64,000 bases of DNA from Pseudomonas sp. SLFW. Its GTDB lineage: Bacteria > Pseudomonadota > Gammaproteobacteria > Pseudomonadales > Pseudomonadaceae. A model generated the notes under the pieces. It saw nothing but the letters and a program-made list of their open reading frames with translations, was not told the origin of the DNA and did not search any database. Position numbers and translations under genes: made by a program. Below, one piece after another: positions 1 to 64,000 of this stretch. The stretch covers positions 1-64,000 of the forward strand of contig NZ_JAAAKW010000021.1 of the NCBI RefSeq assembly GCF_009905615.1. The letters run 5' to 3'. Every line of letters begins with the position of its first letter. Within the stretch, counting starts at the first letter, position 1.

Positions 1-77
1 ACTTGAATCGCGAACGTGATCCTGTGAATAGACAGGCTGCTTGAGATCTGAAGCGACAACTACGTTGACACAGACCG

Positions 78-110
78 AAAGAAAAGTGACCCGCTGTAAG
101 AGCGGAACCA
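78..110 (-). terminator. weak hairpin downstream of fliJ
   Basis: A 5-bp stem (CCGCT at 91-95, AGCGG at 101-105) is followed on the minus strand by a T/C-rich tract, 50-70 bp past the fliJ stop. It could end the fliE-J transcript, but the stem is short. Nothing else is recognisable between 1 and 160. Confidence 0.3.
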
Positions 111-160
111 ATATCAGCAACACCCGATTAAATGGATATGCACCTAAAACCCAACGCCCC

Positions 161-613
161 CTAAATTTGCTGATCAACCCGGGGCAACCGCTGCGACAAC
201 TCATCCAGCAGTTTCTGCTCGCGCTTATCTTCCAGCGCCCTCGCCTCGTCGATGTACCGTTGCACCAACTTGCGCAACCCCTCGACCCGGGCATACGCCT
301 TCTGCCACTCACCCCGGGCTTTATTCAGGTTGTTCTGGTGCCAGTTCAGACTCTGCCGCTGCTGACTCACCGCCGTCTCAAGCTGGTTGAGAAAGCGCTG
401 GTAGTTCATCAGCCACTGGCCGGACACGCCATGGGCGCCTTTGTCGATCCATTGCTGTTGATAGTCGGAGCGAAACTTCTCCAGCTCGCCGAGTTTGCTC
501 TCGGCCAGCCGAACCTGTCCTTGAAAATGCCCCAGACGCTGAACGGCGGTCTTTTCGGCCTTTTCGGCCATGTCCACCACCGGCGCCAGTCGGGCGGCGC
601 GACTCTGGGCCAT
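161..613 (-). CDS. fliJ: flagellar export protein FliJ
   Basis: FliJ is the small cytoplasmic coiled-coil stalk of the flagellar type III export apparatus. It links the FliI ATPase ring to the export gate and recycles chaperones. The 150-residue product has the family length and is almost entirely charged helix with no membrane segment. It is the last gene of the fliE-F-G-H-I-J run, 6 bp after fliI. Identification rests on length, composition and position, as FliJ sequences diverge widely, but the synteny is decisive. Confidence 0.93.
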   Translation of the reverse strand: MAQSRAARLAPVVDMAEKAEKTAVQRLGHFQGQVRLAESKLGELEKFRSDYQQQWIDKGAHGVSGQWLMNYQRFLNQLETAVSQQRQSLNWHQNNLNKARGEWQKAYARVEGLRKLVQRYIDEARALEDKREQKLLDELSQRLPRVDQQI

Positions 614-619
614 GGGCTA

Positions 620-1978
620 TCAGCCCCCGGCCTGAGGATTGAAGATCCTCGCCAGCTGCGCTTCGCTGCTCTCCATGCTCTCGTTGTCGTGCAGCCCTTG
701 ACGCAGATAACGCACCAGTTGCGGCTGCAGATTGATCGCCGTGTCCGTCTCGCGATCCCCCCCGGCGACATAGGCACCGACGCTGATCAAGTCGCGACTC
801 TGCTGGTAGCGCGACCACAATTGCTTGAAGTACTGGGCCTGAACCATGTGCTCGGGCGAGACCACGGACGGCATGACCCGGCTGATGGACGCTTCGATGT
901 CGATGGCCGGGTAATGCCCCTCTTCCGCCAGGCGCCGCGACAGCACGATGTGGCCGTCCAGCACGCCCCGCGCCGAGTCGGCAATCGGGTCCTGTTGGTC
1001 GTCGCCTTCGGACAAAACGGTGTAGAACGCGGTGATCGAACCGCCGCCCTTCTCAGCGTTACCGGCGCGCTCCACCAGTTTCGGCAGTTTGGCGAACACT
1101 GACGGCGGATAGCCTTTGGTTGCGGGCGGTTCGCCGATCGCCAGGGCGATTTCCCGCTGGGCTTGGGCGAAACGGGTCAGGGAGTCCATCAGCAACAGGA
1201 CGTTCTTGCCCTTGTCGCGGAAATATTCGGCGATCCGCGTGCAATACATCGCCGCCCGCAGACGCATCAGGGGCGCGTCGTCTGCAGGGGATGCGACGAC
1301 TACAGAGCGCTTGAGGCCTTCTTCGCCGAGGATGTGTTCGATGAATTCCTTCACCTCACGGCCCCGTTCACCGATCAGCCCGACGACGATGATGTCGGCC
1401 TCGGTGAAGCGGGTCATCATCCCCAGCAGCACGGATTTACCCACGCCAGTCCCGGCGAACAGGCCCAGACGCTGGCCGCGACCCACCGTCAACAAACCGT
1501 TGATGCAGCGAATGCCGACATCCAGCGGCTGGCTGATCGGGTCGCGTTTGAGCGGGTTAATGGTCGGGCCGTCCAGCGGCACCCAGTCTTCGGCCTTCAT
1601 GCCGCCCTTGCCGTCCAGCGGACGACCGGCGCCATCGAGCACACGACCGAGCATGGTCATGCCCATCGGCAAACGCCCGGTGTCAGGCAGCGGCACCACG
1701 CGTGCGCCCGGTGCAATGCCGGCGACGCTGCCCACGGGCATCAGGAACACCTTGCCACCGGCAAAGCCCATGACTTCGGCCTCGACTTCCACCGGTTGAT
1801 GGCTGTCGTCGTTGATCACTACACAGCGGCTGCCCATCGCCGCACGCAGGCCTTCCGCCTCAAGCGTCAGGCCCACCATGCGCAGCAGGCGGCCTTCGAC
1901 CACGGGCTGGACGGGCAAGCTGATGGCGTCAGGGTAGGCGCTCAGGCGTTTGCCGAAGCTGGTGCGCTCAAGACGCAT
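620..1978 (-). CDS. fliI: flagellum-specific ATP synthase FliI
   Basis: FliI is the ATPase of the flagellar type III export system, an F1-beta homologue that acts at the cytoplasmic face of the basal body with FliH and FliJ. The 452-residue protein has the Walker A loop GTGVGKS at about 176-182, a Walker B strand [10 protein letters not shown] at 261-270 and a GERGREV segment at about 203-209. The length is normal. Its start overlaps the end of fliH by 11 bp, which suggests translational coupling. Confidence 0.98.
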
Positions 1979-2783
1979 CGGACGCGTCCGCGTTTTTCTG
2001 CATCAGGTCTTCGGCGCTTTTGATCGCGGCTTCCAGATCGACACTCACGTCCGGCACCGTCGGGTGCAGGGCTTGTTCGTGCAGCTGGTCGAACATCTTG
2101 GCGATGGCCACGCTCAAACGTGTCTCGATGGTCGCGTCGATGCGGCTGTGTTCGGTTTCGACCCGGCACCCGCCCGGCTGCAGGGTGTCGTCTTCGAGGA
2201 TGCGCCAGTTTTCTTCGTGGCGTTCACGCAGCGCTTTGACCTGGGCGAAGTCCTGAGAATTGACCAGAATCCGCACGTTGGTGGCGCCCATGGGCAACAG
2301 CCGCAAGGCGTCCTGAAGCACTTTGCCGATCTGGCTGGAATCGGTTTTCAGCTCGCGCTGAATGACCTGCCGGGCGAGGTGCTCGACCAACTGGATCATG
2401 GATTTTTCGATCTGCGCGTCCTGCTCGGCGATGGGCTCAAGCAGGTGCGTCATCAGGGTTTCAAGGCTTTCCAACTTGGCCGTCAAAGCCACTTCGGCCT
2501 CTTGGCGAACCTTGAGCTGCGTGCTGTGGAAACCCTCTTTCTCGCCGATGGCGAAACCTTCGTTGTAGGCGTCCTGACGGATGCTTTCCAGCTCTTCCAG
2601 GGTCAGTGGCTGGACTTCCTCCAGCGGCACTTCTTCGCTTTCCTGAGGCTCCGGCTCAACCACCGGTTCCGGCTCGGGCTCTTCCACATGAGGATCGAAG
2701 CTGGGCAATGTCCAGACATCGATCCCACGCAGATCCTTGGCGCGGATAAGCTCGCTGGGTGCTTCTTTATCGGAGCTGAACAT
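1968..2783 (-). CDS. fliH: flagellar assembly protein FliH
   Basis: FliH is the negative regulator and peripheral stalk of the FliI ATPase and tethers it to the C ring. The N-terminal part ([10 protein letters not shown]) is followed by a Glu/Pro-rich linker of about 25 residues and then a long helical region with a C-terminal ATP-synthase delta-like domain. I chose the ATG at 2783 (271 residues) because a GTAGG-like ribosome site lies 6-8 bases upstream; a GTG at 2792 would add three residues. The gene lies between fliG and fliI. Confidence 0.94.
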
Positions 2784-2798
2784 CGACTGCACCTACTG

Positions 2799-3818
2799 TT
2801 AAATCATTTCCTCGCCACCTTTGCCGCCGAGAACGATCTCCCCGGCCTCCGCCATACGACGGGCAATGGTGAGGATTTCTTTCTGCGCCGCTTCCACGTC
2901 GCTGACACGAACCGGGCCTTTGGCTTCCAGGTCGTCGCGCAACAGCTCGGCAGCACGTTTGGACATGTTCTTGAAAATCTTTTCTTTGATGGCGTCGTCC
3001 GAACCCTTGAGGGCCAGCACCAGCACATCGGAAGAGACTTCGCGCAACAGCGCCTGAATGCCACGGTCGTCGACGTCGGACAGGTTGTTGAAGACGAACA
3101 TGAGGTCTTCGATCTGTGTCGACAAGTCTTCGTCCACTTCGCGGATGGAATCCATGAGCTGGCCTTCGATCGAGCTGTCGAGGAAGTTCATGATGTCCGC
3201 TGCACGCTTGATACCGCCCAGAGTGGTACGCGACGTGTTGGCGTTGCCCGAGAACTGCTTCTCAAGAATCTGGTTCAGCTCTTTCAGGGCCGCTGGCTGT
3301 ACGGTGTTTAACGACGAAACGCGCAGAATGATGTCCAGACGCACTTTGTGGTCGAAATGGCTCAGCACTTCACCGGCCTGGTCGGCGTCGAGGTACGCGA
3401 CGACGATGGCCTGAATCTGCGGGTGCTCGTAGCGAATGACGTCAGCAACGGCGCGCGGCTCCATCCACTTCAGGCTGTCCAGGCCGCTGGTGTTGCCGCC
3501 CAGCAGGATGCGGTCGATCAGGCCGTTGGCCTTGTCTTCGCCCAGCGCCTGCGTCAGCATTTTGCGAATGTAGCCGTCGGAGCCGATGCCCACGCCGGTC
3601 TGGTCGCCGATGACGTCGACGAACTCGCTCATCACCTGCTCGACCTGCTCGCGGTGCACGTTGCGCATCTGCGCCATGGCCACGCCCACACGCTGAACCT
3701 CTTTAGGGCCCATGTGGCGCAACACCTGAGCGGCGTCCGTCTCACCGAGGGTGAGGAGCAGGATCGCAGCCTTATCGACACGGGTCATTTTGACCGCAGC
3801 AGCACGACTATCACTCAT
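2799..3818 (-). CDS. fliG: flagellar motor switch protein FliG
   Basis: FliG is the rotor protein that contacts the stator. It binds FliF through its N-terminal domain and FliM through its middle domain. The EHPQ motif is at 131-134 and the hinge MFVF at 240-243. The torque-helix charges are present at K271, R288, D295 and D296, equivalent to E. coli K264, R281, D288 and D289. The length of 339 residues is typical. The start overlaps the end of fliF by 8 bp. Confidence 0.98.
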   Translation of the reverse strand: MSDSRAAAVKMTRVDKAAILLLTLGETDAAQVLRHMGPKEVQRVGVAMAQMRNVHREQVEQVMSEFVDVIGDQTGVGIGSDGYIRKMLTQALGEDKANGLIDRILLGGNTSGLDSLKWMEPRAVADVIRYEHPQIQAIVVAYLDADQAGEVLSHFDHKVRLDIILRVSSLNTVQPAALKELNQILEKQFSGNANTSRTTLGGIKRAADIMNFLDSSIEGQLMDSIREVDEDLSTQIEDLMFVFNNLSDVDDRGIQALLREVSSDVLVLALKGSDDAIKEKIFKNMSKRAAELLRDDLEAKGPVRVSDVEAAQKEILTIARRMAEAGEIVLGGKGGEEMI

Positions 3819-5589
3819 CTGTGTTAATCCACTCTTTTACGACCTGAGCCACCCGAGCCGGGTCTTCAGCCACCAGGCTCTTGATTGCGTTGAGCTGCGC
3901 GTCATAACCCTCGGTCGGGCTCGGCAGCAGGATACTTTGCGGGCCACCCAGGCTCACGCGGTCATTGGCCAGCTCACCGTCCAGACCGACCATGCCGCCC
4001 AGTTCCACGTCACCGTCGGCATGCTTGCCCTTCGGATTGGTGATGTTGTTGAGCACCGGACGCAGCACGCCGAACACCAGCACCAGGATGAAGATCACGC
4101 CCATCGCCTGTTTGACGATGTCCCAGAACCAGGGCTGCTGATAGAACGCGATGTCAGGAATCACTTCGCCACGGTCGGTGGAGAACGGCACGTTGATCAC
4201 GCTCACGCTGTCGCCACGGGCTGCGTCAAAGCCAACGGCGTCCTGCACCAGACGGGTGAAGCGCGCCAATTGATCGGCGGTCCACGGCACCATGGTGGTT
4301 TCGCCGTTGGCCGGGTTGAGCTTGACCTGATCGTCCACCACGACTGCGACAGAGAGGCGATTGATCTTGCCCTGCTGTTGCTTGGTGTGGCTGATGGAGC
4401 GGTCCAGCTCGAAGTTCTTGGTCGATTGATTACGTTTGTCGGCCGGGTACGGCGCGAGCATCGGCTGACCGGTGGCCGGGTCCATGATCTGCTGACCATT
4501 GGCGTCCAGCAACGGTTGGCCCGGGGCGATCGGACCGGCAGCGCCTGCGGCACCGGCGGTGGCGTTCTGTGGCGCAGTGGCCGGGCCCGGTGGCTGGTTG
4601 CTCAAGGCACCCGGCACGCCTTGCGGACCGCTGCCGCTGGAGCGTTGTTCGGTGGTGGTCTGCTCGCTGCGCAATGCAGGCTGATCAGGGTTGAAGCTCT
4701 CGGCGGTGGACTCGACCGCGCTGAAATCAACGTCGGCCGACACTTCTGCCTTGTAGCGGTCATTGCCCAGCACCGGCTGCAGGATGTTCTGGACACGCTG
4801 AGTCAGCATGGTTTCCATGCGCCGGGTGTAGTCGAATTGCTTGCCCGCCATGGTCAGTTCCGAGTTCTCACCCAGGTCCGACAGCAGGTTGCCTTTCTGG
4901 TCGACGACGGTGACCTGAGACTTGGTCAGCTCGGGAACACTGGTCGCCACCAGATTGACGATGGCGGTCACCTGACCTGGCTCCAGGCTGCGCCCGGCGT
5001 ACATTTCAACCAGCACCGAAGCGGTCGGCTTGCGGTCGTCACGGACGAACACCGAGCTTTTCGGAATCGCCAGGTGAACGCGAGCGGCCTTGATGTTGTT
5101 AAGGCTGGAAATGGTGCGCGCCAGTTCGCCTTCCAGGCCACGACGATAACGGGTGGCTTCCATGAACTGGCTGGTGCCGAGGCCCTGATCCTTGTCGAGA
5201 ATCTCGAAGCCGACGTTGCCATCGGTCTGCGCGATACCGGCACCGGCCAGCTTGATGCGGGCACGGGACAGGTCGTCGGACTTGACCAGCAAGGCACCGG
5301 AGTTCGGCTCGACGGTGTACGGAATGTCAGCCTGGGCCAGCGTGTCCATCACCTGCTTGGTGTCCATGCCCGACAGACTGCCGTAAAGCGGCTTGTAGTC
5401 TGGCTGTTGCGACCAAAGCACGACGGCAAAACCAATCGCCACGCTGGCGGCCAGACCGACCATGAGGCCGACCTGACGCAGCATGGTCATCTCGGAAAGA
5501 TTTTGCAGGAACGCCAGCCCGAACACCGGGGGCTTGCTTCCTGTCGCACCCGCTTTTGCAGGTACGTTATCGGCGACGGCTTCAGCCAT
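3811..5589 (-). CDS. fliF: flagellar MS-ring protein FliF
   Basis: FliF forms the MS ring in the inner membrane and is the platform for the export gate and C ring. The 592-residue protein has a first transmembrane helix at about 38-59 and a second at about 490-513. Between them is the large periplasmic region, with ring-building motifs and a Pro/Gly/Ala-rich low-complexity insert near 320-380. The cytoplasmic C-tail (ending EWINTDE) is the FliG-binding segment. The gene follows fliE by 14 bp. Confidence 0.98.
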   Translation of the reverse strand: MAEAVADNVPAKAGATGSKPPVFGLAFLQNLSEMTMLRQVGLMVGLAASVAIGFAVVLWSQQPDYKPLYGSLSGMDTKQVMDTLAQADIPYTVEPNSGALLVKSDDLSRARIKLAGAGIAQTDGNVGFEILDKDQGLGTSQFMEATRYRRGLEGELARTISSLNNIKAARVHLAIPKSSVFVRDDRKPTASVLVEMYAGRSLEPGQVTAIVNLVATSVPELTKSQVTVVDQKGNLLSDLGENSELTMAGKQFDYTRRMETMLTQRVQNILQPVLGNDRYKAEVSADVDFSAVESTAESFNPDQPALRSEQTTTEQRSSGSGPQGVPGALSNQPPGPATAPQNATAGAAGAAGPIAPGQPLLDANGQQIMDPATGQPMLAPYPADKRNQSTKNFELDRSISHTKQQQGKINRLSVAVVVDDQVKLNPANGETTMVPWTADQLARFTRLVQDAVGFDAARGDSVSVINVPFSTDRGEVIPDIAFYQQPWFWDIVKQAMGVIFILVLVFGVLRPVLNNITNPKGKHADGDVELGGMVGLDGELANDRVSLGGPQSILLPSPTEGYDAQLNAIKSLVAEDPARVAQVVKEWINTDE

Positions 5590-5603
5590 GACTTAAATCG
5601 TCC

Positions 5604-5933
5604 TCAAACCGGCATTTGCATGATGTCTTGGTACGCCTGAACCAGCTTGTTGCGTACCTGGGTCAGCGCTTGAAACGAAACGCTGGCTTTCTGCGAGGAA
5701 ATCATCACGTCGGTGAGGTCCACGCCGCTCTTGCCCATCTCGAATGCGGTCGACAATTGGTTCGACGCCTGTTGGGTGTCGTTGACCTTGTTAACCGCCA
5801 TGCCGAGCATGTCGGAAAAACGGGTCCCACTGGCCATTTCCGGGGCTTCAATGCCCTTCGGCTTGGCCATGGCGTCCATCTGCATGGAGCGCATGTCCAA
5901 CATCAAGCGATTAAATTCAACACCTTGGCTCAT
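5604..5933 (-). CDS. fliE: flagellar hook-basal body protein FliE
   Basis: FliE joins the MS ring to the proximal rod and is the first substrate exported. The 109-residue product ends with the helical [22 protein letters not shown]-type tail typical of the family. I use the ATG at 5933 because GAGAGAAG precedes it at good spacing; a TTG 15 bp upstream is a poorer choice. It is the first gene of the fliEFGHIJ operon and has a sigma54 promoter about 63 bp upstream. Confidence 0.96.
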
Positions 5934-5995
5934 GGACTTCTCTCTCAAAGGGGCCGCAAATTTTTGACACCGATTCAGCGGTTACCCATGTAGTA

Positions 5996-6010
5996 GCAAC
6001 AACGGTGCCA
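5996..6010 (-). promoter_or_regulatory. sigma54 promoter of fliEFGHIJ
   Basis: On the minus strand this reads TGGCAC-CGTTG-TTGC followed by T, an exact match to the RpoN -24/-12 consensus. The predicted start point is near 5984, giving a leader of about 50 nt before fliE. FleR or FleQ is the expected activator. Confidence 0.9.
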
Positions 6011-6084
6011 GACCAATGGCGGCACTGTGCCAGCTTTTGTGAAAGTATTGGGAGGGTTACAGAACATCATGCGCGAGGGCTGCA

Positions 6085-6211
6085 GGAGCGTGGCTTGTCC
6101 CACGATCGGCGGGGAACCCGCCGCAAATCCATGCCACGCGGTGTGTCAAACGATCCGCATGAATACATATTGCTGCCGGTGCCCGGCAGATCGCGGGACA
6201 AGCCACGCTCC
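6085..6211. repeat. inverted pair of REP palindromes (REPIN)
   Basis: Two 22-bp arms (6085-6106 and 6190-6211) are inverted copies of a GGAGCGTGGCTTGTCCC-type sequence with one mismatch, separated by about 83 bp. This is a known Pseudomonas REP family. It sits between the fleR stop and the fliE promoter and may act as a transcript end. Confidence 0.85.
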
Positions 6212-6229
6212 TACACAGGCCGGTGAAAC

Positions 6230-7657
6230 TCAACTGGCGAACAGATACCCCTCGACGTCCATCCCCGCATCCCTCATCTGCGCCAGCTTGTAGCGCAATG
6301 TACGCGGGCTGATACCCAGGCGTTCGGCGGCCTCCTTGCGGCGGCCGCGCTCGGCGCGCAGGGTGTCGATGATCATCTGGAACTCGCGGCGACGCAGGTC
6401 TTCACCCAGCGCTCCGGCCAGTTCGCCGCCGATTGCGTCCGACGACGATTCCGTGACACTGGGCATTGTCGGCAGCGGCGGCAGAACCTGAAGCGCCGGC
6501 GCAGACGGAATGACCGACGCGAAGCTGATCGGGCCTGCGAGGCAGAAGTCCTCAGCCTGAATCACCCCGCCCTGCTGCAGAATCAACGCACGCTGCACGG
6601 CGTTGTCCAGCTCGCGAACATTGCCCGGCCAGCTGTAACCGACCAGGCACTTCTGCGCCTCGGCCGACAACCGCACCGGCGCGTGCTTCATTTTATTGAC
6701 GTGCTTGGCCAGCAGACGCTCAGCCAACGGCAGAATATCGCCAGGACGCTGACGCAGCGGCTGCCACGCCAGTGGAAACACCGACAAGCGATAGAACAGG
6801 TCTTCACGGAAACGCCCCGCCGCCACTTCGCCCGCCAGATCGCGGTTGGTGGTGGCGAGCACGCGGATGTCCAGTTCGATAGGCTTGCGCGCACCGACGC
6901 GCTCCACTTCGCGTTCCTGCAAAACCCGCAGCAGCTTGGCCTGCAAGCCCATGGGCATCTCGGAAATCTCGTCGAGCAGAATCGTGCCGCCATCGGCTTG
7001 TTCAAATTTGCCCGCCTGGGCCGCGATGGCGCCAGTAAAGGAGCCCTTCTCGTGGCCAAACAGCGTGGCCTCCAGCATGTTGTCCGGAATGGCGGCGCAG
7101 TTGATGGCGATGAACGGCTTGCCCGCCCGGGGCGACTGCTGGTGAATGAAGCGCGCCAACACTTCCTTGCCGGTCCCGGACTCGCCGGAAATCAGCACGG
7201 TGGAATCACTCTTCGCCACGCGGCTCGCCAGGTTCAGCAATTGCGCACTGGCAGGCTCGACGGCAATCGGCCCCTCGCCATCGGCAGGCCCCAGACGGCC
7301 CAGCGCGTGGCGAGCGACCAGCGCCAGCAACGCCTTGGGCTCAAACGGCTTGACCAGGTAATCGGCGGCGCCTTGACGCATCGCTTCAACGGCCCGATCC
7401 ACCGCGCCATGGGCGGTCATCAGCAGCACCGGCAATTGCGGGTAGCGGCTGCGCAACTGGGCGAGCAACTGGTGGCCGTCCATGCCCGGCATGTTGACGT
7501 CGCTGATCACCAGACTGAACGAACGCTCGGCCGCCGCCAGCAAGGCGTCTTCCGCCGAACCGACGGCATGGAAATCGTGGCCGGCCAGCTCCAGGGTTTC
7601 GCCCAGAGCTTCGCGGAGCGAATGATCGTCCTCGACCAGCAATACGTTGATCGTCAT
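6230..7657 (-). CDS. fleR: sigma54-dependent response regulator FleR
   Basis: FleR is the NtrC-type response regulator partner of FleS. It activates class III flagellar genes (basal body and hook) from sigma54 promoters. The receiver domain at 1-120 has the phospho-acceptor D53 and the conserved T81 and K103 region. The AAA+ domain has Walker A GESGTGKE at 158-165. The sigma54-contact loop reads GSFTGA (205-210) rather than GAFTGA. A Fis-type helix-turn-helix ends the protein. The start overlaps the fleS stop by 4 bp (ATGA). Confidence 0.96.
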   Translation of the reverse strand: MTINVLLVEDDHSLREALGETLELAGHDFHAVGSAEDALLAAAERSFSLVISDVNMPGMDGHQLLAQLRSRYPQLPVLLMTAHGAVDRAVEAMRQGAADYLVKPFEPKALLALVARHALGRLGPADGEGPIAVEPASAQLLNLASRVAKSDSTVLISGESGTGKEVLARFIHQQSPRAGKPFIAINCAAIPDNMLEATLFGHEKGSFTGAIAAQAGKFEQADGGTILLDEISEMPMGLQAKLLRVLQEREVERVGARKPIELDIRVLATTNRDLAGEVAAGRFREDLFYRLSVFPLAWQPLRQRPGDILPLAERLLAKHVNKMKHAPVRLSAEAQKCLVGYSWPGNVRELDNAVQRALILQQGGVIQAEDFCLAGPISFASVIPSAPALQVLPPLPTMPSVTESSSDAIGGELAGALGEDLRRREFQMIIDTLRAERGRRKEAAERLGISPRTLRYKLAQMRDAGMDVEGYLFAS

Positions 7658-8880
7658 GAGTCGTTACCTGTGGCGCTGACGCCCGGAATCAGCGGCAAAG
7701 AAACGATGGCACAGGTACCGCGACCCGGACGCGAACGGAATTGCACCTGTCCCTGGTGAGCGCGAGCGACCGCCGTGACCACCGCCAGCCCCAAGCCAGT
7801 GCCCGTGGTCTTGGTGGTGAAGAACGGTTCGCCGATCCGCGCCAACGCAGCGGCATCGATGCCACTGCCGTTGTCGCTGATGCACAGCCGCAGCGTGTTA
7901 CCCCGGTTGTACGCATGAATTTTGACGCGCGCGCCCGGACCACTGGCCTGCACGGCGTTTTCGACGAGGTTGAGCAGCGCCCCGACGAGGGTGTCACGGT
8001 TGCACAGCAATTCGCCGTCTGCGCTGTTGCACTGCCAACGCACAGACACATCACGCACGTGAGTCTGGGCCGCCGACTCCAGCGCCTCGACCAGGGCTTG
8101 CGGCGCCAAGCGGTCGGTCAGCGGCAGCTCGCCACGGGCAAACACCAGCATGTCCCGCACCTGATGCTCCAGCTCGTGCAGACGCTCTTTCAAGCGCCCC
8201 GCAAAACGCTGCTGAGTTTCGACGTTCAGGACCTGCTCGGTAAGATGACTGGCGTAAATCATCGCGGCGGACAGCGGGGTGCGAATCTGATGGGCCAGCG
8301 ACGCGACCATTCGTCCCAGCGATGAAAGCCGTTCGTGGCGCGCCAACTGGCTTTGCAGGTGGCGGGTTTCAGTCAGGTCGTTGAGCAACACCAACTGACC
8401 CGGTTCGGCGTCCAGCGAGCGGGTGGCGATGGACAGGCGACGGCCATCTTTCAAGGAGATTTCGTGACCGTCGTCCTCGCGAGGCGCGAAGCAACGGGCG
8501 ATGACGTGACGCCAGAGCATGCCGATCAGCGGCTCGCCCAACAAATCGATCGCCGCCGGGTTGGCCTCGCGCACGGTGCCAGTGCCATCGATGACGATAA
8601 CGCCACCGGGCAGCAGGTCCAGCAGGTGTTGAAGGCGGTTCGCCAGACGCTCTTTCTCCGCCAGCTCCTCCATGCGCTGCGCACTGACCACCGCCAACTC
8701 ACCCTTGAGTTCGGTGACCCGCGCTTCCAGCAGGCTGTAGGAGTCGGTCAGTTGCACCGACATCTGGTTGAACAGGGCGAACGCCTGCTCCAAACCCTGT
8801 CGACTTTCCACTTCCGGGGACGGCTGCACTTGCGAACCTGGCAAGACGGGTTCGGAAGACATCTGAGCGGCCTGGGGCAT
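7654..8880 (-). CDS. fleS: flagellar sensor histidine kinase FleS
   Basis: FleS is the histidine kinase that phosphorylates FleR. The 408-residue protein has no transmembrane segment, so it senses a cytoplasmic signal. It has a helical N-terminus, a PAS domain at about 80-175, an H-box SLAHQIRTPL with the phosphorylated H197, and a HATPase domain with N-box (NLVENAVQA), DNGSGID and TGTGLGLAV. GAGAG precedes the ATG at 8880. It is co-transcribed with fleR from a sigma54 promoter. Confidence 0.96.
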   Translation of the reverse strand: MPQAAQMSSEPVLPGSQVQPSPEVESRQGLEQAFALFNQMSVQLTDSYSLLEARVTELKGELAVVSAQRMEELAEKERLANRLQHLLDLLPGGVIVIDGTGTVREANPAAIDLLGEPLIGMLWRHVIARCFAPREDDGHEISLKDGRRLSIATRSLDAEPGQLVLLNDLTETRHLQSQLARHERLSSLGRMVASLAHQIRTPLSAAMIYASHLTEQVLNVETQQRFAGRLKERLHELEHQVRDMLVFARGELPLTDRLAPQALVEALESAAQTHVRDVSVRWQCNSADGELLCNRDTLVGALLNLVENAVQASGPGARVKIHAYNRGNTLRLCISDNGSGIDAAALARIGEPFFTTKTTGTGLGLAVVTAVARAHQGQVQFRSRPGRGTCAIVSLPLIPGVSATGNDS

Positions 8881-8933
8881 AGTTGATCTCTCGGTGGCGA
8901 ACCGTCAGTAAACGGTATGTTGCGAGAGACTTA

Positions 8934-8948
8934 GCAATCCTCGTGCCG
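8934..8948 (-). promoter_or_regulatory. sigma54 promoter of fleSR
   Basis: The minus strand reads CGGCAC-GAGGA-TTGC followed by T, fitting YGGCACG-N4-TTGCW. The predicted start is near 8922, about 41 nt before fleS. The promoter abuts the fleQ terminator with no spare bases. FleQ is the expected activator. Confidence 0.9.
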
Positions 8949-8981
8949 AAAAAAAACCGCTGAAAAATCAGCGGTCTTTTT
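8949..8981 (-). terminator. intrinsic terminator of fleQ
   Basis: An 8-bp stem (ACCGCTGA at 8956-8963, TCAGCGGT at 8968-8975) with an AAAA loop is followed on the minus strand by eight T residues. It starts about 20 bp past the fleQ stop. Confidence 0.9.
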
Positions 8982-9000
8982 GGCGGGCGTCAATCGAGCG

Positions 9001-10476
9001 TCAGTCGTCGAGCTGATCATCGCCTTCGCGACGGCTCATTCCGTACTTGCGCATTTTCTCCACCAACGTGGTGCGGCGGATGCGCAGACGTTCGGCGGCA
9101 CGGGCGACAATGCCGTTGGCGTCGTCGAGCGCCTGCTGGATCAGGCCCTGTTCCAGACCACCGAGGTAGTCTTTCAGGTCCAGGCCTTCCGGCGGCAGCA
9201 TCGCGCTGTTGGCGAAGTTCGGCGTATGCCCGTTGATGGCCACGCGTTCTTCGAGGTCGCTGCGCAGGCTGTCCACCAACTGCTCGTCTTCGTCGTCGAC
9301 GTAGCGGAATTTCTTCGGCAGCTCAGCCACACCGATCACGCCGTACGGGTGCATGATCGCCATGCGCTCGACCAGGTTGGCCAGCTCGCGAACGTTGCCC
9401 GGCCAGCCGTGACGGCACAGCGACATGATCGCCGCCGAGTTGAAACGGATGGACCCACGCTTTTCGTGCTCCATGCGCGAGATCAGCTCGTTCATCAGCA
9501 GCGGGATGTCTTCCACGCGCTCACGCAACGGCGCCATCTCGATCGGGAACACGTTCAGGCGGTAGTACAAGTCTTCGCGGAAGCCACCGGTCTCGATCAT
9601 GTCTTCGAGGTTCTTGTGGGTCGCCGCAATGATGCGCACATCGACGCTCTGGGTCTTGTTGCTGCCCACGCGCTCGAAGGTACGTTCCTGCAACACACGC
9701 AGCAGCTTGACCTGCATCGGCAGCGGCATGTCACCGATTTCATCGAGAAACAGCGTGCCGCCGTTGGCCAGTTCGAAGCGACCTGCCCGGCTGGTGATCG
9801 CACCGGTGAACGCGCCTTTCTCATGACCGAACAGTTCGCTTTCCAGCAGTTCGGCAGGGATGGCGCCACAATTCACGGGCACAAAAGGCGCGTCACGGCG
9901 TTTGGAATGGTAATGGAGGTTACGCGCGACCACTTCCTTGCCGGTGCCGGATTCGCCAAGGATCAGCACACTGGCGTCGGTGTCGGCCACTTGCTGCATC
10001 ATCTGGCGCACGTGCTGGATCGCACGGCTGGTGCCGACGAGGCTGCGGAACAGATTGGGTTCGCGTTGACGGCCACGCTCACGGGCCTGGTCGTACATCT
10101 CGCGATACACCTGAGCGCGGTGCAGGGAATCCAGCAGCTTGCTGTAGCTCGGCGGCATTTCGACGGTGGACAACACGCGTCGACGCAGGTCTTCAGCCAG
10201 GTCAGCCGAAGAATTTTCGCCCATCAGCAAAACAGGAAGGAACTCATCCCATGCCGCGACGGTCTTAAGCAGCCCTTGAAGACTGCCCGGGGCATTTACG
10301 GTGCCGACCAATACGCACAGGACTTCCCGAGTGGATGCCAAAGAACCCACGACTTGCTGCCAGTCGGTACTGGAGCAGGACAGGTTCTCGTCGCCGAGAA
10401 AATTCAGAATCACCGCCATGTCACGGCGGCGCTGGCTATCGTCATCGATCAGCAGAATCTTGATTTCACGCCACAT
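9001..10476 (-). CDS. fleQ: flagellar master regulator FleQ
   Basis: FleQ is the NtrC-family enhancer-binding protein at the top of the Pseudomonas flagellar cascade, and it also controls exopolysaccharide genes in response to c-di-GMP. The N-terminal FleQ domain (1-130) is a degenerate receiver without a phosphorylatable Asp. The c-di-GMP pocket residues are present: LFRS at 142-145 and R185-N186. Walker A GESGTGKE is at 174-181 and GAFTGA at 221-226. A C-terminal Fis-type HTH follows. It is a monocistronic gene with its own terminator. Confidence 0.98.
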
Positions 10477-10568
10477 GCAATAGCAACTTCCCTAGTCAAC
10501 TCGATGCCCATTCAGGGGCAAGCTTGGCCTGTGTATGGTCCGCAGAGACGTTTACAACAGCCAGAAAT

Positions 10569-10611
10569 TAGTGAACATCACTAGTTAAGTCAAAAAACCG
10601 TACACAGTCAA
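10569..10611 (-). promoter_or_regulatory. possible fleQ promoter with palindromic operator
   Basis: Two TTGACT hexamers occur on the minus strand (10606-10611 and 10588-10593). The first is 17 bp from TTAACT, a weak -10. A perfect palindrome TAGTGA-ACA-TCACTA (10569-10583) lies directly downstream and could be an operator for a repressor of fleQ. The spacing does not fit a CRP/Vfr site. The matches are suggestive only. Confidence 0.35.
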
Positions 10612-10647
10612 TTTTATGGCGCACATATTTTTTCGATCAACCCAGCG

Positions 10648-10944
10648 TCAACCGAACAGATGGTAAACCTTTGCCGCGGATTTCGCTCGCTGGATCTGCG
10701 ACATTTCATCGACAATCGCTTGGCGTTCGCCCACGGCGATATCTATCAACTGCCGATAGACCCCCAACAACTCTTCCAGATTGCTGCGCAAGTCAGGCTC
10801 ATCGTCATTCGCCTCACGGATCACGTCGTCGACACAGGCACGGCAGGCCAGGTCGAGCTTGCCGATCGTCTCCCAATCGCGTTCGGCGAGGGCGTCGACC
10901 AGGGCTTCGCGGGTTTCTTCGATTCGCTTGAGTGCAGCGCTCAT
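10648..10944 (-). CDS. fliT: flagellar chaperone FliT-like protein (FleP type)
   Basis: A small helical acidic protein of 98 residues immediately downstream of fliS, the place of fliT in enterics and of fleP in P. aeruginosa. FliT acts as export chaperone for FliD. The sequence fits a short helical hairpin chaperone, but family sequence conservation is low, so position carries much of the call. The ATG at 10944 has AAGGAGA just upstream. The gap to fliS is 11 bp. Confidence 0.82.
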   Translation of the reverse strand: MSAALKRIEETREALVDALAERDWETIGKLDLACRACVDDVIREANDDEPDLRSNLEELLGVYRQLIDIAVGERQAIVDEMSQIQRAKSAAKVYHLFG

Positions 10945-10955
10945 GGTCGTCTCCT

Positions 10956-11351
10956 TCACAGCGCGGGTTGCTGATCGCCGATACCGTCCCAACCTTCCTT
11001 GACGGTGGTCAGCAAATCGCTGACTTCATCGAGGATTTTCGGGCTGGTCTTGATGTTGGCTTCGGCCAGACGCTTCATCATGTACACATACAGGTTGTCG
11101 ACGTGAGCCAGGGCTTCAGCCTGCTTCTCCATGTCCAACCCCTCACGCAGACCACCGATGACCTCGATCGCCTTGCCAATCAATACACCTTTGGCCGCAA
11201 TGTCTTTACGCTCGATGGCACCTTTGGCCTGAGCGATGCGGTCCAGGCCGGCTTCCATGAGCATTTGTACCAGACGGTGCGGCGTGGCCACGGCGGTCTG
11301 CGCCTGTGAGTTAACCTTCTGATACTGCCGAAGGGCTGCCATACGGTTCAT
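10956..11351 (-). CDS. fliS: flagellin export chaperone FliS
   Basis: FliS binds the C-terminus of unpolymerised flagellin in the cytosol and delivers it to the export gate. The 131-residue helical protein carries the family signature RQYQKV near the N-terminus and the PHRLVQMLMEAGL segment. The first ATG is preferred because GAGGTAAG lies about 6 bases upstream. A sigma28 promoter and a preceding terminator set it apart from fliD. Confidence 0.95.
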   Translation of the reverse strand: MNRMAALRQYQKVNSQAQTAVATPHRLVQMLMEAGLDRIAQAKGAIERKDIAAKGVLIGKAIEVIGGLREGLDMEKQAEALAHVDNLYVYMMKRLAEANIKTSPKILDEVSDLLTTVKEGWDGIGDQQPAL

Positions 11352-11391
11352 GTTTTCTTACCTCGCACAACTCGAAGTTCGTATATTCAAT

Positions 11392-11418
11392 GTATCGACA
11401 CGGCCCTGGGAAACTTTA
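11392..11418 (-). promoter_or_regulatory. sigma28 (FliA) promoter of fliST
   Basis: The minus strand reads TAAAGTTT-N11-GTCGATAC, against the FliA consensus TAAAGTTT-N11-GCCGATAA (8/8 and 6/8). The start point would be near 11385, about 34 nt before fliS. Confidence 0.8.
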
Positions 11419-11429
11419 AGGCCAGATGC

Positions 11430-11455
11430 CAAAAACCCGGCACATGGGCCGGGTC
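11430..11455 (-). terminator. terminator of flaG-fliD
   Basis: A stem ACCCGGC (11435-11441) and GCCGGGT (11448-11454) is followed on the minus strand by TTTTGG, 20-45 bp past the fliD stop. It lies just upstream of the fliS sigma28 promoter. Confidence 0.7.
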
Positions 11456-11475
11456 ATGGTTTAGAGCGCTAAGGA

Positions 11476-12924
11476 TCAGCCTTTCGACGCGTTCAAAGAG
11501 TCGAAGAACGAGGTGATGCTCGTCGCCGACGCCTTCAGCTGTCCGACCAACAGGTCCATCGCGTTGTATTTCGCGGTGAGTGTGGCAGTCAGCGTGGTCA
11601 CACGCAGGTCCAGCGCCGTCTGTTGATCCTGCAGGTCGCTCTGCTGCTTGTTCAGGCTGGTGGTCCGAGTGGCGAAAATACCGCCAGTCTGGGTGTACGG
11701 CGTGATGGCGTTGTTCATGCGCGCGATCAGGCCGTTGCTGCCGTCACCAGTTCCGCTGAACAGTGTCTGCACATCGCCCGCCAGACCTTTGCTCATGGCC
11801 GCATCGAACTTGGTGCTGTCCAGCGAAAGCGTACCGTCTGCCTGGGCCGTGGTGATGCCGAGCTGCGAAAGCACCGACAGGTCGCCGCCCGCGCCCGTGG
11901 TGACCAACTCGTTGCGCAGCGCCGACAGAATGGAGCGCGGCATCGAGTCACCGGTCAGGGCCGCCGGGGTCACGGTTGCGCCGGTGGTGGGGTCAGGCGT
12001 GGCGCTGACCGTGGCCTTGGTGACCGTGCTGACGGCTTTAACAACCGAGTTGTAGGAATCGACGAACGCTTGCAGCGACGCCTTGAGCCCGTCGGTGTTG
12101 GTGGCGACCGTCACGGTCACCGGCGCCGTCGATTTGTCACTCCCCGGCAGCAACGTCAGCGACACACCACCGAGGTTTTTATCGATGGTGTTGCTTTTGC
12201 TGGTGAAGTTGAAGCCGTCAATGGTGACGTCAGCATCGATCGGCTGGGCACCGATGTAACCGGCGGAAGACGCCGAGGTCGTGTTGACAGGAACACCCGC
12301 GTCGATCTGAAGGCCTGTGATACCACTGGTGGTAGTGATATCAGAGCCGGCACCTGTAGCGGTAGAGCCAAACACCAACCGGGAACCATTGGTATCGGTG
12401 ATGATGTTGGCGCTGATACCCGTGGTTTTGGTATCAGCATTGATCTGTTTGGCAACGGAAGCCAATGTGTCGCCATCGGCAATCGTGTAAGTCTTGCCAA
12501 TGCCATTCTGACTGACGGTCAGCGACCCCCCAGTCGGAATAGCACTGCTCTTGGCGTCACCGGCGAACGCCGCAGTTGCGACGCTGGAACTGGTTGCAAC
12601 TTTGTTCACGACAACCGTGTGGGTGCCAGGCACGGCAGAGTTGTCGGAGGTTACGCTCACTTTGGTGGCGTCCGAGGAGGTCGCCGCATAGCCTGCGAAT
12701 TGCAGTTTGCTGGTGGTGCCGGTTGGGGGTTTGAGCAATGTCTGAAACGCCGACAACGCCGATTGCAGCGTGCCGATGCCAGAAAGCTTGGTCGTGACCA
12801 GTTTGGTCTGGGTCGTGATCTGCGTTTGCTTCGCGAGCTTGTCAGAATTGACCAGTGCGGTAACGATATCGCCAATCGCCAGGCCAGATCCCAGGCCGGT
12901 TGATGGGGTAATTGGACTCGCCAT
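11476..12924 (-). CDS. fliD: flagellar filament capping protein FliD
   Basis: FliD forms the pentameric cap at the filament tip, folds incoming flagellin and in Pseudomonas also acts as an adhesin for mucin. The 482-residue product starts with the typical N-terminal helix (GLGSGLAIGDIVTALV) and ends with a long helix (LNKQQSDLQDQQTALDLRV...) matching the FliD N and C domains. The Ala/Thr/Ser-rich middle is the variable domain. A strong GGAG site precedes the ATG. It follows flaG by 76 bp. Confidence 0.97.
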   Translation of the reverse strand: MASPITPSTGLGSGLAIGDIVTALVNSDKLAKQTQITTQTKLVTTKLSGIGTLQSALSAFQTLLKPPTGTTSKLQFAGYAATSSDATKVSVTSDNSAVPGTHTVVVNKVATSSSVATAAFAGDAKSSAIPTGGSLTVSQNGIGKTYTIADGDTLASVAKQINADTKTTGISANIITDTNGSRLVFGSTATGAGSDITTTSGITGLQIDAGVPVNTTSASSAGYIGAQPIDADVTIDGFNFTSKSNTIDKNLGGVSLTLLPGSDKSTAPVTVTVATNTDGLKASLQAFVDSYNSVVKAVSTVTKATVSATPDPTTGATVTPAALTGDSMPRSILSALRNELVTTGAGGDLSVLSQLGITTAQADGTLSLDSTKFDAAMSKGLAGDVQTLFSGTGDGSNGLIARMNNAITPYTQTGGIFATRTTSLNKQQSDLQDQQTALDLRVTTLTATLTAKYNAMDLLVGQLKASATSITSFFDSLNASKG

Positions 12925-13000
12925 GTGTGTCTCCTTTCAGGTTGAGTCGGTCTTTTGACTAATCACAGCTCAAAACAACCGCGTACACGTTTCATGCCAC

Positions 13001-13387
13001 TCAGACTTTAGCGTCGAACAACAGGCTATGAGCGTTCTGAAGGCTGTCAGCGATTTTCAGCGCTTCGGCGGACGGCAACTGCCGCACCACTTCACCTGTT
13101 TCGCTGGCAATGACTTTCACAACGACCTTACCGGATGCCTCATCAATGGAGAATTCCAGATTACGCCGAACCGACTGAACGAATTTTTCGATCTGATCGA
13201 CGGCGGCTTTCAAGGCTTGATCACCTTTGTCGGAATTTGAGTCTTTACTTTTGTTCGTGTCCGTATCAGAAGCCGACACGGGAACAGGAGCGGGAATGAC
13301 CGGAGCAGGTACCGGGGTCTTGTCCGTGACCAATGGCGTCGTCTGCACAGCAGCATAAGACAGATTCAGCCGCGTACTTATGTCCAT
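13001..13387 (-). CDS. flaG: FlaG family protein (filament length control)
   Basis: FlaG is a small protein coded between flagellin and the cap gene in polar flagellates; loss generally lengthens filaments. The 128-residue product has a Pro/Ala/Ser-rich N-terminal half and the conserved C-terminal FlaG domain (about 60-128) ending VVRQLPSAEALKIADSL-like. The ATG at 13387 gives the usual MDIS start. It lies 73 bp after fliC behind the fliC terminator, and no convincing promoter was seen in that gap. Confidence 0.93.
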   Translation of the reverse strand: MDISTRLNLSYAAVQTTPLVTDKTPVPAPVIPAPVPVSASDTDTNKSKDSNSDKGDQALKAAVDQIEKFVQSVRRNLEFSIDEASGKVVVKVIASETGEVVRQLPSAEALKIADSLQNAHSLLFDAKV

Positions 13388-13404
13388 GTCTACTCACCTC
13401 TCAA

Positions 13405-13445
13405 AAGTAAAAAGCGGGAGAGTACGCAAGCACACTCCCCCGCCA
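13405..13445 (-). terminator. terminator of fliC
   Basis: A 10-bp stem (13414-13423 with 13434-13443, one G-T pair) is followed on the minus strand by TTTTTAC. It begins about 16 bp past the fliC stop. Confidence 0.88.
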
Positions 13446-13460
13446 AAACTCATTCCGATA

Positions 13461-14309
13461 TTACTGAAGCAGTTTCAGTACAGCGGAAGGCAGTTGGTTA
13501 GCCTGGGCCAGAACAGCGGTGGAAGCTTGTTGCAGAGTTTGCTGTTTGGTCAGGTTAGCGGTTTCAGCTGCGAAGTCGGTGTCTTGAATACGGCCCAGTG
13601 CAGCGGTGGCGTTTTCGTTGACGTTTTGCAGGTTGGAAATGGTGCTGGTCAGACGGTTTTGCGAAGCACCGAGGTCAGCACGGGTGGAGTTGATCTTGGC
13701 CAGAGCCGCGTCGATCGAAGTGATCGCCTTGTCAATGTTGCCCGAAGCAGTGGCGCTGGTGCCGGAGATGGCAACCGAACCGCTGGCAACCGACAGGGAA
13801 GTTGCGTCGAACTTGCCGGTCAGGGTCAGGGTGATCTGGTTAGCCGAACCTACGTCCGAACCCACTTGCAGAGTCATGCTGCCGGCGGAGCCGTCGAGCA
13901 GGTTCTTGCCGTTGAGGTTGGTCGAAGCCGAGATACGGGTCAGTTCGTCCGACATCTGAGCGAATTCAGCGTTCAGAGCGGTACGGTCAGCCGAGCCGTT
14001 GGTGTCGTTTCGCGACTGAACAGCCAGTTCACGCATACGTTGCAGAATGTTGGTCGACTCTTGCAGAGCGCCTTCAGCCGTCTGAGCCATCGAGATACCG
14101 TCGTTGGCGTTCTTGATTGCTACGGTCTGGCCACGGATTTGCGAAGTTTCGCGAGTAGCGATCTGCAGGCCGGCTGCGTCGTCTTTAGCGCTGTTGATTT
14201 TCAGACCGGACGACAGACGAGTCATCGAAGTCGACAGTGCATCGGAAGCTTTGCCCAGGTTCTTCTGAACAGCCAAGGAAGCTACGTTAGTGTTTACGCC
14301 TAAAGCCAT
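13461..14309 (-). CDS. fliC: flagellin FliC
   Basis: The structural subunit of the filament. At 282 residues it is a short flagellin with conserved D0/D1 ends and a small central part, like those of P. syringae and P. fluorescens. Residues 30-51 keep the canonical flg22 epitope (core [15 protein letters not shown]), and the C-terminus ends [13 protein letters not shown]. The leader carries a GAGG site. A sigma28 promoter lies about 80 bp upstream and a terminator follows. Codon use is that of a highly expressed gene. It is the likely substrate of the glycosylation island. Confidence 0.97.
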
Positions 14310-14390
14310 GATGAATTCCTCGTTGGTTGGGTACTGCGGCTTTCCGGCCCTGGCAAGCGCCGGGTGTGGCCTAGAGAACCTTCGTAATGT

Positions 14391-14417
14391 TTATCGTCGT
14401 GGTTGCCAGGAGCTTGA
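14391..14417 (-). promoter_or_regulatory. sigma28 (FliA) promoter of fliC
   Basis: The minus strand reads TCAAGCTC-N11-GACGATAA. The -10 matches FliA 7/8, and the TCAAG -35 is the form often seen at Pseudomonas fliC. The leader would be about 75 nt. Confidence 0.82.
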
Positions 14418-14547
14418 GGGCTTTTCGAAAATTTTTTGCCACCAGAGCGCCACCCCTGCTTTCGACGGGGGTTACACAGCGTTTCGGCGGGACCCTCGCA
14501 AGCTTTAATCAAGACGTCAAACCTATGATTGCCAACGGAATTCAAGA

Positions 14548-14572
14548 CGGACACGTCGCCTGGACGTGCCCG
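14548..14572 (-). terminator. hairpin after the second flagellin gene
   Basis: A 10-bp stem (14548-14557 with 14563-14572, one G-T pair) with a 5-nt loop stands about 30 bp past the stop of the second flagellin. It has no clear T-run, so it may be a weak terminator or an mRNA stabiliser. Confidence 0.5.
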
Positions 14573-14601
14573 GTTCAGCGGTTTACCTGAAAAGACCCGC
14601 C

Positions 14602-15453
14602 TTACTGAAGCAGCTTCAACACCGCCGCAGGCAGTTGGTTCGCTTGGGCGAGGATGGCGGTCGAGGCTTGTTGAAGGGTTTGTTGTTTGGTCAGCTCGGC
14701 GGTTTCGGCGGCGAAGTCGACGTCTTGAATGCGGCCGCGAGCAGCATCAGTGTTCTCACGCATGCTTTGGAGGTTGGCAACAGTCGAGGTCAGCCTGTTC
14801 TGAGCAGCACCCAAACCTGCCCGCGTCGAGGTCACAAGTGCCAACGCTGCATCAACTGCCGACATAGCTGCATCTGCATTAGCGTGAGCATCTGAGGTCG
14901 TGGCACCTGACAACGCTAGCGTCGAGGAAGCAACGCTTAAGGAAGCGGCATCAAATTTAGCACTCAGCTCCAAACTGATGCGGTCTGCGGCAGCAGTCCC
15001 AGTGCCCACCTGCAATTCCAAAACCCCAGCCGTTCCATCAAGAAGCGGTCGACCGTTAAGTTTCGAGCTTTCAGAAAGGCGCGTCAGTTCATCGCTCATC
15101 TTTGCGAATTCGCTATTCATTGCGACGCGTTGATCAGGCCCATTTGTGTCATCACGAGCCTGAACTGCTAACTCTTTCATCCTGATGAGGATCTGGGCCG
15201 TTTCATGAAGAGCTCCCACCGCCGCCTGAGCGATCGATAATCCATTACTGGCATTTCGAAGCGCCACAGTCTGCCCTCGGATTTCGCTGCTCATCATTGT
15301 TGCGAGCTGGAGGCCAGCGGCATCGTCCTTGGCACTGTTGATACGCAACCCCGAAGATAAGCGACTCATTGATGTGCTCAACGCATCGCTGGTGCGGTTG
15401 AGTTTGGTTTGGATAGACAACGACGCAATGTTGGTATTTACGGTTAAAGCCAT
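14602..15453 (-). CDS. second flagellin (FliC paralog)
   Basis: A tandem flagellin paralog of 283 residues with intact D0/D1 ends (MALTVNTNIASL at the start, ANQLPAAVLKLLQ at the end). It differs from FliC across most of the middle. In the flg22 region (30-51) it carries T30S, K37R and I50L. The gene has its own sigma28 promoter, so it is probably expressed. Codon use is less biased than in fliC, suggesting lower expression or a different history. It may be a minor filament component or an alternative flagellin. Confidence 0.95.
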   Translation of the reverse strand: MALTVNTNIASLSIQTKLNRTSDALSTSMSRLSSGLRINSAKDDAAGLQLATMMSSEIRGQTVALRNASNGLSIAQAAVGALHETAQILIRMKELAVQARDDTNGPDQRVAMNSEFAKMSDELTRLSESSKLNGRPLLDGTAGVLELQVGTGTAAADRISLELSAKFDAASLSVASSTLALSGATTSDAHANADAAMSAVDAALALVTSTRAGLGAAQNRLTSTVANLQSMRENTDAARGRIQDVDFAAETAELTKQQTLQQASTAILAQANQLPAAVLKLLQ

Positions 15454-15533
15454 CTTGAATTCCCTCGTTGATAGAAACGGCAGGTTTTCAAAAAGCGGGG
15501 AAGTCCATTTCTCCCGGAAAACCTACAACTTCG

Positions 15534-15560
15534 TTATCGCCTAAGAAAAAGCTGACTTTA
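15534..15560 (-). promoter_or_regulatory. sigma28 (FliA) promoter of second flagellin
   Basis: The minus strand reads TAAAGTCA-N11-GGCGATAA, matching FliA 6/8 and 7/8 with exact spacing. The leader would be about 74 nt, the same as for fliC. The plus-strand stretch from 15561 to 15836 holds no gene I can support. Confidence 0.85.
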
Positions 15561-15836
15561 GTAAAATATTGAGGTAACCCTCCTCAAAAAAGAATGCCAT
15601 CACTACATGTGTAGGACAAAAAGAAATCCAACATAACGAATGGCAAAGGTTTTTTTTAAAACCATACCGCTCTCAAAAAATATCGCCACCAAGACTGATG
15701 GCATCCATTGTAGACACGCAAAAGAAAGTTCCTACATGTCAGTCGGAAATTTCAGCATTGATAATATTTTGCAGGAAGAGTTACGTGATCTTGCGTCACA
15801 GCAAAACCACAAATTAATAAATGCGAGATCATCATA

Positions 15837-16235
15837 ATGAAAACAAAAAAAATCGTATCGACCTTAGCATCGAGCGCAATTTTCCTGGTGGCTCAAGCAG
15901 CCAACGCGACGGATGTCACGGTCACAATTCGCAATCTCTCAAGTGAAATGATGACAGGATCATCATCGGACTTTCCTACCCGCCTGGCACCAGGTGAAAC
16001 AGCCACCGTAAAGCTTAATTTTTTCCACGATACAAGCTATGTGAATGTTAGCTACTCAACAGGCAGTAAGACTTGCCATTTCGCAGGTTCGCATCGAGTC
16101 TGGTCGGACACGAGGGTCGAATTCGAAAAGAGCGCTACCTCCAACGACGGAAGAAATAACTGCTACGCGCTGCAATCGGTATATCGCTGGTCATCTCCGT
16201 ATGACTATGTCCTGACGTTCCAAATGACGGATTGA
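15837..16235 (+). CDS. small secreted protein of unknown function
   Basis: A 132-residue protein with a clear signal peptide: KTKK at the N-terminus, a hydrophobic core, and a predicted cut after AANA near residue 24. The mature part of about 108 residues is rich in Thr, Ser, Val and aromatics, with two Cys (about 82 and 104) that could form a disulphide, suggesting a beta-rich periplasmic or secreted domain. I do not recognise the family. The gene and its upstream 280 bp are AT-rich compared with the flanks. It is on the opposite strand to the flagellar genes, suggesting insertion between flagellin and the glycosylation island. Confidence 0.7.
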   Translation: MKTKKIVSTLASSAIFLVAQAANATDVTVTIRNLSSEMMTGSSSDFPTRLAPGETATVKLNFFHDTSYVNVSYSTGSKTCHFAGSHRVWSDTRVEFEKSATSNDGRNNCYALQSVYRWSSPYDYVLTFQMTD

Positions 16236-16262
16236 CCGGACAAGAACAGATCAAATGAATGC

Positions 16263-16294
16263 GTTGGCCGACCAGAGTTTCTCTGTCGGCCAAC
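16263..16294. terminator. perfect inverted repeat between convergent genes
   Basis: A perfect 10-bp inverted repeat (GTTGGCCGAC at 16263-16272, its complement at 16285-16294) with a 12-nt loop lies between the convergent secreted-protein gene and the 92-residue CDS. No T-run follows on either strand. It could act as a bidirectional stop. Confidence 0.45.
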
Positions 16295-16309
16295 CAAGCC
16301 CATTAATGG

Positions 16310-16588
16310 CTATAGGCTCTGCGGAAGGGCTTGGCCGACCAACCCCACAAACTCTACCTCCAACCAATCCGCCACCCCCAACCAGTCCTGCCGTTCCTGA
16401 CACGTCAGAATCGCACTCAACACCCGCGTCCATTCAGCCTGCTCCGCAGCCGCCCGCGAGGCCATCAACGGCATCGCGGTGTCGATGAGGTCGACCATCT
16501 TCAGCGACGCTTCGATGTCGCGGCCCAGGCGGAACAGGCGCGCGCAGTGGCAGGCCGTGTCGATGAGGGTTGGGGAGGCGTCGTTCAT
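16310..16588 (-). CDS. hypothetical helical protein coupled to maf
   Basis: A 92-residue, mostly helical protein with no signal peptide and no motif I recognise. Its start overlaps the stop of the Maf-like gene by 4 bp (ATGA), which strongly supports translation and a shared role in flagellin modification. Cys residues at 13 and 69 and several Trp are present. Function unknown; a small partner or chaperone of the Maf protein is one inference. Confidence 0.72.
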   Translation of the reverse strand: MNDASPTLIDTACHCARLFRLGRDIEASLKMVDLIDTAMPLMASRAAAEQAEWTRVLSAILTCQERQDWLGVADWLEVEFVGLVGQALPQSL

Positions 16589-17880
16589 GCCGGGGTCCAG
16601 TTCGGGTCGAAGTCGGTGCCGGCGATGAGTGCGCCGTCGCGGCTGGTGTTGAGGAACAGCACTTCAGGGTGCAGCGCGATGTAGCGTTCCAGTTCGATGA
16701 GGTAGCTGCGGAAGTTGAGCTGGGTCTTGACCTTGTCACCCCGGCCGTCGAGCACCCAGTGGCGTGCGATGTCGACGTTCGGGCCCAAATGGCCGTCGCC
16801 CCAGCCGGTGTGGGTCTTGCCGCCGGGGAAGGCGAAGTCGGCGCCGAACAGGGTGATGCGCGGCGCGCCCATTTTCACCGCGAGGTCGACGGCCGGGTGA
16901 ATCACGCTGCCGCCCATGTGCAAGCTGCCACGGGGAATCGTTTCGCGGATCACCGAATAGATCGGGCTGCTGGAGTAGCCTCCATAGCGCGGCCCCTGCC
17001 AGGCCTTGAGGACGTCGGCGTCCTGACCGGGGAGGTAGACCAGCGCGATGCCGTCGGAATCGTCGGGCGGCAGGTGACGGGGGGCGATGCGATGGTCGAT
17101 GCTGACCACCAGGTCGGGCTTGATGCCGTGTTGGCGCAATGACACGTAGGCGGTGTCCACGCATATGAACACGGGTCGCTCTGCGGTCTGGAACACTTGC
17201 GTCAGTCGCGGCAGGTGCTGTTGCAGGCTGGGGCCGGTCGCGATGACAAACACATCACGACCGCGCTGGCTGCCAAACAGGTCGGCCACGTCTGCGTCGT
17301 TCAGCAGCAGTGCCCTGCCCTGTTCCAGTCGCTGAGCGTTCTCGGGGTTGTCCGGAGCGAAATCCTGATTGGTGAAGCGCACGTGCACTTCGCTCACCAG
17401 CCGGTCACGAATGCGCGCGCTGCTGTCGTCGGCCAGCACCAGTTCGGCGGGCAACGCGAAGAAAGGCAGGCGAATTTCCGCAGCGGCGTCGGCATAGAGC
17501 AGGGCCACGCGTGGGTCGGACAGCCAGTCGTCGTGCTCCAGCAGTTGCAGGACCAGCGCGAACAGCGCGCCGTTGAGGATGTGGACGTGCAACGTCTGCA
17601 GGGTGTCGGTGGCCAGCAGCACACGTGGCAAATCGCCGAGGCCGGTGCCGTAGACATGAACATGAGGGCTGCCGGGGGGAAGGCTGTCGGCCTGCACTCG
17701 CGCTTCGGCGACGCGGTCATGGCGGCTGGTGAGCTGGACGCCGTTTACGCTGAGCGTCGAGCCCTGGCCTTCGAGCAGTTGCGCAGGCACCGCATCGGTG
17801 TTTTCAGCCAGCAGACGCCGGGCGACGTCGGGCCACCGCCGCTCGATCGCCGCCAGGTTGCGCTGGAGAATCTCGCTCAT
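16585..17880 (-). CDS. motility accessory factor, Maf/DUF115 family
   Basis: Maf proteins are thought to transfer nonulosonic acids (pseudaminic or legionaminic) to flagellin in the cytoplasm. The 431-residue product has the DUF115/MptE-like core with ATGPSL at 214-219 and the VDTAY...HGIKPDLVVSID stretch at 241-262. The later HMGGSV and TLFGADFAF segments are also typical. I chose the ATG at 17880, preceded by AGGGA; an upstream in-frame TTG lacks support. It lies near the pse genes, so pseudaminic acid is the likely donor sugar. Confidence 0.88.
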   Translation of the reverse strand: MSEILQRNLAAIERRWPDVARRLLAENTDAVPAQLLEGQGSTLSVNGVQLTSRHDRVAEARVQADSLPPGSPHVHVYGTGLGDLPRVLLATDTLQTLHVHILNGALFALVLQLLEHDDWLSDPRVALLYADAAAEIRLPFFALPAELVLADDSSARIRDRLVSEVHVRFTNQDFAPDNPENAQRLEQGRALLLNDADVADLFGSQRGRDVFVIATGPSLQQHLPRLTQVFQTAERPVFICVDTAYVSLRQHGIKPDLVVSIDHRIAPRHLPPDDSDGIALVYLPGQDADVLKAWQGPRYGGYSSSPIYSVIRETIPRGSLHMGGSVIHPAVDLAVKMGAPRITLFGADFAFPGGKTHTGWGDGHLGPNVDIARHWVLDGRGDKVKTQLNFRSYLIELERYIALHPEVLFLNTSRDGALIAGTDFDPNWTPA

Positions 17881-17918
17881 GACAACGTCCCTATCCCACG
17901 AGAAGAACAACAGAATGC

Positions 17919-17952
17919 AAAACGGCGACGTGAGGGTCAGCGTCGCCGTTTT
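17919..17952 (-). terminator. terminator after the KAS III gene
   Basis: A perfect 12-bp stem AAAACGGCGACG (17919-17930) with its complement (17941-17952) and a 10-nt loop gives a U-tract in either direction. It separates the KAS III gene from maf. Confidence 0.88.
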
Positions 17953-17967
17953 GTACGTGACTATAGG

Positions 17968-18900
17968 TCAGGGACGATAAAGGATCGCCGAACCCCACGA
18001 CAAGCCCACGCCGAAACCACTGATAGCCACGCGCTTCCAGGGCCCGGTGAGCATGTGCTTTTCCAGCAGCAGCGGGATGCTCGACGACACGGTATTGCCG
18101 GTTTCGAGCATGTCCTTGACGAACTTGTCGGCGGAGGCGCCCTCTTCGAAGCGGCGAGCCACGGCGTCAACGATAGCGGCGCTGCCCTGGTGGATGCAGA
18201 ACGCGTCGATGTCCGACGCCTGGAGCTCGGAGTCGGTGAGCAATTCGTTGAGGTGTGCGGGCACCTTGACCAGTGCGAAATTGAACACCTGACGGCCGTT
18301 CATATAGAAATCGCCGTTGATGGTCTTGAGGAACTCCGCGCCACCGCCGTCGCTGCCGAATTTTGACTTGCCCAGGTGCCACGGCGCGTCTTCGCCCATC
18401 CAGGTCGCAGTGGCGGCGTCGCCGAACAGCATGGTGGTGTTGCGGTCTTCGGGGTCGACGATCTTCGAATACGGGTCAGCGGTGATCAGCAAGCCGTTCT
18501 TCAAACCCGTGGCTTCCATGAAGCCCTTGATCGCGTAGAGGCCATAAACGTAGCCCGAGCAGCCCAGCGAGATGTCGAACGTCGCCACGTTGGTCGACAG
18601 ACCCAGCTTGTGCTGGACGATGGCGGAGGTGTGCGGCAAGCCTTCTTCGTCGCCGTTCTGAGTCACGACGATCAGCACGTCGATGGCGTCGCGGGACAAG
18701 TCGGGGTTGTTGGCGAACAGCTGGTTGGCAGCCTCGACACAGAGGTCGGAGGTTTCCTGAGCGTCGTCCTTGCGGGGCAGAAAAGCAGAACCGATCTTGC
18801 CGAGGATGAAGGTTTCATCCTTGCCGAATTTGGCGCCCTGCGCGTAATTGTCGACGCCAGCCTTAGGCACGTAACTCGCTATGCTTTTAATGCCAATCAT
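17968..18900 (-). CDS. 3-oxoacyl-ACP synthase III family protein (FabH-like)
   Basis: A ketoacyl synthase III homologue with the Cys-His-Asn triad at about C115, H238 and N270 (SLGCSGY, IHQG, ETGNT motifs) in the 311-residue reading. It condenses an acyl-CoA with malonyl-ACP. Similar genes stand beside fliC in P. syringae glycosylation islands, where they are needed to make the acyl group on the flagellin sugar. Two adjacent ATGs exist; the one at 18900 has better spacing to GGGAAG. It is followed by a strong terminator and preceded by a 410-bp gap, so it is probably a single-gene transcript. Confidence 0.9.
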   Translation of the reverse strand: MIGIKSIASYVPKAGVDNYAQGAKFGKDETFILGKIGSAFLPRKDDAQETSDLCVEAANQLFANNPDLSRDAIDVLIVVTQNGDEEGLPHTSAIVQHKLGLSTNVATFDISLGCSGYVYGLYAIKGFMEATGLKNGLLITADPYSKIVDPEDRNTTMLFGDAATATWMGEDAPWHLGKSKFGSDGGGAEFLKTINGDFYMNGRQVFNFALVKVPAHLNELLTDSELQASDIDAFCIHQGSAAIVDAVARRFEEGASADKFVKDMLETGNTVSSSIPLLLEKHMLTGPWKRVAISGFGVGLSWGSAILYRP

Positions 18901-19316
18901 CATGGCTTCCCAATCAAAATCTGCTGAACATCACCCATCGCTCGAAGGCGGGGCATTGAAATCCGGGGCTCGCAGCCGGAAAACCGGCGACGCAATGGCT
19001 CGGGCGACCAGAGAAAGTCTGTGAAATCAGCCTGATGCCATCCTCTTCTGCGAGCACGATACAGTGAAGATGCCCGTTATGACTCACAGGTCACCAAAAG
19101 TTTTACAAGCTTTTAGCTGACCGATGAGTGCTGCGCAAGGGTGGATCAGGGTTCAGACAGGGAATTGACATGAAGATGTCACGGCGGTGTGGGCGGGGTG
19201 TGTCAGTCAGAACCTATTCGCCACCGTCGTAACCTCCGGAAGCTCCCACAGGGTCTGCGTCGTGCCTGATAGCGGTGGGAGACGCCGGAGGTTACGACGG
19301 CAGCGAAAGCGATAAG
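18901..19316. other. intergenic region between pseI and the KAS III gene
   Basis: A 416-bp gap without a gene. It should hold the promoter of the KAS III gene, though no sigma54 or sigma28 match was seen. Near pseI it contains the REP inverted pair at 19224-19300. The part around 19070-19120 is AT-rich and contains a short AAAAGTTTTACAAGCTTTT run of interest as promoter material. Confidence 0.5.
19224..19300. repeat. inverted REP-like pair, second family
   Basis: Perfect 16-bp arms CCGTCGTAACCTCCGG (19224-19239) and its complement (19285-19300), each next to a CTCCCAC/GTGGGAG block, form a hairpin element. A related single arm occurs at 34076-34110. It lies just past the pseI stop, where it may end the pse transcript. 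Confidence 0.8.
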
Positions 19317-20369
19317 TCAGCCCACCACATCCCAACTCAACGGCGTACCGCGTTTGACGGCCTGGCGTGCGGTGCGGCCGAGGATGCGGTCGATGTGTTT
19401 GGGTGCCAGGCCCAGGCCCGGGCGGATGGCGCGAACGTTGTCCTTGCTGAACGCCTCCCCTTCGGCCACGTCCTTGACCACGTAAAGCGACCGGCGGTAG
19501 ACCAGCGACTTCTGTTCGGCCTGGCTCGCGCCGTATTGCACATGACCGAGCCCTTGCCAGGCGCGCTCGGTCTCCGTCACCAGACTGGCCATCTCGGCAG
19601 GTTCCAGCGAAAAACTGGCGTCCACGCCTCCGGCTGCCCGGTCGAGGGTGAAGTGTTTTTCGATGACCGTCGCGCCCATGGCCACCGCCGCCACCGACAC
19701 GCCGACGCCCAAGGTGTGATCGGACAGCCCGACCTGACAGCCGAACAGCCCCGCCAAATGGGGAATGGTGCGAATGTGGCTGTTCTCGGGCGACGCCGGG
19801 TAGGTGCTGGTGCATTTGAGCAGCACCAGGTCCTGACACCCGGCCTCTCGGGCGGCGCGCACGGTTTCGTCGAGTTCGGCGATGCTGGCCATGCCGGTGG
19901 AAATGATCATCGGCTTGCCGGTGGCCGCCACTTTGCGGATCAGCGGAAGGTCGGTGTTTTCGAAGCTGGCGATTTTGTACGCCGGGACGTCAAGGCTTTC
20001 CAGAAAGTCCACAGCGGTTTCATCGAACGGCGTGGAGAACGCCAACAGCCCCAATTCCTTCGCCCGAGCGAAAATCGGCGCGTGCCATTCCCACGGCGTG
20101 TGGGCCTGTTCATACAACGCATACAACGAGGTTCCCGCCCACAGGCTGTTGGGGTCCTTGATGAAAAACTCGCCCTCGGCGATGTCCAGCGTCATGGTGT
20201 CAGCGGTGTAGGTCTGCAACTTCAGCGCATGGGCGCCAGCGTTCGCGGCGGCCTCGACGATGCGCAACGCCTGCTCCAGCGACTGGTTATGGTTGCCGCT
20301 CATCTCCGCGATGATGAAGGGCGGCGCGTCATGGCCAAGGGTTCTGGGGCCGATCTTGAAAGCCTTCAT
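19317..20369 (-). CDS. pseI: pseudaminic acid synthase PseI
   Basis: PseI condenses 2,4-diacetamido-2,4,6-trideoxy-L-altrose with phosphoenolpyruvate to give pseudaminic acid. The 350-residue protein has the NeuB barrel (AEMSGNHNQSLEQAL near 21-35, KLQTYT, STPFDETAVDFLE, STGMA, KCTSTYPA) and a C-terminal SAF/antifreeze-like domain (about 285-350). AEMSGNHN is the form usual in PseI rather than in sialic acid synthases. Last gene of the pse operon, 24 bp after pseG. Confidence 0.95.
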   Translation of the reverse strand: MKAFKIGPRTLGHDAPPFIIAEMSGNHNQSLEQALRIVEAAANAGAHALKLQTYTADTMTLDIAEGEFFIKDPNSLWAGTSLYALYEQAHTPWEWHAPIFARAKELGLLAFSTPFDETAVDFLESLDVPAYKIASFENTDLPLIRKVAATGKPMIISTGMASIAELDETVRAAREAGCQDLVLLKCTSTYPASPENSHIRTIPHLAGLFGCQVGLSDHTLGVGVSVAAVAMGATVIEKHFTLDRAAGGVDASFSLEPAEMASLVTETERAWQGLGHVQYGASQAEQKSLVYRRSLYVVKDVAEGEAFSKDNVRAIRPGLGLAPKHIDRILGRTARQAVKRGTPLSWDVVG

Positions 20370-20393
20370 GGTCGTTCACTCACTGAAAAAGGG

Positions 20394-21464
20394 TCATGGC
20401 CCGACAGCGCCGATAAGCGCGTCCGCCAGCCGTTGCGCGCCGCAGCCGTCCACCAGCGCCCGTGAGCGTTCAGCAAACGCCCGACGTTGCGGCGCGTCGT
20501 CGCTCAGTCGGGCAATCGCCTCGACCAATCGCTGCGGTTCCAACTGCTCATGGGGGCCGAGGTAAAGGTGTATGCCCGCCTCGGCCAGCAGCTGTGCATT
20601 GAGCTGTTGATTGTTCGCCACCGAAATACAGATCGTCGGCAACCCCAGCGCGGCGCGCTCCCAGGTCGTGCCGCCGCCTGCGCCGATGAACAGGTCCGCC
20701 TGCTGCATCCGCGCGAAAAAATGGTCGACCAGCGTCTGCACATGCCAGTTCGGGTGCGCCTCCGCAAGCGCGCTCATCGCGGCCCACTCGGGGTTATGCA
20801 GCCCGGCGACGACATCCACGTGCAGATCATCGAAGCTCTGTAATGCCACCAACGTGGCGTACACCTGACGGGCCGCATCGAAGCCGCCAAAGTTGACCAG
20901 CACCCGCTTCACCTTCGGTTTGATCACGATGGGCTGGCACTGGAATTCGTCACGCAACAGGGCGAACCGGGGGCCGAGAAACGTCTGGCAATCGCGGTCC
21001 ACCCACTGGGCGTAGGCCCCCGGCACGGCGTGAGCGGAAAAATTCTGGTCGAGCAAGAGGTCCACCGCGTGGGGCCGGTTGGCCAGGTCGTCGATGGCCA
21101 TCAAGCGCCGGGCGAAACGCCGCGCCGCACGCTCCCACTGCGCATCCAGCCCGTAGTGATCGACGATCAGCCAATCGAAACGCGGCGCCTGCGCAACGGC
21201 ATCGGCAAGGGCATTGACGTCGGCCTGCCACGGCAAACGCGCCTCGATGTCCGCGCCGCTCTGCTCGTGCGGATAACGCTCGGGTAAGCCGTGGGCGACG
21301 TAGCCTTGGTCGCGCAGTCGTTGCAGCAAATGGCCGGGCAACGCCCGGCAGGCAAACACCACCTCGGCGCCGGCTTTGCGCAGGACATTGGCCAGCGTCA
21401 GGCAGCGGGCGATGTGGCCGCTGCCGATGGCGACGGACGCGTCGGCACGAATCAGCACTCTCAC
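20394..21464 (-). CDS. pseG: UDP-2,4-diacetamido-2,4,6-trideoxy-beta-L-altropyranose hydrolase PseG
   Basis: PseG removes UDP from the pseudaminic acid precursor. The 356-residue GT-B-type protein carries GSGHIARC (catalytic His about 17) at the N-terminus and GAGGGTTWERAALGLP in the C-terminal UDP-binding half. There is no fused acetyltransferase (PseH) domain. The start overlaps the pseF stop by 4 bp. Confidence 0.94.
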   Translation of the reverse strand: MRVLIRADASVAIGSGHIARCLTLANVLRKAGAEVVFACRALPGHLLQRLRDQGYVAHGLPERYPHEQSGADIEARLPWQADVNALADAVAQAPRFDWLIVDHYGLDAQWERAARRFARRLMAIDDLANRPHAVDLLLDQNFSAHAVPGAYAQWVDRDCQTFLGPRFALLRDEFQCQPIVIKPKVKRVLVNFGGFDAARQVYATLVALQSFDDLHVDVVAGLHNPEWAAMSALAEAHPNWHVQTLVDHFFARMQQADLFIGAGGGTTWERAALGLPTICISVANNQQLNAQLLAEAGIHLYLGPHEQLEPQRLVEAIARLSDDAPQRRAFAERSRALVDGCGAQRLADALIGAVGP

Positions 21465-22162
21465 GGCTCGATTTCCCCGCCCGCCTTGAGCGCTGCATAG
21501 AGGTACTCAGCGCGCAGCCAGTCTTCCTCGTCGTCGATGTCCTGGACCAGATGCCGAGGCAGGATCACCGGCAGGCTCAGGGGCGAAAACATCACGTCGC
21601 CTCGCAACCACGCCTCACTGCGCCCCCAGTAAAACTGACCGGCATCTTGATACGCCGCTGGCAAATCCTGGGAGCGTACGTGGCGAAACTCGGGGTGCAT
21701 GGCGTCAACGCTGCCGTCTTCGTTGAGCTTCAGGGCGCGTTGAACGGGGAACCCGAAACTGCACACCGAAAATGCAAAGGCCTTGTCCGGCGCCGCCTGC
21801 AACGCCTCGAACCCTTGACGCAAAAAACGCGGCTGCAACAGCGGCGCCGTGGCGTAAATGCAGCAGGTGTAGTCGTAGCGCTGGTCCACCGTGCGGATCG
21901 CGTGTTGCACCACCGGCCCGGTGCCCGTGAACGCATCGGACAGCTCCGCCGGACGCAGGAACGGCACGTCAGCGCCGTGTTGACGCGCTACGTCGGCGAT
22001 TTCTCCGTCGTCGGTGCTGACGATGACGCGGTCGAACAGGCCGCTTTTCAACGCAGCGCGAATCGAGCCGACGATCATCGGTTCGCCGTTGAACAGCTTC
22101 AGGTTCTTGCGCGGGATGCGCTGGCTGCCGCCCCGGGCAGGAATCACGGCGAGCGCGGTCAT
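21461..22162 (-). CDS. pseF: pseudaminic acid cytidylyltransferase PseF
   Basis: PseF activates pseudaminic acid with CTP to CMP-pseudaminic acid, the donor for flagellin glycosylation. The 233-residue protein starts with the nucleotidyltransferase motif IPARGGSQRIPRKN (7-20) and has VSTDDGEIA near 49-57. The length is typical of the family. It overlaps pseC and pseG by 4 bp on either side. Confidence 0.95.
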   Translation of the reverse strand: MTALAVIPARGGSQRIPRKNLKLFNGEPMIVGSIRAALKSGLFDRVIVSTDDGEIADVARQHGADVPFLRPAELSDAFTGTGPVVQHAIRTVDQRYDYTCCIYATAPLLQPRFLRQGFEALQAAPDKAFAFSVCSFGFPVQRALKLNEDGSVDAMHPEFRHVRSQDLPAAYQDAGQFYWGRSEAWLRGDVMFSPLSLPVILPRHLVQDIDDEEDWLRAEYLYAALKAGGEIEP

Positions 22163-23337
22163 CGTTGCGGACCTTGACCGTCAGCGAGCAAACGCAGCAA
22201 TTGATCGACCACGTAGTCCTGCTGCTCGTCGGTCATGGCCGGGTACATCGGCAGGCTGATGGCCTGGGCGTAATAAGCCTCGGCTTCGGGAAAATCACCG
22301 GGCTTGAAGCCGAGGTCGCGGTAATACGGCTGCAAGTGGACCGGGATGTAATGCACATTGACGCCGATGCCTGCTGCGCGCAGGCCTTCGAACATGTCGC
22401 GATGGCTGACGCTCAAGCCCTCGGTCTGCACCCGCACGACATACAGATGCCACGCTGATTCAGCGTCGGGCTGAAGGGTCGGCAAGGTCAGCGGCAGATC
22501 GGCGAGCAGGGTTTGATAGCGGGCCACCAGCGCACGACGGCGCGCAAGAAAACCCTCCAGCTTGTCCAGTTGCGAGAGGCCCAGCGCCGCCTGCATGTCG
22601 GTGATGCGGTAGTTGAACCCCAGTTCGACCTGCTGGTAATACCAAGGGCCGTGACTCGGTTCGTCCATCTGCGCCGGGTCGCGGGTCATGCCGTGGCTGC
22701 GCAGACGCCGCAAGCGCTCGGCCAGCTCGGGGCGGTTGGTCAGCACCAGCCCACCCTCGCCCGTGGTGACGATTTTCACCGGATGGAAGCTGAACACCGT
22801 CATGTCGGCGAATTCGCCGCAACCCACCGGGCGACCGGCGTAGTGGGCCCCGACCGCGTGAGACGCGTCTTCGATGACCACGAACCCATAGCGTCGCGAC
22901 AGCTCGCGGATCGCCCGCATGTCACAGCTCTGTCCCGAAAACGCCACCGCCACCAGCACTTTCGGCAGCGTGCCTTCGCCTTCGGCGATCTTCAGTTTCT
23001 GCGCCAGCGCGTCGGCATCGAGGTTCCAGGTCAACGGGTCGATGTCGACGAAGTCCACATTAGCCCCGCAATAACGACCGCAGTTGGCCGACGCCAGAAA
23101 GGTGTTGGGGCTGGTCCAGAGCCAGTCGCCCTCCCCCAATCCCGCCGCCAGACAGGCGATGTGCAGGGCCGCCGTGGCATTGCACACCGCCACGCCAAAA
23201 CCGGCCTCGCAGCGCACCGCCATCGCCGCTTCGAAGCGCTCGATGGTCGGACCCTGGGTCAGCCAGTCCGATTTGAGCACCTCGACCACGGCGTCAATGT
23301 CCGCCTGATCGAGGCTCTGACGGCCGTACGGAATCAT
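22159..23337 (-). CDS. pseC: UDP-4-amino-4,6-dideoxy-N-acetyl-beta-L-altrosamine transaminase PseC
   Basis: PseC is the PLP aminotransferase that converts the 4-keto product of PseB into the 4-amino sugar. The 392-residue DegT/DnrJ/EryC1 enzyme begins IPYGRQSLDQADIDAV, has NATAALH for cofactor phosphate binding, and has the PLP lysine K188 in FSFHPVKIVTTGEGG. The start overlaps the end of pseB by 4 bp. Confidence 0.95.
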   Translation of the reverse strand: MIPYGRQSLDQADIDAVVEVLKSDWLTQGPTIERFEAAMAVRCEAGFGVAVCNATAALHIACLAAGLGEGDWLWTSPNTFLASANCGRYCGANVDFVDIDPLTWNLDADALAQKLKIAEGEGTLPKVLVAVAFSGQSCDMRAIRELSRRYGFVVIEDASHAVGAHYAGRPVGCGEFADMTVFSFHPVKIVTTGEGGLVLTNRPELAERLRRLRSHGMTRDPAQMDEPSHGPWYYQQVELGFNYRITDMQAALGLSQLDKLEGFLARRRALVARYQTLLADLPLTLPTLQPDAESAWHLYVVRVQTEGLSVSHRDMFEGLRAAGIGVNVHYIPVHLQPYYRDLGFKPGDFPEAEAYYAQAISLPMYPAMTDEQQDYVVDQLLRLLADGQGPQR

Positions 23338-24335
23338 GGCTGGATGTCGGCGTGCAGTTGGCTGATCTGTGCCACCGACATGAAGTCCGGATTGGTGTCG
23401 GAGCGGTATTCGAACTCATCGGCCACAGGGCGGCCCTTTTCACCGGTGGCGTCGGTGGTGAAATCGGTGTCCACGCTGTTGAAGCGAATCGACGGCACGA
23501 TGGTGTAGTGGTCCTTGAACTCCAGCGTCATGCGGGCGTCGTCCTGGGGCACCATCAGTTCGTGCAGTTTTTCACCCGGACGAATGCCCACCAGCTTGTG
23601 CGGCAGATCGACGGCCATGGCCTTCGCGAGATCGACGATGTGCACCGACGGGATCTTCGGCACGAACACTTCGCCGCCGTGCATGCGCGCGAAGCTCTGC
23701 ATCACGAAATCCACGCCGTGATCCAGGGTGATCCAGAAGCGGGTCATGCGCGGATCGGTGATCGGCAGTTCCGTGGCGCCCTCGGCGATCAGTTTCTTGA
23801 AGAACGGCACGATCGAGCCTCGGGACCCGGCAACATTGCCATAGCGCACCACGGAAAAACGCGTCTGCTCTTCACCGCCGATGTTGTTGGCGGCGACGAA
23901 CAGTTTGTCCGAGAGCAACTTGGTGGCGCCGTACAGGTTGATCGGGCTGGCCGCCTTGTCGGTGGACAGCGCGATGACTTTTTTCACACCGTTGGCGATG
24001 GCCGCCGAGATGATGTTTTCCGCGCCATTGACGTTGGTGCGAATGAACTCGGTGGGGTTGTATTCCGCTGCGGGCACATGCTTGAGCGCTGCCGCATGAA
24101 CCACGTAATCGATGCCGCGCATGCCTTGGTGCAAGCGCTCGGCATCGCGCACGTCGCCCAGGAAATAGCGCATGCAGGGCGCATTGAATTCCTGCTGCAT
24201 TTCGTATTGCTTGAGCTCATCGCGGGAAAACACCACCACGCGCCGGGGCTGATAGCGCTCCAGCAGCGTGCGGATGAATACGCGACCGAACGAACCGGTC
24301 GCGCCCGAGATAAACACTGATTTGCCGTTGAACAT
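23334..24335 (-). CDS. pseB: UDP-N-acetylglucosamine 4,6-dehydratase (inverting) PseB
   Basis: PseB makes UDP-2-acetamido-2,6-dideoxy-L-arabino-4-hexulose, the first step to pseudaminic acid. The protein of 333 residues from the ATG at 24335 starts MFNGKSVFISGATGSFG, with the Rossmann GATGSFG at 11-17, and has LSTDKAASPINLYGATK. AAAGGA lies 7 bases before this ATG, so the 15-codon longer frame is not used. It begins the tight pseB-C-F-G-I chain. The preceding glycosyltransferase ends 23 bp upstream. Confidence 0.95.
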   Translation of the reverse strand: MFNGKSVFISGATGSFGRVFIRTLLERYQPRRVVVFSRDELKQYEMQQEFNAPCMRYFLGDVRDAERLHQGMRGIDYVVHAAALKHVPAAEYNPTEFIRTNVNGAENIISAAIANGVKKVIALSTDKAASPINLYGATKLLSDKLFVAANNIGGEEQTRFSVVRYGNVAGSRGSIVPFFKKLIAEGATELPITDPRMTRFWITLDHGVDFVMQSFARMHGGEVFVPKIPSVHIVDLAKAMAVDLPHKLVGIRPGEKLHELMVPQDDARMTLEFKDHYTIVPSIRFNSVDTDFTTDATGEKGRPVADEFEYRSDTNPDFMSVAQISQLHADIQP

Positions 24336-24358
24336 GACGATGTCCTTTACGTGATGCC

Positions 24359-27286
24359 CTAAGCGAGCAACTGCGCCCAATTCACCGGGGTCGGCGCTGC
24401 CAGGGTAAACCCTTTACCCGTCAGGGACAGGTTGCGGTTGTAGGCAAGGTCATGGGCGAACGAAGCGGCCCATTTGTCTTTGAGCGCCGCCAATGCGCCG
24501 GGCGCATCAGGCACGGTGCCCGGATGAACGATCTGCACGTGAGGGGTCCACACGGTCAGGTAGCCCGCCTGGCCCACCTTCAGGCACAGGTCGACATCGG
24601 CAAAGCCTTGCGCGAACTGCTCTTCATCCAGACCACCGACGGCGTCGAACAGTTCTTTGCGCACCATCAGGCACGTCGCTGAAACGGCGCTGTAGTTCTG
24701 TTCCACCAGCAAGCGCTGCAAGTAGCCGTGGGCATCTTTCTCCTCGCCAACGAAGGGTGAACCCACGCCGCCGTTCATGCCCAGAATCAGTCCCGCCTGA
24801 GTCAGCTTGCCGGTGCTGTCGATCGATTTGGCGCCGACGATGCCCACCTCGGGCCGCAGGCCGCCGTTGAGCAACGTGCCCAGCCAGTTCGGGTTGACGA
24901 TTTCGGCGTTGGCGGCCAGCAGCACCAGGTACTCGCCCTGGGCCTGACGGGCTGCCGCGTTGAGTTGCGCAGGCCCTGTGCGGTCGCCGTCGTCACGGAT
25001 GACGCGCAGGCGGTTCGACGCTTTCTCGCGGCTGGAGAGCCAGTCCAGCATCGCGGCGCTGGTGCCTTGATGCACCGGCACCAACACTTCGTACGCGCTG
25101 TAGCGCGTGCGCTGCAGGATACTGGTGACCGAACGTTGCAAGGCGTCCAGGTCGTCAGCGCCATGCAGGATGATCGACACCTGCGGGCGTGCGCTGTGCT
25201 GATAATCGATCTGCAGCGTGCCGGCCTCACCGAAGGTGACCAGCGCCTTGTAGCCGCGCGCGCCCAGATGACGGACCAGCGCCATGCGCTCATGGGGGTT
25301 ATCTGCCAGCTGCGGCGCGTCGCTGATCAGCAGCGGCTCGTCCAGATGGGCCAGACCGCCCAGGCCGCCCTGTTCGATGACTTTGAGCAGCAGGTCGAAT
25401 TCCAGCGCGTTCTTGAAGTCGGCGGAATAGCCGCCCGCTTCGATGAACACCTCACGCCGGATCAGCCAGTGCCGGGCCATCCCGGTCGGCGACCCTTGCA
25501 GCAGGTCCAGGTTGACGCCCGGTCGGAACTGATGGATCAGCGCGCCGTTGGGCTGACGCAGGATTTCATCGGCGCACACCGCACGAATGCCGTCGGCGCC
25601 GAGCAATTCCAGGCCCGCACGCAACAGGCCGGAGGCGGTGAACTGATCGCCGACTTCAGCGAGCATGACCCAGTCGCTGGTCATCTGGCGCACGGCCTGA
25701 TTGAGTTTGTCGACGTAGTTGCTGGCGCTGACCTTGACGAAATGCAGCGTGTTGCTGAAGGTCGTCGACGTTGGTGGCTCGGCGGTGGTGAACACGACCA
25801 CGCGAAAGGCCTTGCTGTGCCCTTCGACCAGGCTGTCGAGCGTCACTTGCAGCTTGTCCATGTCGCCTTCCAGGTCCAGCAACAGCAGACCGAACACGGG
25901 CCCGCCATCTTTCTCGGCCAGGTACCGGCCAATCGCCGACGCTTCAGCGGCGTCAGGGTTACGGGCTGGGAGCCAGTTCAGAAGCTTGCCCGAGGGCATC
26001 GCCTCAAGCCGGCGAAGGCTGTCGTAGTCAGGGGCTGCCGCGAGCCGTTCGGCCCAGGCGTTCATCAACGGTGCCTCCTCGGCGTCCTGCTCGGTCAGCA
26101 GTTGCGCCAGGCGCTTGACCACACGCCGGTTGAACGCGTTCAGGTCCATCGCGGCCCACAGGCGGTTGATCACGGTTTCCGGCACATCGTTGGCGTGGGT
26201 CGCCAACAGCGCTTCCTGACGCACCCAGATGCCTTCGAGTTCGGCCAGTTGCACATACCCGGCAGGCATGGCGTGCAACAGGAATTCCTGAGCCGTCAGC
26301 TGATCGAAAAAGGCCTGGTTGTAGAACGGCATTTCTACGTATTGATGCGGGCCGAACAGACGCGTTGGCTGGCCTTTGAAGTCGGTCCACGTGGAATTGA
26401 CAATATGCTCCGCCGTCAGCGAGTTCCGGCTGCGCAGGCTTTCGGCCAGGGTGTCGAAGCTGTCCAGCGTGAGCGCTCTCGCCTCCTGGGCAGGCACGCC
26501 GAACAGCGGCGCCGCGACGTCGGCCAGGAATCCGGCGAAGGCTTCCCGTTCGGCGACGGTTGCCGCGTCCACCCCGGCCAGCTTGGTGTAGATCTCGGTG
26601 TTGTGTTCGGAGCGGCCGATGTTGATTTCGCGCACAACATAGGGGATCGGCAGCACCCGCGCCTTGCCTCGGGCCAGCAGGTAATACACGTGACCGACTT
26701 CCTGCCACTCGAACGCCGTACCGGCGGGCATGGCGTCGTACCAGTCGCGGATCAACGAGGTGCGAGTCACGGCGTAGAACGGCGGCAGGTACTGGCTAAA
26801 GTAATCGTGGATACGGTCCTGGGCCTGCTCGCTGTCGTAATCCTCATGGACTTTCTTATCCCGGCGCAAGTAATGCACCTTGTTGCCGTGGGACGAATAC
26901 ATCAGGCAGTAGCCATGGCACATGCCGTAATCGGCGAAGGCTTCGAGGAAATTAACGCTGTCGGACAGCGCCTCATGTACGACGAAATCATCGTCCGCAG
27001 CGAAAACCATGTACGGCGTCGTCACCTGCCTCACGCCGAAGTCGAGCTTGGCCTGTATGCCCCAATAGCTGTACTCGGGCAGGTGCCGGTAATCGACGTG
27101 GGGGTAGTGGGTGTACTCGGTATCGAGCGCTTGCGCCGACGAATCCAGGACCAGGATCTTGCACGGCAGGCTGCCGTAATAGTGCAAGGCACGGCGCAGG
27201 AACGCCGGGCGCCCGTGGGTCATCAAGACCATGGTCAACAGGGCGTCAAGCGGTGCTGCTGCTTCGAAATGTTTATCGCCTTTCAT
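24359..27286 (-). CDS. multidomain glycosyltransferase (975 aa)
   Basis: A cytoplasmic protein of three glycosyltransferase-like units. The N-terminal unit (about 15-235) resembles the TIGR00180 family, with LTMVLMTHGRPAFLRRAL and an ADDD metal site at 97-100. A helical linker (about 240-455) of unknown role follows. Next is a GT2-like unit (464-695) with CADEI and LEFDLLLKVIEQGG. Last is a GT2 domain (about 701-940) with PQVSIILHGADD and a closing AYNRNLSL motif. AGGAAAG precedes the ATG. Its place between pseB and the CDP-sugar genes points to flagellin glycan assembly. Confidence 0.88.
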   Translation of the reverse strand: MKGDKHFEAAAPLDALLTMVLMTHGRPAFLRRALHYYGSLPCKILVLDSSAQALDTEYTHYPHVDYRHLPEYSYWGIQAKLDFGVRQVTTPYMVFAADDDFVVHEALSDSVNFLEAFADYGMCHGYCLMYSSHGNKVHYLRRDKKVHEDYDSEQAQDRIHDYFSQYLPPFYAVTRTSLIRDWYDAMPAGTAFEWQEVGHVYYLLARGKARVLPIPYVVREINIGRSEHNTEIYTKLAGVDAATVAEREAFAGFLADVAAPLFGVPAQEARALTLDSFDTLAESLRSRNSLTAEHIVNSTWTDFKGQPTRLFGPHQYVEMPFYNQAFFDQLTAQEFLLHAMPAGYVQLAELEGIWVRQEALLATHANDVPETVINRLWAAMDLNAFNRRVVKRLAQLLTEQDAEEAPLMNAWAERLAAAPDYDSLRRLEAMPSGKLLNWLPARNPDAAEASAIGRYLAEKDGGPVFGLLLLDLEGDMDKLQVTLDSLVEGHSKAFRVVVFTTAEPPTSTTFSNTLHFVKVSASNYVDKLNQAVRQMTSDWVMLAEVGDQFTASGLLRAGLELLGADGIRAVCADEILRQPNGALIHQFRPGVNLDLLQGSPTGMARHWLIRREVFIEAGGYSADFKNALEFDLLLKVIEQGGLGGLAHLDEPLLISDAPQLADNPHERMALVRHLGARGYKALVTFGEAGTLQIDYQHSARPQVSIILHGADDLDALQRSVTSILQRTRYSAYEVLVPVHQGTSAAMLDWLSSREKASNRLRVIRDDGDRTGPAQLNAAARQAQGEYLVLLAANAEIVNPNWLGTLLNGGLRPEVGIVGAKSIDSTGKLTQAGLILGMNGGVGSPFVGEEKDAHGYLQRLLVEQNYSAVSATCLMVRKELFDAVGGLDEEQFAQGFADVDLCLKVGQAGYLTVWTPHVQIVHPGTVPDAPGALAALKDKWAASFAHDLAYNRNLSLTGKGFTLAAPTPVNWAQLLA

Positions 27287-27337
27287 GTTTCTTTCCTACT
27301 ACCGGCGGCTCATATGGCGTGATGGATCGGATTCGGT

Positions 27338-28072
27338 TCAGCGTACGCGACGCAGGTAGCCATCAGGTGCCACGGTGATCAACAGCTTGTGATCGACGGC
27401 AGAGTCGATCTGGAAATCGTCGTTTTCCTTCAGGTAGGCCCACACAGCGGTTTTCGGGTTGTCGCCCTTGCCCCACGGGCGGTCCGGAAAGGCATCGGCC
27501 GGCATGTCTTCGACCACGGTGTCCATCACCACGCAGTAGCTGCCGACCGCCACCAGGGGCGCGTACAGGCGAAGTTCTTCGAGGACGTGTTCATGGGTGT
27601 GGTTGGAGTCCAGCACCACCAGCACTTTCTTGCCGGCGACGCGACGACGGACCTGCTCGACAATGGCAGCGTCGATACTGGAACCTTGAATCATCCTAAC
27701 CCGGCGGCTCATAGGGTGAGCCTCGATGGCATCGCGGTTATGGGCTCGAATATCGATATCGATACCGATCACTTCACCATGCCCCATTAACTCCATCATT
27801 GAGGCGTAAAACAGAATCGATCCGCCGTGAGCGATGCCGGTCTCAACGATCACGTCGGGACGCACCGTCCAGATGATCTCCTGCATCGCGATGATGTCTT
27901 GCGGATATTGGATGATCGGACGCCCCATCCAAGAGAAGTGATAGCAGTATTTAAATTTAGCCGTTTCGTTGAAGAATTCGCGCGACACACGGGCCAGGCT
28001 CTCATCCTTCCCCTGGATCGTAATTTCAGCATGGCATTCTTCTTCAAAAATTTGCGCAGGTGTTTTTGACAT
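27338..28072 (-). CDS. CmcI / cephalosporin hydroxylase family protein
   Basis: A 244-residue Rossmann protein of the CmcI (cephalosporin hydroxylase) family, now regarded as SAM-dependent methyltransferase-like. It shows IVETGIAHGGSILFYAS, VIGIDIDIRAHNR and VLDSNHTHEHVLEEL motifs. In sugar clusters such proteins are probably O-methyltransferases. I chose the ATG at 28072, 8 bases after GAGG; upstream in-frame starts give a poorly conserved extension. It lies between the acetyltransferase and the 975-residue transferase. Base composition is more AT-rich than the pse genes. Confidence 0.82.
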   Translation of the reverse strand: MSKTPAQIFEEECHAEITIQGKDESLARVSREFFNETAKFKYCYHFSWMGRPIIQYPQDIIAMQEIIWTVRPDVIVETGIAHGGSILFYASMMELMGHGEVIGIDIDIRAHNRDAIEAHPMSRRVRMIQGSSIDAAIVEQVRRRVAGKKVLVVLDSNHTHEHVLEELRLYAPLVAVGSYCVVMDTVVEDMPADAFPDRPWGKGDNPKTAVWAYLKENDDFQIDSAVDHKLLITVAPDGYLRRVR

Positions 28073-28245
28073 GTGCATCACCTCGATCAAAGCCAGAACT
28101 CGGCGCAACATGCGACCGAGTAAAAAATAGTGGGTTACTTCATCCATCAGTTGCATTCAGAACACTGATATTCAACGCAGTCGTTTCACTTCAAATGAGT
28201 GATCATGACACCAGCCCTCACCGCAAAACCAGCACAGCAGCCCTC

Positions 28246-28911
28246 TCATCTCGCCACTACGCCGAGGCTATGTGAAATCGGATTCACTCGGATCACTCGG
28301 GCTGGATTTCCCACCACTACTGAGTAATCGGGTACGTCGCGGGTCACCACGGCACCTGCGCCAACAACAGCCCAACGACCAATTTTCAACCGGGGCAAAA
28401 CCGTCGAATTGATCCCTAGAAAAACACCATCAGCGATACTTACACAGCCCGCAACGCTGACGCCGGGCGCAAAAAACACCGAATTACCAATGCAAGTTTC
28501 GTGACCGATCACGCAGCCAGCACTCAGGCTGGAGTTATCCCCGATACTCACTTGCGCCTGAAGGATCACCCCTTCTTGTACGTAGTTGCCTAATCCCATG
28601 CTGACCATGGTCAAGTTGCATGTCGGATGAATAAAGTTCGTCAATTGACCACCCGCCTCCAAAAGCTGGCGAGTAGTTTCAAAGCGCGTCAGACAGTCGC
28701 GGGTGATCAGATTGACGAAGCGCACGTCATCACCCGTCAATTGCGGTACCAGCTCAACTCCCCCCAGAACCGGAATGCCGAAAAATGAGATACCTTTTTT
28801 GGCAGGATCATTATCAAGAAACGCGAATTCCCCATCAGGAGATGCTTGCTTGACCGCGCCGATCATACGGACGGCCTCGGGGTTGTTGGCACCGAGGAGA
28901 TAGATCTTCAT
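28246..28911 (-). CDS. sugar O/N-acetyltransferase, PglD/NeuD type
   Basis: A 221-residue left-handed beta-helix acetyltransferase. The N-terminal part binds nucleotide-like ligand (MKIYLLGANNPEAVRMI), and from about 100 onward the hexapeptide repeats follow, with H137 in GCVIGHETCIG as the likely base. PglD and its relatives acetylate the 4-amino group of UDP- or GDP-aminosugars. Here it overlaps the aminotransferase gene by 4 bp, so it probably acetylates the amino group that enzyme adds. Codon use is more AT-rich than the neighbours. Confidence 0.87.
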   Translation of the reverse strand: MKIYLLGANNPEAVRMIGAVKQASPDGEFAFLDNDPAKKGISFFGIPVLGGVELVPQLTGDDVRFVNLITRDCLTRFETTRQLLEAGGQLTNFIHPTCNLTMVSMGLGNYVQEGVILQAQVSIGDNSSLSAGCVIGHETCIGNSVFFAPGVSVAGCVSIADGVFLGINSTVLPRLKIGRWAVVGAGAVVTRDVPDYSVVVGNPARVIRVNPISHSLGVVAR

Positions 28912-30029
28912 GCCTGCTCCTTCGCCTTGATCAACTCTCGGACTACCGCTATGACTCGCTGCTGATCTTCGTGAGTCATGTCGTGATAGCTCGGTAAGTT
29001 AATCGCACGCTCACACAACGAAAACGAGATTGGGGTATCGCCGGGGTTACCCTCAAACATGGGCAGAGACGACAGCGGCCAAAAGAACACCCGAGCATCG
29101 ATTTCCTGAGCTTTGAACGCGTCGATCAATACGTCGCGCGTAATGCCCAGTGACGCGTCGAAGACGACCGTGGGCATCCAGTAGCCGTTGCGTGAGTCCC
29201 CCGGCTGAGGATTCATCGAAACGCCGGCGAGGCCTTGCAGCCCTTGAGCGTATCGATTAAAAATCGCGCGTTTGCGCTCGATCAACTCATCGATGCGTTC
29301 AACTTGAGCGCAACCTATGGCCGCTTGCAGGTTGCTCATCTTGTATTTGAAACCGATGAAATCCGGCCAGAACTGGCGCGTACTGCCCGCCACACGTCCG
29401 TGGTTCGAGAGCGTCAGGACGCGTTCGTACAGCGCACGGTCTGAGGTGACGAACATGCCGCCCTCGCCCGTTGTCATTGTCTTCGTGCCATGAAACGAAA
29501 ACGCGCCGAAAGCCCCCATCGAACCGGCGGCCTTGCCTTGCCATTGCGAACCGATGGCTTCGGCAGCGTCTTCGATCACCGGAATGCCGAACTCGGCGCC
29601 GATGGCCAGCAACGCGTCCATATCGCACAGGTTGCCGTACAAATGCACCGCGAGAATGGCCTTCGTTTTGGGCGTAATGGCTGCCCGGACCTGCCGCGGG
29701 TCCAGGCACCAACTGTCTTCAAGCACGTCGACGAAAACAGGACGGGCCCCGAGGTAATCGATGGGCGCCGCCGAAGCAATCCAGTTGGTGTTACCCAGAA
29801 TGACTTCATCGTCCGCGCCGACGCCCAGTGCCGCCATGCCCATGTGCAAGGCACCGGTACAACTGGAGGTGGCAATGGCGTAAGTCGCGCCCAAATGTTC
29901 GGCAAATGTTTTTTCGAAGCGAGTGATGTACTCGTAGCAACGTTCTCCCCAGCCATGCGTCACGGCATCGAGCACGTATTGGGCTTCAAGTTCGCCCACA
30001 CTGGGCTTGGTGTAGTGAATTTTTTTCAT
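28908..30029 (-). CDS. DegT/DnrJ/EryC1/StrS sugar aminotransferase
   Basis: A PLP-dependent nucleotide-sugar aminotransferase of 373 residues. It has SSCTGALHM for cofactor phosphate binding, VIEDAAEAIG with the ring-stacking Asp, and the PLP lysine K183 in FSFHGTKTMTTGEGG. It most resembles perosamine-synthase-like C4 aminotransferases. The ATG at 30029 overlaps the preceding methyltransferase stop (ATGA). Expected to aminate the 4-keto CDP-sugar of this cassette. Confidence 0.9.
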   Translation of the reverse strand: MKKIHYTKPSVGELEAQYVLDAVTHGWGERCYEYITRFEKTFAEHLGATYAIATSSCTGALHMGMAALGVGADDEVILGNTNWIASAAPIDYLGARPVFVDVLEDSWCLDPRQVRAAITPKTKAILAVHLYGNLCDMDALLAIGAEFGIPVIEDAAEAIGSQWQGKAAGSMGAFGAFSFHGTKTMTTGEGGMFVTSDRALYERVLTLSNHGRVAGSTRQFWPDFIGFKYKMSNLQAAIGCAQVERIDELIERKRAIFNRYAQGLQGLAGVSMNPQPGDSRNGYWMPTVVFDASLGITRDVLIDAFKAQEIDARVFFWPLSSLPMFEGNPGDTPISFSLCERAINLPSYHDMTHEDQQRVIAVVRELIKAKEQA

Positions 30030-31249
30030 CGTACGGTCAACTCCGGCACGGCCACGACGAAGCGCCCGCCCCAACGGCTTATGACAGCATATTGCTCAGT
30101 GATTTCGTTGATCAGATTCCACGGCAGCACCAGCACGTAATCGGGCTGCTCTTCGATCAGGCGATCCGGTGACACCACCGGGATGCGGCTGCCCGGCAGG
30201 AATTTGCCCTGCTTGTGGGGGTTGGCGTCGGCGACCCAGGCGAGCAGGTCGGCCTTGACCCCGGCGTAGTTGAGCAAGGTGTTGCCCTTGGCCGCCGCAC
30301 CGTAGCCGACGACACGTTTGCCTTCAGCTTTCGCTTTGAGCAAAAAGTCCAGGAGCTGAAATTTGATGCGTTCGGCGGCAGGCGCCAGCGTGGCGTAGTA
30401 ATCGCGCGTCTTGACGCCCGCGCTCAGCTCTTTTTCCAGCTGCTGCGCAACGGCAGGCGTACGGGGTTGCGGGCCGTCGATACGCTGCACGAACACACGC
30501 AGCGAACCGCCGTGGGTCGGCAGCTCGGAGACGTCGAACACCTGAAGTCCATTGCGCGCACACAGGCCTTCAACAGCGGTCAGCGACAGGTACGAATAGT
30601 GTTCGTGGTACAGGGTGTCGAATTGACCGCCCGCCATCAGCGTCAGCAGTTGCGGGAATTCGAACGTGACAACGCCCGACGGCTTGAGCAGGGTCGCGAA
30701 ACCCGCGAGGAAATCGTTGATGTCCGGCACGTGGGCCAGCACGTTATTGGCGGCCATCAGGTCGGCCGCCCAGCCTTCGTCGCGCAACGCCGTGGCGCTG
30801 TCCTTGCCGAAAAACACCTCGCGAATCTCCAGCCCTTTTGCTCGCGCGGCCTCGGCGGTGCTGCGGGTCGGCTCGACACCCAGGCAGGCGATACCGCGCG
30901 CTTTGACGTACTGCAGCAGGTAGCCGTCGTTGGCGGCGATTTCCACCACGCGGCTGTCGGCGTTCAAACCGAAGCGCTCGACCATCTGCGCAACGTAGCG
31001 CTGTGCGTGGGTCAACCACGAGCTGGAATACGAGCTGAAATAGGCATAGTCGGCGTCGAAGAGGCTGTGCGCGCTGGTGTAATCGTTGGTCTGCACCAGC
31101 CAGCAGGCTTCGCAGACTTCCACCTTCAACGGCACCCACTGCTCGGCCTGGGTCAATTGCTCGGCACGCAGGTAGGCGTTGGACGGGGGCGACGTGCCCA
31201 GGTCGATCAGTGGCAGGCTCAAATGAGCGCCGCAGCCACGGCAGTTCAT
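30026..31249 (-). CDS. NDP-hexose C-methyltransferase-like protein
   Basis: A 407-residue SAM methyltransferase with the three-part build of sugar C3-methyltransferases (TylC3/NovU type). The N-terminal zinc-binding region has Cys pairs (C3, C6 and a later CEAC). The central SAM fold has VVEIAANDGYLLQYV. The C-terminal Methyltransf_14-like domain has VVGYGAAAKGNTLLNYAG. Start and stop both overlap neighbours by 4 bp. It would add a branching methyl to C3 of the 4-keto-6-deoxyhexose. Confidence 0.87.
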   Translation of the reverse strand: MNCRGCGAHLSLPLIDLGTSPPSNAYLRAEQLTQAEQWVPLKVEVCEACWLVQTNDYTSAHSLFDADYAYFSSYSSSWLTHAQRYVAQMVERFGLNADSRVVEIAANDGYLLQYVKARGIACLGVEPTRSTAEAARAKGLEIREVFFGKDSATALRDEGWAADLMAANNVLAHVPDINDFLAGFATLLKPSGVVTFEFPQLLTLMAGGQFDTLYHEHYSYLSLTAVEGLCARNGLQVFDVSELPTHGGSLRVFVQRIDGPQPRTPAVAQQLEKELSAGVKTRDYYATLAPAAERIKFQLLDFLLKAKAEGKRVVGYGAAAKGNTLLNYAGVKADLLAWVADANPHKQGKFLPGSRIPVVSPDRLIEEQPDYVLVLPWNLINEITEQYAVISRWGGRFVVAVPELTVR

Positions 31250-31806
31250 ACACGCACTCCGGCAAAGGATGGGGTCAGAAAAGAATGGGATTCGTCGCGG
31301 GCTGACAGATTCTTGACAGGCAACGGCCATTGGATAGCCAGCCGTGGGTCGTGCACCGACAACCCGGCTTCATGCTCGGGGGTGTAGTCGGCGCTGTGCA
31401 GATACAGCAGCTGCGCGTCATCGCTCAGCGCCTGAAAACCGTGGGCGAATCCGGCGGGAATCAGCAGGCTACGCCCGTCACCGGCCACCAGGTGTTCGGC
31501 GTGCCAGTGCAGGAAAGTGGCCGAGTCAGGGTTCAGGTCGACGGCCACGTCCCACACTTCACCGTGCAGGCAGGTGATCAGCTTGGCCTCCAACTGCGCA
31601 GCGGTCTGGTAATGGAGCCCGCGCACGCTGCCCCGCTCCGCCGTGCAGGAATGGTTGATCTGACGAACGTGAAACGGACGGCCAAACGCACTCAGGCTGC
31701 CTTCGCAAAACAGACGACTGAACTGCCCACGGGCGTCGGCATGACGGCGATGATCAAGACTGAACAGGCCCGCCAGCGGCAACGGGACTAACTGCATTTC
31801 GCTCAC
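31246..31806 (-). CDS. dTDP-4-dehydrorhamnose 3,5-epimerase family protein
   Basis: An RmlC-type cupin epimerase of 186 residues. It carries the catalytic RGLHYQ His, SLLIPAGFAHGFQALSDDA and YLHSADYTPEHE. I place the start at the GTG at 31806, which overlaps the rfbG stop (GTGA) and follows GGAGG; an ATG at 31797 is the alternative. Within a CDP-sugar operon it probably epimerises C3 and/or C5 of the 4-keto intermediate. Confidence 0.88.
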   Translation of the reverse strand: MSEMQLVPLPLAGLFSLDHRRHADARGQFSRLFCEGSLSAFGRPFHVRQINHSCTAERGSVRGLHYQTAAQLEAKLITCLHGEVWDVAVDLNPDSATFLHWHAEHLVAGDGRSLLIPAGFAHGFQALSDDAQLLYLHSADYTPEHEAGLSVHDPRLAIQWPLPVKNLSARDESHSFLTPSFAGVRV

Positions 31807-32885
31807 GCCGCCTCCGTGTACAACGCCAGTTGGCGTTGAGTGAAGTCGTGCATGTCGTCGCCGCGTTTCCAGGCCAGGTGCCAGTCCACGGTGTGCTTCA
31901 GGCACTGTTCGAGGGACCAGCGGGGTTTCCATTGCAAGCGCTGCCGGGCGCGGGCGCTGTCCAGTCGCAGCAAACCGGCCTCATGCATGTCGCTCGGCTC
32001 GACGCGCAAGCCTGGCGCCTGCGGCCAGTGTCTGGCGAGGGTCGCGACCACATCGCCGACGGAACACATGTCGTCGTCGCTCGGTCCGAAATTCCAGGCA
32101 CCGCCGTATTCCGGGCCGTGTTGATACAGCCGCTCAGCCAACAGCAGATATCCCGCCAGCGGCTCCAGCGCGTGTTGCCACGGTCGCACAGCGTGGGGGT
32201 AGCGCAGGGTCACGGGGTCGTGGGCTGACCAGGCTCTAAGCACGTCGGGGATCAGGCGCTCAGGGGCGAAATCGCCACCGCCCAGCACATTGCCCGCCCG
32301 CGCCGTCGCCAGCGCCAGACCGTGTTCGGCGTAGCCTTCGGCGGGGAAGAACGACGCGGCGTAGGATTGCGCCAACAGTTCGCAGCACGCCTTGCTGCTG
32401 CTGTAAGGGTCGTGACCGCCGAGGGGTTCGTTTTCCCGGTACGGCCACAGCCACTCCTGATTCGCGTACACCTTGTCGGTGGTGACCAGCACGCACGCGC
32501 GCACGCCGCCCACCTGGCGAATCGCGTCCAGCAAATTGAGCGTGCCCATGACGTTGGTGGAATAGGTGCCCAGCGGATCACGGTAGCCTTCACGCACCAA
32601 CGGCTGCGCGGCCAGGTGCAGGACGATTTCCGGCTGGGTGCGGGCGATCAGATCAAGCAAGGCGCCCAGGTCGCGCAGGTCGCCGCGCTGGTCGCTCAGG
32701 CCTTGGTCGACACGGGCCAGTTCGAACAGGCTGGGCTCGGTGCCGGGGTCCAGCGCAAAGCCGGTCACCTGCGCGCCCATGCGGGCGAGCCACAGCGACA
32801 GCCAGCTGCCCTTGAACCCGGTGTGGCCGGTCAGCAGCACACGCTTGCCTTGCCAAAAGCTGGCGTTCACGCCCAGCTTTTCCAT
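31803..32885 (-). CDS. rfbG: CDP-glucose 4,6-dehydratase
   Basis: RfbG converts CDP-glucose to CDP-4-keto-6-deoxyglucose. The 360-residue extended SDR has the NAD motif TGHTGFKG (19-26), DLRD, TTDKVY and the catalytic [24 protein letters not shown] is characteristic of the family. The ATG at 32885 with GGGGAGG upstream overlaps the rfbF end by 19 bp. Second step of the CDP-sugar cassette. Confidence 0.94.
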
Positions 32886-33640
32886 GGAGCCTCCCCACGC
32901 TGCCACAGGTCTTCGAGGTGGTTCTTGTCGCGCAAGGTGTCCATTGGGTGCCAGAAGCCCTGGTGCTCGAATGCCTTGAGCTCGCCCCCGGACGCCAGGC
33001 GCGTCAACGGTTCGGCTTCCCACGGCGTCATATCGTGTTCGATGTACGGAATGACCTTGGGCGACAGCACGAAGAAGCCGCCATTGATCCAGCCGCCGTC
33101 CCCCGGTGGTTTCTCGGTGAAACCGGTGACGCTGTCGCCCACGCAATTGAGCGCACCGTAGCGGCCAGGGGGTTGCACGGCGGTGACCGTGGCCAGCTTG
33201 CCGTGCTGCAGATGGAAATCGACCAACGCGCCGATGTTCAGGTCGGAAACGCCGTCGCCATAGGTGAAACAGAACGCTTCGTCGTCTTCCACGTACTTTC
33301 GTACGCGCTTGAGGCGGCCACCGGTGAGGGTGTCTTCGCCGGTGTCGACCAGCGTCACGCGCCAGGGCTCGCTGTAGTTTTCGTGGACGTCCATGCGGTT
33401 ATTGCGCATGTCGAACGTCACGTCGGAGGTGTGCAGAAAGTAGTTGGCGAAGAAATCCTTGATCGCGTAACCCTTGTAGCCCAGGCAAATCACAAAGTCG
33501 TGGATACCGTGAGCGGAGTACTGCTTCATGATGTGCCAGAGAATTGGCTTTCCGCCGATCTCGATCATCGGTTTCGGCTTGAGATGGGATTCCTCGCTGA
33601 TCCGAGTCCCCAGTCCACCCGCCAGAATAATTGCCTTCAC
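32867..33640 (-). CDS. rfbF: glucose-1-phosphate cytidylyltransferase
   Basis: RfbF makes CDP-glucose from glucose-1-phosphate and CTP and commits sugar to the CDP-deoxyhexose pathway. The 257-residue protein has [20 protein letters not shown] at the start, the typical nucleotidyltransferase loop, and [14 protein letters not shown] with the metal Asp. It is the first gene of the cassette. A 500-bp gap upstream should hold the promoter. Confidence 0.95.
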
Positions 33641-33945
33641 CTGCCTACTCCTCCTGTCCCGACAGCGCGCCGCCGCGCTAGCGCGAAGGGTGTGCCCCGA
33701 ACGTCAAACGACTGAACCGACCTTCGCTTTGATTCGCACAAACGACACACGCAACGCACGATTTATGGCGATATCCAGAGGACTTGCACGAACCGCGCCA
33801 GTTTTTCAGGGGTGGAAAAACGCCAGGTTGGACGTGAATGCAGGCACTTGCCGGCGGCGTCTTTCGGGAGTTGAGTGTTGTGCTTTGGCAACGTCGGCGC
33901 GCGGCGATTCCGAGGCAACGCCAAACACGTTTGAGAGGGTTCCAC

Positions 33946-34034
33946 TGTAGGAGCGAATTCATTCGCGAAAAACGGTTCAGTCGATGGAGATGTGTCGGCT
34001 GCACCGGCCCCTCGCGAATAAATTCGCTCCTACA
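33946..34034. repeat. REP inverted pair (REPIN)
   Basis: Arms with the core GAGCGAATTCATTCGCG and its inverted copy (one variant base, AATAAATTCGC) enclose about 45 bp. It is the same family as the copies at 52101 and 56827-57186. Confidence 0.88.
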
Positions 34035-34075
34035 GGGGTTCTGCGTTGGCAATGTCCTGGCTCGCCGCGATGCCT

Positions 34076-34110
34076 GTGGGAGACGCCGGAGGGACGACGG
34101 CAGCGAAGGG
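34076..34110. repeat. single REP-like arm
   Basis: GTGGGAGACGCCGGAGG followed by GACGACGGCAGCGAAG matches the right arm and flank of the inverted pair at 19224-19300, less three bases. It is a solitary copy about 30 bp past the stop of the 1199-residue transferase. Confidence 0.6.
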
Positions 34111-34137
34111 GGTGTTACAGGCGCTTTAGGGTGAACA

Positions 34138-37100
34138 TCAATCCGCCAACCACCCATGCACCCAATGCTGCAGGTTGTCTTCGCGCAGCATGAAGTCGCG
34201 CTTGACCACTTCGCGCAGTGCATCGCCCTGGCGGTAGCTGGCGTCCGGGTCGGACAGGTGGCCGCGAATCGCGTCCAGCCATTCTTCGGTGCTGTTGGTC
34301 AAAATCCGGGTGCGTGGCAGGTAGCCCTGATACGCCGCCGTTTCCGTGCAGATGACCGGGTAGCCGCATGCGCCGTATTCCAGAAGGCGCAGGTTGCTCT
34401 TGCAGTCGTTGAAGATGTGCTTCTCCAGCGGCGCCAATGCCAGGTCCAGGTTCAGGCTGGCCAGTTTCGCCGGGTACATGTCCAGCGGGATGACCGGGTG
34501 AAACTCGTGAACGTAAGGCCGCAGCGCAGGCGGGCACATGCCGAAGAACACCCAGTCGACCTCATCCGCCAAGGTGCGCACCACCTCGGCGATGATCTCC
34601 AGGTCACCGGTGTGGCTGGTGCCTCCGCCCCAGCCCACGCGCGGTTTGCGGCTGGTGCGCCGCTGGCTGCGCAGACTGTCCCACAGGGTCGGGGTCAGCA
34701 TGTTCGGCACCACGCGTATGTCGTGGTGCATCGACGACAGCGCGTCCGCCAGCGGTTGCGTTGACACCACGACCCGGTCGCACAACGAAATACCCTGGCG
34801 CACCAGACGCTCCATCTCCTGCTCGTCCGGCATGCCCCGCACGTGTTCGTTTTTCTTCGGCACGTGGATCACGTAATCGTCGAGTTCGAAGATGCGTCGC
34901 GCGTTGGAATAGGTTTTCAGTTCGACGATCTCATCCACCCGTGTCTGGCTGTAGCGGCCTTGCAGGACCATGATGTCCGGGGAATGACGCTCGACCTCGA
35001 TCAGGTCGGGTTGCGCATAGCTGATCACCCCCGTCGCCCGGCCTGCCGACTCAAGGGCAATCAAAGGCTCGGTGACGCGGTAGTGACCGATGGCCGAGGC
35101 GTTGATCGGCAACGCCAGCACCTTCGGCAGGTGAGCCGCGGAAAAAGGCGTCCAGCCGCTGTTCAAGCCGGGGTCCAGGCCAAAGCTTGCGGCCCCCAGG
35201 CTCTTCAGCGACAGGTTCGGATTGTAGGCGGGATCACGAGCGACCCACGGCAGCCAGCGCAGGTAAAACCGCCGGTTTTCTTCATGCTGCCGCTTGGCCA
35301 GCTCGGCATCATAAGGAACGTCGGGCTGGGCGCCACGCGCCAGCAGCGCTTGCGGTGTCCACACCACCAGATGACCGGACTCACGCACCCGAAGACAGAA
35401 ATCCACATGACTCAGGCTGCACCCGAAGTCAGCCGCGTTCAGCCCCTCCAGCCCCTCGAACAGCGACCTGCGCACCATCAGGCAATCTGCGCCGACCGCA
35501 CTCAAGTCATGCACCACTTGCAGACGCTGCATGTAGCCGCCCGCCTGCAGCGTCTCGCCGCGAAACGGCATGCCGGCCGGGCCGTGCAAGCCGAGAATCA
35601 TCCCGGCGTGCACCACACTGCCATCCGGACCGAACAGTTTCGGCCCCACCACGCCCACGTCGGGACGACGGGCCTGATCGAGCATTTCGTTGAGCCAGTT
35701 GCCGTGAGTCACCACCGAATACGGACTGAGCAGCAGCAGGTAGTCGCCCCGTGCCTCCCCGGCGGCAGCGTTATACAGCGCTGCATGATCAGTGTCGTCC
35801 GCGAACGTCAGCACTTGCAGGCGAGACGGGTCCAGCTGGCCCATTTCTCCCAGCCAGTCAAGGGTGTTGGACTGCACGCTGCCGTTGTCGAGGATGAGCA
35901 GTTCATAGCGGCCATAAGCGGTCAGGTTCAGCAGGCTTTCCACACAGCGCTGCAACGGCGCGAGCTGATCCTTGATGACAATCATGATCGACACCAGCGG
36001 CTCGTCGTCATGCAGGTAGCGAATACGGTTGAGCAGCGGCAGGTTGACGTCCCGTTCGACGGTGCTGGCAATCGCGCAGCGTTGAAGATGGGCCTCAACC
36101 ACGCCGAGGTTGTGTTCCCCCACCTCGGGCAGCGCCAACCACCTGGACAGTGGGAAGCGGGACTCCACGGTCAGTTCACTCAGGTGCCCGATGGCATCGG
36201 CCCCGCCCTCCTCGACCAGGCGCCAGAGCAGGTCGTGGGGCGCCAGTTCGCCGAAGCGGGCATCCAGGCCGCCATGCTGGAGCAGCGCGTCGCGCTGGAA
36301 TGCCAGGCACCGGCCCACATAGGGGTAACTGCGCAGCAGATCAAGGTTGAAAGAAGGCTTGAACACCGGCTCCGCAGACTCACCATCAATCAACGCGCCC
36401 TCATCGCAATAGAGACAGCGAAGGCGGTCGTTCATGGCAATGCGCTCGGCCAACATCAGCAATGCCGGCTTGACCAAACGGTCGCCCGCCCGCAGCAGGT
36501 AGACCCACTGCGCGCCGTCCAGTTGCGGCAACAGCGTGTTGAGCTGAGTCCAGGGATCATCCTGCAACGGCATCGTGAAGATGCGGCCCTCAAGCGACGA
36601 AGACGTGCAGTCCTTGGACAGCACCAGTGTCAGCTCCGGCGCATAAAGCTGCTCGTTCAGGCTCTCCAGGGTCGTGTCCAGGCTGGCGCGGCTGCCGGTG
36701 TCATCGAGGATCACCGGAACGATCTTCGGCCGCGACGGCCAATGCATCAGGAGGTTCGGCAGTTGCTGGCGCTGCACGTCGCGCAAGGTCCGGCAGGCGA
36801 GCCACTGCTCATACAGTTCGGCGAAGCTTTCGCTGCTGGTGCCCACCCGCAAACCCTGGGTGGTCTGCAGCGTGCCCAGTGAGCGAGACAACGCGTGCTC
36901 CTGCCAATCGCGCTCGGCGCCCATGTCGTCGGTGAAGGGCATGTACCGCACCCAGCCTTTGCCCAGGTAGGGCTCACCGGTGCGGGCCTTGATCATCTCA
37001 AGGAGCCACGATTGCTCGGTTTCAATCGAAGACTGCATGGCCTGCTGGCGGCTGAGGCGTTCCGCATGCAGGCGCTCGACGCCGAGCACGTTGTTCAGGA

Positions 37101-37737
37101 CTGCCACATTGCCGTGGTGCATCATGCAGACATACAGCGCCAGGTCCAGCAGCCCGGCGAAGCTCTGGCCCGGCACGGTCAGGCCTGGCAGATAATTCAA
37201 CACGTCTTCGCGGCGGAACAGCGCACTGCTCAGGCCACCCAGGAAATTCAGCGGGTAGATTTCGACGATGTTCAGCAGGTCTTCGCCCTTGAAGATCGCG
37301 CTGGTGGGCGACAACGGGGAGTTCTCCAGACGCGACGGCAACTGAATGTCGTCGGCGTCCCAGAACAACCGTTGCGACAGCACCAGGCTCACGTCGGCAT
37401 GCTTGACCAGTTGCTCGACCTGCATCCCCACCGATTGCGGGAAAATCTGGTCGTCGTCGCACAGAAACTTGATGAATTCACCCTTGGCTTCGGCAAGGCA
37501 CGCGTGCAGGTTGCCAATGAAGCCCAGGCGTTGGGGGTTGCGCACGTAACGCGCCGACACGGCGGAATCCTGCGTCAGGGCGTCGAACACGGTGCGGATC
37601 TCGCCCCCCCGGGAATCGTCGCAGACAATGACTTCCACAGCGCCATAGTGCTGAATCAGCGCGCCCTGCAGCGCCCGCTGGAAGAAACGTGTGTGGTAGG
37701 CGGGAATGACGATGCTGACGAGAGGCGCTGAATTCAC
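34138..37737 (-). CDS. multidomain flagellar glycosyltransferase (1199 aa)
   Basis: A very large cytoplasmic glycosyltransferase with four units. The first is a GT2 domain (5-225, LVSIVIPAYHT, FLCDDD at 92-96). The second is a GT2-like unit (338-565, CLYCDEGALI, PHDLLWRLVEEGG). The third is a GT2 domain (579-850, LVSIMIVIKD, ending AYNPNLSL). The last is a GT-B/GT4-type domain (about 870-1199, WGGGTSHTGDLEI, NLRLLEYGACGYPVICT). It lies next to flgL, where FgtA/Fgt flagellin glycosyltransferases of P. aeruginosa and P. syringae are found, so flagellin is the probable acceptor. The order of sugar transfer by each unit is unknown. Confidence 0.9.
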   Translation of the reverse strand: MNSAPLVSIVIPAYHTRFFQRALQGALIQHYGAVEVIVCDDSRGGEIRTVFDALTQDSAVSARYVRNPQRLGFIGNLHACLAEAKGEFIKFLCDDDQIFPQSVGMQVEQLVKHADVSLVLSQRLFWDADDIQLPSRLENSPLSPTSAIFKGEDLLNIVEIYPLNFLGGLSSALFRREDVLNYLPGLTVPGQSFAGLLDLALYVCMMHHGNVAVLNNVLGVERLHAERLSRQQAMQSSIETEQSWLLEMIKARTGEPYLGKGWVRYMPFTDDMGAERDWQEHALSRSLGTLQTTQGLRVGTSSESFAELYEQWLACRTLRDVQRQQLPNLLMHWPSRPKIVPVILDDTGSRASLDTTLESLNEQLYAPELTLVLSKDCTSSSLEGRIFTMPLQDDPWTQLNTLLPQLDGAQWVYLLRAGDRLVKPALLMLAERIAMNDRLRCLYCDEGALIDGESAEPVFKPSFNLDLLRSYPYVGRCLAFQRDALLQHGGLDARFGELAPHDLLWRLVEEGGADAIGHLSELTVESRFPLSRWLALPEVGEHNLGVVEAHLQRCAIASTVERDVNLPLLNRIRYLHDDEPLVSIMIVIKDQLAPLQRCVESLLNLTAYGRYELLILDNGSVQSNTLDWLGEMGQLDPSRLQVLTFADDTDHAALYNAAAGEARGDYLLLLSPYSVVTHGNWLNEMLDQARRPDVGVVGPKLFGPDGSVVHAGMILGLHGPAGMPFRGETLQAGGYMQRLQVVHDLSAVGADCLMVRRSLFEGLEGLNAADFGCSLSHVDFCLRVRESGHLVVWTPQALLARGAQPDVPYDAELAKRQHEENRRFYLRWLPWVARDPAYNPNLSLKSLGAASFGLDPGLNSGWTPFSAAHLPKVLALPINASAIGHYRVTEPLIALESAGRATGVISYAQPDLIEVERHSPDIMVLQGRYSQTRVDEIVELKTYSNARRIFELDDYVIHVPKKNEHVRGMPDEQEMERLVRQGISLCDRVVVSTQPLADALSSMHHDIRVVPNMLTPTLWDSLRSQRRTSRKPRVGWGGGTSHTGDLEIIAEVVRTLADEVDWVFFGMCPPALRPYVHEFHPVIPLDMYPAKLASLNLDLALAPLEKHIFNDCKSNLRLLEYGACGYPVICTETAAYQGYLPRTRILTNSTEEWLDAIRGHLSDPDASYRQGDALREVVKRDFMLREDNLQHWVHGWLAD

Positions 37738-37812
37738 GGGAAAGACTCACAGGCGGCAAGCAGAATGGGTCTGTCCTGCTGAACCGCTGACAATAACGGT
37801 TGACGTCCTGCG

Positions 37813-37845
37813 CTGGCAGGGCCGATTGATCGTCGGCCCTGCCAG
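37813..37845 (-). terminator. long perfect hairpin after flgL
   Basis: A perfect 13-bp stem (37813-37825 with 37833-37845) and 7-nt loop sits 12-45 bp past the flgL stop. There is no T-run, so it may be a factor-dependent end or a barrier to 3' decay. It marks the border between the flg operon and the glycosylation island. Confidence 0.65.
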
Positions 37846-37856
37846 AGGTCAGGCGA

Positions 37857-39461
37857 TTACAGCTTGCTGAACAGGTTCAGCGAGGAAAGCTGAGTGAACA
37901 CCAGTTGCGAGGCCTGCAACATGGTTTTTTGCAGGGTCAGCCGCGAAATGGCGTCGACCGGGTCGGAGGCCGTGATGGTCCCGGCTTCGGTGGTGCCGTT
38001 GTCCAGCAGGTTCTGGTTGGTGACGCGTTGATCGGTCGCGGTGGCTGAACGGGCGCCGCCATCGCTGACCGCGTCGCTGACCTGGTTGGCCTGGCTTTTC
38101 AGGTTGCCGATGGTCGAGTTCAGGGTGGCTTGCAGTTTCTGCGTGGCCACCGGATCGCCGTCCACTTTGCCGTTGAGCGCCGTGATCACGGTCGACAGGG
38201 TGTTGAGGATGTTCTCGGTCTGCCGGGTCGACGAGTTGGCGGTGAACTGGTCGCCATCCGCCAACGCAGGCGGGGAGCCGCTGAAGGTGAACGTCACACC
38301 CGCCGCAACGGCCTGGTTGGCCACGGGCGTGCCGGTCAACGAGCCACCGGTGACCACTGGGGTGCTGGCCGGGTCATACGGTGCGGCATACAAATCGAAG
38401 GTGTTGGCCCCGGTAAAGCGCAGAATCGCACCGCCATTCGGGAAAATCTTGTCGAAAGTCGCCTGATCGGTGACCTGAGACGAGGTGATCACCGTGCTGG
38501 CCGACGAGTTGGTCGGCAGGCGCGCGGTGCTGACCGAGCTTGGGGTCACGCCCAAGGTGAAGGTGTGATTGCTCACGGCGGCGTCTGCCGTTGTGGTCGT
38601 GGCTTTCTGTGCGTCGGTCAGATTGATGTTCAGCGTCAGTTCCAGCCCGCGGAAACCAATGGTCTGCCCTGCAGCGGAGGACGAGTCGAACTTGCCGACC
38701 GAGGTCGCTTCGGCGGTGACGTCTGTATTGTTCTTGTCCAGGATCTGGTACTGGGTGCTGCTGGTGAAGCTGATCTTGTACGGCTGACCCGCCGTGAACT
38801 TGCTGTCGTAGGTGGCGTCGTTGGCGACAACGCCGCCGGACAGGGAAATCACGCCGTCATCGGCACCCGCAGTCAGGGTTGACGAGGTACGGGTCGTATT
38901 GACCGCCTGCTCGAACGCATCCCAGCCAGTGGTATTGCTCGCCATGGAAATGCCGCTGCCGATCGCCAGCATGTTGCGTGTCTGGTCGCCTTGATAGCTG
39001 TAGGTGCCATCAGGGTTGACCACATACGGCGGCGTGGTGGATTTCGAGCCGGAGAACAGGTACGAGCCGTTGGCGTCCTTGCTGTTCATCAGGCCCAGAA
39101 TCTGGCTTTGCAGGGAGCTGAGTTCCGCAGCGTTGGCCTGACGGTCCTTGTCGGTAAAGGTGGCGCTGCCCGCCTGAAGCACCAGGTCTTGGGCACGCTG
39201 GATGGCCGACGTGATCGACGTCAATGCCGTCTCGGTCTGGACCACACCGGTGTTGATGTTGTCGATGTTGGATTTGTACTGGTTCAGCATCGTGCCCATT
39301 TGCTGCAATTGCAGCACACGGGCCGCGCCCACCGGGTCATCACCTGCGGTGTTGAGCTTGACCTGGCTGGCCACTTCGTCGCCGGTCTTGACAACGTTAG
39401 CGTAAGTACGCGAGTAGTTCGACGCGCTGGTTTCGTAAAACTGGGTCGTTGAGATACGCAT
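37857..39461 (-). CDS. flgL: flagellar hook-filament junction protein FlgL (HAP3)
   Basis: FlgL is the second junction protein between hook and filament. The 534-residue product has flagellin-like D0/D1 helices at both ends (MRISTTQFYETSASNYSRTYANV at the start, LQKTMLQASQLVFTQLSSLNLFSKL-like at the end) and a Thr/Ala/Ser-rich middle. The large central domain is longer than in enterics (about 317 aa), as usual in Pseudomonas. It lies 13 bp after flgK. Confidence 0.96.
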   Translation of the reverse strand: MRISTTQFYETSASNYSRTYANVVKTGDEVASQVKLNTAGDDPVGAARVLQLQQMGTMLNQYKSNIDNINTGVVQTETALTSITSAIQRAQDLVLQAGSATFTDKDRQANAAELSSLQSQILGLMNSKDANGSYLFSGSKSTTPPYVVNPDGTYSYQGDQTRNMLAIGSGISMASNTTGWDAFEQAVNTTRTSSTLTAGADDGVISLSGGVVANDATYDSKFTAGQPYKISFTSSTQYQILDKNNTDVTAEATSVGKFDSSSAAGQTIGFRGLELTLNINLTDAQKATTTTADAAVSNHTFTLGVTPSSVSTARLPTNSSASTVITSSQVTDQATFDKIFPNGGAILRFTGANTFDLYAAPYDPASTPVVTGGSLTGTPVANQAVAAGVTFTFSGSPPALADGDQFTANSSTRQTENILNTLSTVITALNGKVDGDPVATQKLQATLNSTIGNLKSQANQVSDAVSDGGARSATATDQRVTNQNLLDNGTTEAGTITASDPVDAISRLTLQKTMLQASQLVFTQLSSLNLFSKL

Positions 39462-39474
39462 GAATTACGACTCC

Positions 39475-41568
39475 TTAAAGACTGTTGATCAGCGTGCTGA
39501 AGATGGCTTGAGCCGCTTTGATGATCTGCGACGACGCGGTGTAGTACTGCTGGTACTTGACGAGGTTGGCCGCTTCTTCATCGAGGGACACGCCAGACAC
39601 GCTGTCGCGAGCGCTCTTGGCCTGGGTCAGCACGGCGGTGGTCGCCGTGGCGTCGTCCTTGGCCTGGCTGGCCTTGGAGCCGACAGCGGTGATCATGTTG
39701 CTGTTGGCGCCACTGATACTGGTGCCGGTGCCGTTGTTCGCACTGTTGCCAATGGTCTGCTTGGTTTGCAGGCCCAGAGTGGACTCGGCGTTGCGGTTGT
39801 CCGAAGAACCAGCGCCGGTCAGCGCGATGCTGAAGGTGTCGCCTGCCTTTGGCGAGCCCGAAATCGACAGGCCGATCGTGAACGACTGCGCACTTGGAGC
39901 GCTGTCGGTGTAGCCCACGTTCAGGGTGATGTCGTTTTTCGTACCCGGCACAATATTGCCGGTGATGGCGACGCCGTTTTTGTCCTTGACTGCGTTCCCG
40001 TTTGCATCCACCAGCGAGTAGGCCTGGGCGCCATTGGTGACGGCCCCCATCAACAGTCGCATCGGTGTGGCACCGGTAATCGCATTACGCAGATCGGCGG
40101 TCGCGGTCGGGTTGTAGATGTCCGCGTGATTGACCAGCGTCGGTTGGGTGAAACTGGCGGACTGATCGTTGCTCGCGCCTGCAGTACCCGTCAGGGGGGC
40201 GGCGACCGCGATGGCTTTCGGGTCCGTGAGAACGGTCTTGATGCCATCGGCCCCCGTCTTGGTCGGACTGACCTGGAAGCTATCGCCCACCTTGAACGTG
40301 CCCGGCGGGGTCGTGCCGTTGCTCGAATTATTGAACGCCAGGGAGAATCCCAAGCCCTTGGTCAGCGCGTCAGGCGCCGGATCGGCAATGTTGTAGGGGC
40401 CCAGGCTGGAGCCGTCGGCCGCCCTCACGGTGTAGGTTGTGGCGGGAGTACCTGCAGCGCCGGGACCAAAGGTCACCGAATAATTACCGGTACTGAGCAC
40501 ACCCGTGTTGGTGATGTTAACGGCCAGGATGCCGGAGCTCTGGTCGTTATTCTTGTTACCAATCGAGCGCTGGATAGTCAGGCTCGGGTCGTTGATGTCC
40601 TTGAAGAGGTTGGCGCCGAACTGGCCGTTGGCGTCCACACCCTGATTCAGTTGCTGGTTGACCTGATCGGTCACCACCACGGCCATGCGGCCCAGTTCGC
40701 TGGCCGCCGGTTGCAGCACGTCACTGCGATAGCGGAGCAAGCCACCGAGCGTACCGCCGCTCACGACGCTGGAGACATCGACGTTGCTGTTCTGGTAGTT
40801 GAGCTTGAGCGCGTACGCGGTCGGATCGGTGTCGCTGGGCACCGCGCTCAGGGTGTTGGCCTGGGTGCCGGTGACCAGAGGCTGACCGGTGCCGATGTAA
40901 ACGTCGTAGTTGCCGTTGGTCTCGACGACCTTGGCGCCCACCAGACCGTTGAGCTGACGCACCGCTTCGTTACGGGCATCCAGCAGCGTGTTCGGCTGAC
41001 CGCCCAGGGCTTGCGTCTGAGTGATCTGCTTGTTCATGTCGGCGATCGAGGCCGCCAGCGAGTTCACCTGACCGGCCACGGCGGACATCTGGGTGTTGAT
41101 GTTCGCGTTCTGGTCCTTCATCTGCGACGAGATCGAATTGAACTGCGCAGACAACGCCGAGGCGCTGGTCAGGAAATTGGTACGCGCCGCCGAGTCGGTC
41201 GGTTTGTTCGACAGCGCCTGCAGGTTATTGAAGAAGGTGCTCAACACCGAGCTGATGCCGGTGGAGCTGCTCGACAACAGCGAGTCCAGCTTGCTGGCCT
41301 GGCCAAGGTACGCCTGCGCATCGGAGTCGAGCGACGTACTGGTCTGCAATTGGGTGTCGAGGTAGCTGTTGTAGATCCGACGCACGTCGGACAGCGTGGT
41401 ACCGGTGCCGATGAAACCGACCCCGATATTCTGCTGCGCGCTGGCCGTGGTCATCACTTGCTGGCGCGAATAGCCCAGCGTATCGACGTTGGCAGTGTTG
41501 TTGCCGATGGTGGTCATCGCTGCACTGCTGGCGTTCAGCCCTGAAAGCCCGATTGAGATCAGTGACAT
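39475..41568 (-). CDS. flgK: flagellar hook-filament junction protein FlgK (HAP1)
   Basis: FlgK is the first junction protein, polymerised on the finished hook. The 697-residue protein starts with the rod/hook signature LISIGLSGLNASSAAMTTIGNNTANVDTLGYSRQ and ends with the EEAANLVKYQQYYTASSQIIKAAQAIF helix. The middle is long and polar. It lies 10 bp after flgJ. Confidence 0.97.
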   Translation of the reverse strand: MSLISIGLSGLNASSAAMTTIGNNTANVDTLGYSRQQVMTTASAQQNIGVGFIGTGTTLSDVRRIYNSYLDTQLQTSTSLDSDAQAYLGQASKLDSLLSSSSTGISSVLSTFFNNLQALSNKPTDSAARTNFLTSASALSAQFNSISSQMKDQNANINTQMSAVAGQVNSLAASIADMNKQITQTQALGGQPNTLLDARNEAVRQLNGLVGAKVVETNGNYDVYIGTGQPLVTGTQANTLSAVPSDTDPTAYALKLNYQNSNVDVSSVVSGGTLGGLLRYRSDVLQPAASELGRMAVVVTDQVNQQLNQGVDANGQFGANLFKDINDPSLTIQRSIGNKNNDQSSGILAVNITNTGVLSTGNYSVTFGPGAAGTPATTYTVRAADGSSLGPYNIADPAPDALTKGLGFSLAFNNSSNGTTPPGTFKVGDSFQVSPTKTGADGIKTVLTDPKAIAVAAPLTGTAGASNDQSASFTQPTLVNHADIYNPTATADLRNAITGATPMRLLMGAVTNGAQAYSLVDANGNAVKDKNGVAITGNIVPGTKNDITLNVGYTDSAPSAQSFTIGLSISGSPKAGDTFSIALTGAGSSDNRNAESTLGLQTKQTIGNSANNGTGTSISGANSNMITAVGSKASQAKDDATATTAVLTQAKSARDSVSGVSLDEEAANLVKYQQYYTASSQIIKAAQAIFSTLINSL

Positions 41569-41578
41569 GGTTCAAACC

Positions 41579-42838
41579 TTATAAAGTCGTGGAAGAGCCC
41601 GATGCGGCTGCGTAATTCTGGTAACTCTTCATCTGTTTCGCGATTTGAGAAATCTTGCTGGCGTAGCCCGGGTCCGTGGCGTAACCGGCCTTTTGCAGCT
41701 CTTTCACAAACTGTTCCGGGTTATCGGCCGATTTGAGCGTGGCTTGATAGCGATTGTTGTTCTGCAGGAAGCTCACCAGGTCGTGGAAACTGTCTGCGTA
41801 CGAATCGTAGGAACGGAAGTCCGCCGTTTCCTTGACCATCTTGCCGTCACGGAACTCGCTGGTGATGGCGCGGGCTTCAGGCCCTTGCCAACCGCTCTGC
41901 GCCTTGATGCCGAACAGGTTGTGACTGCTGCTGCCATCGGACTGGCGCATGATCGATTTGCCCCAGCCGGTTTCCAGCGCGGCCTGGGCCACCAGCACGG
42001 TCGGATCGACGCCAATGCGGGCGGCGGCATCCTTTGCCAGCGGCAGCATGGTGTTGACGAAATCGTCGGCGTTGGCGAACGCGGCCTTGGCCGGCGCCAG
42101 CGGGGTCTGCACCCGACTGCGTACGTAGGCGTCGGATTGAGCGGTGTATTCCGGGCCGATGGTCCAGTCGCCATTGCTGCCAGCCTTTTTGGCGGCGGCG
42201 ACGGCATTGGACACGGCAATTCGGTTTTTCAGGGTGGTCGCGCTGGCGGCGGCATCCTGGGTTCCGGCGGTGTTCGGGACGATGCCCGCCAGAATCCGGT
42301 CGGACAGTTTGCTCGGCAAGGCCAGACGACGGGCATTCAGCGCGGCCACGTCATTGTGCGGCGTGCCCTCGGCAGACGTGTCTGCCTTGGCCACCGAGCG
42401 GGTGGCCCACAGCGGGCGCTGGGCAATGTGGGTCGCCAGGCCGGTCTGCGCAGGCGCCGCGTCTGCCTTGGCGGAGGTCGCATCGGTGCCTGCAGGCGGC
42501 ACGGTGCCGGACTTGATTTTCGACAGCTGACGCATCAGCACGTCTTGCAGACCGATACCGCCGCCCTCCCGCGACATGCTCACGGCCAACTGCTGGTCGT
42601 ACATGTCCTGGTACTGCCGCGTCGCCGCGGTGTTCATCGGGTTGTCCTTGGCCAACACTTCGTTGGCCGAACGCATGGCTTTGAGCATCTGGCTGACGAA
42701 CAGCGACTCGAACTCCTGCGCCACCTTCTTGAGGTTCGCTTCGCTGTCACGGTCGCCGTGCTTCATGGCGGTCAGACGATTGAGGTCGGTGTACGCCCCG
42801 GAATCGACATTGCTCGTACCGCCGCTGGGAATACTCAT
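41579..42838 (-). CDS. flgJ: peptidoglycan hydrolase / rod-cap protein FlgJ
   Basis: FlgJ assists rod assembly and opens peptidoglycan. In the 419-residue protein the N-terminal rod-binding domain (about 30-110, VAQEFESLFVSQMLKAMR) is joined by a long Ala-rich linker to a GH73 muramidase domain (about 255-405). The catalytic E289 lies in AALETGWGKS, and HNLFGIKA follows. It is thus the dual-domain form. The linker is longer than in Salmonella FlgJ (316 aa). Confidence 0.96.
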   Translation of the reverse strand: MSIPSGGTSNVDSGAYTDLNRLTAMKHGDRDSEANLKKVAQEFESLFVSQMLKAMRSANEVLAKDNPMNTAATRQYQDMYDQQLAVSMSREGGGIGLQDVLMRQLSKIKSGTVPPAGTDATSAKADAAPAQTGLATHIAQRPLWATRSVAKADTSAEGTPHNDVAALNARRLALPSKLSDRILAGIVPNTAGTQDAAASATTLKNRIAVSNAVAAAKKAGSNGDWTIGPEYTAQSDAYVRSRVQTPLAPAKAAFANADDFVNTMLPLAKDAAARIGVDPTVLVAQAALETGWGKSIMRQSDGSSSHNLFGIKAQSGWQGPEARAITSEFRDGKMVKETADFRSYDSYADSFHDLVSFLQNNNRYQATLKSADNPEQFVKELQKAGYATDPGYASKISQIAKQMKSYQNYAAASGSSTTL

Positions 42839-42848
42839 GCCTGCTCCC

Positions 42849-43961
42849 TTAAATCACGATCAGGTCGGCTTGCAGAGCGCCAGCCTGTTTCAGGGCTTCG
42901 AGAATCGCCATCAAGTCGCCGGGGGCCGCGCCCACCTGGTTGACCGCGCGTACGATCTCGTCAAGCGTGGTGCCAGGACCAAACTTGAACATCGGGTGCA
43001 GCTCTTGCTGCGCGTTGATCTTCGAGCGCGGCACCACGGCGGTCTGGCCGTTGGAGAACGCACCCGGCTGGCTGACCACCGGGTCTTCGGTGATGGTCAC
43101 GGTCAGACTGCCGTGGGTCACGGCGGCAGGCGACACTTTCACGTTCTGGCCGATGACGATGGTGCCGGTTCGCGAGTTGATGATGACTTTGGCCGAGGTC
43201 TGGCCCGGATCGATTTCCAAGTTTTCCAGCACCGACAGGTAATCGACGCGTTGGTTGGGGTCCAGCGGCGCCGTGACACGCACGGAACCGCCGTCCACGG
43301 CCTGAGCGACACCAGGGCCGAGCATGTCGTTGATCTTGTCGACGATGCGCTTGGCCGTGGTGAAGTCGTTGCGGTTCAGGTTCAGGGTCAGCGAATTGCC
43401 CTGATTGAAACCGCTCGGCACCGCACGTTCCACCGACGCACCGCCAGGAATACGACCCGAGGACGGAACGTTGACGGTGATCTTCGAACCGTCGCGGCCT
43501 TCGGCGTCAAAACCGCCCACCACCAGGTTGCCTTGGGCGATGCCATACACGTTGCCGTCGATACCCTTGAGCGGGGTCATCAACAGGCTGCCGCCGCGCA
43601 GGCTTTTCGAGTTACCGATAGAGGACACGGTGATGTCGATTTGCTGCCCGGGCTTGGCAAACGGCGGCAGGTCGGCATACACCGCCACGGCCGCGACGTT
43701 TTTGAGCTGCACGGTGCCTGATCCCGGCGGCACCTTGATGCCGAACTGGGACAGCATGTTGTTGAAGGTCTGCAAGGTGAACGGCGTCTGGGTGGTCTGG
43801 TCACCCGTGCCGTTCAACCCCACCACCAGGCCGTAACCGATCAATTGGTTGGTCCGCACGCCAGAAATGCTGGCGATGTCCTTCAGACGCTCGGCCTGTA
43901 CGGCACCCACCGCCGTGACGGAGAGTAACGCGGCCGCTATCAGTTGCTTGAACGTGATCAT
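42849..43961 (-). CDS. flgI: flagellar P-ring protein FlgI
   Basis: FlgI forms the periplasmic P ring around the rod. From the ATG at 43961 it is 370 residues with a signal peptide cut after AVQA (about residue 23), followed by [33 protein letters not shown], the family signature. A longer in-frame extension lacks a signal and is not used. It lies 13 bp after flgH. Confidence 0.97.
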
Positions 43962-43974
43962 GGCTATCCCGCTA

Positions 43975-44688
43975 TCAGAAAGGGAACAACGGGCTGAGGA
44001 AGAATCGGTCGAACCAGCCTGGCTGACTGGAATCGGCAAACGCACCTGTACCGGCATATGTGATCCGTGCATCGGCCACGCGTGTGGACGAAACGGTGTT
44101 GTCAGTGGCGATGTCGTCGGCGCGGATCAGGCCGGCAATGCGCACCAGCTCGTCACCGGTGTTGAGCGTCATCCACTTCTCGCCGCGCACCGACAGAATG
44201 CCGTTGGGCAGTACGTCGGCCACGGTCACGGTAATCGAACCGGTCAGGCTGTTGCTCTGTGCGGCCTTGCCGTCGCCCTTGGTGGCACGGTCACCTTCAT
44301 AACCGGCGTCCAGGCTGAGGCTGCCCCCACCCACCGGGTTGTTGGTGCTGACACCGGCGCCAAACAGGGAGGTCAGGCCCAGGCTGGTCTTGCTGGTCTT
44401 GCTGATACCGGAACTGGCCGCCTTGCTGGCTGCCGTGCGCTCGGACAGGGTGATGGTGATGATGTCACCGACCCGGTAAGCCTTGCGGTCGCCGTACATG
44501 TTTTGCTCGAAACCGGCCTGATAGATCGAGCCGTTGTTCGCCGCCGAAGGCAGCGGCGTTCGTGGCAACACCGGCGCGTAGTAAGGGTCATTGGGTTTGG
44601 CCGAAGGCGCAACGCAACCGGTCAACAGCGCGATACCGCAAAGCGGTGCTGCCAACAGGGAAAGCCGCAATACAAAAAGCCGTTTCAT
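43975..44688 (-). CDS. flgH: flagellar L-ring lipoprotein FlgH
   Basis: FlgH is the outer-membrane L-ring lipoprotein. From the ATG at 44688 it has 237 residues, with a lipobox LLTGC at 21-25 (lipidated C25) after a hydrophobic signal. The conserved core [35 protein letters not shown] follows. The upstream in-frame 26 codons would spoil the signal peptide. Confidence 0.97.
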
Positions 44689-44797
44689 GACACTTAAAAC
44701 CTCGCGGTGTAGCAGGCGTTTTTCAGGCGCCCCATCGGATTGATCAGGTGTTTCGTCGCAGGACATCAGGTGGTTCAGATTCCGTTCAAAAAGCCAG

Positions 44798-45586
44798 TTA
44801 CAGGTTCTGCGTCACGTACTGCAGCATCGAGTCGGCGGTCGAGATCACTTTGGAGTTCATCTCGTAGGCGCGCTGAGTGGTAATCATGTTCACCAGCTCT
44901 TCAACGGTGCTGACGTTGGAGTTTTCCAGGGTGTTCTGCTTGACCACGCCCAGACCGTTCAGGCCTGGCGTACCGACTTGTGGCGCGCCGCTGGAAGCGG
45001 TTTCCAGGTACAGGTTGCCGCCCTGGGACTGCAAGCCAGCCGGGTTGATGAAGTCGGCGGTCTGGATGTTGCCGATGATCTGCGGCGTCGCCGTGTTGGC
45101 CGAGGTCGTGATCGACACGGTGCCGTCTTCGCCGACGGTAAAGGTCTGCGAATCCTGTGGAACGACGATCGCAGGCTCCAGGGCATAGCCGTTAGAGGTC
45201 ACGATCTGGCCGTTCTGGTCCAGGTGGAAAGTACCGTCGCGGGTGTACGCCACGGTGCCGTCGGGCTGGCGAATCTGGAAGAAACCACGGCCATTGACCG
45301 CCATGTCCAGCGGCTGGTCAGTGGTTTGCAAGCTACCGGCGGTGAAATTCTTCTGCGTACCGACGATGCGCACACCCGTACCCAATTGCAGGCCCGATGG
45401 CAGTTCGCTGTCCTGAGTGGACTGCGCGCCTGGCTGACGCTTGATCTGATAGAGCAGATCCTGGAATTCGGCGCGATCACTTTTGAAGCCCGTGGTCGAG
45501 ACGTTGGCCAGGTTGTTCGAAATGGTCGTCAGGTTGGTGTCCTGGGCGGCCAGACCGGTTTTCGCTACGTAGAGTGCCGGAAGCAT
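44798..45586 (-). CDS. flgG: flagellar distal rod protein FlgG
   Basis: FlgG builds the distal rod. The 262-residue protein begins [34 protein letters not shown] and ends with the [31 protein letters not shown] helix, both diagnostic. The length fits (260-262). It lies 47 bp after flgF; the flgH ATG is 109 bp downstream. Confidence 0.98.
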
Positions 45587-45633
45587 TCGTTTATCTCCTC
45601 AAGCGCCTGATTGTCGGCGCAAGCTGTCAGTCA

Positions 45634-46374
45634 TTAGCCCATTTGCAAGACGCGAGCCATCGACTCGTCGTCCTGCTCGGCGGTCTTCATCATTTTGATG
45701 TGCAGTTCGAACTGACGGGACAGCGCCAGGACCGAGGTCATTTCCTCGACGGCGTTGACGTTGCTCGACTGCAGAAATCCGGATTCCACTTGCACATCGG
45801 CATCGACCTGCGCCGGTTTGCCGTCTTTGGTGTGCATCAGGCCATCGGGGCCTTTTTCCATGTTGGCCAGGTCCGGCTTCACCAACTTGATGCGGTCGAT
45901 CTGCGCCATGACTTGCGGGCTTTCACCCAGCGAGCGGACGCTGATCGTGCCGTCGGCGCCGATTTCGATCTGTTGCTGAGGCGGCACGGCAATCGGCCCG
46001 CTGTTGCCCATGACCGGCAAACCATTGCCATCACGCAGCACGCCGAGGGCGTCGATGTTCATGCTGGAGGTGCGGGTGTAGGCTTCGCCGCCGTCGGCGG
46101 TCTGAACAGCCATCCAGCCATTGCCTTTGACGGCAACGTCGAGTTCGCGACCGGTGTCGATCATCGAACCCTGACTGAAGTCGGTGCCCGGACGCTCGCT
46201 CATCGCATAGGCGCGCGACGGGTTCACCTCGCCAAACACCGGCATCGAGCGCGCCTGTTCGAGGTCGCGCTGAAACCCGTTGGTCGAGACGTTCGCCAGG
46301 TTGTTGGCATGGGCCTTTTGCGCGATGGCGTTTTCAGACGCTCCGCTCATGGCCACGTAAAGCAACTTGTCCAC
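45634..46374 (-). CDS. flgF: flagellar proximal rod protein FlgF
   Basis: FlgF is a proximal rod subunit of 246 residues. The N-terminus [34 protein letters not shown] and the C-terminal VALSRQFELHIKMMKTAEQDDESMARVLQMG helix match the family. The start is a GTG at 46374 preceded by GGAGGAAG; upstream codons have no ribosome site. It opens the flgFGHIJKL run. Confidence 0.96.
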   Translation of the reverse strand: MDKLLYVAMSGASENAIAQKAHANNLANVSTNGFQRDLEQARSMPVFGEVNPSRAYAMSERPGTDFSQGSMIDTGRELDVAVKGNGWMAVQTADGGEAYTRTSSMNIDALGVLRDGNGLPVMGNSGPIAVPPQQQIEIGADGTISVRSLGESPQVMAQIDRIKLVKPDLANMEKGPDGLMHTKDGKPAQVDADVQVESGFLQSSNVNAVEEMTSVLALSRQFELHIKMMKTAEQDDESMARVLQMG

Positions 46375-46429
46375 AGTCTTCCTCCTCCGACAGACGCTTG
46401 CCGCCTGTAGCTGTACTGATGAGGTCATA

Positions 46430-46444
46430 GCAATAATCGAACCA
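46430..46444 (-). promoter_or_regulatory. candidate sigma54 promoter of flgFGHIJKL
   Basis: The minus strand reads TGGTTC-GATTA-TTGC followed by T. GG and GC have the right 10-nt spacing and TTGCT is perfect, but the -24 box matches only 4/6. The start point would be near 46418, 44 nt before flgF. Confidence 0.6.
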
Positions 46445-46646
46445 GTTTTTCAGGCGTGATACAAAGTGCTGATTCACCAATGGTTATTGGCCGCGAGCGG
46501 ACTTTGGCCAAGGCTCAGATTTTCACCGCGACGGTGGACCGCCACTTTCGATGCAAACCTGCCCGGACGCCGCCAAAAAAATTTCGCGACCGGAGCGATA
46601 ATTGCAGCGACTTGCCCCATCGGCCTTTTGCCCACAGGAATCTGTC

Positions 46647-46826
46647 ATGCGCCTGCGCTTCGCCCTCCTCCTTACCCTCGCCTCCCTTTCGGCCGCAGCC
46701 ATTGCGGCCCCGGCGTCTTATTACTGGTGGCAGGGGAAACACACGACGATCTGCGCCCAGACCAGCCCCGGCAAGGGCTGGACCCGGATCAGTGGCGCGT
46801 TCGTGAAGGCGGATTGTTCGATGTGA
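46647..46826 (+). CDS. small secreted protein, unknown function
   Basis: A 59-residue protein with a signal peptide (MRLRFALLLTLASLSAAAIAA, cut near 21-23) and a mature part of about 37 residues with two Cys that could pair. AGGA lies 7 bases before the ATG at 46647. It is on the plus strand between flgF and the second hook gene, divergent from flgF. I do not recognise it. The short length keeps the confidence moderate, but signal, ribosome site and codon use agree. Confidence 0.55.
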   Translation: MRLRFALLLTLASLSAAAIAAPASYYWWQGKHTTICAQTSPGKGWTRISGAFVKADCSM

Positions 46827-46914
46827 ACCCTGGACCTGACACACCGTAGAACCTGTGTGAATGGCGGCCGGTCGACACATACCGTCACGTCGCAAATCCA
46901 GCGGCAACTCTCAC

Positions 46915-48726
46915 TCACGTCGCCCTGATCAACGTCTGCATCAACTCCGCCTCGGTGGAAAGGGTCTTGGAGTTGGCCTGATACGCCGTCTGCGCCTGAA
47001 TCAATTCCACGAGTTGATCGGTGAGATTGACGTTTGACCCTTCCAGCAACTGATTGACGATCCCTCCCAGATTCCCCGCGCCCGGCGCATCGTAATTGGC
47101 GACGCCGGACGCATGGCTTTCCGTCCATCGCGTGTTGCTGATCGGGGTCAGGCCTTGAACGTTCGCGAAGCTGGCGAGCATCACCTGACCGATCTTGCGG
47201 TGTTGGCCGTTGCTGAAATTCATGCTGATGACGCCGCTCTTGTCGACGGACAGTTGGTTCGCCTCTCCCGCCGCATAACCGTTCACCACCAGATTGGCGC
47301 TGGCCGACGCGGTCTGATGCTGAGTCAGTTTGCCCAGGTCGATCACGATGCCACTTGCATCGGCCGTCGCCCCGTTTGCACCCCAGCGCCCTCCCGGTTT
47401 TCCGGCGTCCAGCGGCCTGCCAGGCACCCAGCCGCTGAGCGTCAGTTTATGGTCGGCGACCGTCAGACCGTTCCCGGCCACCAGCGAACGCATCTCACCG
47501 TTACTGCCGAACAGCACGCTGGCCGTCAGGGGATCGGTGCGTGCCGGGTCCTGCGGATTGCGACCATCGATGAGGAGGTGGGTTTTCCAGCTGTTGTTGC
47601 CGTCCTTGACGAAGTATTGAGTCAGGAGGTGCTGATTGCCGAGGCTGTCGAAAATGCCCGCCGTCCAGGCCTTGTTGTAGGTCGTGGGGTCCGCAGGGTC
47701 GAACGTCGGCACCGGACGCGCCATCGCCCCATCGGCCGGGTTGAGCATCGGGCCAGTGGCGTCCGTCAGCGGCAAAGCGACCGGCCCGCCGCTGGCGGCC
47801 TGGCTCGGCACCCAACTGCCGTTGACCTGAATCGCCGGCCGCCAGCCCTGCAGCGACAACTCGGTGTCGCTGGTCACGCTCACCGCAGCACTGGCGCCGG
47901 TCATCGACAACCGGCCGAGGGACGACTGATGCAACCCCACCTCCAGCGGCGCAAAGCTGGACGGGTCCAGAGGGTTCACGCCATCGATGAGCAGATACGA
48001 GGTCCAGGTGTTGTCGTCGAGCTTCACGAAATACTGGTTGAGCGCATGGTCCTGCGGCGGGATCGCTGGCTGCGCGTGGGTGATGATGAGGTCGTTGCCA
48101 TTCGCGTCCTTGCCCTTCACCTCCTTGACCTCGGGCACGCCAGCGTCCTGGATGGTTCGGGTGGTCATGCGCGTGTAGGTCGTCGGATCATTGGCATCGA
48201 ACGTGCGAATTGCCGCCAGGGACGCTTCGGCAGCGTCCAGATTCAACGTGCGCTCAATGCGGCTCGTCGCTTTGGGCGCAATGCTGCCGCCCTCGATTCT
48301 CAGATCGCCGCGCACACCGCTGATGACGGTGCCATCGGCGTTCACCGCATACCCCTGCAAGCGGCTGCCATGGGCATCGATGACGTAGTTTTCGGCATCG
48401 GCATGGAAGGCGCCGGAGCGGGTGTAGCTGACGGCGCCGTTGTCGCTCATGACGAAAAAGCCCTTGCCCTGGATGCGCATGTCCAGCGGCTTGCCTGTGC
48501 CGGAAAGCGCGCCGCCTTCGGCGAAGTCCTGGCTGACGTTGGCCAGCTGCACACCGTCGCCGACCGCGGTACGGCTGCCGCCAAATGCAGAGGATGAGTA
48601 GAGGGCGGAAAATTCCGCTCGGGATGATTTGAAGCCAGTGGTGCCGACGTTGGCGATGTTGTTGCCGGCGACTTCCATTCGTTTGTGCGCGGCGTTCAAT
48701 CCGGAGATCGCGATGTTGAATGACAT
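46915..48726 (-). CDS. second FlgE-like hook protein with duplicated middle domain
   Basis: A 603-residue FlgE paralog. The N-terminus MSFNIAISGLNAAHKRMEVAGNNIANVGTTGFK and the C-terminus QLVELIQAQTAYQANSKTLSTEAELMQTLIRAT are those of hook proteins. The middle has two copies of the hook variable unit. Copy 1 (about 175-316) starts TFDANDPTTY and has NQYFVKLDDNTWTSYLLIDG. Copy 2 (about 341-466) starts TFDPADPTTY and has TQYFVKDGNNSWKTHLLIDGR. Each is followed by an LSLQGW/LTLSGW strand. Standard FlgE next door has one. It is preceded by a GGGAG site. It may form an alternative hook or a minor hook component. Confidence 0.93.
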   Translation of the reverse strand: MSFNIAISGLNAAHKRMEVAGNNIANVGTTGFKSSRAEFSALYSSSAFGGSRTAVGDGVQLANVSQDFAEGGALSGTGKPLDMRIQGKGFFVMSDNGAVSYTRSGAFHADAENYVIDAHGSRLQGYAVNADGTVISGVRGDLRIEGGSIAPKATSRIERTLNLDAAEASLAAIRTFDANDPTTYTRMTTRTIQDAGVPEVKEVKGKDANGNDLIITHAQPAIPPQDHALNQYFVKLDDNTWTSYLLIDGVNPLDPSSFAPLEVGLHQSSLGRLSMTGASAAVSVTSDTELSLQGWRPAIQVNGSWVPSQAASGGPVALPLTDATGPMLNPADGAMARPVPTFDPADPTTYNKAWTAGIFDSLGNQHLLTQYFVKDGNNSWKTHLLIDGRNPQDPARTDPLTASVLFGSNGEMRSLVAGNGLTVADHKLTLSGWVPGRPLDAGKPGGRWGANGATADASGIVIDLGKLTQHQTASASANLVVNGYAAGEANQLSVDKSGVISMNFSNGQHRKIGQVMLASFANVQGLTPISNTRWTESHASGVANYDAPGAGNLGGIVNQLLEGSNVNLTDQLVELIQAQTAYQANSKTLSTEAELMQTLIRAT

Positions 48727-48755
48727 GAACTCTCCCTGAGTCGTTTTTCACGACA

Positions 48756-48859
48756 CGTTCGTCAATGCATTGGGTTTCGCGGGCAAATGAATGCAATCGA
48801 ACGGCTCCGGTTCAATGGCATTGATTTGCGGGCGAATTCGATTCTCCCATTGACGAACG
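48756..48859. repeat. 104-bp imperfect palindrome upstream of second hook gene
   Basis: Outer arms CGTTCGTCAATG (48756-48767) and its complement (48848-48859) are perfect over 12 bp. The inner arms pair again over about 30 positions with scattered mismatches. Parts resemble a decayed copy of the GAGCGAATTCATTCGCG REP family. It sits between the flgE terminator and the second hook gene. Confidence 0.65.
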
Positions 48860-48917
48860 TAGGAAATTTCCAGTTATGGAGTGGGACAGCTCTTGATGTT
48901 TTCGGAATGGGACGGAC

Positions 48918-48945
48918 AAAAAAAAAGCCCCTCCGAAGAGGGGCT
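48918..48945 (-). terminator. intrinsic terminator of flgBCDE
   Basis: A perfect 8-bp stem AGCCCCTC/GAGGGGCT with a TTCG loop (48926-48945) is followed on the minus strand by nine T residues, 26 bp past the flgE stop. It isolates the second hook gene from flgE transcription. Confidence 0.95.
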
Positions 48946-48970
48946 GTTTAAGGATTCGACTGTCGCCGAA

Positions 48971-50299
48971 TCAGTTAACCATTTGAATCGTGGTTTGCAG
49001 GATGGTGCTCTCAGTCGAGATGGTCTTCGCGTTCGCCTGGTAGTTGCTCTGCGCCTTGATCAGCTGAACCAGTTCGCCGGTCAGGTCGACGTTGGATTCT
49101 TCCAGCGCAGAACCGGTAATGTTGCCCAGCGTACCCGATTCCGGCGCGCCGGTGACCGGGATGCCCGACGCGTAGGTTTCACGCCACATGGTGCCGCCCG
49201 CCGGGGCCAGGCCCTGGACGTTGGCGAAGGTGGTCAGCGCCACCTGGCCGATCACTTTGGACTGGCCGTTGGTGTAGCTGGCGAACAGGTTGCCGGTGGC
49301 GTCGACGCTCATGGCGCTGATCTGGCCGGTGTAGTTACCGTCCTGGGTCTTGGAGATCGGACCGCCCACAGCGTTGGTCTGGGTAGTCGCCAGCATGTTC
49401 AGCTTCATCGTGGCGTTACCGGTGGCCTTGCTCTCTACCCACACCGTCTTGCCGGTGCTGTCGAGCGTGCTCTGGCCTGGCTTCCAGCCGTTGATGACCA
49501 AGGTGTTGTCGGTCGCGTTCACTGTCACGTTCGGGCCGGACGTGGTGATCGGCTGAAGGTTGCCGCTGCCGTCGAACGACAGTTTGGTGACGTCCGCAAC
49601 GGGCGGAGTCGCCGCCGGGTCATTGATGCTTCGACCATCGATCAGGCTGTACATGGTCCATTCGTTCGCAGCGTCTTTGCGGAAATACTGGGACAGGGTG
49701 TGCTCGTTACCCTGGTCGTCGTAAATCGGCGTGCTGAACGTCGACGTGTAGGTGCTGGTGTCAGCCGGGTCGAACGCCGCGCCGGTGTTGATAGGCTTGG
49801 ACGAATCAAGGTTGGACGCGATGGAAATCGCCGAGGTGGCCTTCGGCGCCATGTTCGAGTTGTCGATCTTCAGGTCGGTCAGCACGCCGGTCATGACGTT
49901 GCCGTTGCCGTCAGTGGCATAGCCCTGCAGACGGTTGCCGTTGTTGTCGATGATGTTGCCGGACGTATCGGTGTGGAAGTTGCCTGCACGGGTGTACAGC
50001 TTCTCACCGTTGTTGCTCATCATGAAGAAACCGTTGCCGTTGATGGCAAGGTCCAGGTCACGGCCGGTGCCGGTGGTCAGCGAACCCTGGGTGAACTGCT
50101 GGGTCACCGCTGCGGTACGCACGCCGCTGCCCACGTCGGTGCCACCGGAGGTGCCACGGATGGATTGCGCGTATTGGTCAGCGAATTCGGCACGGGAAGC
50201 CTTGAAGCCAACCGTTGCGACGTTGGCGATGTTGTTACCCGCCACGTCCAGACTTTTGTTCGCTGCGTAGAGCCCACTCAGACCGATATTGAAAGACAT
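48971..50299 (-). CDS. flgE: flagellar hook protein FlgE
   Basis: FlgE is the main subunit of the hook. The 442-residue protein has the N-terminal MSFNIGLSGLYAANKSLDVAGNNIANVATVGFK and C-terminal LVQLIKAQSNYQANAKTISTESTILQTTIQMVN helices. A single variable unit (about 175-290) starts AFDPADTSTY and contains SQYFRKDAANEWTMYSLIDGR. It is the last gene of flgBCDE, 28 bp after flgD, and ends at a strong terminator. Confidence 0.97.
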   Translation of the reverse strand: MSFNIGLSGLYAANKSLDVAGNNIANVATVGFKASRAEFADQYAQSIRGTSGGTDVGSGVRTAAVTQQFTQGSLTTGTGRDLDLAINGNGFFMMSNNGEKLYTRAGNFHTDTSGNIIDNNGNRLQGYATDGNGNVMTGVLTDLKIDNSNMAPKATSAISIASNLDSSKPINTGAAFDPADTSTYTSTFSTPIYDDQGNEHTLSQYFRKDAANEWTMYSLIDGRSINDPAATPPVADVTKLSFDGSGNLQPITTSGPNVTVNATDNTLVINGWKPGQSTLDSTGKTVWVESKATGNATMKLNMLATTQTNAVGGPISKTQDGNYTGQISAMSVDATGNLFASYTNGQSKVIGQVALTTFANVQGLAPAGGTMWRETYASGIPVTGAPESGTLGNITGSALEESNVDLTGELVQLIKAQSNYQANAKTISTESTILQTTIQMVN

Positions 50300-50327
50300 G
50301 TATCACTCCTGCGCCGTCGAGTCGGCT

Positions 50328-51023
50328 CTAGATTCCGATTTGTTGAACTTTGGTCAAGGCAATGTTGGTGCCGTTGGCCAGATTGAGAGTCAGCGGGCTG
50401 CCTGCCGTGCCCATGGTCACGCTGTTGACGGTCGCGGGCAGGTAGGTAGTCAGGCCGGTGTTCTTGCCATCCAGCGAACCGGTCGCCTCGAAGCTGAAGT
50501 TGCCGGAAGGCACGGTTTCGCCCGCGTCGTTCTTGCCGTCCCACGTGAAGTTGGTGGTGCCGGCCTTCTGCTCGCCCAGATCCAGGGTGCGCACAACGGT
50601 GCCGGTGCTGTCCTTGATCTTGATGGAGGTCAAGGTACTGGTCGAAGGCAACACCGCCTGACCGGTCATGCCTTTGGTGGTGTCGACGGAGGTCGAGGTG
50701 CCGTCGATGATCACCGAGCGACCCACCAGAGAAGACGCCTGCAACGCTTGCGACGACTGATACATGCCACCGATGGCATCGACGGAGGTGCTCAGGTTTT
50801 GCAGGCTTTCCACGCTGCTGAACTGCGCCAACTGAGCCACGAACTGGCTGTTGTCCTGCGGGTCCAGCGGGTTCTGGTTCTGCAGTTGCGTCACCAGCAG
50901 TTTCAGAAAGGAATCCTTGCCGAGGGTGCTCGCCCCGGTGGAAGAGTCGCCAACCTTGCCCGAGGTCGCCGTCTGCAGCGACTTGAGGTAGTCGCTCGAT
51001 GTGTCGTTATTTACAGCCGTCAT
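50328..51023 (-). CDS. flgD: flagellar hook assembly scaffold protein FlgD
   Basis: FlgD caps the growing hook and is discarded afterwards. The 231-residue product has the conserved N-terminal LGKDSFLKLLVTQLQNQNPLDPQDNSQFVAQLAQFSSVESL and a C-terminal Ig-like/tudor region with FTWDGKNDAGETVPSGNFSF. The length is typical. It lies 15 bp after flgC. Confidence 0.97.
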   Translation of the reverse strand: MTAVNNDTSSDYLKSLQTATSGKVGDSSTGASTLGKDSFLKLLVTQLQNQNPLDPQDNSQFVAQLAQFSSVESLQNLSTSVDAIGGMYQSSQALQASSLVGRSVIIDGTSTSVDTTKGMTGQAVLPSTSTLTSIKIKDSTGTVVRTLDLGEQKAGTTNFTWDGKNDAGETVPSGNFSFEATGSLDGKNTGLTTYLPATVNSVTMGTAGSPLTLNLANGTNIALTKVQQIGI

Positions 51024-51038
51024 GGCGTTCGCCCCTTA

Positions 51039-51482
51039 TCACTGACCGAGGGTCAGGACTTTTTGCATCATTGTTTTTGCGGTGTTCATGACTTCCGCGT
51101 TGGTCTGGAACGAACGGCTGGCCGAGATCATGTCTGCCATCTCGTTGACGACGTTGACGTTCGGGTAATACACGTAACCGTTCTTGTCAGCAGCCGGATG
51201 GTTGGGCTCGTAACGCGCTTCCAGGTTGGACGCGTCTTCGACGATGCCGGAAACCTGCACGCCGGTGCCCGCCTGGCCCTGGTCTTCGAACAACGAAGCG
51301 CTGCCTCCCGACTCCTGCCCCTGAAACACGGTGGCAAACACCGGGTGACGGGCACGGTAGGTCTTGTCCATGCTGGACGAGACGGTTTCGGCGTTGGCGA
51401 TGTTACTGGCCACGGTGTTCAGGCGAGTGTTCTGGGCACTCATGCCGCTACCGGCAATATTGAAAACACTGGATAGAGACAT
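51039..51482 (-). CDS. flgC: flagellar proximal rod protein FlgC
   Basis: FlgC is a proximal rod subunit. The 147-residue protein begins SLSSVFNIAGSGMSAQNTRLNTVASNIANAET and ends with ADMISASRSFQTNAEVMNTAKTMMQKVLTLGQ, as in other FlgC. It lies 3 bp after flgB. Confidence 0.97.
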   Translation of the reverse strand: MSLSSVFNIAGSGMSAQNTRLNTVASNIANAETVSSSMDKTYRARHPVFATVFQGQESGGSASLFEDQGQAGTGVQVSGIVEDASNLEARYEPNHPAADKNGYVYYPNVNVVNEMADMISASRSFQTNAEVMNTAKTMMQKVLTLGQ

Positions 51483-51485
51483 GAA

Positions 51486-51893
51486 TTACTCTCCGCGCAG
51501 GGCTGAAACCAGCCCTTTGAACTTGCTGTTGAGCAGCGTGAAGCTGGCCTGGAAGCCAATGGCGTTTTCCGCGTAATTGGCGTTCTCGACCTGAGTGTCG
51601 ACGGTGTTCTGGTCAAGCGACGGCTGCGACGGCGTGCGGTACAGCAGGCTCGCTTCGCCGGCGTCCATACCACTGGCTTCGATGTGGTGGCTGTTCGTGG
51701 TGTTCAAGGCGAACGTGCCGTTCTTGGCCTTGTCACTCTCAGCCGCCAGCACCTTGGAAAAATCCAGGTCGCGCGCCTTGTAGTTAGGCGTGTCGGCGTT
51801 GGTGATGTTGTTGGCCAGCACTTCGGCACGTTGGGCGCGGAAGTTCAGCGCTTTCTCGTGAATGCCCAGTGCGTTTTCGAAGCTGATGCTCAT
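51486..51893 (-). CDS. flgB: flagellar proximal rod protein FlgB
   Basis: FlgB is the innermost proximal rod subunit. From the ATG at 51893 it is 135 residues: SISFENALGIHEKALNFRAQRAEVLANNITNADTPNYKARDLDF, then a short middle and a C-terminal helix. A longer frame upstream runs through the sigma54 promoter, so it cannot be the true start. It opens the flgBCDE operon. Confidence 0.97.
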   Translation of the reverse strand: MSISFENALGIHEKALNFRAQRAEVLANNITNADTPNYKARDLDFSKVLAAESDKAKNGTFALNTTNSHHIEASGMDAGEASLLYRTPSQPSLDQNTVDTQVENANYAENAIGFQASFTLLNSKFKGLVSALRGE

Positions 51894-51939
51894 GTCGGGA
51901 ACCTTTATCGGTTGACCAGATGTTCGTGACAGAGAGTTA

Positions 51940-51954
51940 GCAAGCGGCGTGCCA
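51940..51954 (-). promoter_or_regulatory. sigma54 promoter of flgBCDE
   Basis: The minus strand reads TGGCAC-GCCGC-TTGC followed by T, a perfect RpoN match. The start point is near 51928, 35 nt before flgB. Confidence 0.92.
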
Positions 51955-52100
51955 CTTTCCAAAACACCCGTATTCACGGGGTTTCAAAGGACTTGCACCG
52001 TGGCAATGCCAGAAAAGCGGCAAGTGATTTCCGCTGTCGGGGAGGAAAGCGGCAAGGGGGGTGTCGTTTTTTTGCCGGTGGGGCGCCGCACAAGTTCGAC

Positions 52101-52188
52101 TGTGGGAGCGAATTCATTCGCGAAAGGCCCGCACAGGCAACACATCTCTGTCGCCCTTCAATCTTTCGCGAATGAATTCGCTCCCACA
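52101..52188. repeat. REP inverted pair (REPIN)
   Basis: Arms TGTGGGAGCGAATTC... and its inverted complement enclose about 45 bp. It lies in the 370-bp gap between flgB and the cheR terminator; that gap otherwise holds only the flgB promoter and the terminator. Confidence 0.9.
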
Positions 52189-52209
52189 GGGGAATGGCGA
52201 CAGGCCCAG

Positions 52210-52239
52210 AAAAAGAAAAACCCCGCCGAAGCAGGGTTT
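52210..52239 (-). terminator. intrinsic terminator of cheVR
   Basis: A stem AACCCCGC (52219-52226) and GCAGGGTT (52231-52238, one G-T pair) with a TTCG loop on the minus strand is followed by TTTTTCTTTTT. It begins about 25 bp past the cheR stop. Confidence 0.88.
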
Positions 52240-52262
52240 CAAGACCATCACCCAACCCACCA

Positions 52263-53090
52263 TCACTTGGCCTGGTAAATGATCCCCGGGCTGCACTGCA
52301 CCATCTGGTAATGATCCGGCAAACCGTTCAATGCCTCCGACGCCCCGAGGAACAGATACCCACCCGGCTTCAGCGTCGCATGAATGCGCAGCAGGATGTC
52401 CTTCTTCACCTCGGCGGAAAAGTAGATCAACACGTTCCGGCAAAACACGATGTCGAACTTGCCCAGCGCCGCATAGCTGTCCAGCAGGTTGAACGAACGG
52501 AACTCGACCCGGCTCTTGATCGGCGTCTTGACGGTCCAGCGGCCGGGGGTTTTCTGATCGAAATAGCGTTGCAGGCGATCGGGCGAGAGCCCACGGCCAA
52601 TCGCCAGGCTGTCGTACTCGCCCGTCTTGCAATTGTTCAACATGCTGCCCGACAGGTCCGTCGCGACGATCTGCGCACCGGCCTTCAACTGCCCCGGATT
52701 GCTGCGCTCGAACTCATCGATCGACATCGACAACGAATACGGCTCCTGCCCCGACGAACAGGCCGCCGACCAGATGCGTGGACGCAAGCCAGGGCTGGCC
52801 TTGATCTGCTCCGGCAAGACCTTGCTCTTGAGCACCTCGAACGGATAGGTGTCGCGAAACCACAACGTTTCGTTGGTGGTCATCGCGTCCACCACCTGCT
52901 CACGCAAACCGCTGCGGGGCTGGCTCTGGATACGCTGAATCAACTCACCCAGCGACTTGATGCCCTGCTGCTCCATCAGCTTGTTCAGGCGGCTGGACAC
53001 CAGATACTGCTTATTTTCACCCAGCAAAATGCCACAGGCTTTTTCCAGGAAGACCCGGAACTGTTCAAAATCCAAATTACCTGTAGACAT
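52263..53090 (-). CDS. cheR: chemotaxis protein methyltransferase CheR
   Basis: CheR methylates glutamates of chemoreceptors with SAM. The 275-residue protein has the N-terminal helical domain, TTNETLWFRD (71-80), the SAM site SAACSSGQEPYS (108-119), and VFCRNVLIYF in the core. No C-terminal pentapeptide-binding extension is added. The ATG at 53090 is used; an upstream TTG is unlikely. It lies 45 bp after cheV. Confidence 0.95.
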   Translation of the reverse strand: MSTGNLDFEQFRVFLEKACGILLGENKQYLVSSRLNKLMEQQGIKSLGELIQRIQSQPRSGLREQVVDAMTTNETLWFRDTYPFEVLKSKVLPEQIKASPGLRPRIWSAACSSGQEPYSLSMSIDEFERSNPGQLKAGAQIVATDLSGSMLNNCKTGEYDSLAIGRGLSPDRLQRYFDQKTPGRWTVKTPIKSRVEFRSFNLLDSYAALGKFDIVFCRNVLIYFSAEVKKDILLRIHATLKPGGYLFLGASEALNGLPDHYQMVQCSPGIIYQAK

Positions 53091-53135
53091 GCCGCCTCTC
53101 AAATCATGTGAACAGCCAGGAGGGAACGCCCCTCC

Positions 53136-54068
53136 TCAACTGATATCTGCCGCCTTGATACGCTCTACCACTCTAGCTGCCAGATCGTCCGGCCGGAACT
53201 TGGCCAGGAAATCATCGGCGCCCACCTTCTTCACCATCGCCTGGTTGAATACGCCAGACAGCGAAGTATGCAAGATGATGTGCAGCTTCTGCATGCGCGG
53301 ATCGTTGCGTATCTCGGCAGTCAAGGTGTAGCCGTCCATCTCCGGCATTTCAATGTCGGAGATCATCATCAGAAATTCTTCTTCGGGCTTCTTGCCCTCG
53401 TTCACCAGGTTGCGCAGGAACTCCAGCGCCTGGCGACCGTCGTTCAACGCTGTGACTTCAACGCCAACGGTCTGCAGGCAACGCGTGACCTGCTTGCGCG
53501 CCACCGATGAGTCATCGACCGTCAGCACTCGCAGGGAAATGGCCTTGTGCTGGACTTCCGCACTGACCACACCCGCCGAAATGTTTTCCGACACGGGCGC
53601 CACTTCGGCGAGGATTTTCTCCACGTCGATGATTTCCACCAACTGGTTGTCCAGACGCGTCACGGCCGTGAGGTAGTGATCGCGACCGGTGCCCTTGGGT
53701 GGCGGATGAATGTCTTCCCAGTTCATGTTCACGATGCGTTCGACCGAATGCACCAGGAAGCCCTGAATCTTGGTGTTGTATTCGGTAATGATGACGAACG
53801 CATTGTCAACGCTGCCCAACGGGGCCGCACCCGTTGCCATTGCCAGATCGAGGATCGGAATGGTCCCGCCACGAATATTTGCCACTCCGCGCACAATCGG
53901 ACTGGATTTGGGCATATGGGTAAGTTTTGGGCACTGAAGCACCTCTTTTACCTTGAACACGTTGATCCCATACAACTGCTTGCCATCCAGACGGAACAGC
54001 AGCAGTTCAAGGCGGTTCTGCCCTACCAGTTGAGTGCGCTGGTTCACTGAATCCAAAACACCAGCCAT
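53136..54068 (-). CDS. cheV: chemotaxis coupling protein CheV
   Basis: CheV couples receptors to CheA and takes part in adaptation. The 310-residue protein has a CheW-like domain (about 15-155, LLLFRLDGKQLYGINVFKV, VRGVANIRGGTIPILDL) and a receiver domain (about 180-305) with acidic D185/D186 and phospho-acceptor D238 (MISDIEMPEMDG). AAGGAG precedes the ATG at 54068. It is divergent from flgA with a 76-bp gap. Confidence 0.96.
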   Translation of the reverse strand: MAGVLDSVNQRTQLVGQNRLELLLFRLDGKQLYGINVFKVKEVLQCPKLTHMPKSSPIVRGVANIRGGTIPILDLAMATGAAPLGSVDNAFVIITEYNTKIQGFLVHSVERIVNMNWEDIHPPPKGTGRDHYLTAVTRLDNQLVEIIDVEKILAEVAPVSENISAGVVSAEVQHKAISLRVLTVDDSSVARKQVTRCLQTVGVEVTALNDGRQALEFLRNLVNEGKKPEEEFLMMISDIEMPEMDGYTLTAEIRNDPRMQKLHIILHTSLSGVFNQAMVKKVGADDFLAKFRPDDLAARVVERIKAADIS

Positions 54069-54117
54069 GCCCCACTCCTTCCCAAAACGACCAATTGCGC
54101 ACTGCCCCATCGGCAAG

Positions 54118-54132
54118 CGGCACGGGCCTTGC
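54118..54132 (+). promoter_or_regulatory. sigma54 promoter pointing at flgA
   Basis: The plus strand reads CGGCAC-GGGCC-TTGC followed by T, fitting YGGCACG-N4-TTGCW. The -12 C is at 54132, so the start point should be about 54144, one base before the flgA ATG. Confidence 0.85.
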
Positions 54133-54144
54133 TATTTACCTGTC

Positions 54145-54906
54145 ATGAACACACAAACGACAGTATCCCGACACCCGGCCTCCGCCCTTCGCAGTCTTTT
54201 CAGCCTGCTCATGGCGGCGTGTCTGCTCTGTGCCGCCGGGATCAGCCGTGCGGACAATGTGACCTTGCCTGAACAACTTATCGGCGTCACCCAGGGCTTT
54301 CTTGAATTCACCGTGGAAGACTATTTGGCCACCAGCCAGACCGCCGGTCGCTACGAGATCGAGGTCAAGCAGCTCGACCCTCGCTTGCGCATGGCGCATT
54401 GCGACAAGGATTTGACAGCGTCACTGGAAAGCCCCGCCCAACCCATTGGCCGGGTCACCGTCAAAGTGCGCTGTGAAGGCAGTGCTCCATGGACGGTGTT
54501 CGTGCCCGCCCAGGTACATCTGTTTCGCAATGTCGTGACGGTGGTCCGGCCAATGAAGCGGGATGCCATCGTTTCTGAAGGCGACGTGGCGCTGCGTGAA
54601 CGCGACGTAGGGCAGCTGGGGCAAGGCTTCCTTGATTCCCTCGATCAGGCGGTCGGGCAGAAAGTGGTCCGACCAACGGTCATCGATCAGATTCTGACGC
54701 CCGTCCACCTTGAACAGCCGCAAATGGTGCACAAAGGCGATCAGGTGGTCATCAGTGCTCGCAGCGGCTCGATGAGTGTGCGCATGCCCGGCGAGGCCCT
54801 CTCGGATGGTGGCTTCAACGAACAGATACGGGTGAAAAACCTGAATTCGAAACGCGTGATCAAGGCCAATATCGTGGCCCCTGGTCAGGTCGAGGTGCCT
54901 ATGTAA
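54145..54906 (+). CDS. flgA: P-ring assembly chaperone FlgA
   Basis: FlgA is the periplasmic chaperone for P-ring (FlgI) assembly. From the ATG at 54145 it has 253 residues with a signal peptide (RSLFSLLMAACLLCAAGISRA, cut near 36) and a C-terminal SAF domain (VVRPMKRDAIVSEGDVALRERDVG, VVRPTVIDQILTPVHLEQPQMVHKGDQVVI). No ribosome site is visible, and the sigma54 start point would lie next to the ATG. The next ATG (54211) would cut the signal peptide. Confidence 0.94.
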   Translation: MNTQTTVSRHPASALRSLFSLLMAACLLCAAGISRADNVTLPEQLIGVTQGFLEFTVEDYLATSQTAGRYEIEVKQLDPRLRMAHCDKDLTASLESPAQPIGRVTVKVRCEGSAPWTVFVPAQVHLFRNVVTVVRPMKRDAIVSEGDVALRERDVGQLGQGFLDSLDQAVGQKVVRPTVIDQILTPVHLEQPQMVHKGDQVVISARSGSMSVRMPGEALSDGGFNEQIRVKNLNSKRVIKANIVAPGQVEVPM

Positions 54907-55003
54907 ACGCTGATGTCCTCTGGCGCTACGCTTGCGCTTTTCCTACACTCGGAACCCATACGCCTGATACGCAGTCCATTTGAGACTGTTTTCGTATAGG
55001 CCC

Positions 55004-55030
55004 TAAAGTTATTCCGGGTTTGGCCGAAAC
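55004..55030 (+). promoter_or_regulatory. sigma28 (FliA) promoter of flgMN
   Basis: The plus strand reads TAAAGTTA-N11-GCCGAAAC against TAAAGTTT-N11-GCCGATAA (7/8 and 6/8). It lies 37 bp before flgM, so flgM can be made both by readthrough from flgA and from its own FliA promoter. Confidence 0.82.
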
Positions 55031-55066
55031 CAAGGCAAGCGTCCTAGAACCCAGAGGTTTTCAATC

Positions 55067-55384
55067 ATGGTCATCGACTTCAGTCGTTTGAATAGTTCCA
55101 CCACCGTTGGAGGTACAACACGTACTCCTAACGCCAAGGAAACCAGCAAAACCGACGCCGCGGCGACGGTCAGGACTTCCGAAAGCGTCAGCGGCAGTGG
55201 CGAGACAGTACATTTGAGCAGCGAAGCTCAACAGTTGCAGAAGATCACTGATTCGTTGCGTGATCAGCCCGTCGTCAACAGCAGCCGTGTCGCTGAGTTG
55301 AAGCAGGCTATCGCCGACGGCAGCTACAAGGTCGACAGCAACCGTGTTGCGAGCAAAATGCTTAATTTTGAAGCCCAGCGCTAG
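55067..55384 (+). CDS. flgM: anti-sigma28 factor FlgM
   Basis: FlgM holds FliA inactive until it is exported through the finished hook-basal body. The 105-residue protein is unstructured in the first half and has the FliA-binding helices in the second ([41 protein letters not shown]). AGAGG precedes the ATG. It is followed by flgN after 49 bp. Confidence 0.95.
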
Positions 55385-55433
55385 CCCCCGGTCCGCGCAG
55401 GGGCTTCTGGACGCTTAAATCCCAGGGCATGCG

Positions 55434-55901
55434 ATGCAAGACACTACTTTGCTTCAACTGATCACGGACGATATTGCGCCAGCCCAGCATCTGCTGGAGA
55501 TCCTGAAGGCCGAGTCATTGGCGCTGCATGGTCGCAATATGGTCGAAATGGAACACATCCTGGCGCAGAAACAGGCGTTGGTGATCGTGCTCGAACAGCA
55601 CGGACGCAGACGCTCGCAACTGTTGTCGAGTCTTGGCCTGCCCGCCAGTCGAGCGGGACTTGAGGAAGTGGCTAAACACTCGTCAGTGGGTGAAGCGTTA
55701 TTGACAGCGGGCGATGAACTGAGTGCACTGATAGCCGAGTGCCAAGCGGCCAATGAACAGAACGGCGGCCTGATTCAGTTACAGCAACTGACCACGGCAC
55801 AGCAACTCAGAATCCTCAACGGTGGCGACACTCCAACGCTCTATGACAGCCGGGGTTCGACATCAGGCAGGGCCAGACCACGTCCGCTCAGCCAGGCGTA
55901 A
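55434..55901 (+). CDS. flgN: flagellar export chaperone FlgN
   Basis: FlgN is the cytosolic chaperone of FlgK and FlgL. The 155-residue protein is a long helical bundle (LQLITDDIAPAQHLLEILKAESLALHGRNMVEMEHILAQKQALV) with a short unordered tail that binds clients. It is cotranscribed with flgM. Confidence 0.94.
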   Translation: MQDTTLLQLITDDIAPAQHLLEILKAESLALHGRNMVEMEHILAQKQALVIVLEQHGRRRSQLLSSLGLPASRAGLEEVAKHSSVGEALLTAGDELSALIAECQAANEQNGGLIQLQQLTTAQQLRILNGGDTPTLYDSRGSTSGRARPRPLSQA

Positions 55902-55982
55902 GTTCTTGTATCAAGGCGTGCAACATGATGGCAAAATGCCTCGGCCGCACGCTGTCGTTTTTTGCCTGGAGATGGATAAACC

Positions 55983-56723
55983 GTGAATGCCTCAAGCGCG
56001 GAAGATGTTCCGCAGCCCCCGAAGGTACTTACCACGCCTTTGGAAATTGCCGCCAACATGCGGTTGCTGATGGAAAGTCATGATCCGCTGATCATCACTT
56101 TTCACGAGCGCAGTCAGCGCTTCCAGAGCTATGTCATCGACGTTGATCGCGACAGCAACGAGATCGCGCTCGACGAAATGATTCCCCGCGACGGTGAACG
56201 GTATCTGGCCAATGGCGAGCCGTTTCGCGTCGAAGGCTTCCACGACGGCGTGCGAATCGCCTGGGAAGTGAAGGCACAGATGACCATCATCGAGGAGCCG
56301 CACAGCTACCGTGGCCCTCTGCCTGAAGAAGTCGTTTACCACCAACGCCGCAATGCCTTTCGCGCTGCATTGAAGCTGGCCTCGCTGGTGGACATCGAAA
56401 TCGGTGGTGACAAGCTCAAGTCGCCGTTGCGCGGCAAGCTTCTGGACGTCTCGGCCACCGGCTGCAAATTGCGCTTTGAAGGCGACGTCTCCGAACGCAT
56501 GCAACTGGGCCAGGTCTACGAACGCTTTATCGCCTCCCTGCCCTTCGGCAGCATGAGCACCTCGGTAGAGCTGCGATACCTGCACTTCGAAGAAAAGATC
56601 AACACCACCTTCGCCGGTGTTCGCTTCCACAACATCAGTGGGTTGGTGCAACGCCAGGTCGAACGGTTCGTGTACCAATTGCAGCGCGAAGCCCGTCGCT
56701 TCGACAAAGACGACGACTTCTGA
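55983..56723 (+). CDS. ycgR: flagellar brake protein YcgR (PilZ domain)
   Basis: YcgR binds c-di-GMP and slows or biases the flagellar motor. The 246-residue protein has an N-terminal YcgR domain (about 15-115) and a PilZ domain (about 118-235) with the RxxxR site R123-R127 (RRNAFR) and D155-V-S-A-T-G160. The start is a GTG at 55983 preceded by GGAG. It is last in the flgM-flgN-ycgR group and ends at a good terminator. Confidence 0.95.
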
Positions 56724-56724
56724 T

Positions 56725-56746
56725 AACGGCCCTTCGGGGCCGTTTC
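56725..56746 (+). terminator. intrinsic terminator of ycgR
   Basis: A perfect 8-bp stem AACGGCCC/GGGCCGTT with a TTCG loop followed by TTT, immediately after the ycgR stop. Confidence 0.85.
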
Positions 56747-56826
56747 ATCTTCCACCTCCCCCTTTTTTCGGCATCCCACACAAGCCAGTGTCGCCTCGAA
56801 GTTTGGCGGCTGGCGCAGGTTCAACA

Positions 56827-57186
56827 ATGGGAGCGAACTCATTCGCGAAGGGGGCGGTACAGCCGATACATTTCCAGCGGCTGGTCAATCTTCGCGAATG
56901 AATTCGCTCCCACAGAAGTTCAGCGTTGCCTTCGAGACCGAGGCCTGACTCGACCTCAACCTGTGGGAGCGAATTCATTCGCGAAGGGCCGGTACAGCCC
57001 ACACGTCTCCGTCGCCTGATCCTTCTTTCGCGAATGAATTCGCTCCCACAGAAGTACAGCGTCGCCTCCGAATCCAAGGCCGGGCGCGACCTCAACCTGT
57101 GGGAGCGAATTTATTCGCGAAGGGGGCGGTACAGCCGATACATTTCCAGCGGCTGGTCAATCTTCGCGAATAAATTCGCTCCCACA
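56827..57186. repeat. tandem array of three REP inverted pairs
   Basis: Three REPIN copies of about 88 bp (56827-56913, 56962-57050, 57098-57186) are spaced 135-136 bp apart. The first and third share an identical inner spacer (ending CGGCTGGTCAATCTT) and differ from the second. The linkers between copies are also similar (CAGAAGT-CAGCGT and CCTCAACC blocks), so the array grew by tandem duplication. The 540-bp gap between ycgR and the next gene holds only this and the ycgR terminator. Confidence 0.92.
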
Positions 57187-57261
57187 GAAGTTCAGCGTCG
57201 CCGGGACGGCTGGTGGCCCCCACAGGGTGAGGCCGTGCACAGATACGCGCCGTGTAGCACG

Positions 57262-58212
57262 TTAGAACGCGTCCACCACGGGGCCAAAACTGCGTCGCAG
57301 CGATTGGGGTGACTGCCCGTAGACGCGGATGAACGCCCGACGCATGCGTTCCCGATCCCCGAATCCCGTTTCTGTGGCCACAACTTCCAGCGAGTGACGC
57401 CCCTGCTCCATCATCAGTCGGGCCGTTTCCAGCCGCAGGTTCTCCACGGCCTTGGCGGGCGACATGCCGGTTTCCGCCCGAAATGACCGGCTGAACTGGC
57501 GCGGGCTGAGGCAGGCGGCGTCGGCCAGCTCTTCCACCGACAACTCCCGCCGCAGGTGCTTGCGGGCGTACTCCAGCGACAGCTGGATGCGGTCGGAGCT
57601 GGGGCTCATCTCCAACATCGCCGAATGCTGCGACTGTCCGCCGGCGCGACGATGATAGAGCACCAGATGCTGCGACACCTTGCGCGCCAGCTCGGCGCCG
57701 TGGTCCTTTTCCACCATGCCGAGGGTCAGGTCCAGTGCCGCCGTCATGCCGGCCGAGGTCCAGATTTTGCCGTCGATGATGTAAATCCGGTCTTCCTCGA
57801 CCTTGATGGCGGGAAAGCGCTCACGCATTTCACGCGCTCGCGCCCAATGCACGGTGGCGCGACGCCCATCAAGCAACCCCGCTTCGGCCAGGGCAAACGC
57901 GCCCACGCACAACGCGCCCACCCGACGGGACGTCGCGTAGGCGTCGATGAGAAACGCATTGATCGCCGGTGAGGCCGACGACGCATCCATGGCGCCACTG
58001 ATCAGCACCGTGTCGAATTGCGGACGATCCAATGGTTGAGTGGCCACCGAGGTGTACAACGCGCTGGCAGCCACCAGCCCGCCATGCTCAGACAAGACGT
58101 GGATGTCGTACAGTTTTTTCTCGGCCGCCAGATTGGCAAATTCGAACGCCGACAACGCGGCGAGGCTCATGACCTGAAAATCAGGCCGGACAATAAGCGC
58201 AACGGTTTGCAT
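57262..58212 (-). CDS. GlxA-type AraC family transcriptional regulator
   Basis: A DJ-1/PfpI-like N-terminal domain (about 1-185, with GALCVGAFALAEAGLLDGRRATVHW holding the nucleophile-elbow Cys) is fused to a C-terminal AraC HTH (about 215-312, LSVEELADAACLSPRQFSRSFRAETGMSP). This is the GlxA build of regulator. The ligand is unknown. The ATG at 58212 is used; a GTG 18 bp upstream is possible. It is unrelated to flagella and marks the end of that region. Confidence 0.9.
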   Translation of the reverse strand: MQTVALIVRPDFQVMSLAALSAFEFANLAAEKKLYDIHVLSEHGGLVAASALYTSVATQPLDRPQFDTVLISGAMDASSASPAINAFLIDAYATSRRVGALCVGAFALAEAGLLDGRRATVHWARAREMRERFPAIKVEEDRIYIIDGKIWTSAGMTAALDLTLGMVEKDHGAELARKVSQHLVLYHRRAGGQSQHSAMLEMSPSSDRIQLSLEYARKHLRRELSVEELADAACLSPRQFSRSFRAETGMSPAKAVENLRLETARLMMEQGRHSLEVVATETGFGDRERMRRAFIRVYGQSPQSLRRSFGPVVDAF

Positions 58213-58355
58213 AGAGGCGGTGCCCGTCACAAAGAACTCGATTCTAGACCCAAGCGCCTCGCAAGCAAGCCTTCTCTTTGAAGCGCACTTTCAATCAAAA
58301 ATGCAGACGCTCTGCCCCGCTTCCAGAGGCAGCGGGACAGAGCGACGCAAGGGGG

Positions 58356-59102
58356 TCAACCGGCCAGGAAGCCGTTGTTGAACTCGGTCACGAAAGCCAT
58401 CTCGTTCGGGCCTGGCGCTGCACGCAGAGGCTTGGCACGTTCGACCAGGATTTCATCGGCATCGGTGCCCAGCGCGGCAAGGGTTTCTTCGATGAACTCG
58501 CCCAGCGGCATGGCGCGTGGTTCGTCGTTGCTGCCCAACAGGTCGGTCTGGGTCCACGGCGGCGCGATTTCCAGCACACGCACCGAGGTGTCGCGGAGCA
58601 TGAAACGCTGCGACAGCGAGTACGAATGCAACGCCGCCTTGGTCGCGCTGTAGACCGCAGTCAGGGCCAGTGGCACGAAGGCCAGCACAGACGAGACGTT
58701 GATCACGACCGCATCGGGTTGGGTTTTCAGGTGCTCGATCAGCCCGGAGGTCACGCGGATCGGGCCGGACACGTTGGTGGTCAGGGTATCGATCAACAGT
58801 TTTTCGTCGATGGGCTTGCTGGCGTCGTCGATCTGCATGATGCCAGCATTATTGATCAGCACGTTCAGCGTCGGGAAGCGGCGCACCACGTCAGCGGTCA
58901 CTTTGGCGATGTCGGCTGCATCGCCGACGTCCAGGGTCACACTTTCCATGCCCGGATTCGCCGCAGCGACTTCCTTGAGCAGCGCCTCACGGCGCCCGGC
59001 GATGATCACTTTATTGCCGCGTTGATGCAGGGCTTCCGCCAAAGCGCGGCCGATGCCCGAACCGCCGCCAGTGATGAAGATCGTGTTTTGGGTCAATTTC
59101 AT
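58356..59102 (-). CDS. short-chain dehydrogenase/reductase, DltE-like
   Basis: A classical SDR of 248 residues. It has the NAD(P) motif TGGGSGIG (11-18), NNAG, and the active site YSATK, with TLDVGDAADI for cofactor choice. The N-terminus MKLTQNTIFITGGGSGIGRALAEAL is that of the DltE-like oxidoreductases. A GGAG site lies before the ATG at 59102. It may be regulated by the GlxA-type gene downstream. Substrate unknown. Confidence 0.9.
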   Translation of the reverse strand: MKLTQNTIFITGGGSGIGRALAEALHQRGNKVIIAGRREALLKEVAAANPGMESVTLDVGDAADIAKVTADVVRRFPTLNVLINNAGIMQIDDASKPIDEKLLIDTLTTNVSGPIRVTSGLIEHLKTQPDAVVINVSSVLAFVPLALTAVYSATKAALHSYSLSQRFMLRDTSVRVLEIAPPWTQTDLLGSNDEPRAMPLGEFIEETLAALGTDADEILVERAKPLRAAPGPNEMAFVTEFNNGFLAG

Positions 59103-59340
59103 GTCGGTTCTCCGAAAGTAAGGGTTGATGCGCACGCCGCCAGTCAGGGCCGTGGCGTTGTGTGCATCTCGGGAACTGATGTTAGAGAGAGGGCGATGGC
59201 GCGATGTGCCGTAAAAACACCCTTTCCGGCCATTCGTGCAAGGCCGGAAAACACGTCTTTATTCGTGGCTTTTATGACCGGTGCACGATCGCGACAGGGC
59301 TTACCCTGACGCCTGATAACGTCAAGACAGCAGGTGCGGG

Positions 59341-59754
59341 ATGTTCAGTCACAGAGGCACCGCCGTGATCACCGGCGTTTCGTCAGGCCCAAGCCTGGCA
59401 TACGCGCGGCGCATGGCCGCTCAGGGATACGATCTGATTCTGGTCGCGACGGATCGTGATCGGCTGCAAACGGTGGCCAGACGGATCACCGATGTTTCCG
59501 GGCGTCTGGTGGAAGTGCTGGCGGGCGACCTTAGCCGTCGTGAAGATGCACAACGGATCGAGCGGCTGTTGGGCGCCGATGCCAGCATCACGCTGGTGGT
59601 GAACTATCGCACCCACCGCGCCTTGTTGCCGACGGCGCTGACACGCCATGTCAGCGCCGTGATCGAGGTGACGGGCAAGGCGCAATGCCCGCTGGACGAC
59701 GCGACATGGAGCCTGTTCCTCATGCAATGGGAACGAAGCGGTCCCCTGCACTGA
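59341..59754 (+). CDS. short truncated SDR-like protein
   Basis: A 137-residue protein with the first half of an SDR fold. It has VITGVSSGPSLAYARRMAAQGYDLILVATDRDRLQ, but the glycine motif is altered (GVSSGPS). The NNAG element is NYRT, and the catalytic YxxxK half is missing. It ends in a short unrelated tail. It may be a decayed SDR or a small Rossmann protein with another role; catalysis as an SDR is not expected. Confidence 0.6.
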   Translation: MFSHRGTAVITGVSSGPSLAYARRMAAQGYDLILVATDRDRLQTVARRITDVSGRLVEVLAGDLSRREDAQRIERLLGADASITLVVNYRTHRALLPTALTRHVSAVIEVTGKAQCPLDDATWSLFLMQWERSGPLH

Positions 59755-59791
59755 GCGCAACGTTCGAAACCGGGGACAGGCGGGTTGGGCC

Positions 59792-61273
59792 TTACAACGG
59801 CCGATCCACGCCGACATCCCGCAAAGCATCATGAGCGGCATCTGGCTTGGCCGACTGAGGCTCGGTGCTGACGTCGCCGTCCACCACAGCCACCGGCCTC
59901 ACAACGCCTTCGCCTGACGCCACCACCCGTTCCGGCTGTTCTTCGCTGCCGGGTTGCGGCTCCGCCGACTGTCCTGTCTGAGGCTCGGCAGCGTCGGGCG
60001 CCGGTTCCGTCGTGGTCTGCATCTGATCCTGAACCACCTGTTCGTCCACCCGTGGGTCGAGGGCCACCACCAGTGGCGAGCTGGACATGCTGTCCGGCAT
60101 CGCGACGTGGTGCAGTGGCGCGTCGACGACCTGGTGCAGATTGGTGACGGCTTTCGGACGAATCCGCAGCGTCAGAATCAACGCGATGCAACAGACGAAG
60201 GCATAGAGCATGTTGCTGCCAAACTGCTTCATCAGCACGCCCGACACCAAGGGCCCAATACTGGCGCCCACGCCGTAGGTCATCAGCAGCATGGCCGTCA
60301 GCGACACCCTGCGTTCGCCTTCGACGTGGTCGTTGGAAAACGCCACCGCCAGCGGGTACAGCGCGAATTGCAGCAACGACGCCATGAAGCCCATCGCGAA
60401 CACCGCTTCCAGCGGCAAGCCCGGAAAGACCGCCAGTGGCAACGCCGCCAGTACCAACAGACCGGCCACGCCGCGAATCAGCCAGGCGCGGTCATAGCGG
60501 TCCGACAGTTTGCCCAAGGGCCCTTGCACAAGAAGACCCGCGCCGATACACGTCGCCATGAACAGACCGACATGCTCGGTGCTCAGCCCCTGCTGCGCGG
60601 CATACAGCGGCGCCAGGCCGTAAAACGAACCGATGATCAGACCGGCGCTCAGCACCGTGGTGAGCGACTGTGGCACGCGACGCATGAAGAACAGCGGTTC
60701 CAGCGGCGCAGGGCGCATCGGCGCCGGGTGAATGCTGCGGGTCATCGCCACCGGCACCAGGCAGAGCGTGAAGCACATCGCGACCAGCATCAGCAGCTCA
60801 GGCCCCAGTTGCGGGTGCACCACGAGAATCAGTTGACCAAGGACCAGCCCCAGGTACGACGCGATCATGTAGCCGCTGAACACCGTGCCGCGCTGTTTGG
60901 GCGAGGCTTGTTCGTTGAGCCAACTCTCGATGACCATGTACTGACACATCATGCCGAGGCCGACGATCATCCGCAGAAAGATCCAGGCTGGCAGGTAATT
61001 GATCAGCCCGTGGCCCAGAACGGCAGCGCCGACGATCCCCGCGCACGTCGCGTACGCGCGGATGTGTCCGACCCGCCCAATCAGCCGGTGACCGACCTTG
61101 CCGCCCAACGCCAGACCGACGTAGTTGGCGGCCATCAACGCACCGACCCACAGGCCATCGACCTGATCGGCAGCGAGACGCAAGGCAAGGTAGGTACTCA
61201 GAAGGCCCGAACCGATCAACATCATCAGTGAGGCAAAATACAGCGCTCGAAACGATTTCCAGATTTGGCGCAT
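59792..61273 (-). CDS. MFS transporter with long polar C-terminal tail
   Basis: A 12-helix major facilitator protein (about 10-370) like the YcaD/YfkF-type permeases, with a GGKVGHRLIGRVGHIR loop between helices 2 and 3 and GKLSDRYDR in the middle repeat. It is followed by an unusual cytoplasmic tail of about 120 residues rich in Glu, Gln, Pro and Asp. GGAAAG precedes the ATG. It lies downstream of the glutamine-synthetase-like gene past a terminator. Substrate unknown. Confidence 0.88.
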   Translation of the reverse strand: MRQIWKSFRALYFASLMMLIGSGLLSTYLALRLAADQVDGLWVGALMAANYVGLALGGKVGHRLIGRVGHIRAYATCAGIVGAAVLGHGLINYLPAWIFLRMIVGLGMMCQYMVIESWLNEQASPKQRGTVFSGYMIASYLGLVLGQLILVVHPQLGPELLMLVAMCFTLCLVPVAMTRSIHPAPMRPAPLEPLFFMRRVPQSLTTVLSAGLIIGSFYGLAPLYAAQQGLSTEHVGLFMATCIGAGLLVQGPLGKLSDRYDRAWLIRGVAGLLVLAALPLAVFPGLPLEAVFAMGFMASLLQFALYPLAVAFSNDHVEGERRVSLTAMLLMTYGVGASIGPLVSGVLMKQFGSNMLYAFVCCIALILTLRIRPKAVTNLHQVVDAPLHHVAMPDSMSSSPLVVALDPRVDEQVVQDQMQTTTEPAPDAAEPQTGQSAEPQPGSEEQPERVVASGEGVVRPVAVVDGDVSTEPQSAKPDAAHDALRDVGVDRPL

Positions 61274-61282
61274 TGGCTTTCC

Positions 61283-61317
61283 AAAAACGAAAACCCTCCT
61301 CCAATGGAGGGTTTTCG
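61283..61317 (-). terminator. terminator between the glutamine synthetase-like and MFS genes
   Basis: A perfect 12-bp stem CGAAAACCCTCC (61288-61299) and its complement (61306-61317) with a 6-nt loop, followed on the minus strand by TTTTT. It ends only about 10 bp before the MFS start codon. Confidence 0.9.
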
Positions 61318-61328
61318 AACCACGGTTC

Positions 61329-62672
61329 TTAAGCTTGAGAGGCTAAGACGCGGCGCTCCCAAGGGGTAATTTCGTTGAAGAAACTGGTCAACTCCAGGGT
61401 CTTCGACGCGATGTAGCCTTCGATGAATTCGGCGCCGAACAGTTCCTTGGCCAGAGCGCTGCGTTTCAGACGCTCCAATGCCGCATGCAAGGTACAGGGC
61501 AGCGAGAGATTGTCCGGTACGACGAATTCCCCCTGAATCGGCGCCGATGGCTGCAACCGTTGCTCGATCCCGTAGAGCCCGGCTGAAAGACTAGCTGCAA
61601 TTGCGAGGTAGGGATTGGCGTCTGCACCGGGCAGACGATTTTCCACCCGACGAGCGACCGGTGCACTGGCCGGAATGCGCAACCCGGCCGCACGGTTGTC
61701 GTGGGACCAGCAAGCGTTGTTCGGGGAGGCGAAAGGATGACACAAACGCTGGTAGGAATTGACGTTCGGCGCAAATAAAGCGGTGAAATCCGCCATTGCC
61801 GCCTGCTGCCCGCCAATGAAGTGATGGAATGCCTCCGTCGGCTCCCCCTGCTCATCGCTGAAAATGTTCTGCCCGGTGACGCTGTTGACCACGCTCTGAT
61901 GGATGTGCATCGAACTGCCTGGCGTATGGGCCAGCGGCTTGGCCATGCAGACCACGGTCAGGCCGTGCTTGAGCGCCACTTCCTTGAGCATGTGCTTGAA
62001 CAGGAACGTCTGGTCCGCCAGCAATAAAGGATCGCCATGCAGCAGATTGATCTCGAACTGGCTGACGCCCATTTCGTGCATGAAGGTGTCGCGAGGCAAC
62101 CCCAGCGCAGCCATGCATTTATAGACTTCGCTGAAGAACGGGCGCAGGCCGTTGTTGGAGGTCACGCTGAACGCTGATTGCCCGTCCTCACGACGACCGT
62201 CCAGCCCCACCGGCGGCTTGAACGGCTGAGCGGGATCGCGGTTCGGCGCGAAGACAAAAAACTCCAGTTCGGTGGCCACGACCGGCGCCCAGCCGTGACG
62301 CGCATACCGTGCGATCACCGATTTGAGCTGACCCCGGGTGGACAGGTTGGACGGCTCGCCATCCAGCTCGTCGGCGTCGCAAATCGCCAATGCTCGCGGC
62401 TCATCGCTCCAGGGCAGGCGATGGATCTGTTGCTCGTCAGCGATCAGCGCCAGATCGCCGTCGTCACTGCCGTAGAACTTCGCCGCCGGGTAGCCGCCCA
62501 TGATGCATTGCAGCAGCACGCCCCGGGCCAGTTGCAGGCGTCGCCCTTCGAGAAAGCCCTCTCCCGACATTACTTTTCCACGCGGCACGCCGTTGAGGTC
62601 CGGGGTGACGCATTCAATTTCATCAATGCCCATCAATCGCTGTGCGAGTGAATTATGGCCATCGCTCAACAT
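61329..62672 (-). CDS. glutamine synthetase family protein (PuuA/SpuI-like)
   Basis: A 447-residue type I glutamine synthetase homologue. It has ATELEFFVF, the HEMGVSQFEINLLHGDP metal loop, HIHQSV, and the ATP-binding NRAAGLRIPASAP. The shorter N-terminus and the GVPRGKV loop are those of gamma-glutamylpolyamine synthetases rather than of GlnA, so the likely role is glutamylation of putrescine or another amine for catabolism. Substrate cannot be fixed from sequence. Confidence 0.88.
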   Translation of the reverse strand: MLSDGHNSLAQRLMGIDEIECVTPDLNGVPRGKVMSGEGFLEGRRLQLARGVLLQCIMGGYPAAKFYGSDDGDLALIADEQQIHRLPWSDEPRALAICDADELDGEPSNLSTRGQLKSVIARYARHGWAPVVATELEFFVFAPNRDPAQPFKPPVGLDGRREDGQSAFSVTSNNGLRPFFSEVYKCMAALGLPRDTFMHEMGVSQFEINLLHGDPLLLADQTFLFKHMLKEVALKHGLTVVCMAKPLAHTPGSSMHIHQSVVNSVTGQNIFSDEQGEPTEAFHHFIGGQQAAMADFTALFAPNVNSYQRLCHPFASPNNACWSHDNRAAGLRIPASAPVARRVENRLPGADANPYLAIAASLSAGLYGIEQRLQPSAPIQGEFVVPDNLSLPCTLHAALERLKRSALAKELFGAEFIEGYIASKTLELTSFFNEITPWERRVLASQA

Positions 62673-62864
62673 GACTCAAATCCTTTTTGGCTGGCAGGCC
62701 GCGCGGTGTGGTGCGGCAGGCGTACAAAATAAACGTCGGTCGTTCAAAATATCAAGCATCACAGGTGTTCCTGAACGAACTGGCCGAAATATTGCTGCAC
62801 CTTTGTTTTTTGCCGCATATCCGCCACTTCTCTGACAGGCGGATCAGCCCGTCCGCCCTTTCTG

Positions 62865-64000
62865 ATGATCATCGAGTACGCCGTGACTTTCGATAAAAAG
62901 ACAGCCCATCCCTACTTCCTCGACGCCGGTGATTATCAAGAAACCAACAATGACAGCCGGGTGATGCACCTGTTGTGTCATGCGTTGAACCTCGCCGGGC
63001 TCAATGCGTACATCGCAGGAGGCACGGTGGTCTGTCCGAACCTGGACACCCCGTTGCTGACGGAAGAGATTCTGGAGGCGTGCAGTATTGAGCAGAAACT
63101 ACCGATCGCGGTCTATCCCGGCTCGCTGCAAGGCAACCCATTGTCCAGCCGGGTTGTGGCGCGCTACATCCTCAACGCTTCGGATGATCTGATTGCCAAA
63201 GACGTCGGCACGGTCGATACCGACTTGGTGTTCTACCACAGCCACGACGTCAGTCACCGGGCGACCGAGCCGACGATCCTCACGCTGCCGCTGAACGATG
63301 ACCTACACGTGGCAGCGCCGGAACGTGATGAATTGGAGCGGTTTATCGCATTGACTTTGCAAGCGGCGCAGCGTCACCAAAGCCAGATGAACCTGCAGGT
63401 GTCTCGCTGGCTGGAAGACCGCCATCTGACCACCGTGCAACGTCGGCTGCTGGATCGACACCAAGCGGCACACGCTCAGTCAAGCGTGGGCGTCGTCATC
63501 CTGGATTCGACGGGAGCGGTCGATGCGCTCAGAAAGACGCTGAAAAGCGTGCTGCACTGGCAGGCCAGCTCTGCGACCAGCATTGGTGTTCATGTGCTCA
63601 CGCCTCTAGAACCCGAAGGTCCGCTGCCTTTCGACGTGGAATGGGATCGCCTCGGCCCCTCCACCGCGCACCAGATCAACTCACTGATCGACAAGGTCGA
63701 TCACCAGTGGCTCCTGCTGCTCAACGCTGGAGATGAGTTGATTGACAGTGGCATCTGCATGCTCGAACAGCGGTTGTCGAACTCGCAGGCTTGCATGCTG
63801 TACTGCGATGAAATTCAATTCAGTAGCGGGCATGCAGGGCTGGTATTCAAACCCGACACCAATCTGGATTACCTCATCAGCTTGCCTGTGATCATGGCAA
63901 CGCATTGGCTGTTTCGCCGCGACACGTTTCTGGCCGTGGGTGGACTAGACAGCCAACTGCCCCAAGCGCTGGAGTTCGATCTGATCCTGCGAATCATCGA
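62865..64000 (+). CDS. glycosyltransferase, N-terminal part (cut by window end)
   Basis: An open frame runs to the window edge, giving at least 378 residues. The start is uncertain: ATG at 62865 or GTG at 62883. The N-terminal part (SRVMHLLCHALNLAGLNAYIAGG) resembles the first half of a GT-B enzyme. From about 210 a GT2-like unit begins, with MLYCDEIQFSSG, VFKPDTNLDYL and ALEFDLILRIIE, closely like the middle units of the 975- and 1199-residue transferases in the island. It is probably for surface polysaccharide or flagellin. Confidence 0.8.
   Translation, partial: MIIEYAVTFDKKTAHPYFLDAGDYQETNNDSRVMHLLCHALNLAGLNAYIAGGTVVCPNLDTPLLTEEILEACSIEQKLPIAVYPGSLQGNPLSSRVVARYILNASDDLIAKDVGTVDTDLVFYHSHDVSHRATEPTILTLPLNDDLHVAAPERDELERFIALTLQAAQRHQSQMNLQVSRWLEDRHLTTVQRRLLDRHQAAHAQSSVGVVILDSTGAVDALRKTLKSVLHWQASSATSIGVHVLTPLEPEGPLPFDVEWDRLGPSTAHQINSLIDKVDHQWLLLLNAGDELIDSGICMLEQRLSNSQACMLYCDEIQFSSGHAGLVFKPDTNLDYLISLPVIMATHWLFRRDTFLAVGGLDSQLPQALEFDLILRII

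Follow-up and report, generated by a model that had tools for sequence, protein, structure and literature searches.

Our analysis reveals that, in Pseudomonas sp. SLFW, a stretch of DNA of 64,000 nucleotides (hereafter the window) contains a second hook-class gene, flgE2, beside flgE. There is good support for the class and the anatomy of FlgE2, a genuine hook-class paralog that is conserved among relatives and has its D2 domain doubled. We favor, with a probability of about one half, the reading that FlgE2 is a minor or conditional hook subunit, present below the level of FlgE, that gives a thicker and probably stiffer stretch of hook. FlgE2 would use the cell's ordinary flagellar system for export, be made in smaller amounts than FlgE, probably under a control site of its own, and join the hook as a minor or conditional component. 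Its D0 and D1 would pack like those of FlgE, and one D2 copy (D2b) would fill the normal D2 place. The other copy (D2a), an extra domain at the D1/D2 junction, would point outward, and a hook or hook stretch with FlgE2 would thus be thicker and probably stiffer.

The flgE2 open frame (46915-48726, reverse strand) starts with ATG and encodes a 603-residue FlgE paralog with two D2 domains, whereas flgE (48971-50299, reverse strand) encodes the ordinary hook protein of 442 residues with one D2; both were assigned from the list of open reading frames and from Pfam/NCBIfam matches. With the neighbors named from their translations, the gene order is flgB-flgC-flgD-flgE-flgE2-flgF-flgG-flgH-flgI-flgJ-flgK-flgL. 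FlgE2 comprises D0 and the first half of D1 (residues 1-164; 48235-48726), of which the strand 156-164 leads into D2, followed by D2a, the added copy with a linker (residues 165-330; 47737-48234), D2b, the counterpart of the ordinary single D2 (residues 331-487; 47266-47736), and the C-terminal half of D1 with D0 (residues 488-603; 46918-47265), all on the reverse strand. An earlier note on this DNA had claimed that a TFDxxDPTTY...GW unit occurs twice in the paralog and once in the neighboring FlgE. Pfam FlgE_D2 (PF07559) bears this out, with two stretches in the 603-residue protein and one in the 442-residue FlgE. The unit reads TFDANDPTTY/QYFVK/W/LLIDG/GW in D2a (about 175-295) and TFDPADPTTY/QYFVK/W/LLIDG/GW in D2b (about 341-433). 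Local alignment of D2a with D2b scores 157, whereas 1000 shuffles average 31 (sd 5) and never exceed 60; 51 of 128 aligned residues are shared. D2a carries an insert of ~25 residues that is absent from the aligned syringae-group and graminis-group orthologs. Identity to the D2 of the window FlgE is similar for both copies (51/153 and 46/129); by score, D2b (213) rather than D2a (117) is the better counterpart of that domain. Across two aligned parts, FlgE2 and the neighboring FlgE are 39-41% identical. Between flgE2 and flgF lies a convergent gene for a predicted exported protein of 59 residues with two cysteines (46647-46826, forward strand), the window copy of which has no Pfam or NCBIfam match. 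By tblastn (E ≤ 1e-3), 41 of the 42 flgE2 loci contain a homolog of it, the locus L052 ending just after flgE2, and homologs also lie beside flgE where there is no flgE2 (e.g., L017, L022, L029, and L046).

The N- and C-terminal assembly ends were said to be intact, and they do match the corresponding models: FlgE2 scores above the cut-offs of PF00460, PF22692, and PF06429, which describe the N- and C-terminal D0/D1 parts. It also reaches 454.8 bits with the NCBIfam FlgE equivalog NF004238 (cut-off 400). With the FlgG equivalog TIGR02488 it scores 165.1 bits, below the cut-off of 252.75, and the extra residues of the window FlgG are missing from FlgE2 in the alignment. Furthermore, 107 D0-D1 positions are invariant across 29 FlgE rows; of these, 81 are retained by 90% or more of 28 FlgE2 rows, and the window FlgG matches 65. 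A single D2 is the rule in the other Pseudomonas FlgE examined, and FlgE2 departs from it with its two PF07559 stretches. Among 137 FlgE-like ORFs, fragments included, two D2 hits were found only in FlgE2 copies or their fragments, in the FlgE of one genome (G081), and in L080, with an incomplete second hit (62 residues, 23 bits). Thus, FlgE2 resembles FlgE (NF004238; PF00460, PF22692, PF07559, PF06429) in domain order and ends, and its gene lies beside flgE; it differs in having two D2 domains, a clade of its own, a conserved upstream block, a weaker codon bias, and broken copies in some species. When the genome was searched with FlgE2 as the query, FlgG/FlgF-like rod proteins were found at one place only (contig C14). 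Therefore, we rejected the possibility that FlgE2 is part of a second (lateral) flagellum.

Structure prediction had been proposed as a check for two D2-like domains, and it returned them with the same fold, both confident. The AlphaFold2 model of FlgE2, built with 28 orthologs, has a mean pLDDT of 71; in ten-residue blocks from 161 to 490 the values are 80-95 except in two blocks (75 and 73), and D0 (1-80 and 549-603) is of low confidence and unresolved in this monomer model. Both D2 copies have the same strand order, to which D2a adds a hairpin. The best solved matches (Foldseek list plus fold alignment) are hook proteins: the D-II domain of Pseudomonas aeruginosa FlgE (Z 23.9, rmsd 1.5 over 168, range 150-486) and 1wlg, a fragment of the hook protein FlgE31 (Z 22.3, rmsd 3.6 over 275). 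The hook-class FlgE2 of Helicobacter pylori (PDB 5npy) matches with Z 17.1 and rmsd 3.2 over 261, at 21% identity to Pseudomonas FlgE2. The model of the ordinary FlgE, which is poor outside D2 (mean pLDDT 55) and was used for D2 only, matches the P. aeruginosa D-II domain with Z 22.4 over the range 151-324. The range of the FlgE2 match, of which the ends 150 and 486 are given, suggests that the strand 156-164 pairs with D2b and that D2a is inserted in the fold after this first strand.

This insertion site lies close to that of the extra domains in thick-hook FlgE proteins, near the D1/D2 junction. Residues 1-166 of FlgE2 align to 1-161 of Salmonella FlgE (6jzt) and residues 336-601 to 161-401, which places the extra domain at about the site T167/P168 used in a Salmonella chimera. 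As described in part of PMC5069557, a Salmonella FlgE with Campylobacter jejuni D3+D4 inserted between T167 and P168 formed a functional hook that measured 25.1 nm, the normal hook of S. enterica being 180 Å, and the cells had normal flagellation and swam at about two-thirds of wild-type speed. Hooks failed to assemble with C. jejuni D3 alone at the same site (PMC5069557); some domain additions are thus not tolerated. The suggestion of a thicker hook is therefore plausible by analogy as far as the site of D2a is concerned; the failure of D3 alone weighs on the other side. C. jejuni FlgE2 (Cj1729c) and Caulobacter FlgE likewise have extra domain(s) near the D1/D2 junction, and larger hooks are reported for them (the same part of PMC5069557). 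Second hook genes are already known in other genera, and C. jejuni, like this Pseudomonas, has two (PMC5069557). However, the extra domain of Pseudomonas FlgE2 is a second D2, whereas those of C. jejuni are D3/D4. In C. jejuni, moreover, FlgE2 alone is described as found in the hook (PMC5069557, in part), whereas in Pseudomonas an ordinary FlgE is encoded next door.

Compared over their final 300 nt, the flgE2 genes represent 42 distinct loci: 37 have a full open frame, four are broken, and one (L066) is cut by a contig end. The lesions, for all of which sequencing error is a possible source, are a stop (L060), a frameshift with an internal repeat (L069), an inversion (L079), and a frameshift (L105). 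The gene has thus been lost recurrently and, because four of the 42 loci are broken, is by this comparison dispensable. In L079 (strain PDD-13b-3, about 5970-6510), ~529 bp covering D2a are inverted within flgE2. Phase variation by inversion was rejected here, a lesion or an assembly error being as likely as a switch, because the inverted repeat at the ends is only ~5-6 bp and the case is a single one.

Among 149 Pseudomonas genomes, including that of the window, a long ortholog occurs in eight others (one with an internal stop); seven of these are placed between flgE and flgF; the eighth begins near a contig end. In a ninth genome of this sample, G081, the double-D2 FlgE is of another kind. 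When 398 genomes of the genus, a sample overlapping the former, were searched with the D2a-D2b alignment, 28 matches at E ≤ 1e-80 were obtained, own included. Among 198 genomes of the family, flgE2 was found in our own and in one other (G570). In the other 64 matching at E ≤ 1e-35, the match begins at query position 82 or later, and seven of the longer ones, examined further, have one D2 each; absence from a genome is defined throughout by search E-value cut-offs only. Within the same family, seven FlgE of 498-566 residues from one genus group (g15; L170-L176) have one D2 hit that begins at residue 215-285, and so they carry a different insert before D2. In a collection of named species, 33 loci were matched, namely 31 orthologs and two with ordinary FlgE only (Azomonas and P. 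matsuisoli). Of the 31 orthologs, 28 are flanked by flgE and flgF, and L052, L064, and L066 reach a contig end on one side. Carriers include P. syringae, P. amygdali, P. avellanae, P. cerasi, P. viridiflava, P. caricapapayae, P. tremae, P. asturiensis, P. triticifolii, P. graminis, and P. petrae, many of which are plant-dwelling. The ordinary flgE is open in all 29 named ortholog loci that contain it and in 9/9 flgE2-bearing genomes searched for it.

In a tree of the D0-D1 core (69 of 130 sequences, 286 columns), the 21 FlgE2 rows form one clade with 100/100 support and a stem of 0.47. The FlgE rows from genomes lacking flgE2 were mostly chosen as best matches to FlgE2 or to its D2 region. A recent tandem duplication of the neighboring flgE is rejected: the constraint that joins FlgE2 to the neighboring FlgE type (19 rows, including the orphan FlgE described below) lowers lnL by 37.8 (AU p 0.0026). 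The nearest FlgE rows are from other Pseudomonas, with weak support (82/79), and FlgE2 may accordingly stem from an older duplication or from transfer from another Pseudomonas lineage. In a tree of 68 D2 domains, the 16 D2a rows form one clade (100/100) and the 16 D2b rows another (100/99), and D2a stands apart on a long branch. Since each copy is monophyletic, the doubling predates the split of these 16 proteins.

The double-D2 FlgE of G081 (584 residues, L046) resembles FlgE2 in that the more diverged copy is on the N-terminal side. In contrast to FlgE2, it is the sole FlgE found in its genome, lies directly after flgD, and nests within ordinary FlgE (99/90). Compared with the D2 of L024, an ordinary FlgE, its D2b has 123 of 147 positions identical and its D2a 76 of 119. 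A shared origin of the two double-D2 proteins is also rejected, more weakly (AU p 0.012). By these trees, the G081 protein is a separate doubling, and the double-D2 form arose at least twice. Because it is the only FlgE found there, a hook can probably be made of a double-D2 protein, if the G081 species is motile.

Upstream, flgE2 is set off from flgE by a predicted intrinsic terminator on the reverse strand (48926-48945), an 8-pair stem followed by a T run read from 48945 to 48926, in agreement with the earlier note. A comparable scan located a terminator in 25 of 28 ortholog gaps, the three misses having shorter or mismatched stems. Closer to flgE2 lies a conserved block (48841-48893, reverse strand) with tandem GAnnnnTCCYAC repeats 22 bp apart, then N9 and TGnGAGAAT, which is extended -10-like. 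The block, of the form AGAnnnnTCCCAC-N10-GAAAnTTCCTAC-N9-TGnGAGAAT, is located 71-157 nt before the flgE2 start (measured from GAAA) and was found in all 28 gaps given (part of the 42 loci), including that of the window and one (L060) that belongs to a broken gene. From GAAA on, 18-21 of 21 positions agree, with a motif drawn from those same 28 gaps; shuffled sequences reach 16 at most and the reverse strand 13. Conservation is lower in the upstream repeat (19-28 of 28 per position). Even when 3 mismatches are allowed, the genome of the window has a single copy of the GAAA part. We infer that the block is a promoter with a tandem operator, which could place flgE2 under separate control and confine it to certain conditions. 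The spacing of 22 bp presumably fits a LytTR-type regulator. In a simple pattern scan of the 28 gaps, there was no sigma-54 match and one short sigma-28-like string, and the block is not recognizable as either. The tandem repeat occurs genome-wide at 28 places at up to 3 mismatches, as against 3 for the reversed pattern. We do not claim a regulon, as no coherent gene set was seen; many of the 28 places look by eye like what we take to be a common Pseudomonas repeat sequence, and one other perfect match (C1:377924) has no ORF of at least 80 residues starting within 400 bp downstream on the same strand. The window gap also contains a perfect 13-nt inverted repeat, ACGTTCGTCAATG (48755-48767 and 48848-48860, arms 80 nt apart), with one arm inside the conserved block and the other nearer the flgE2 start; by eye, it is not conserved as such in most other gaps.

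Ranked by flgG, the ten closest ortholog pairs, which all fall within five loci of the P. graminis/petrae group, have dN/dS values of 0.06-0.13 in flgE2 and 0.05-0.11 in flgE. Within flgE2, the values for the same pairs are 0.09-0.24 for D2a, 0.08-0.15 for D2b, and 0.02-0.08 for D0/D1. Over 87 usable of 275 pairs (27 codon alignments, part of the 42 loci), the medians are 0.21 for flgE2 and 0.22 for flgE, and 0.27, 0.24, and 0.15 for D2a, D2b, and D0-D1, respectively. Both D2 copies are, by these ratios, under purifying selection. Between the window and its closest relative (L049), dN/dS is 0.11 for flgE2 and 0.23 for flgE, and this value of 0.11, together with the open frame, led us to reject a pseudogene in this genome. 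These ratios also bear on the strongest rival, which we consider rather unlikely: FlgE2 could be exported yet non-structural, a secreted or surface-acting paralog whose second D2 has another role. A precedent may be C. jejuni FlgE (Cj0043), described in part of PMC5069557 as a hook paralog not found in the hook, and both the separate long-branch clade of D2a and the conserved upstream block would suit such a protein. However, the D0/D1 ratios of the ten closest pairs (0.02-0.08) and the retention of 81 of the 107 FlgE-invariant positions suggest that polymerization contacts are still selected.

For the minor or conditional hook subunit that we prefer, codon usage offers an estimate of the product level. 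The effective number of codons is 41.5 in flgE2 and 31.7 in flgE, the lowest of 12 flg genes measured, and it is lower in flgE than in flgE2 at all 26 other loci given. Since the codon bias is weaker in flgE2, less FlgE2 than FlgE is suggested. The same weaker bias would also be seen in a relic, i.e., an older FlgE under weak selection that is being lost and has no distinct role, and to this may be added the four broken loci of 42 (stop, frameshifts, in-gene inversion) and a median synonymous divergence over the 87 pairs of 1.12, compared with 0.74 for flgE. We nevertheless regard a relic as improbable, as 37 of the 42 loci have a full open frame, dN/dS is close to that of flgE, and the upstream block is present in 28/28 gaps even though the proteins are down to 52% identity.

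Traces of expression come from Pseudomonas syringae. In strain 1448A, flgE is PSPPH_3405 and flgD is PSPPH_3406 (PMC4556710), and PSPPH_3403 and PSPPH_3404 adjoin flgF (PMC9600179), as far as the parts of these reports go. In P. amygdali (L063), flgE2 and a small convergent ORF separate flgE from flgF; therefore, PSPPH_3403 or PSPPH_3404 should be flgE2 by position. Silence in every condition, which the earlier note had held to speak against a hook role, is probably not the case, as mRNA of these two genes was measurable in 1448A (PMC9600179, in part). According to its text, both mRNAs were higher in an rhpS deletion strain and flgF was unchanged; a figure legend states that RhpR blocked flgF, at odds with that text, and the report treats flgF, PSPPH_3403, and PSPPH_3404 as one operon, the latter two under their locus tags without gene names. 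This operon treatment and the legend do not fit a fully separate control of flgE2. A form of the RhpR motif has 6 matches in L063 with 2.5 expected (8 of 200 shuffles reach 6), and two of the six are inside flgE2. In strain B728a, flgF is Psyr_3476 and flgE is Psyr_3478, leaving Psyr_3477 between them, and Psyr_3477 is not among the genes named as lower in the acsS mutant in the portion of the text concerned (PMC3329529). The Psyr_3477 tag was not found in the open-access literature searched, nor was a description of flgE2 in a search of that literature for a second Pseudomonas flgE; the review PMC8036289, in the part covered, does not refer to another flgE belonging to the main flagellum.

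In P. syringae pv. phaseolicola, mutants with a transposon in flgE (PSPPH_3405) were identified by their reduced swarming (PMC4556710, in part), which implies that the second gene, if intact there, does not stand in under those conditions. That FlgE2 is a full alternative hook, replacing FlgE in some condition or kept as a spare, is thus the least probable reading: FlgE2 has all hook-class parts and a double-D2 FlgE is the only one found in G081, yet the swarming defect and the weaker codon bias of flgE2 stand against it. Together with the 4/42 broken loci, these mutants argue against an essential or a redundant FlgE2 hook.

The hook has been described, in part of PMC5069557, as about 120 copies of a single protein. 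The minor or conditional subunit that we prefer has a wider extension, which is tentative and which we would sooner doubt than expect: that in a Pseudomonas group including the P. syringae complex, hooks are built from two FlgE lineages at once, with a separately controlled double-D2 subunit tuning thickness and stiffness. If a two-protein hook exists, the universal joint itself would be adjustable. In the P. syringae complex, a second hook gene that is conserved would offer a way to ask whether bacteria mix subunits to change hook mechanics. Besides, FlgE2 is a natural case of hook-protein domain doubling, with two separate origins.

The genome of the window also has an orphan flgD-flgE pair on contig C34 (L047, 10124-12198), with a third FlgE of 442 residues that groups with the FlgE of strain Bc-h (99/93). 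In the region of this pair (28 kb, L047 and L048), the other 14 window proteins used as queries gave no match. Nearby on the reverse strand are an ORF that matches the harpin family (8178-9347; PF04877, E 2.3e-42; with NCBIfam HrpZ it stays below the cut-off) and an ORF whose C-terminal half contains a polysaccharide-lyase domain (3522-4589). An HrcV-family gene, above the cut-off, lies elsewhere in the same genome, on contig C23.
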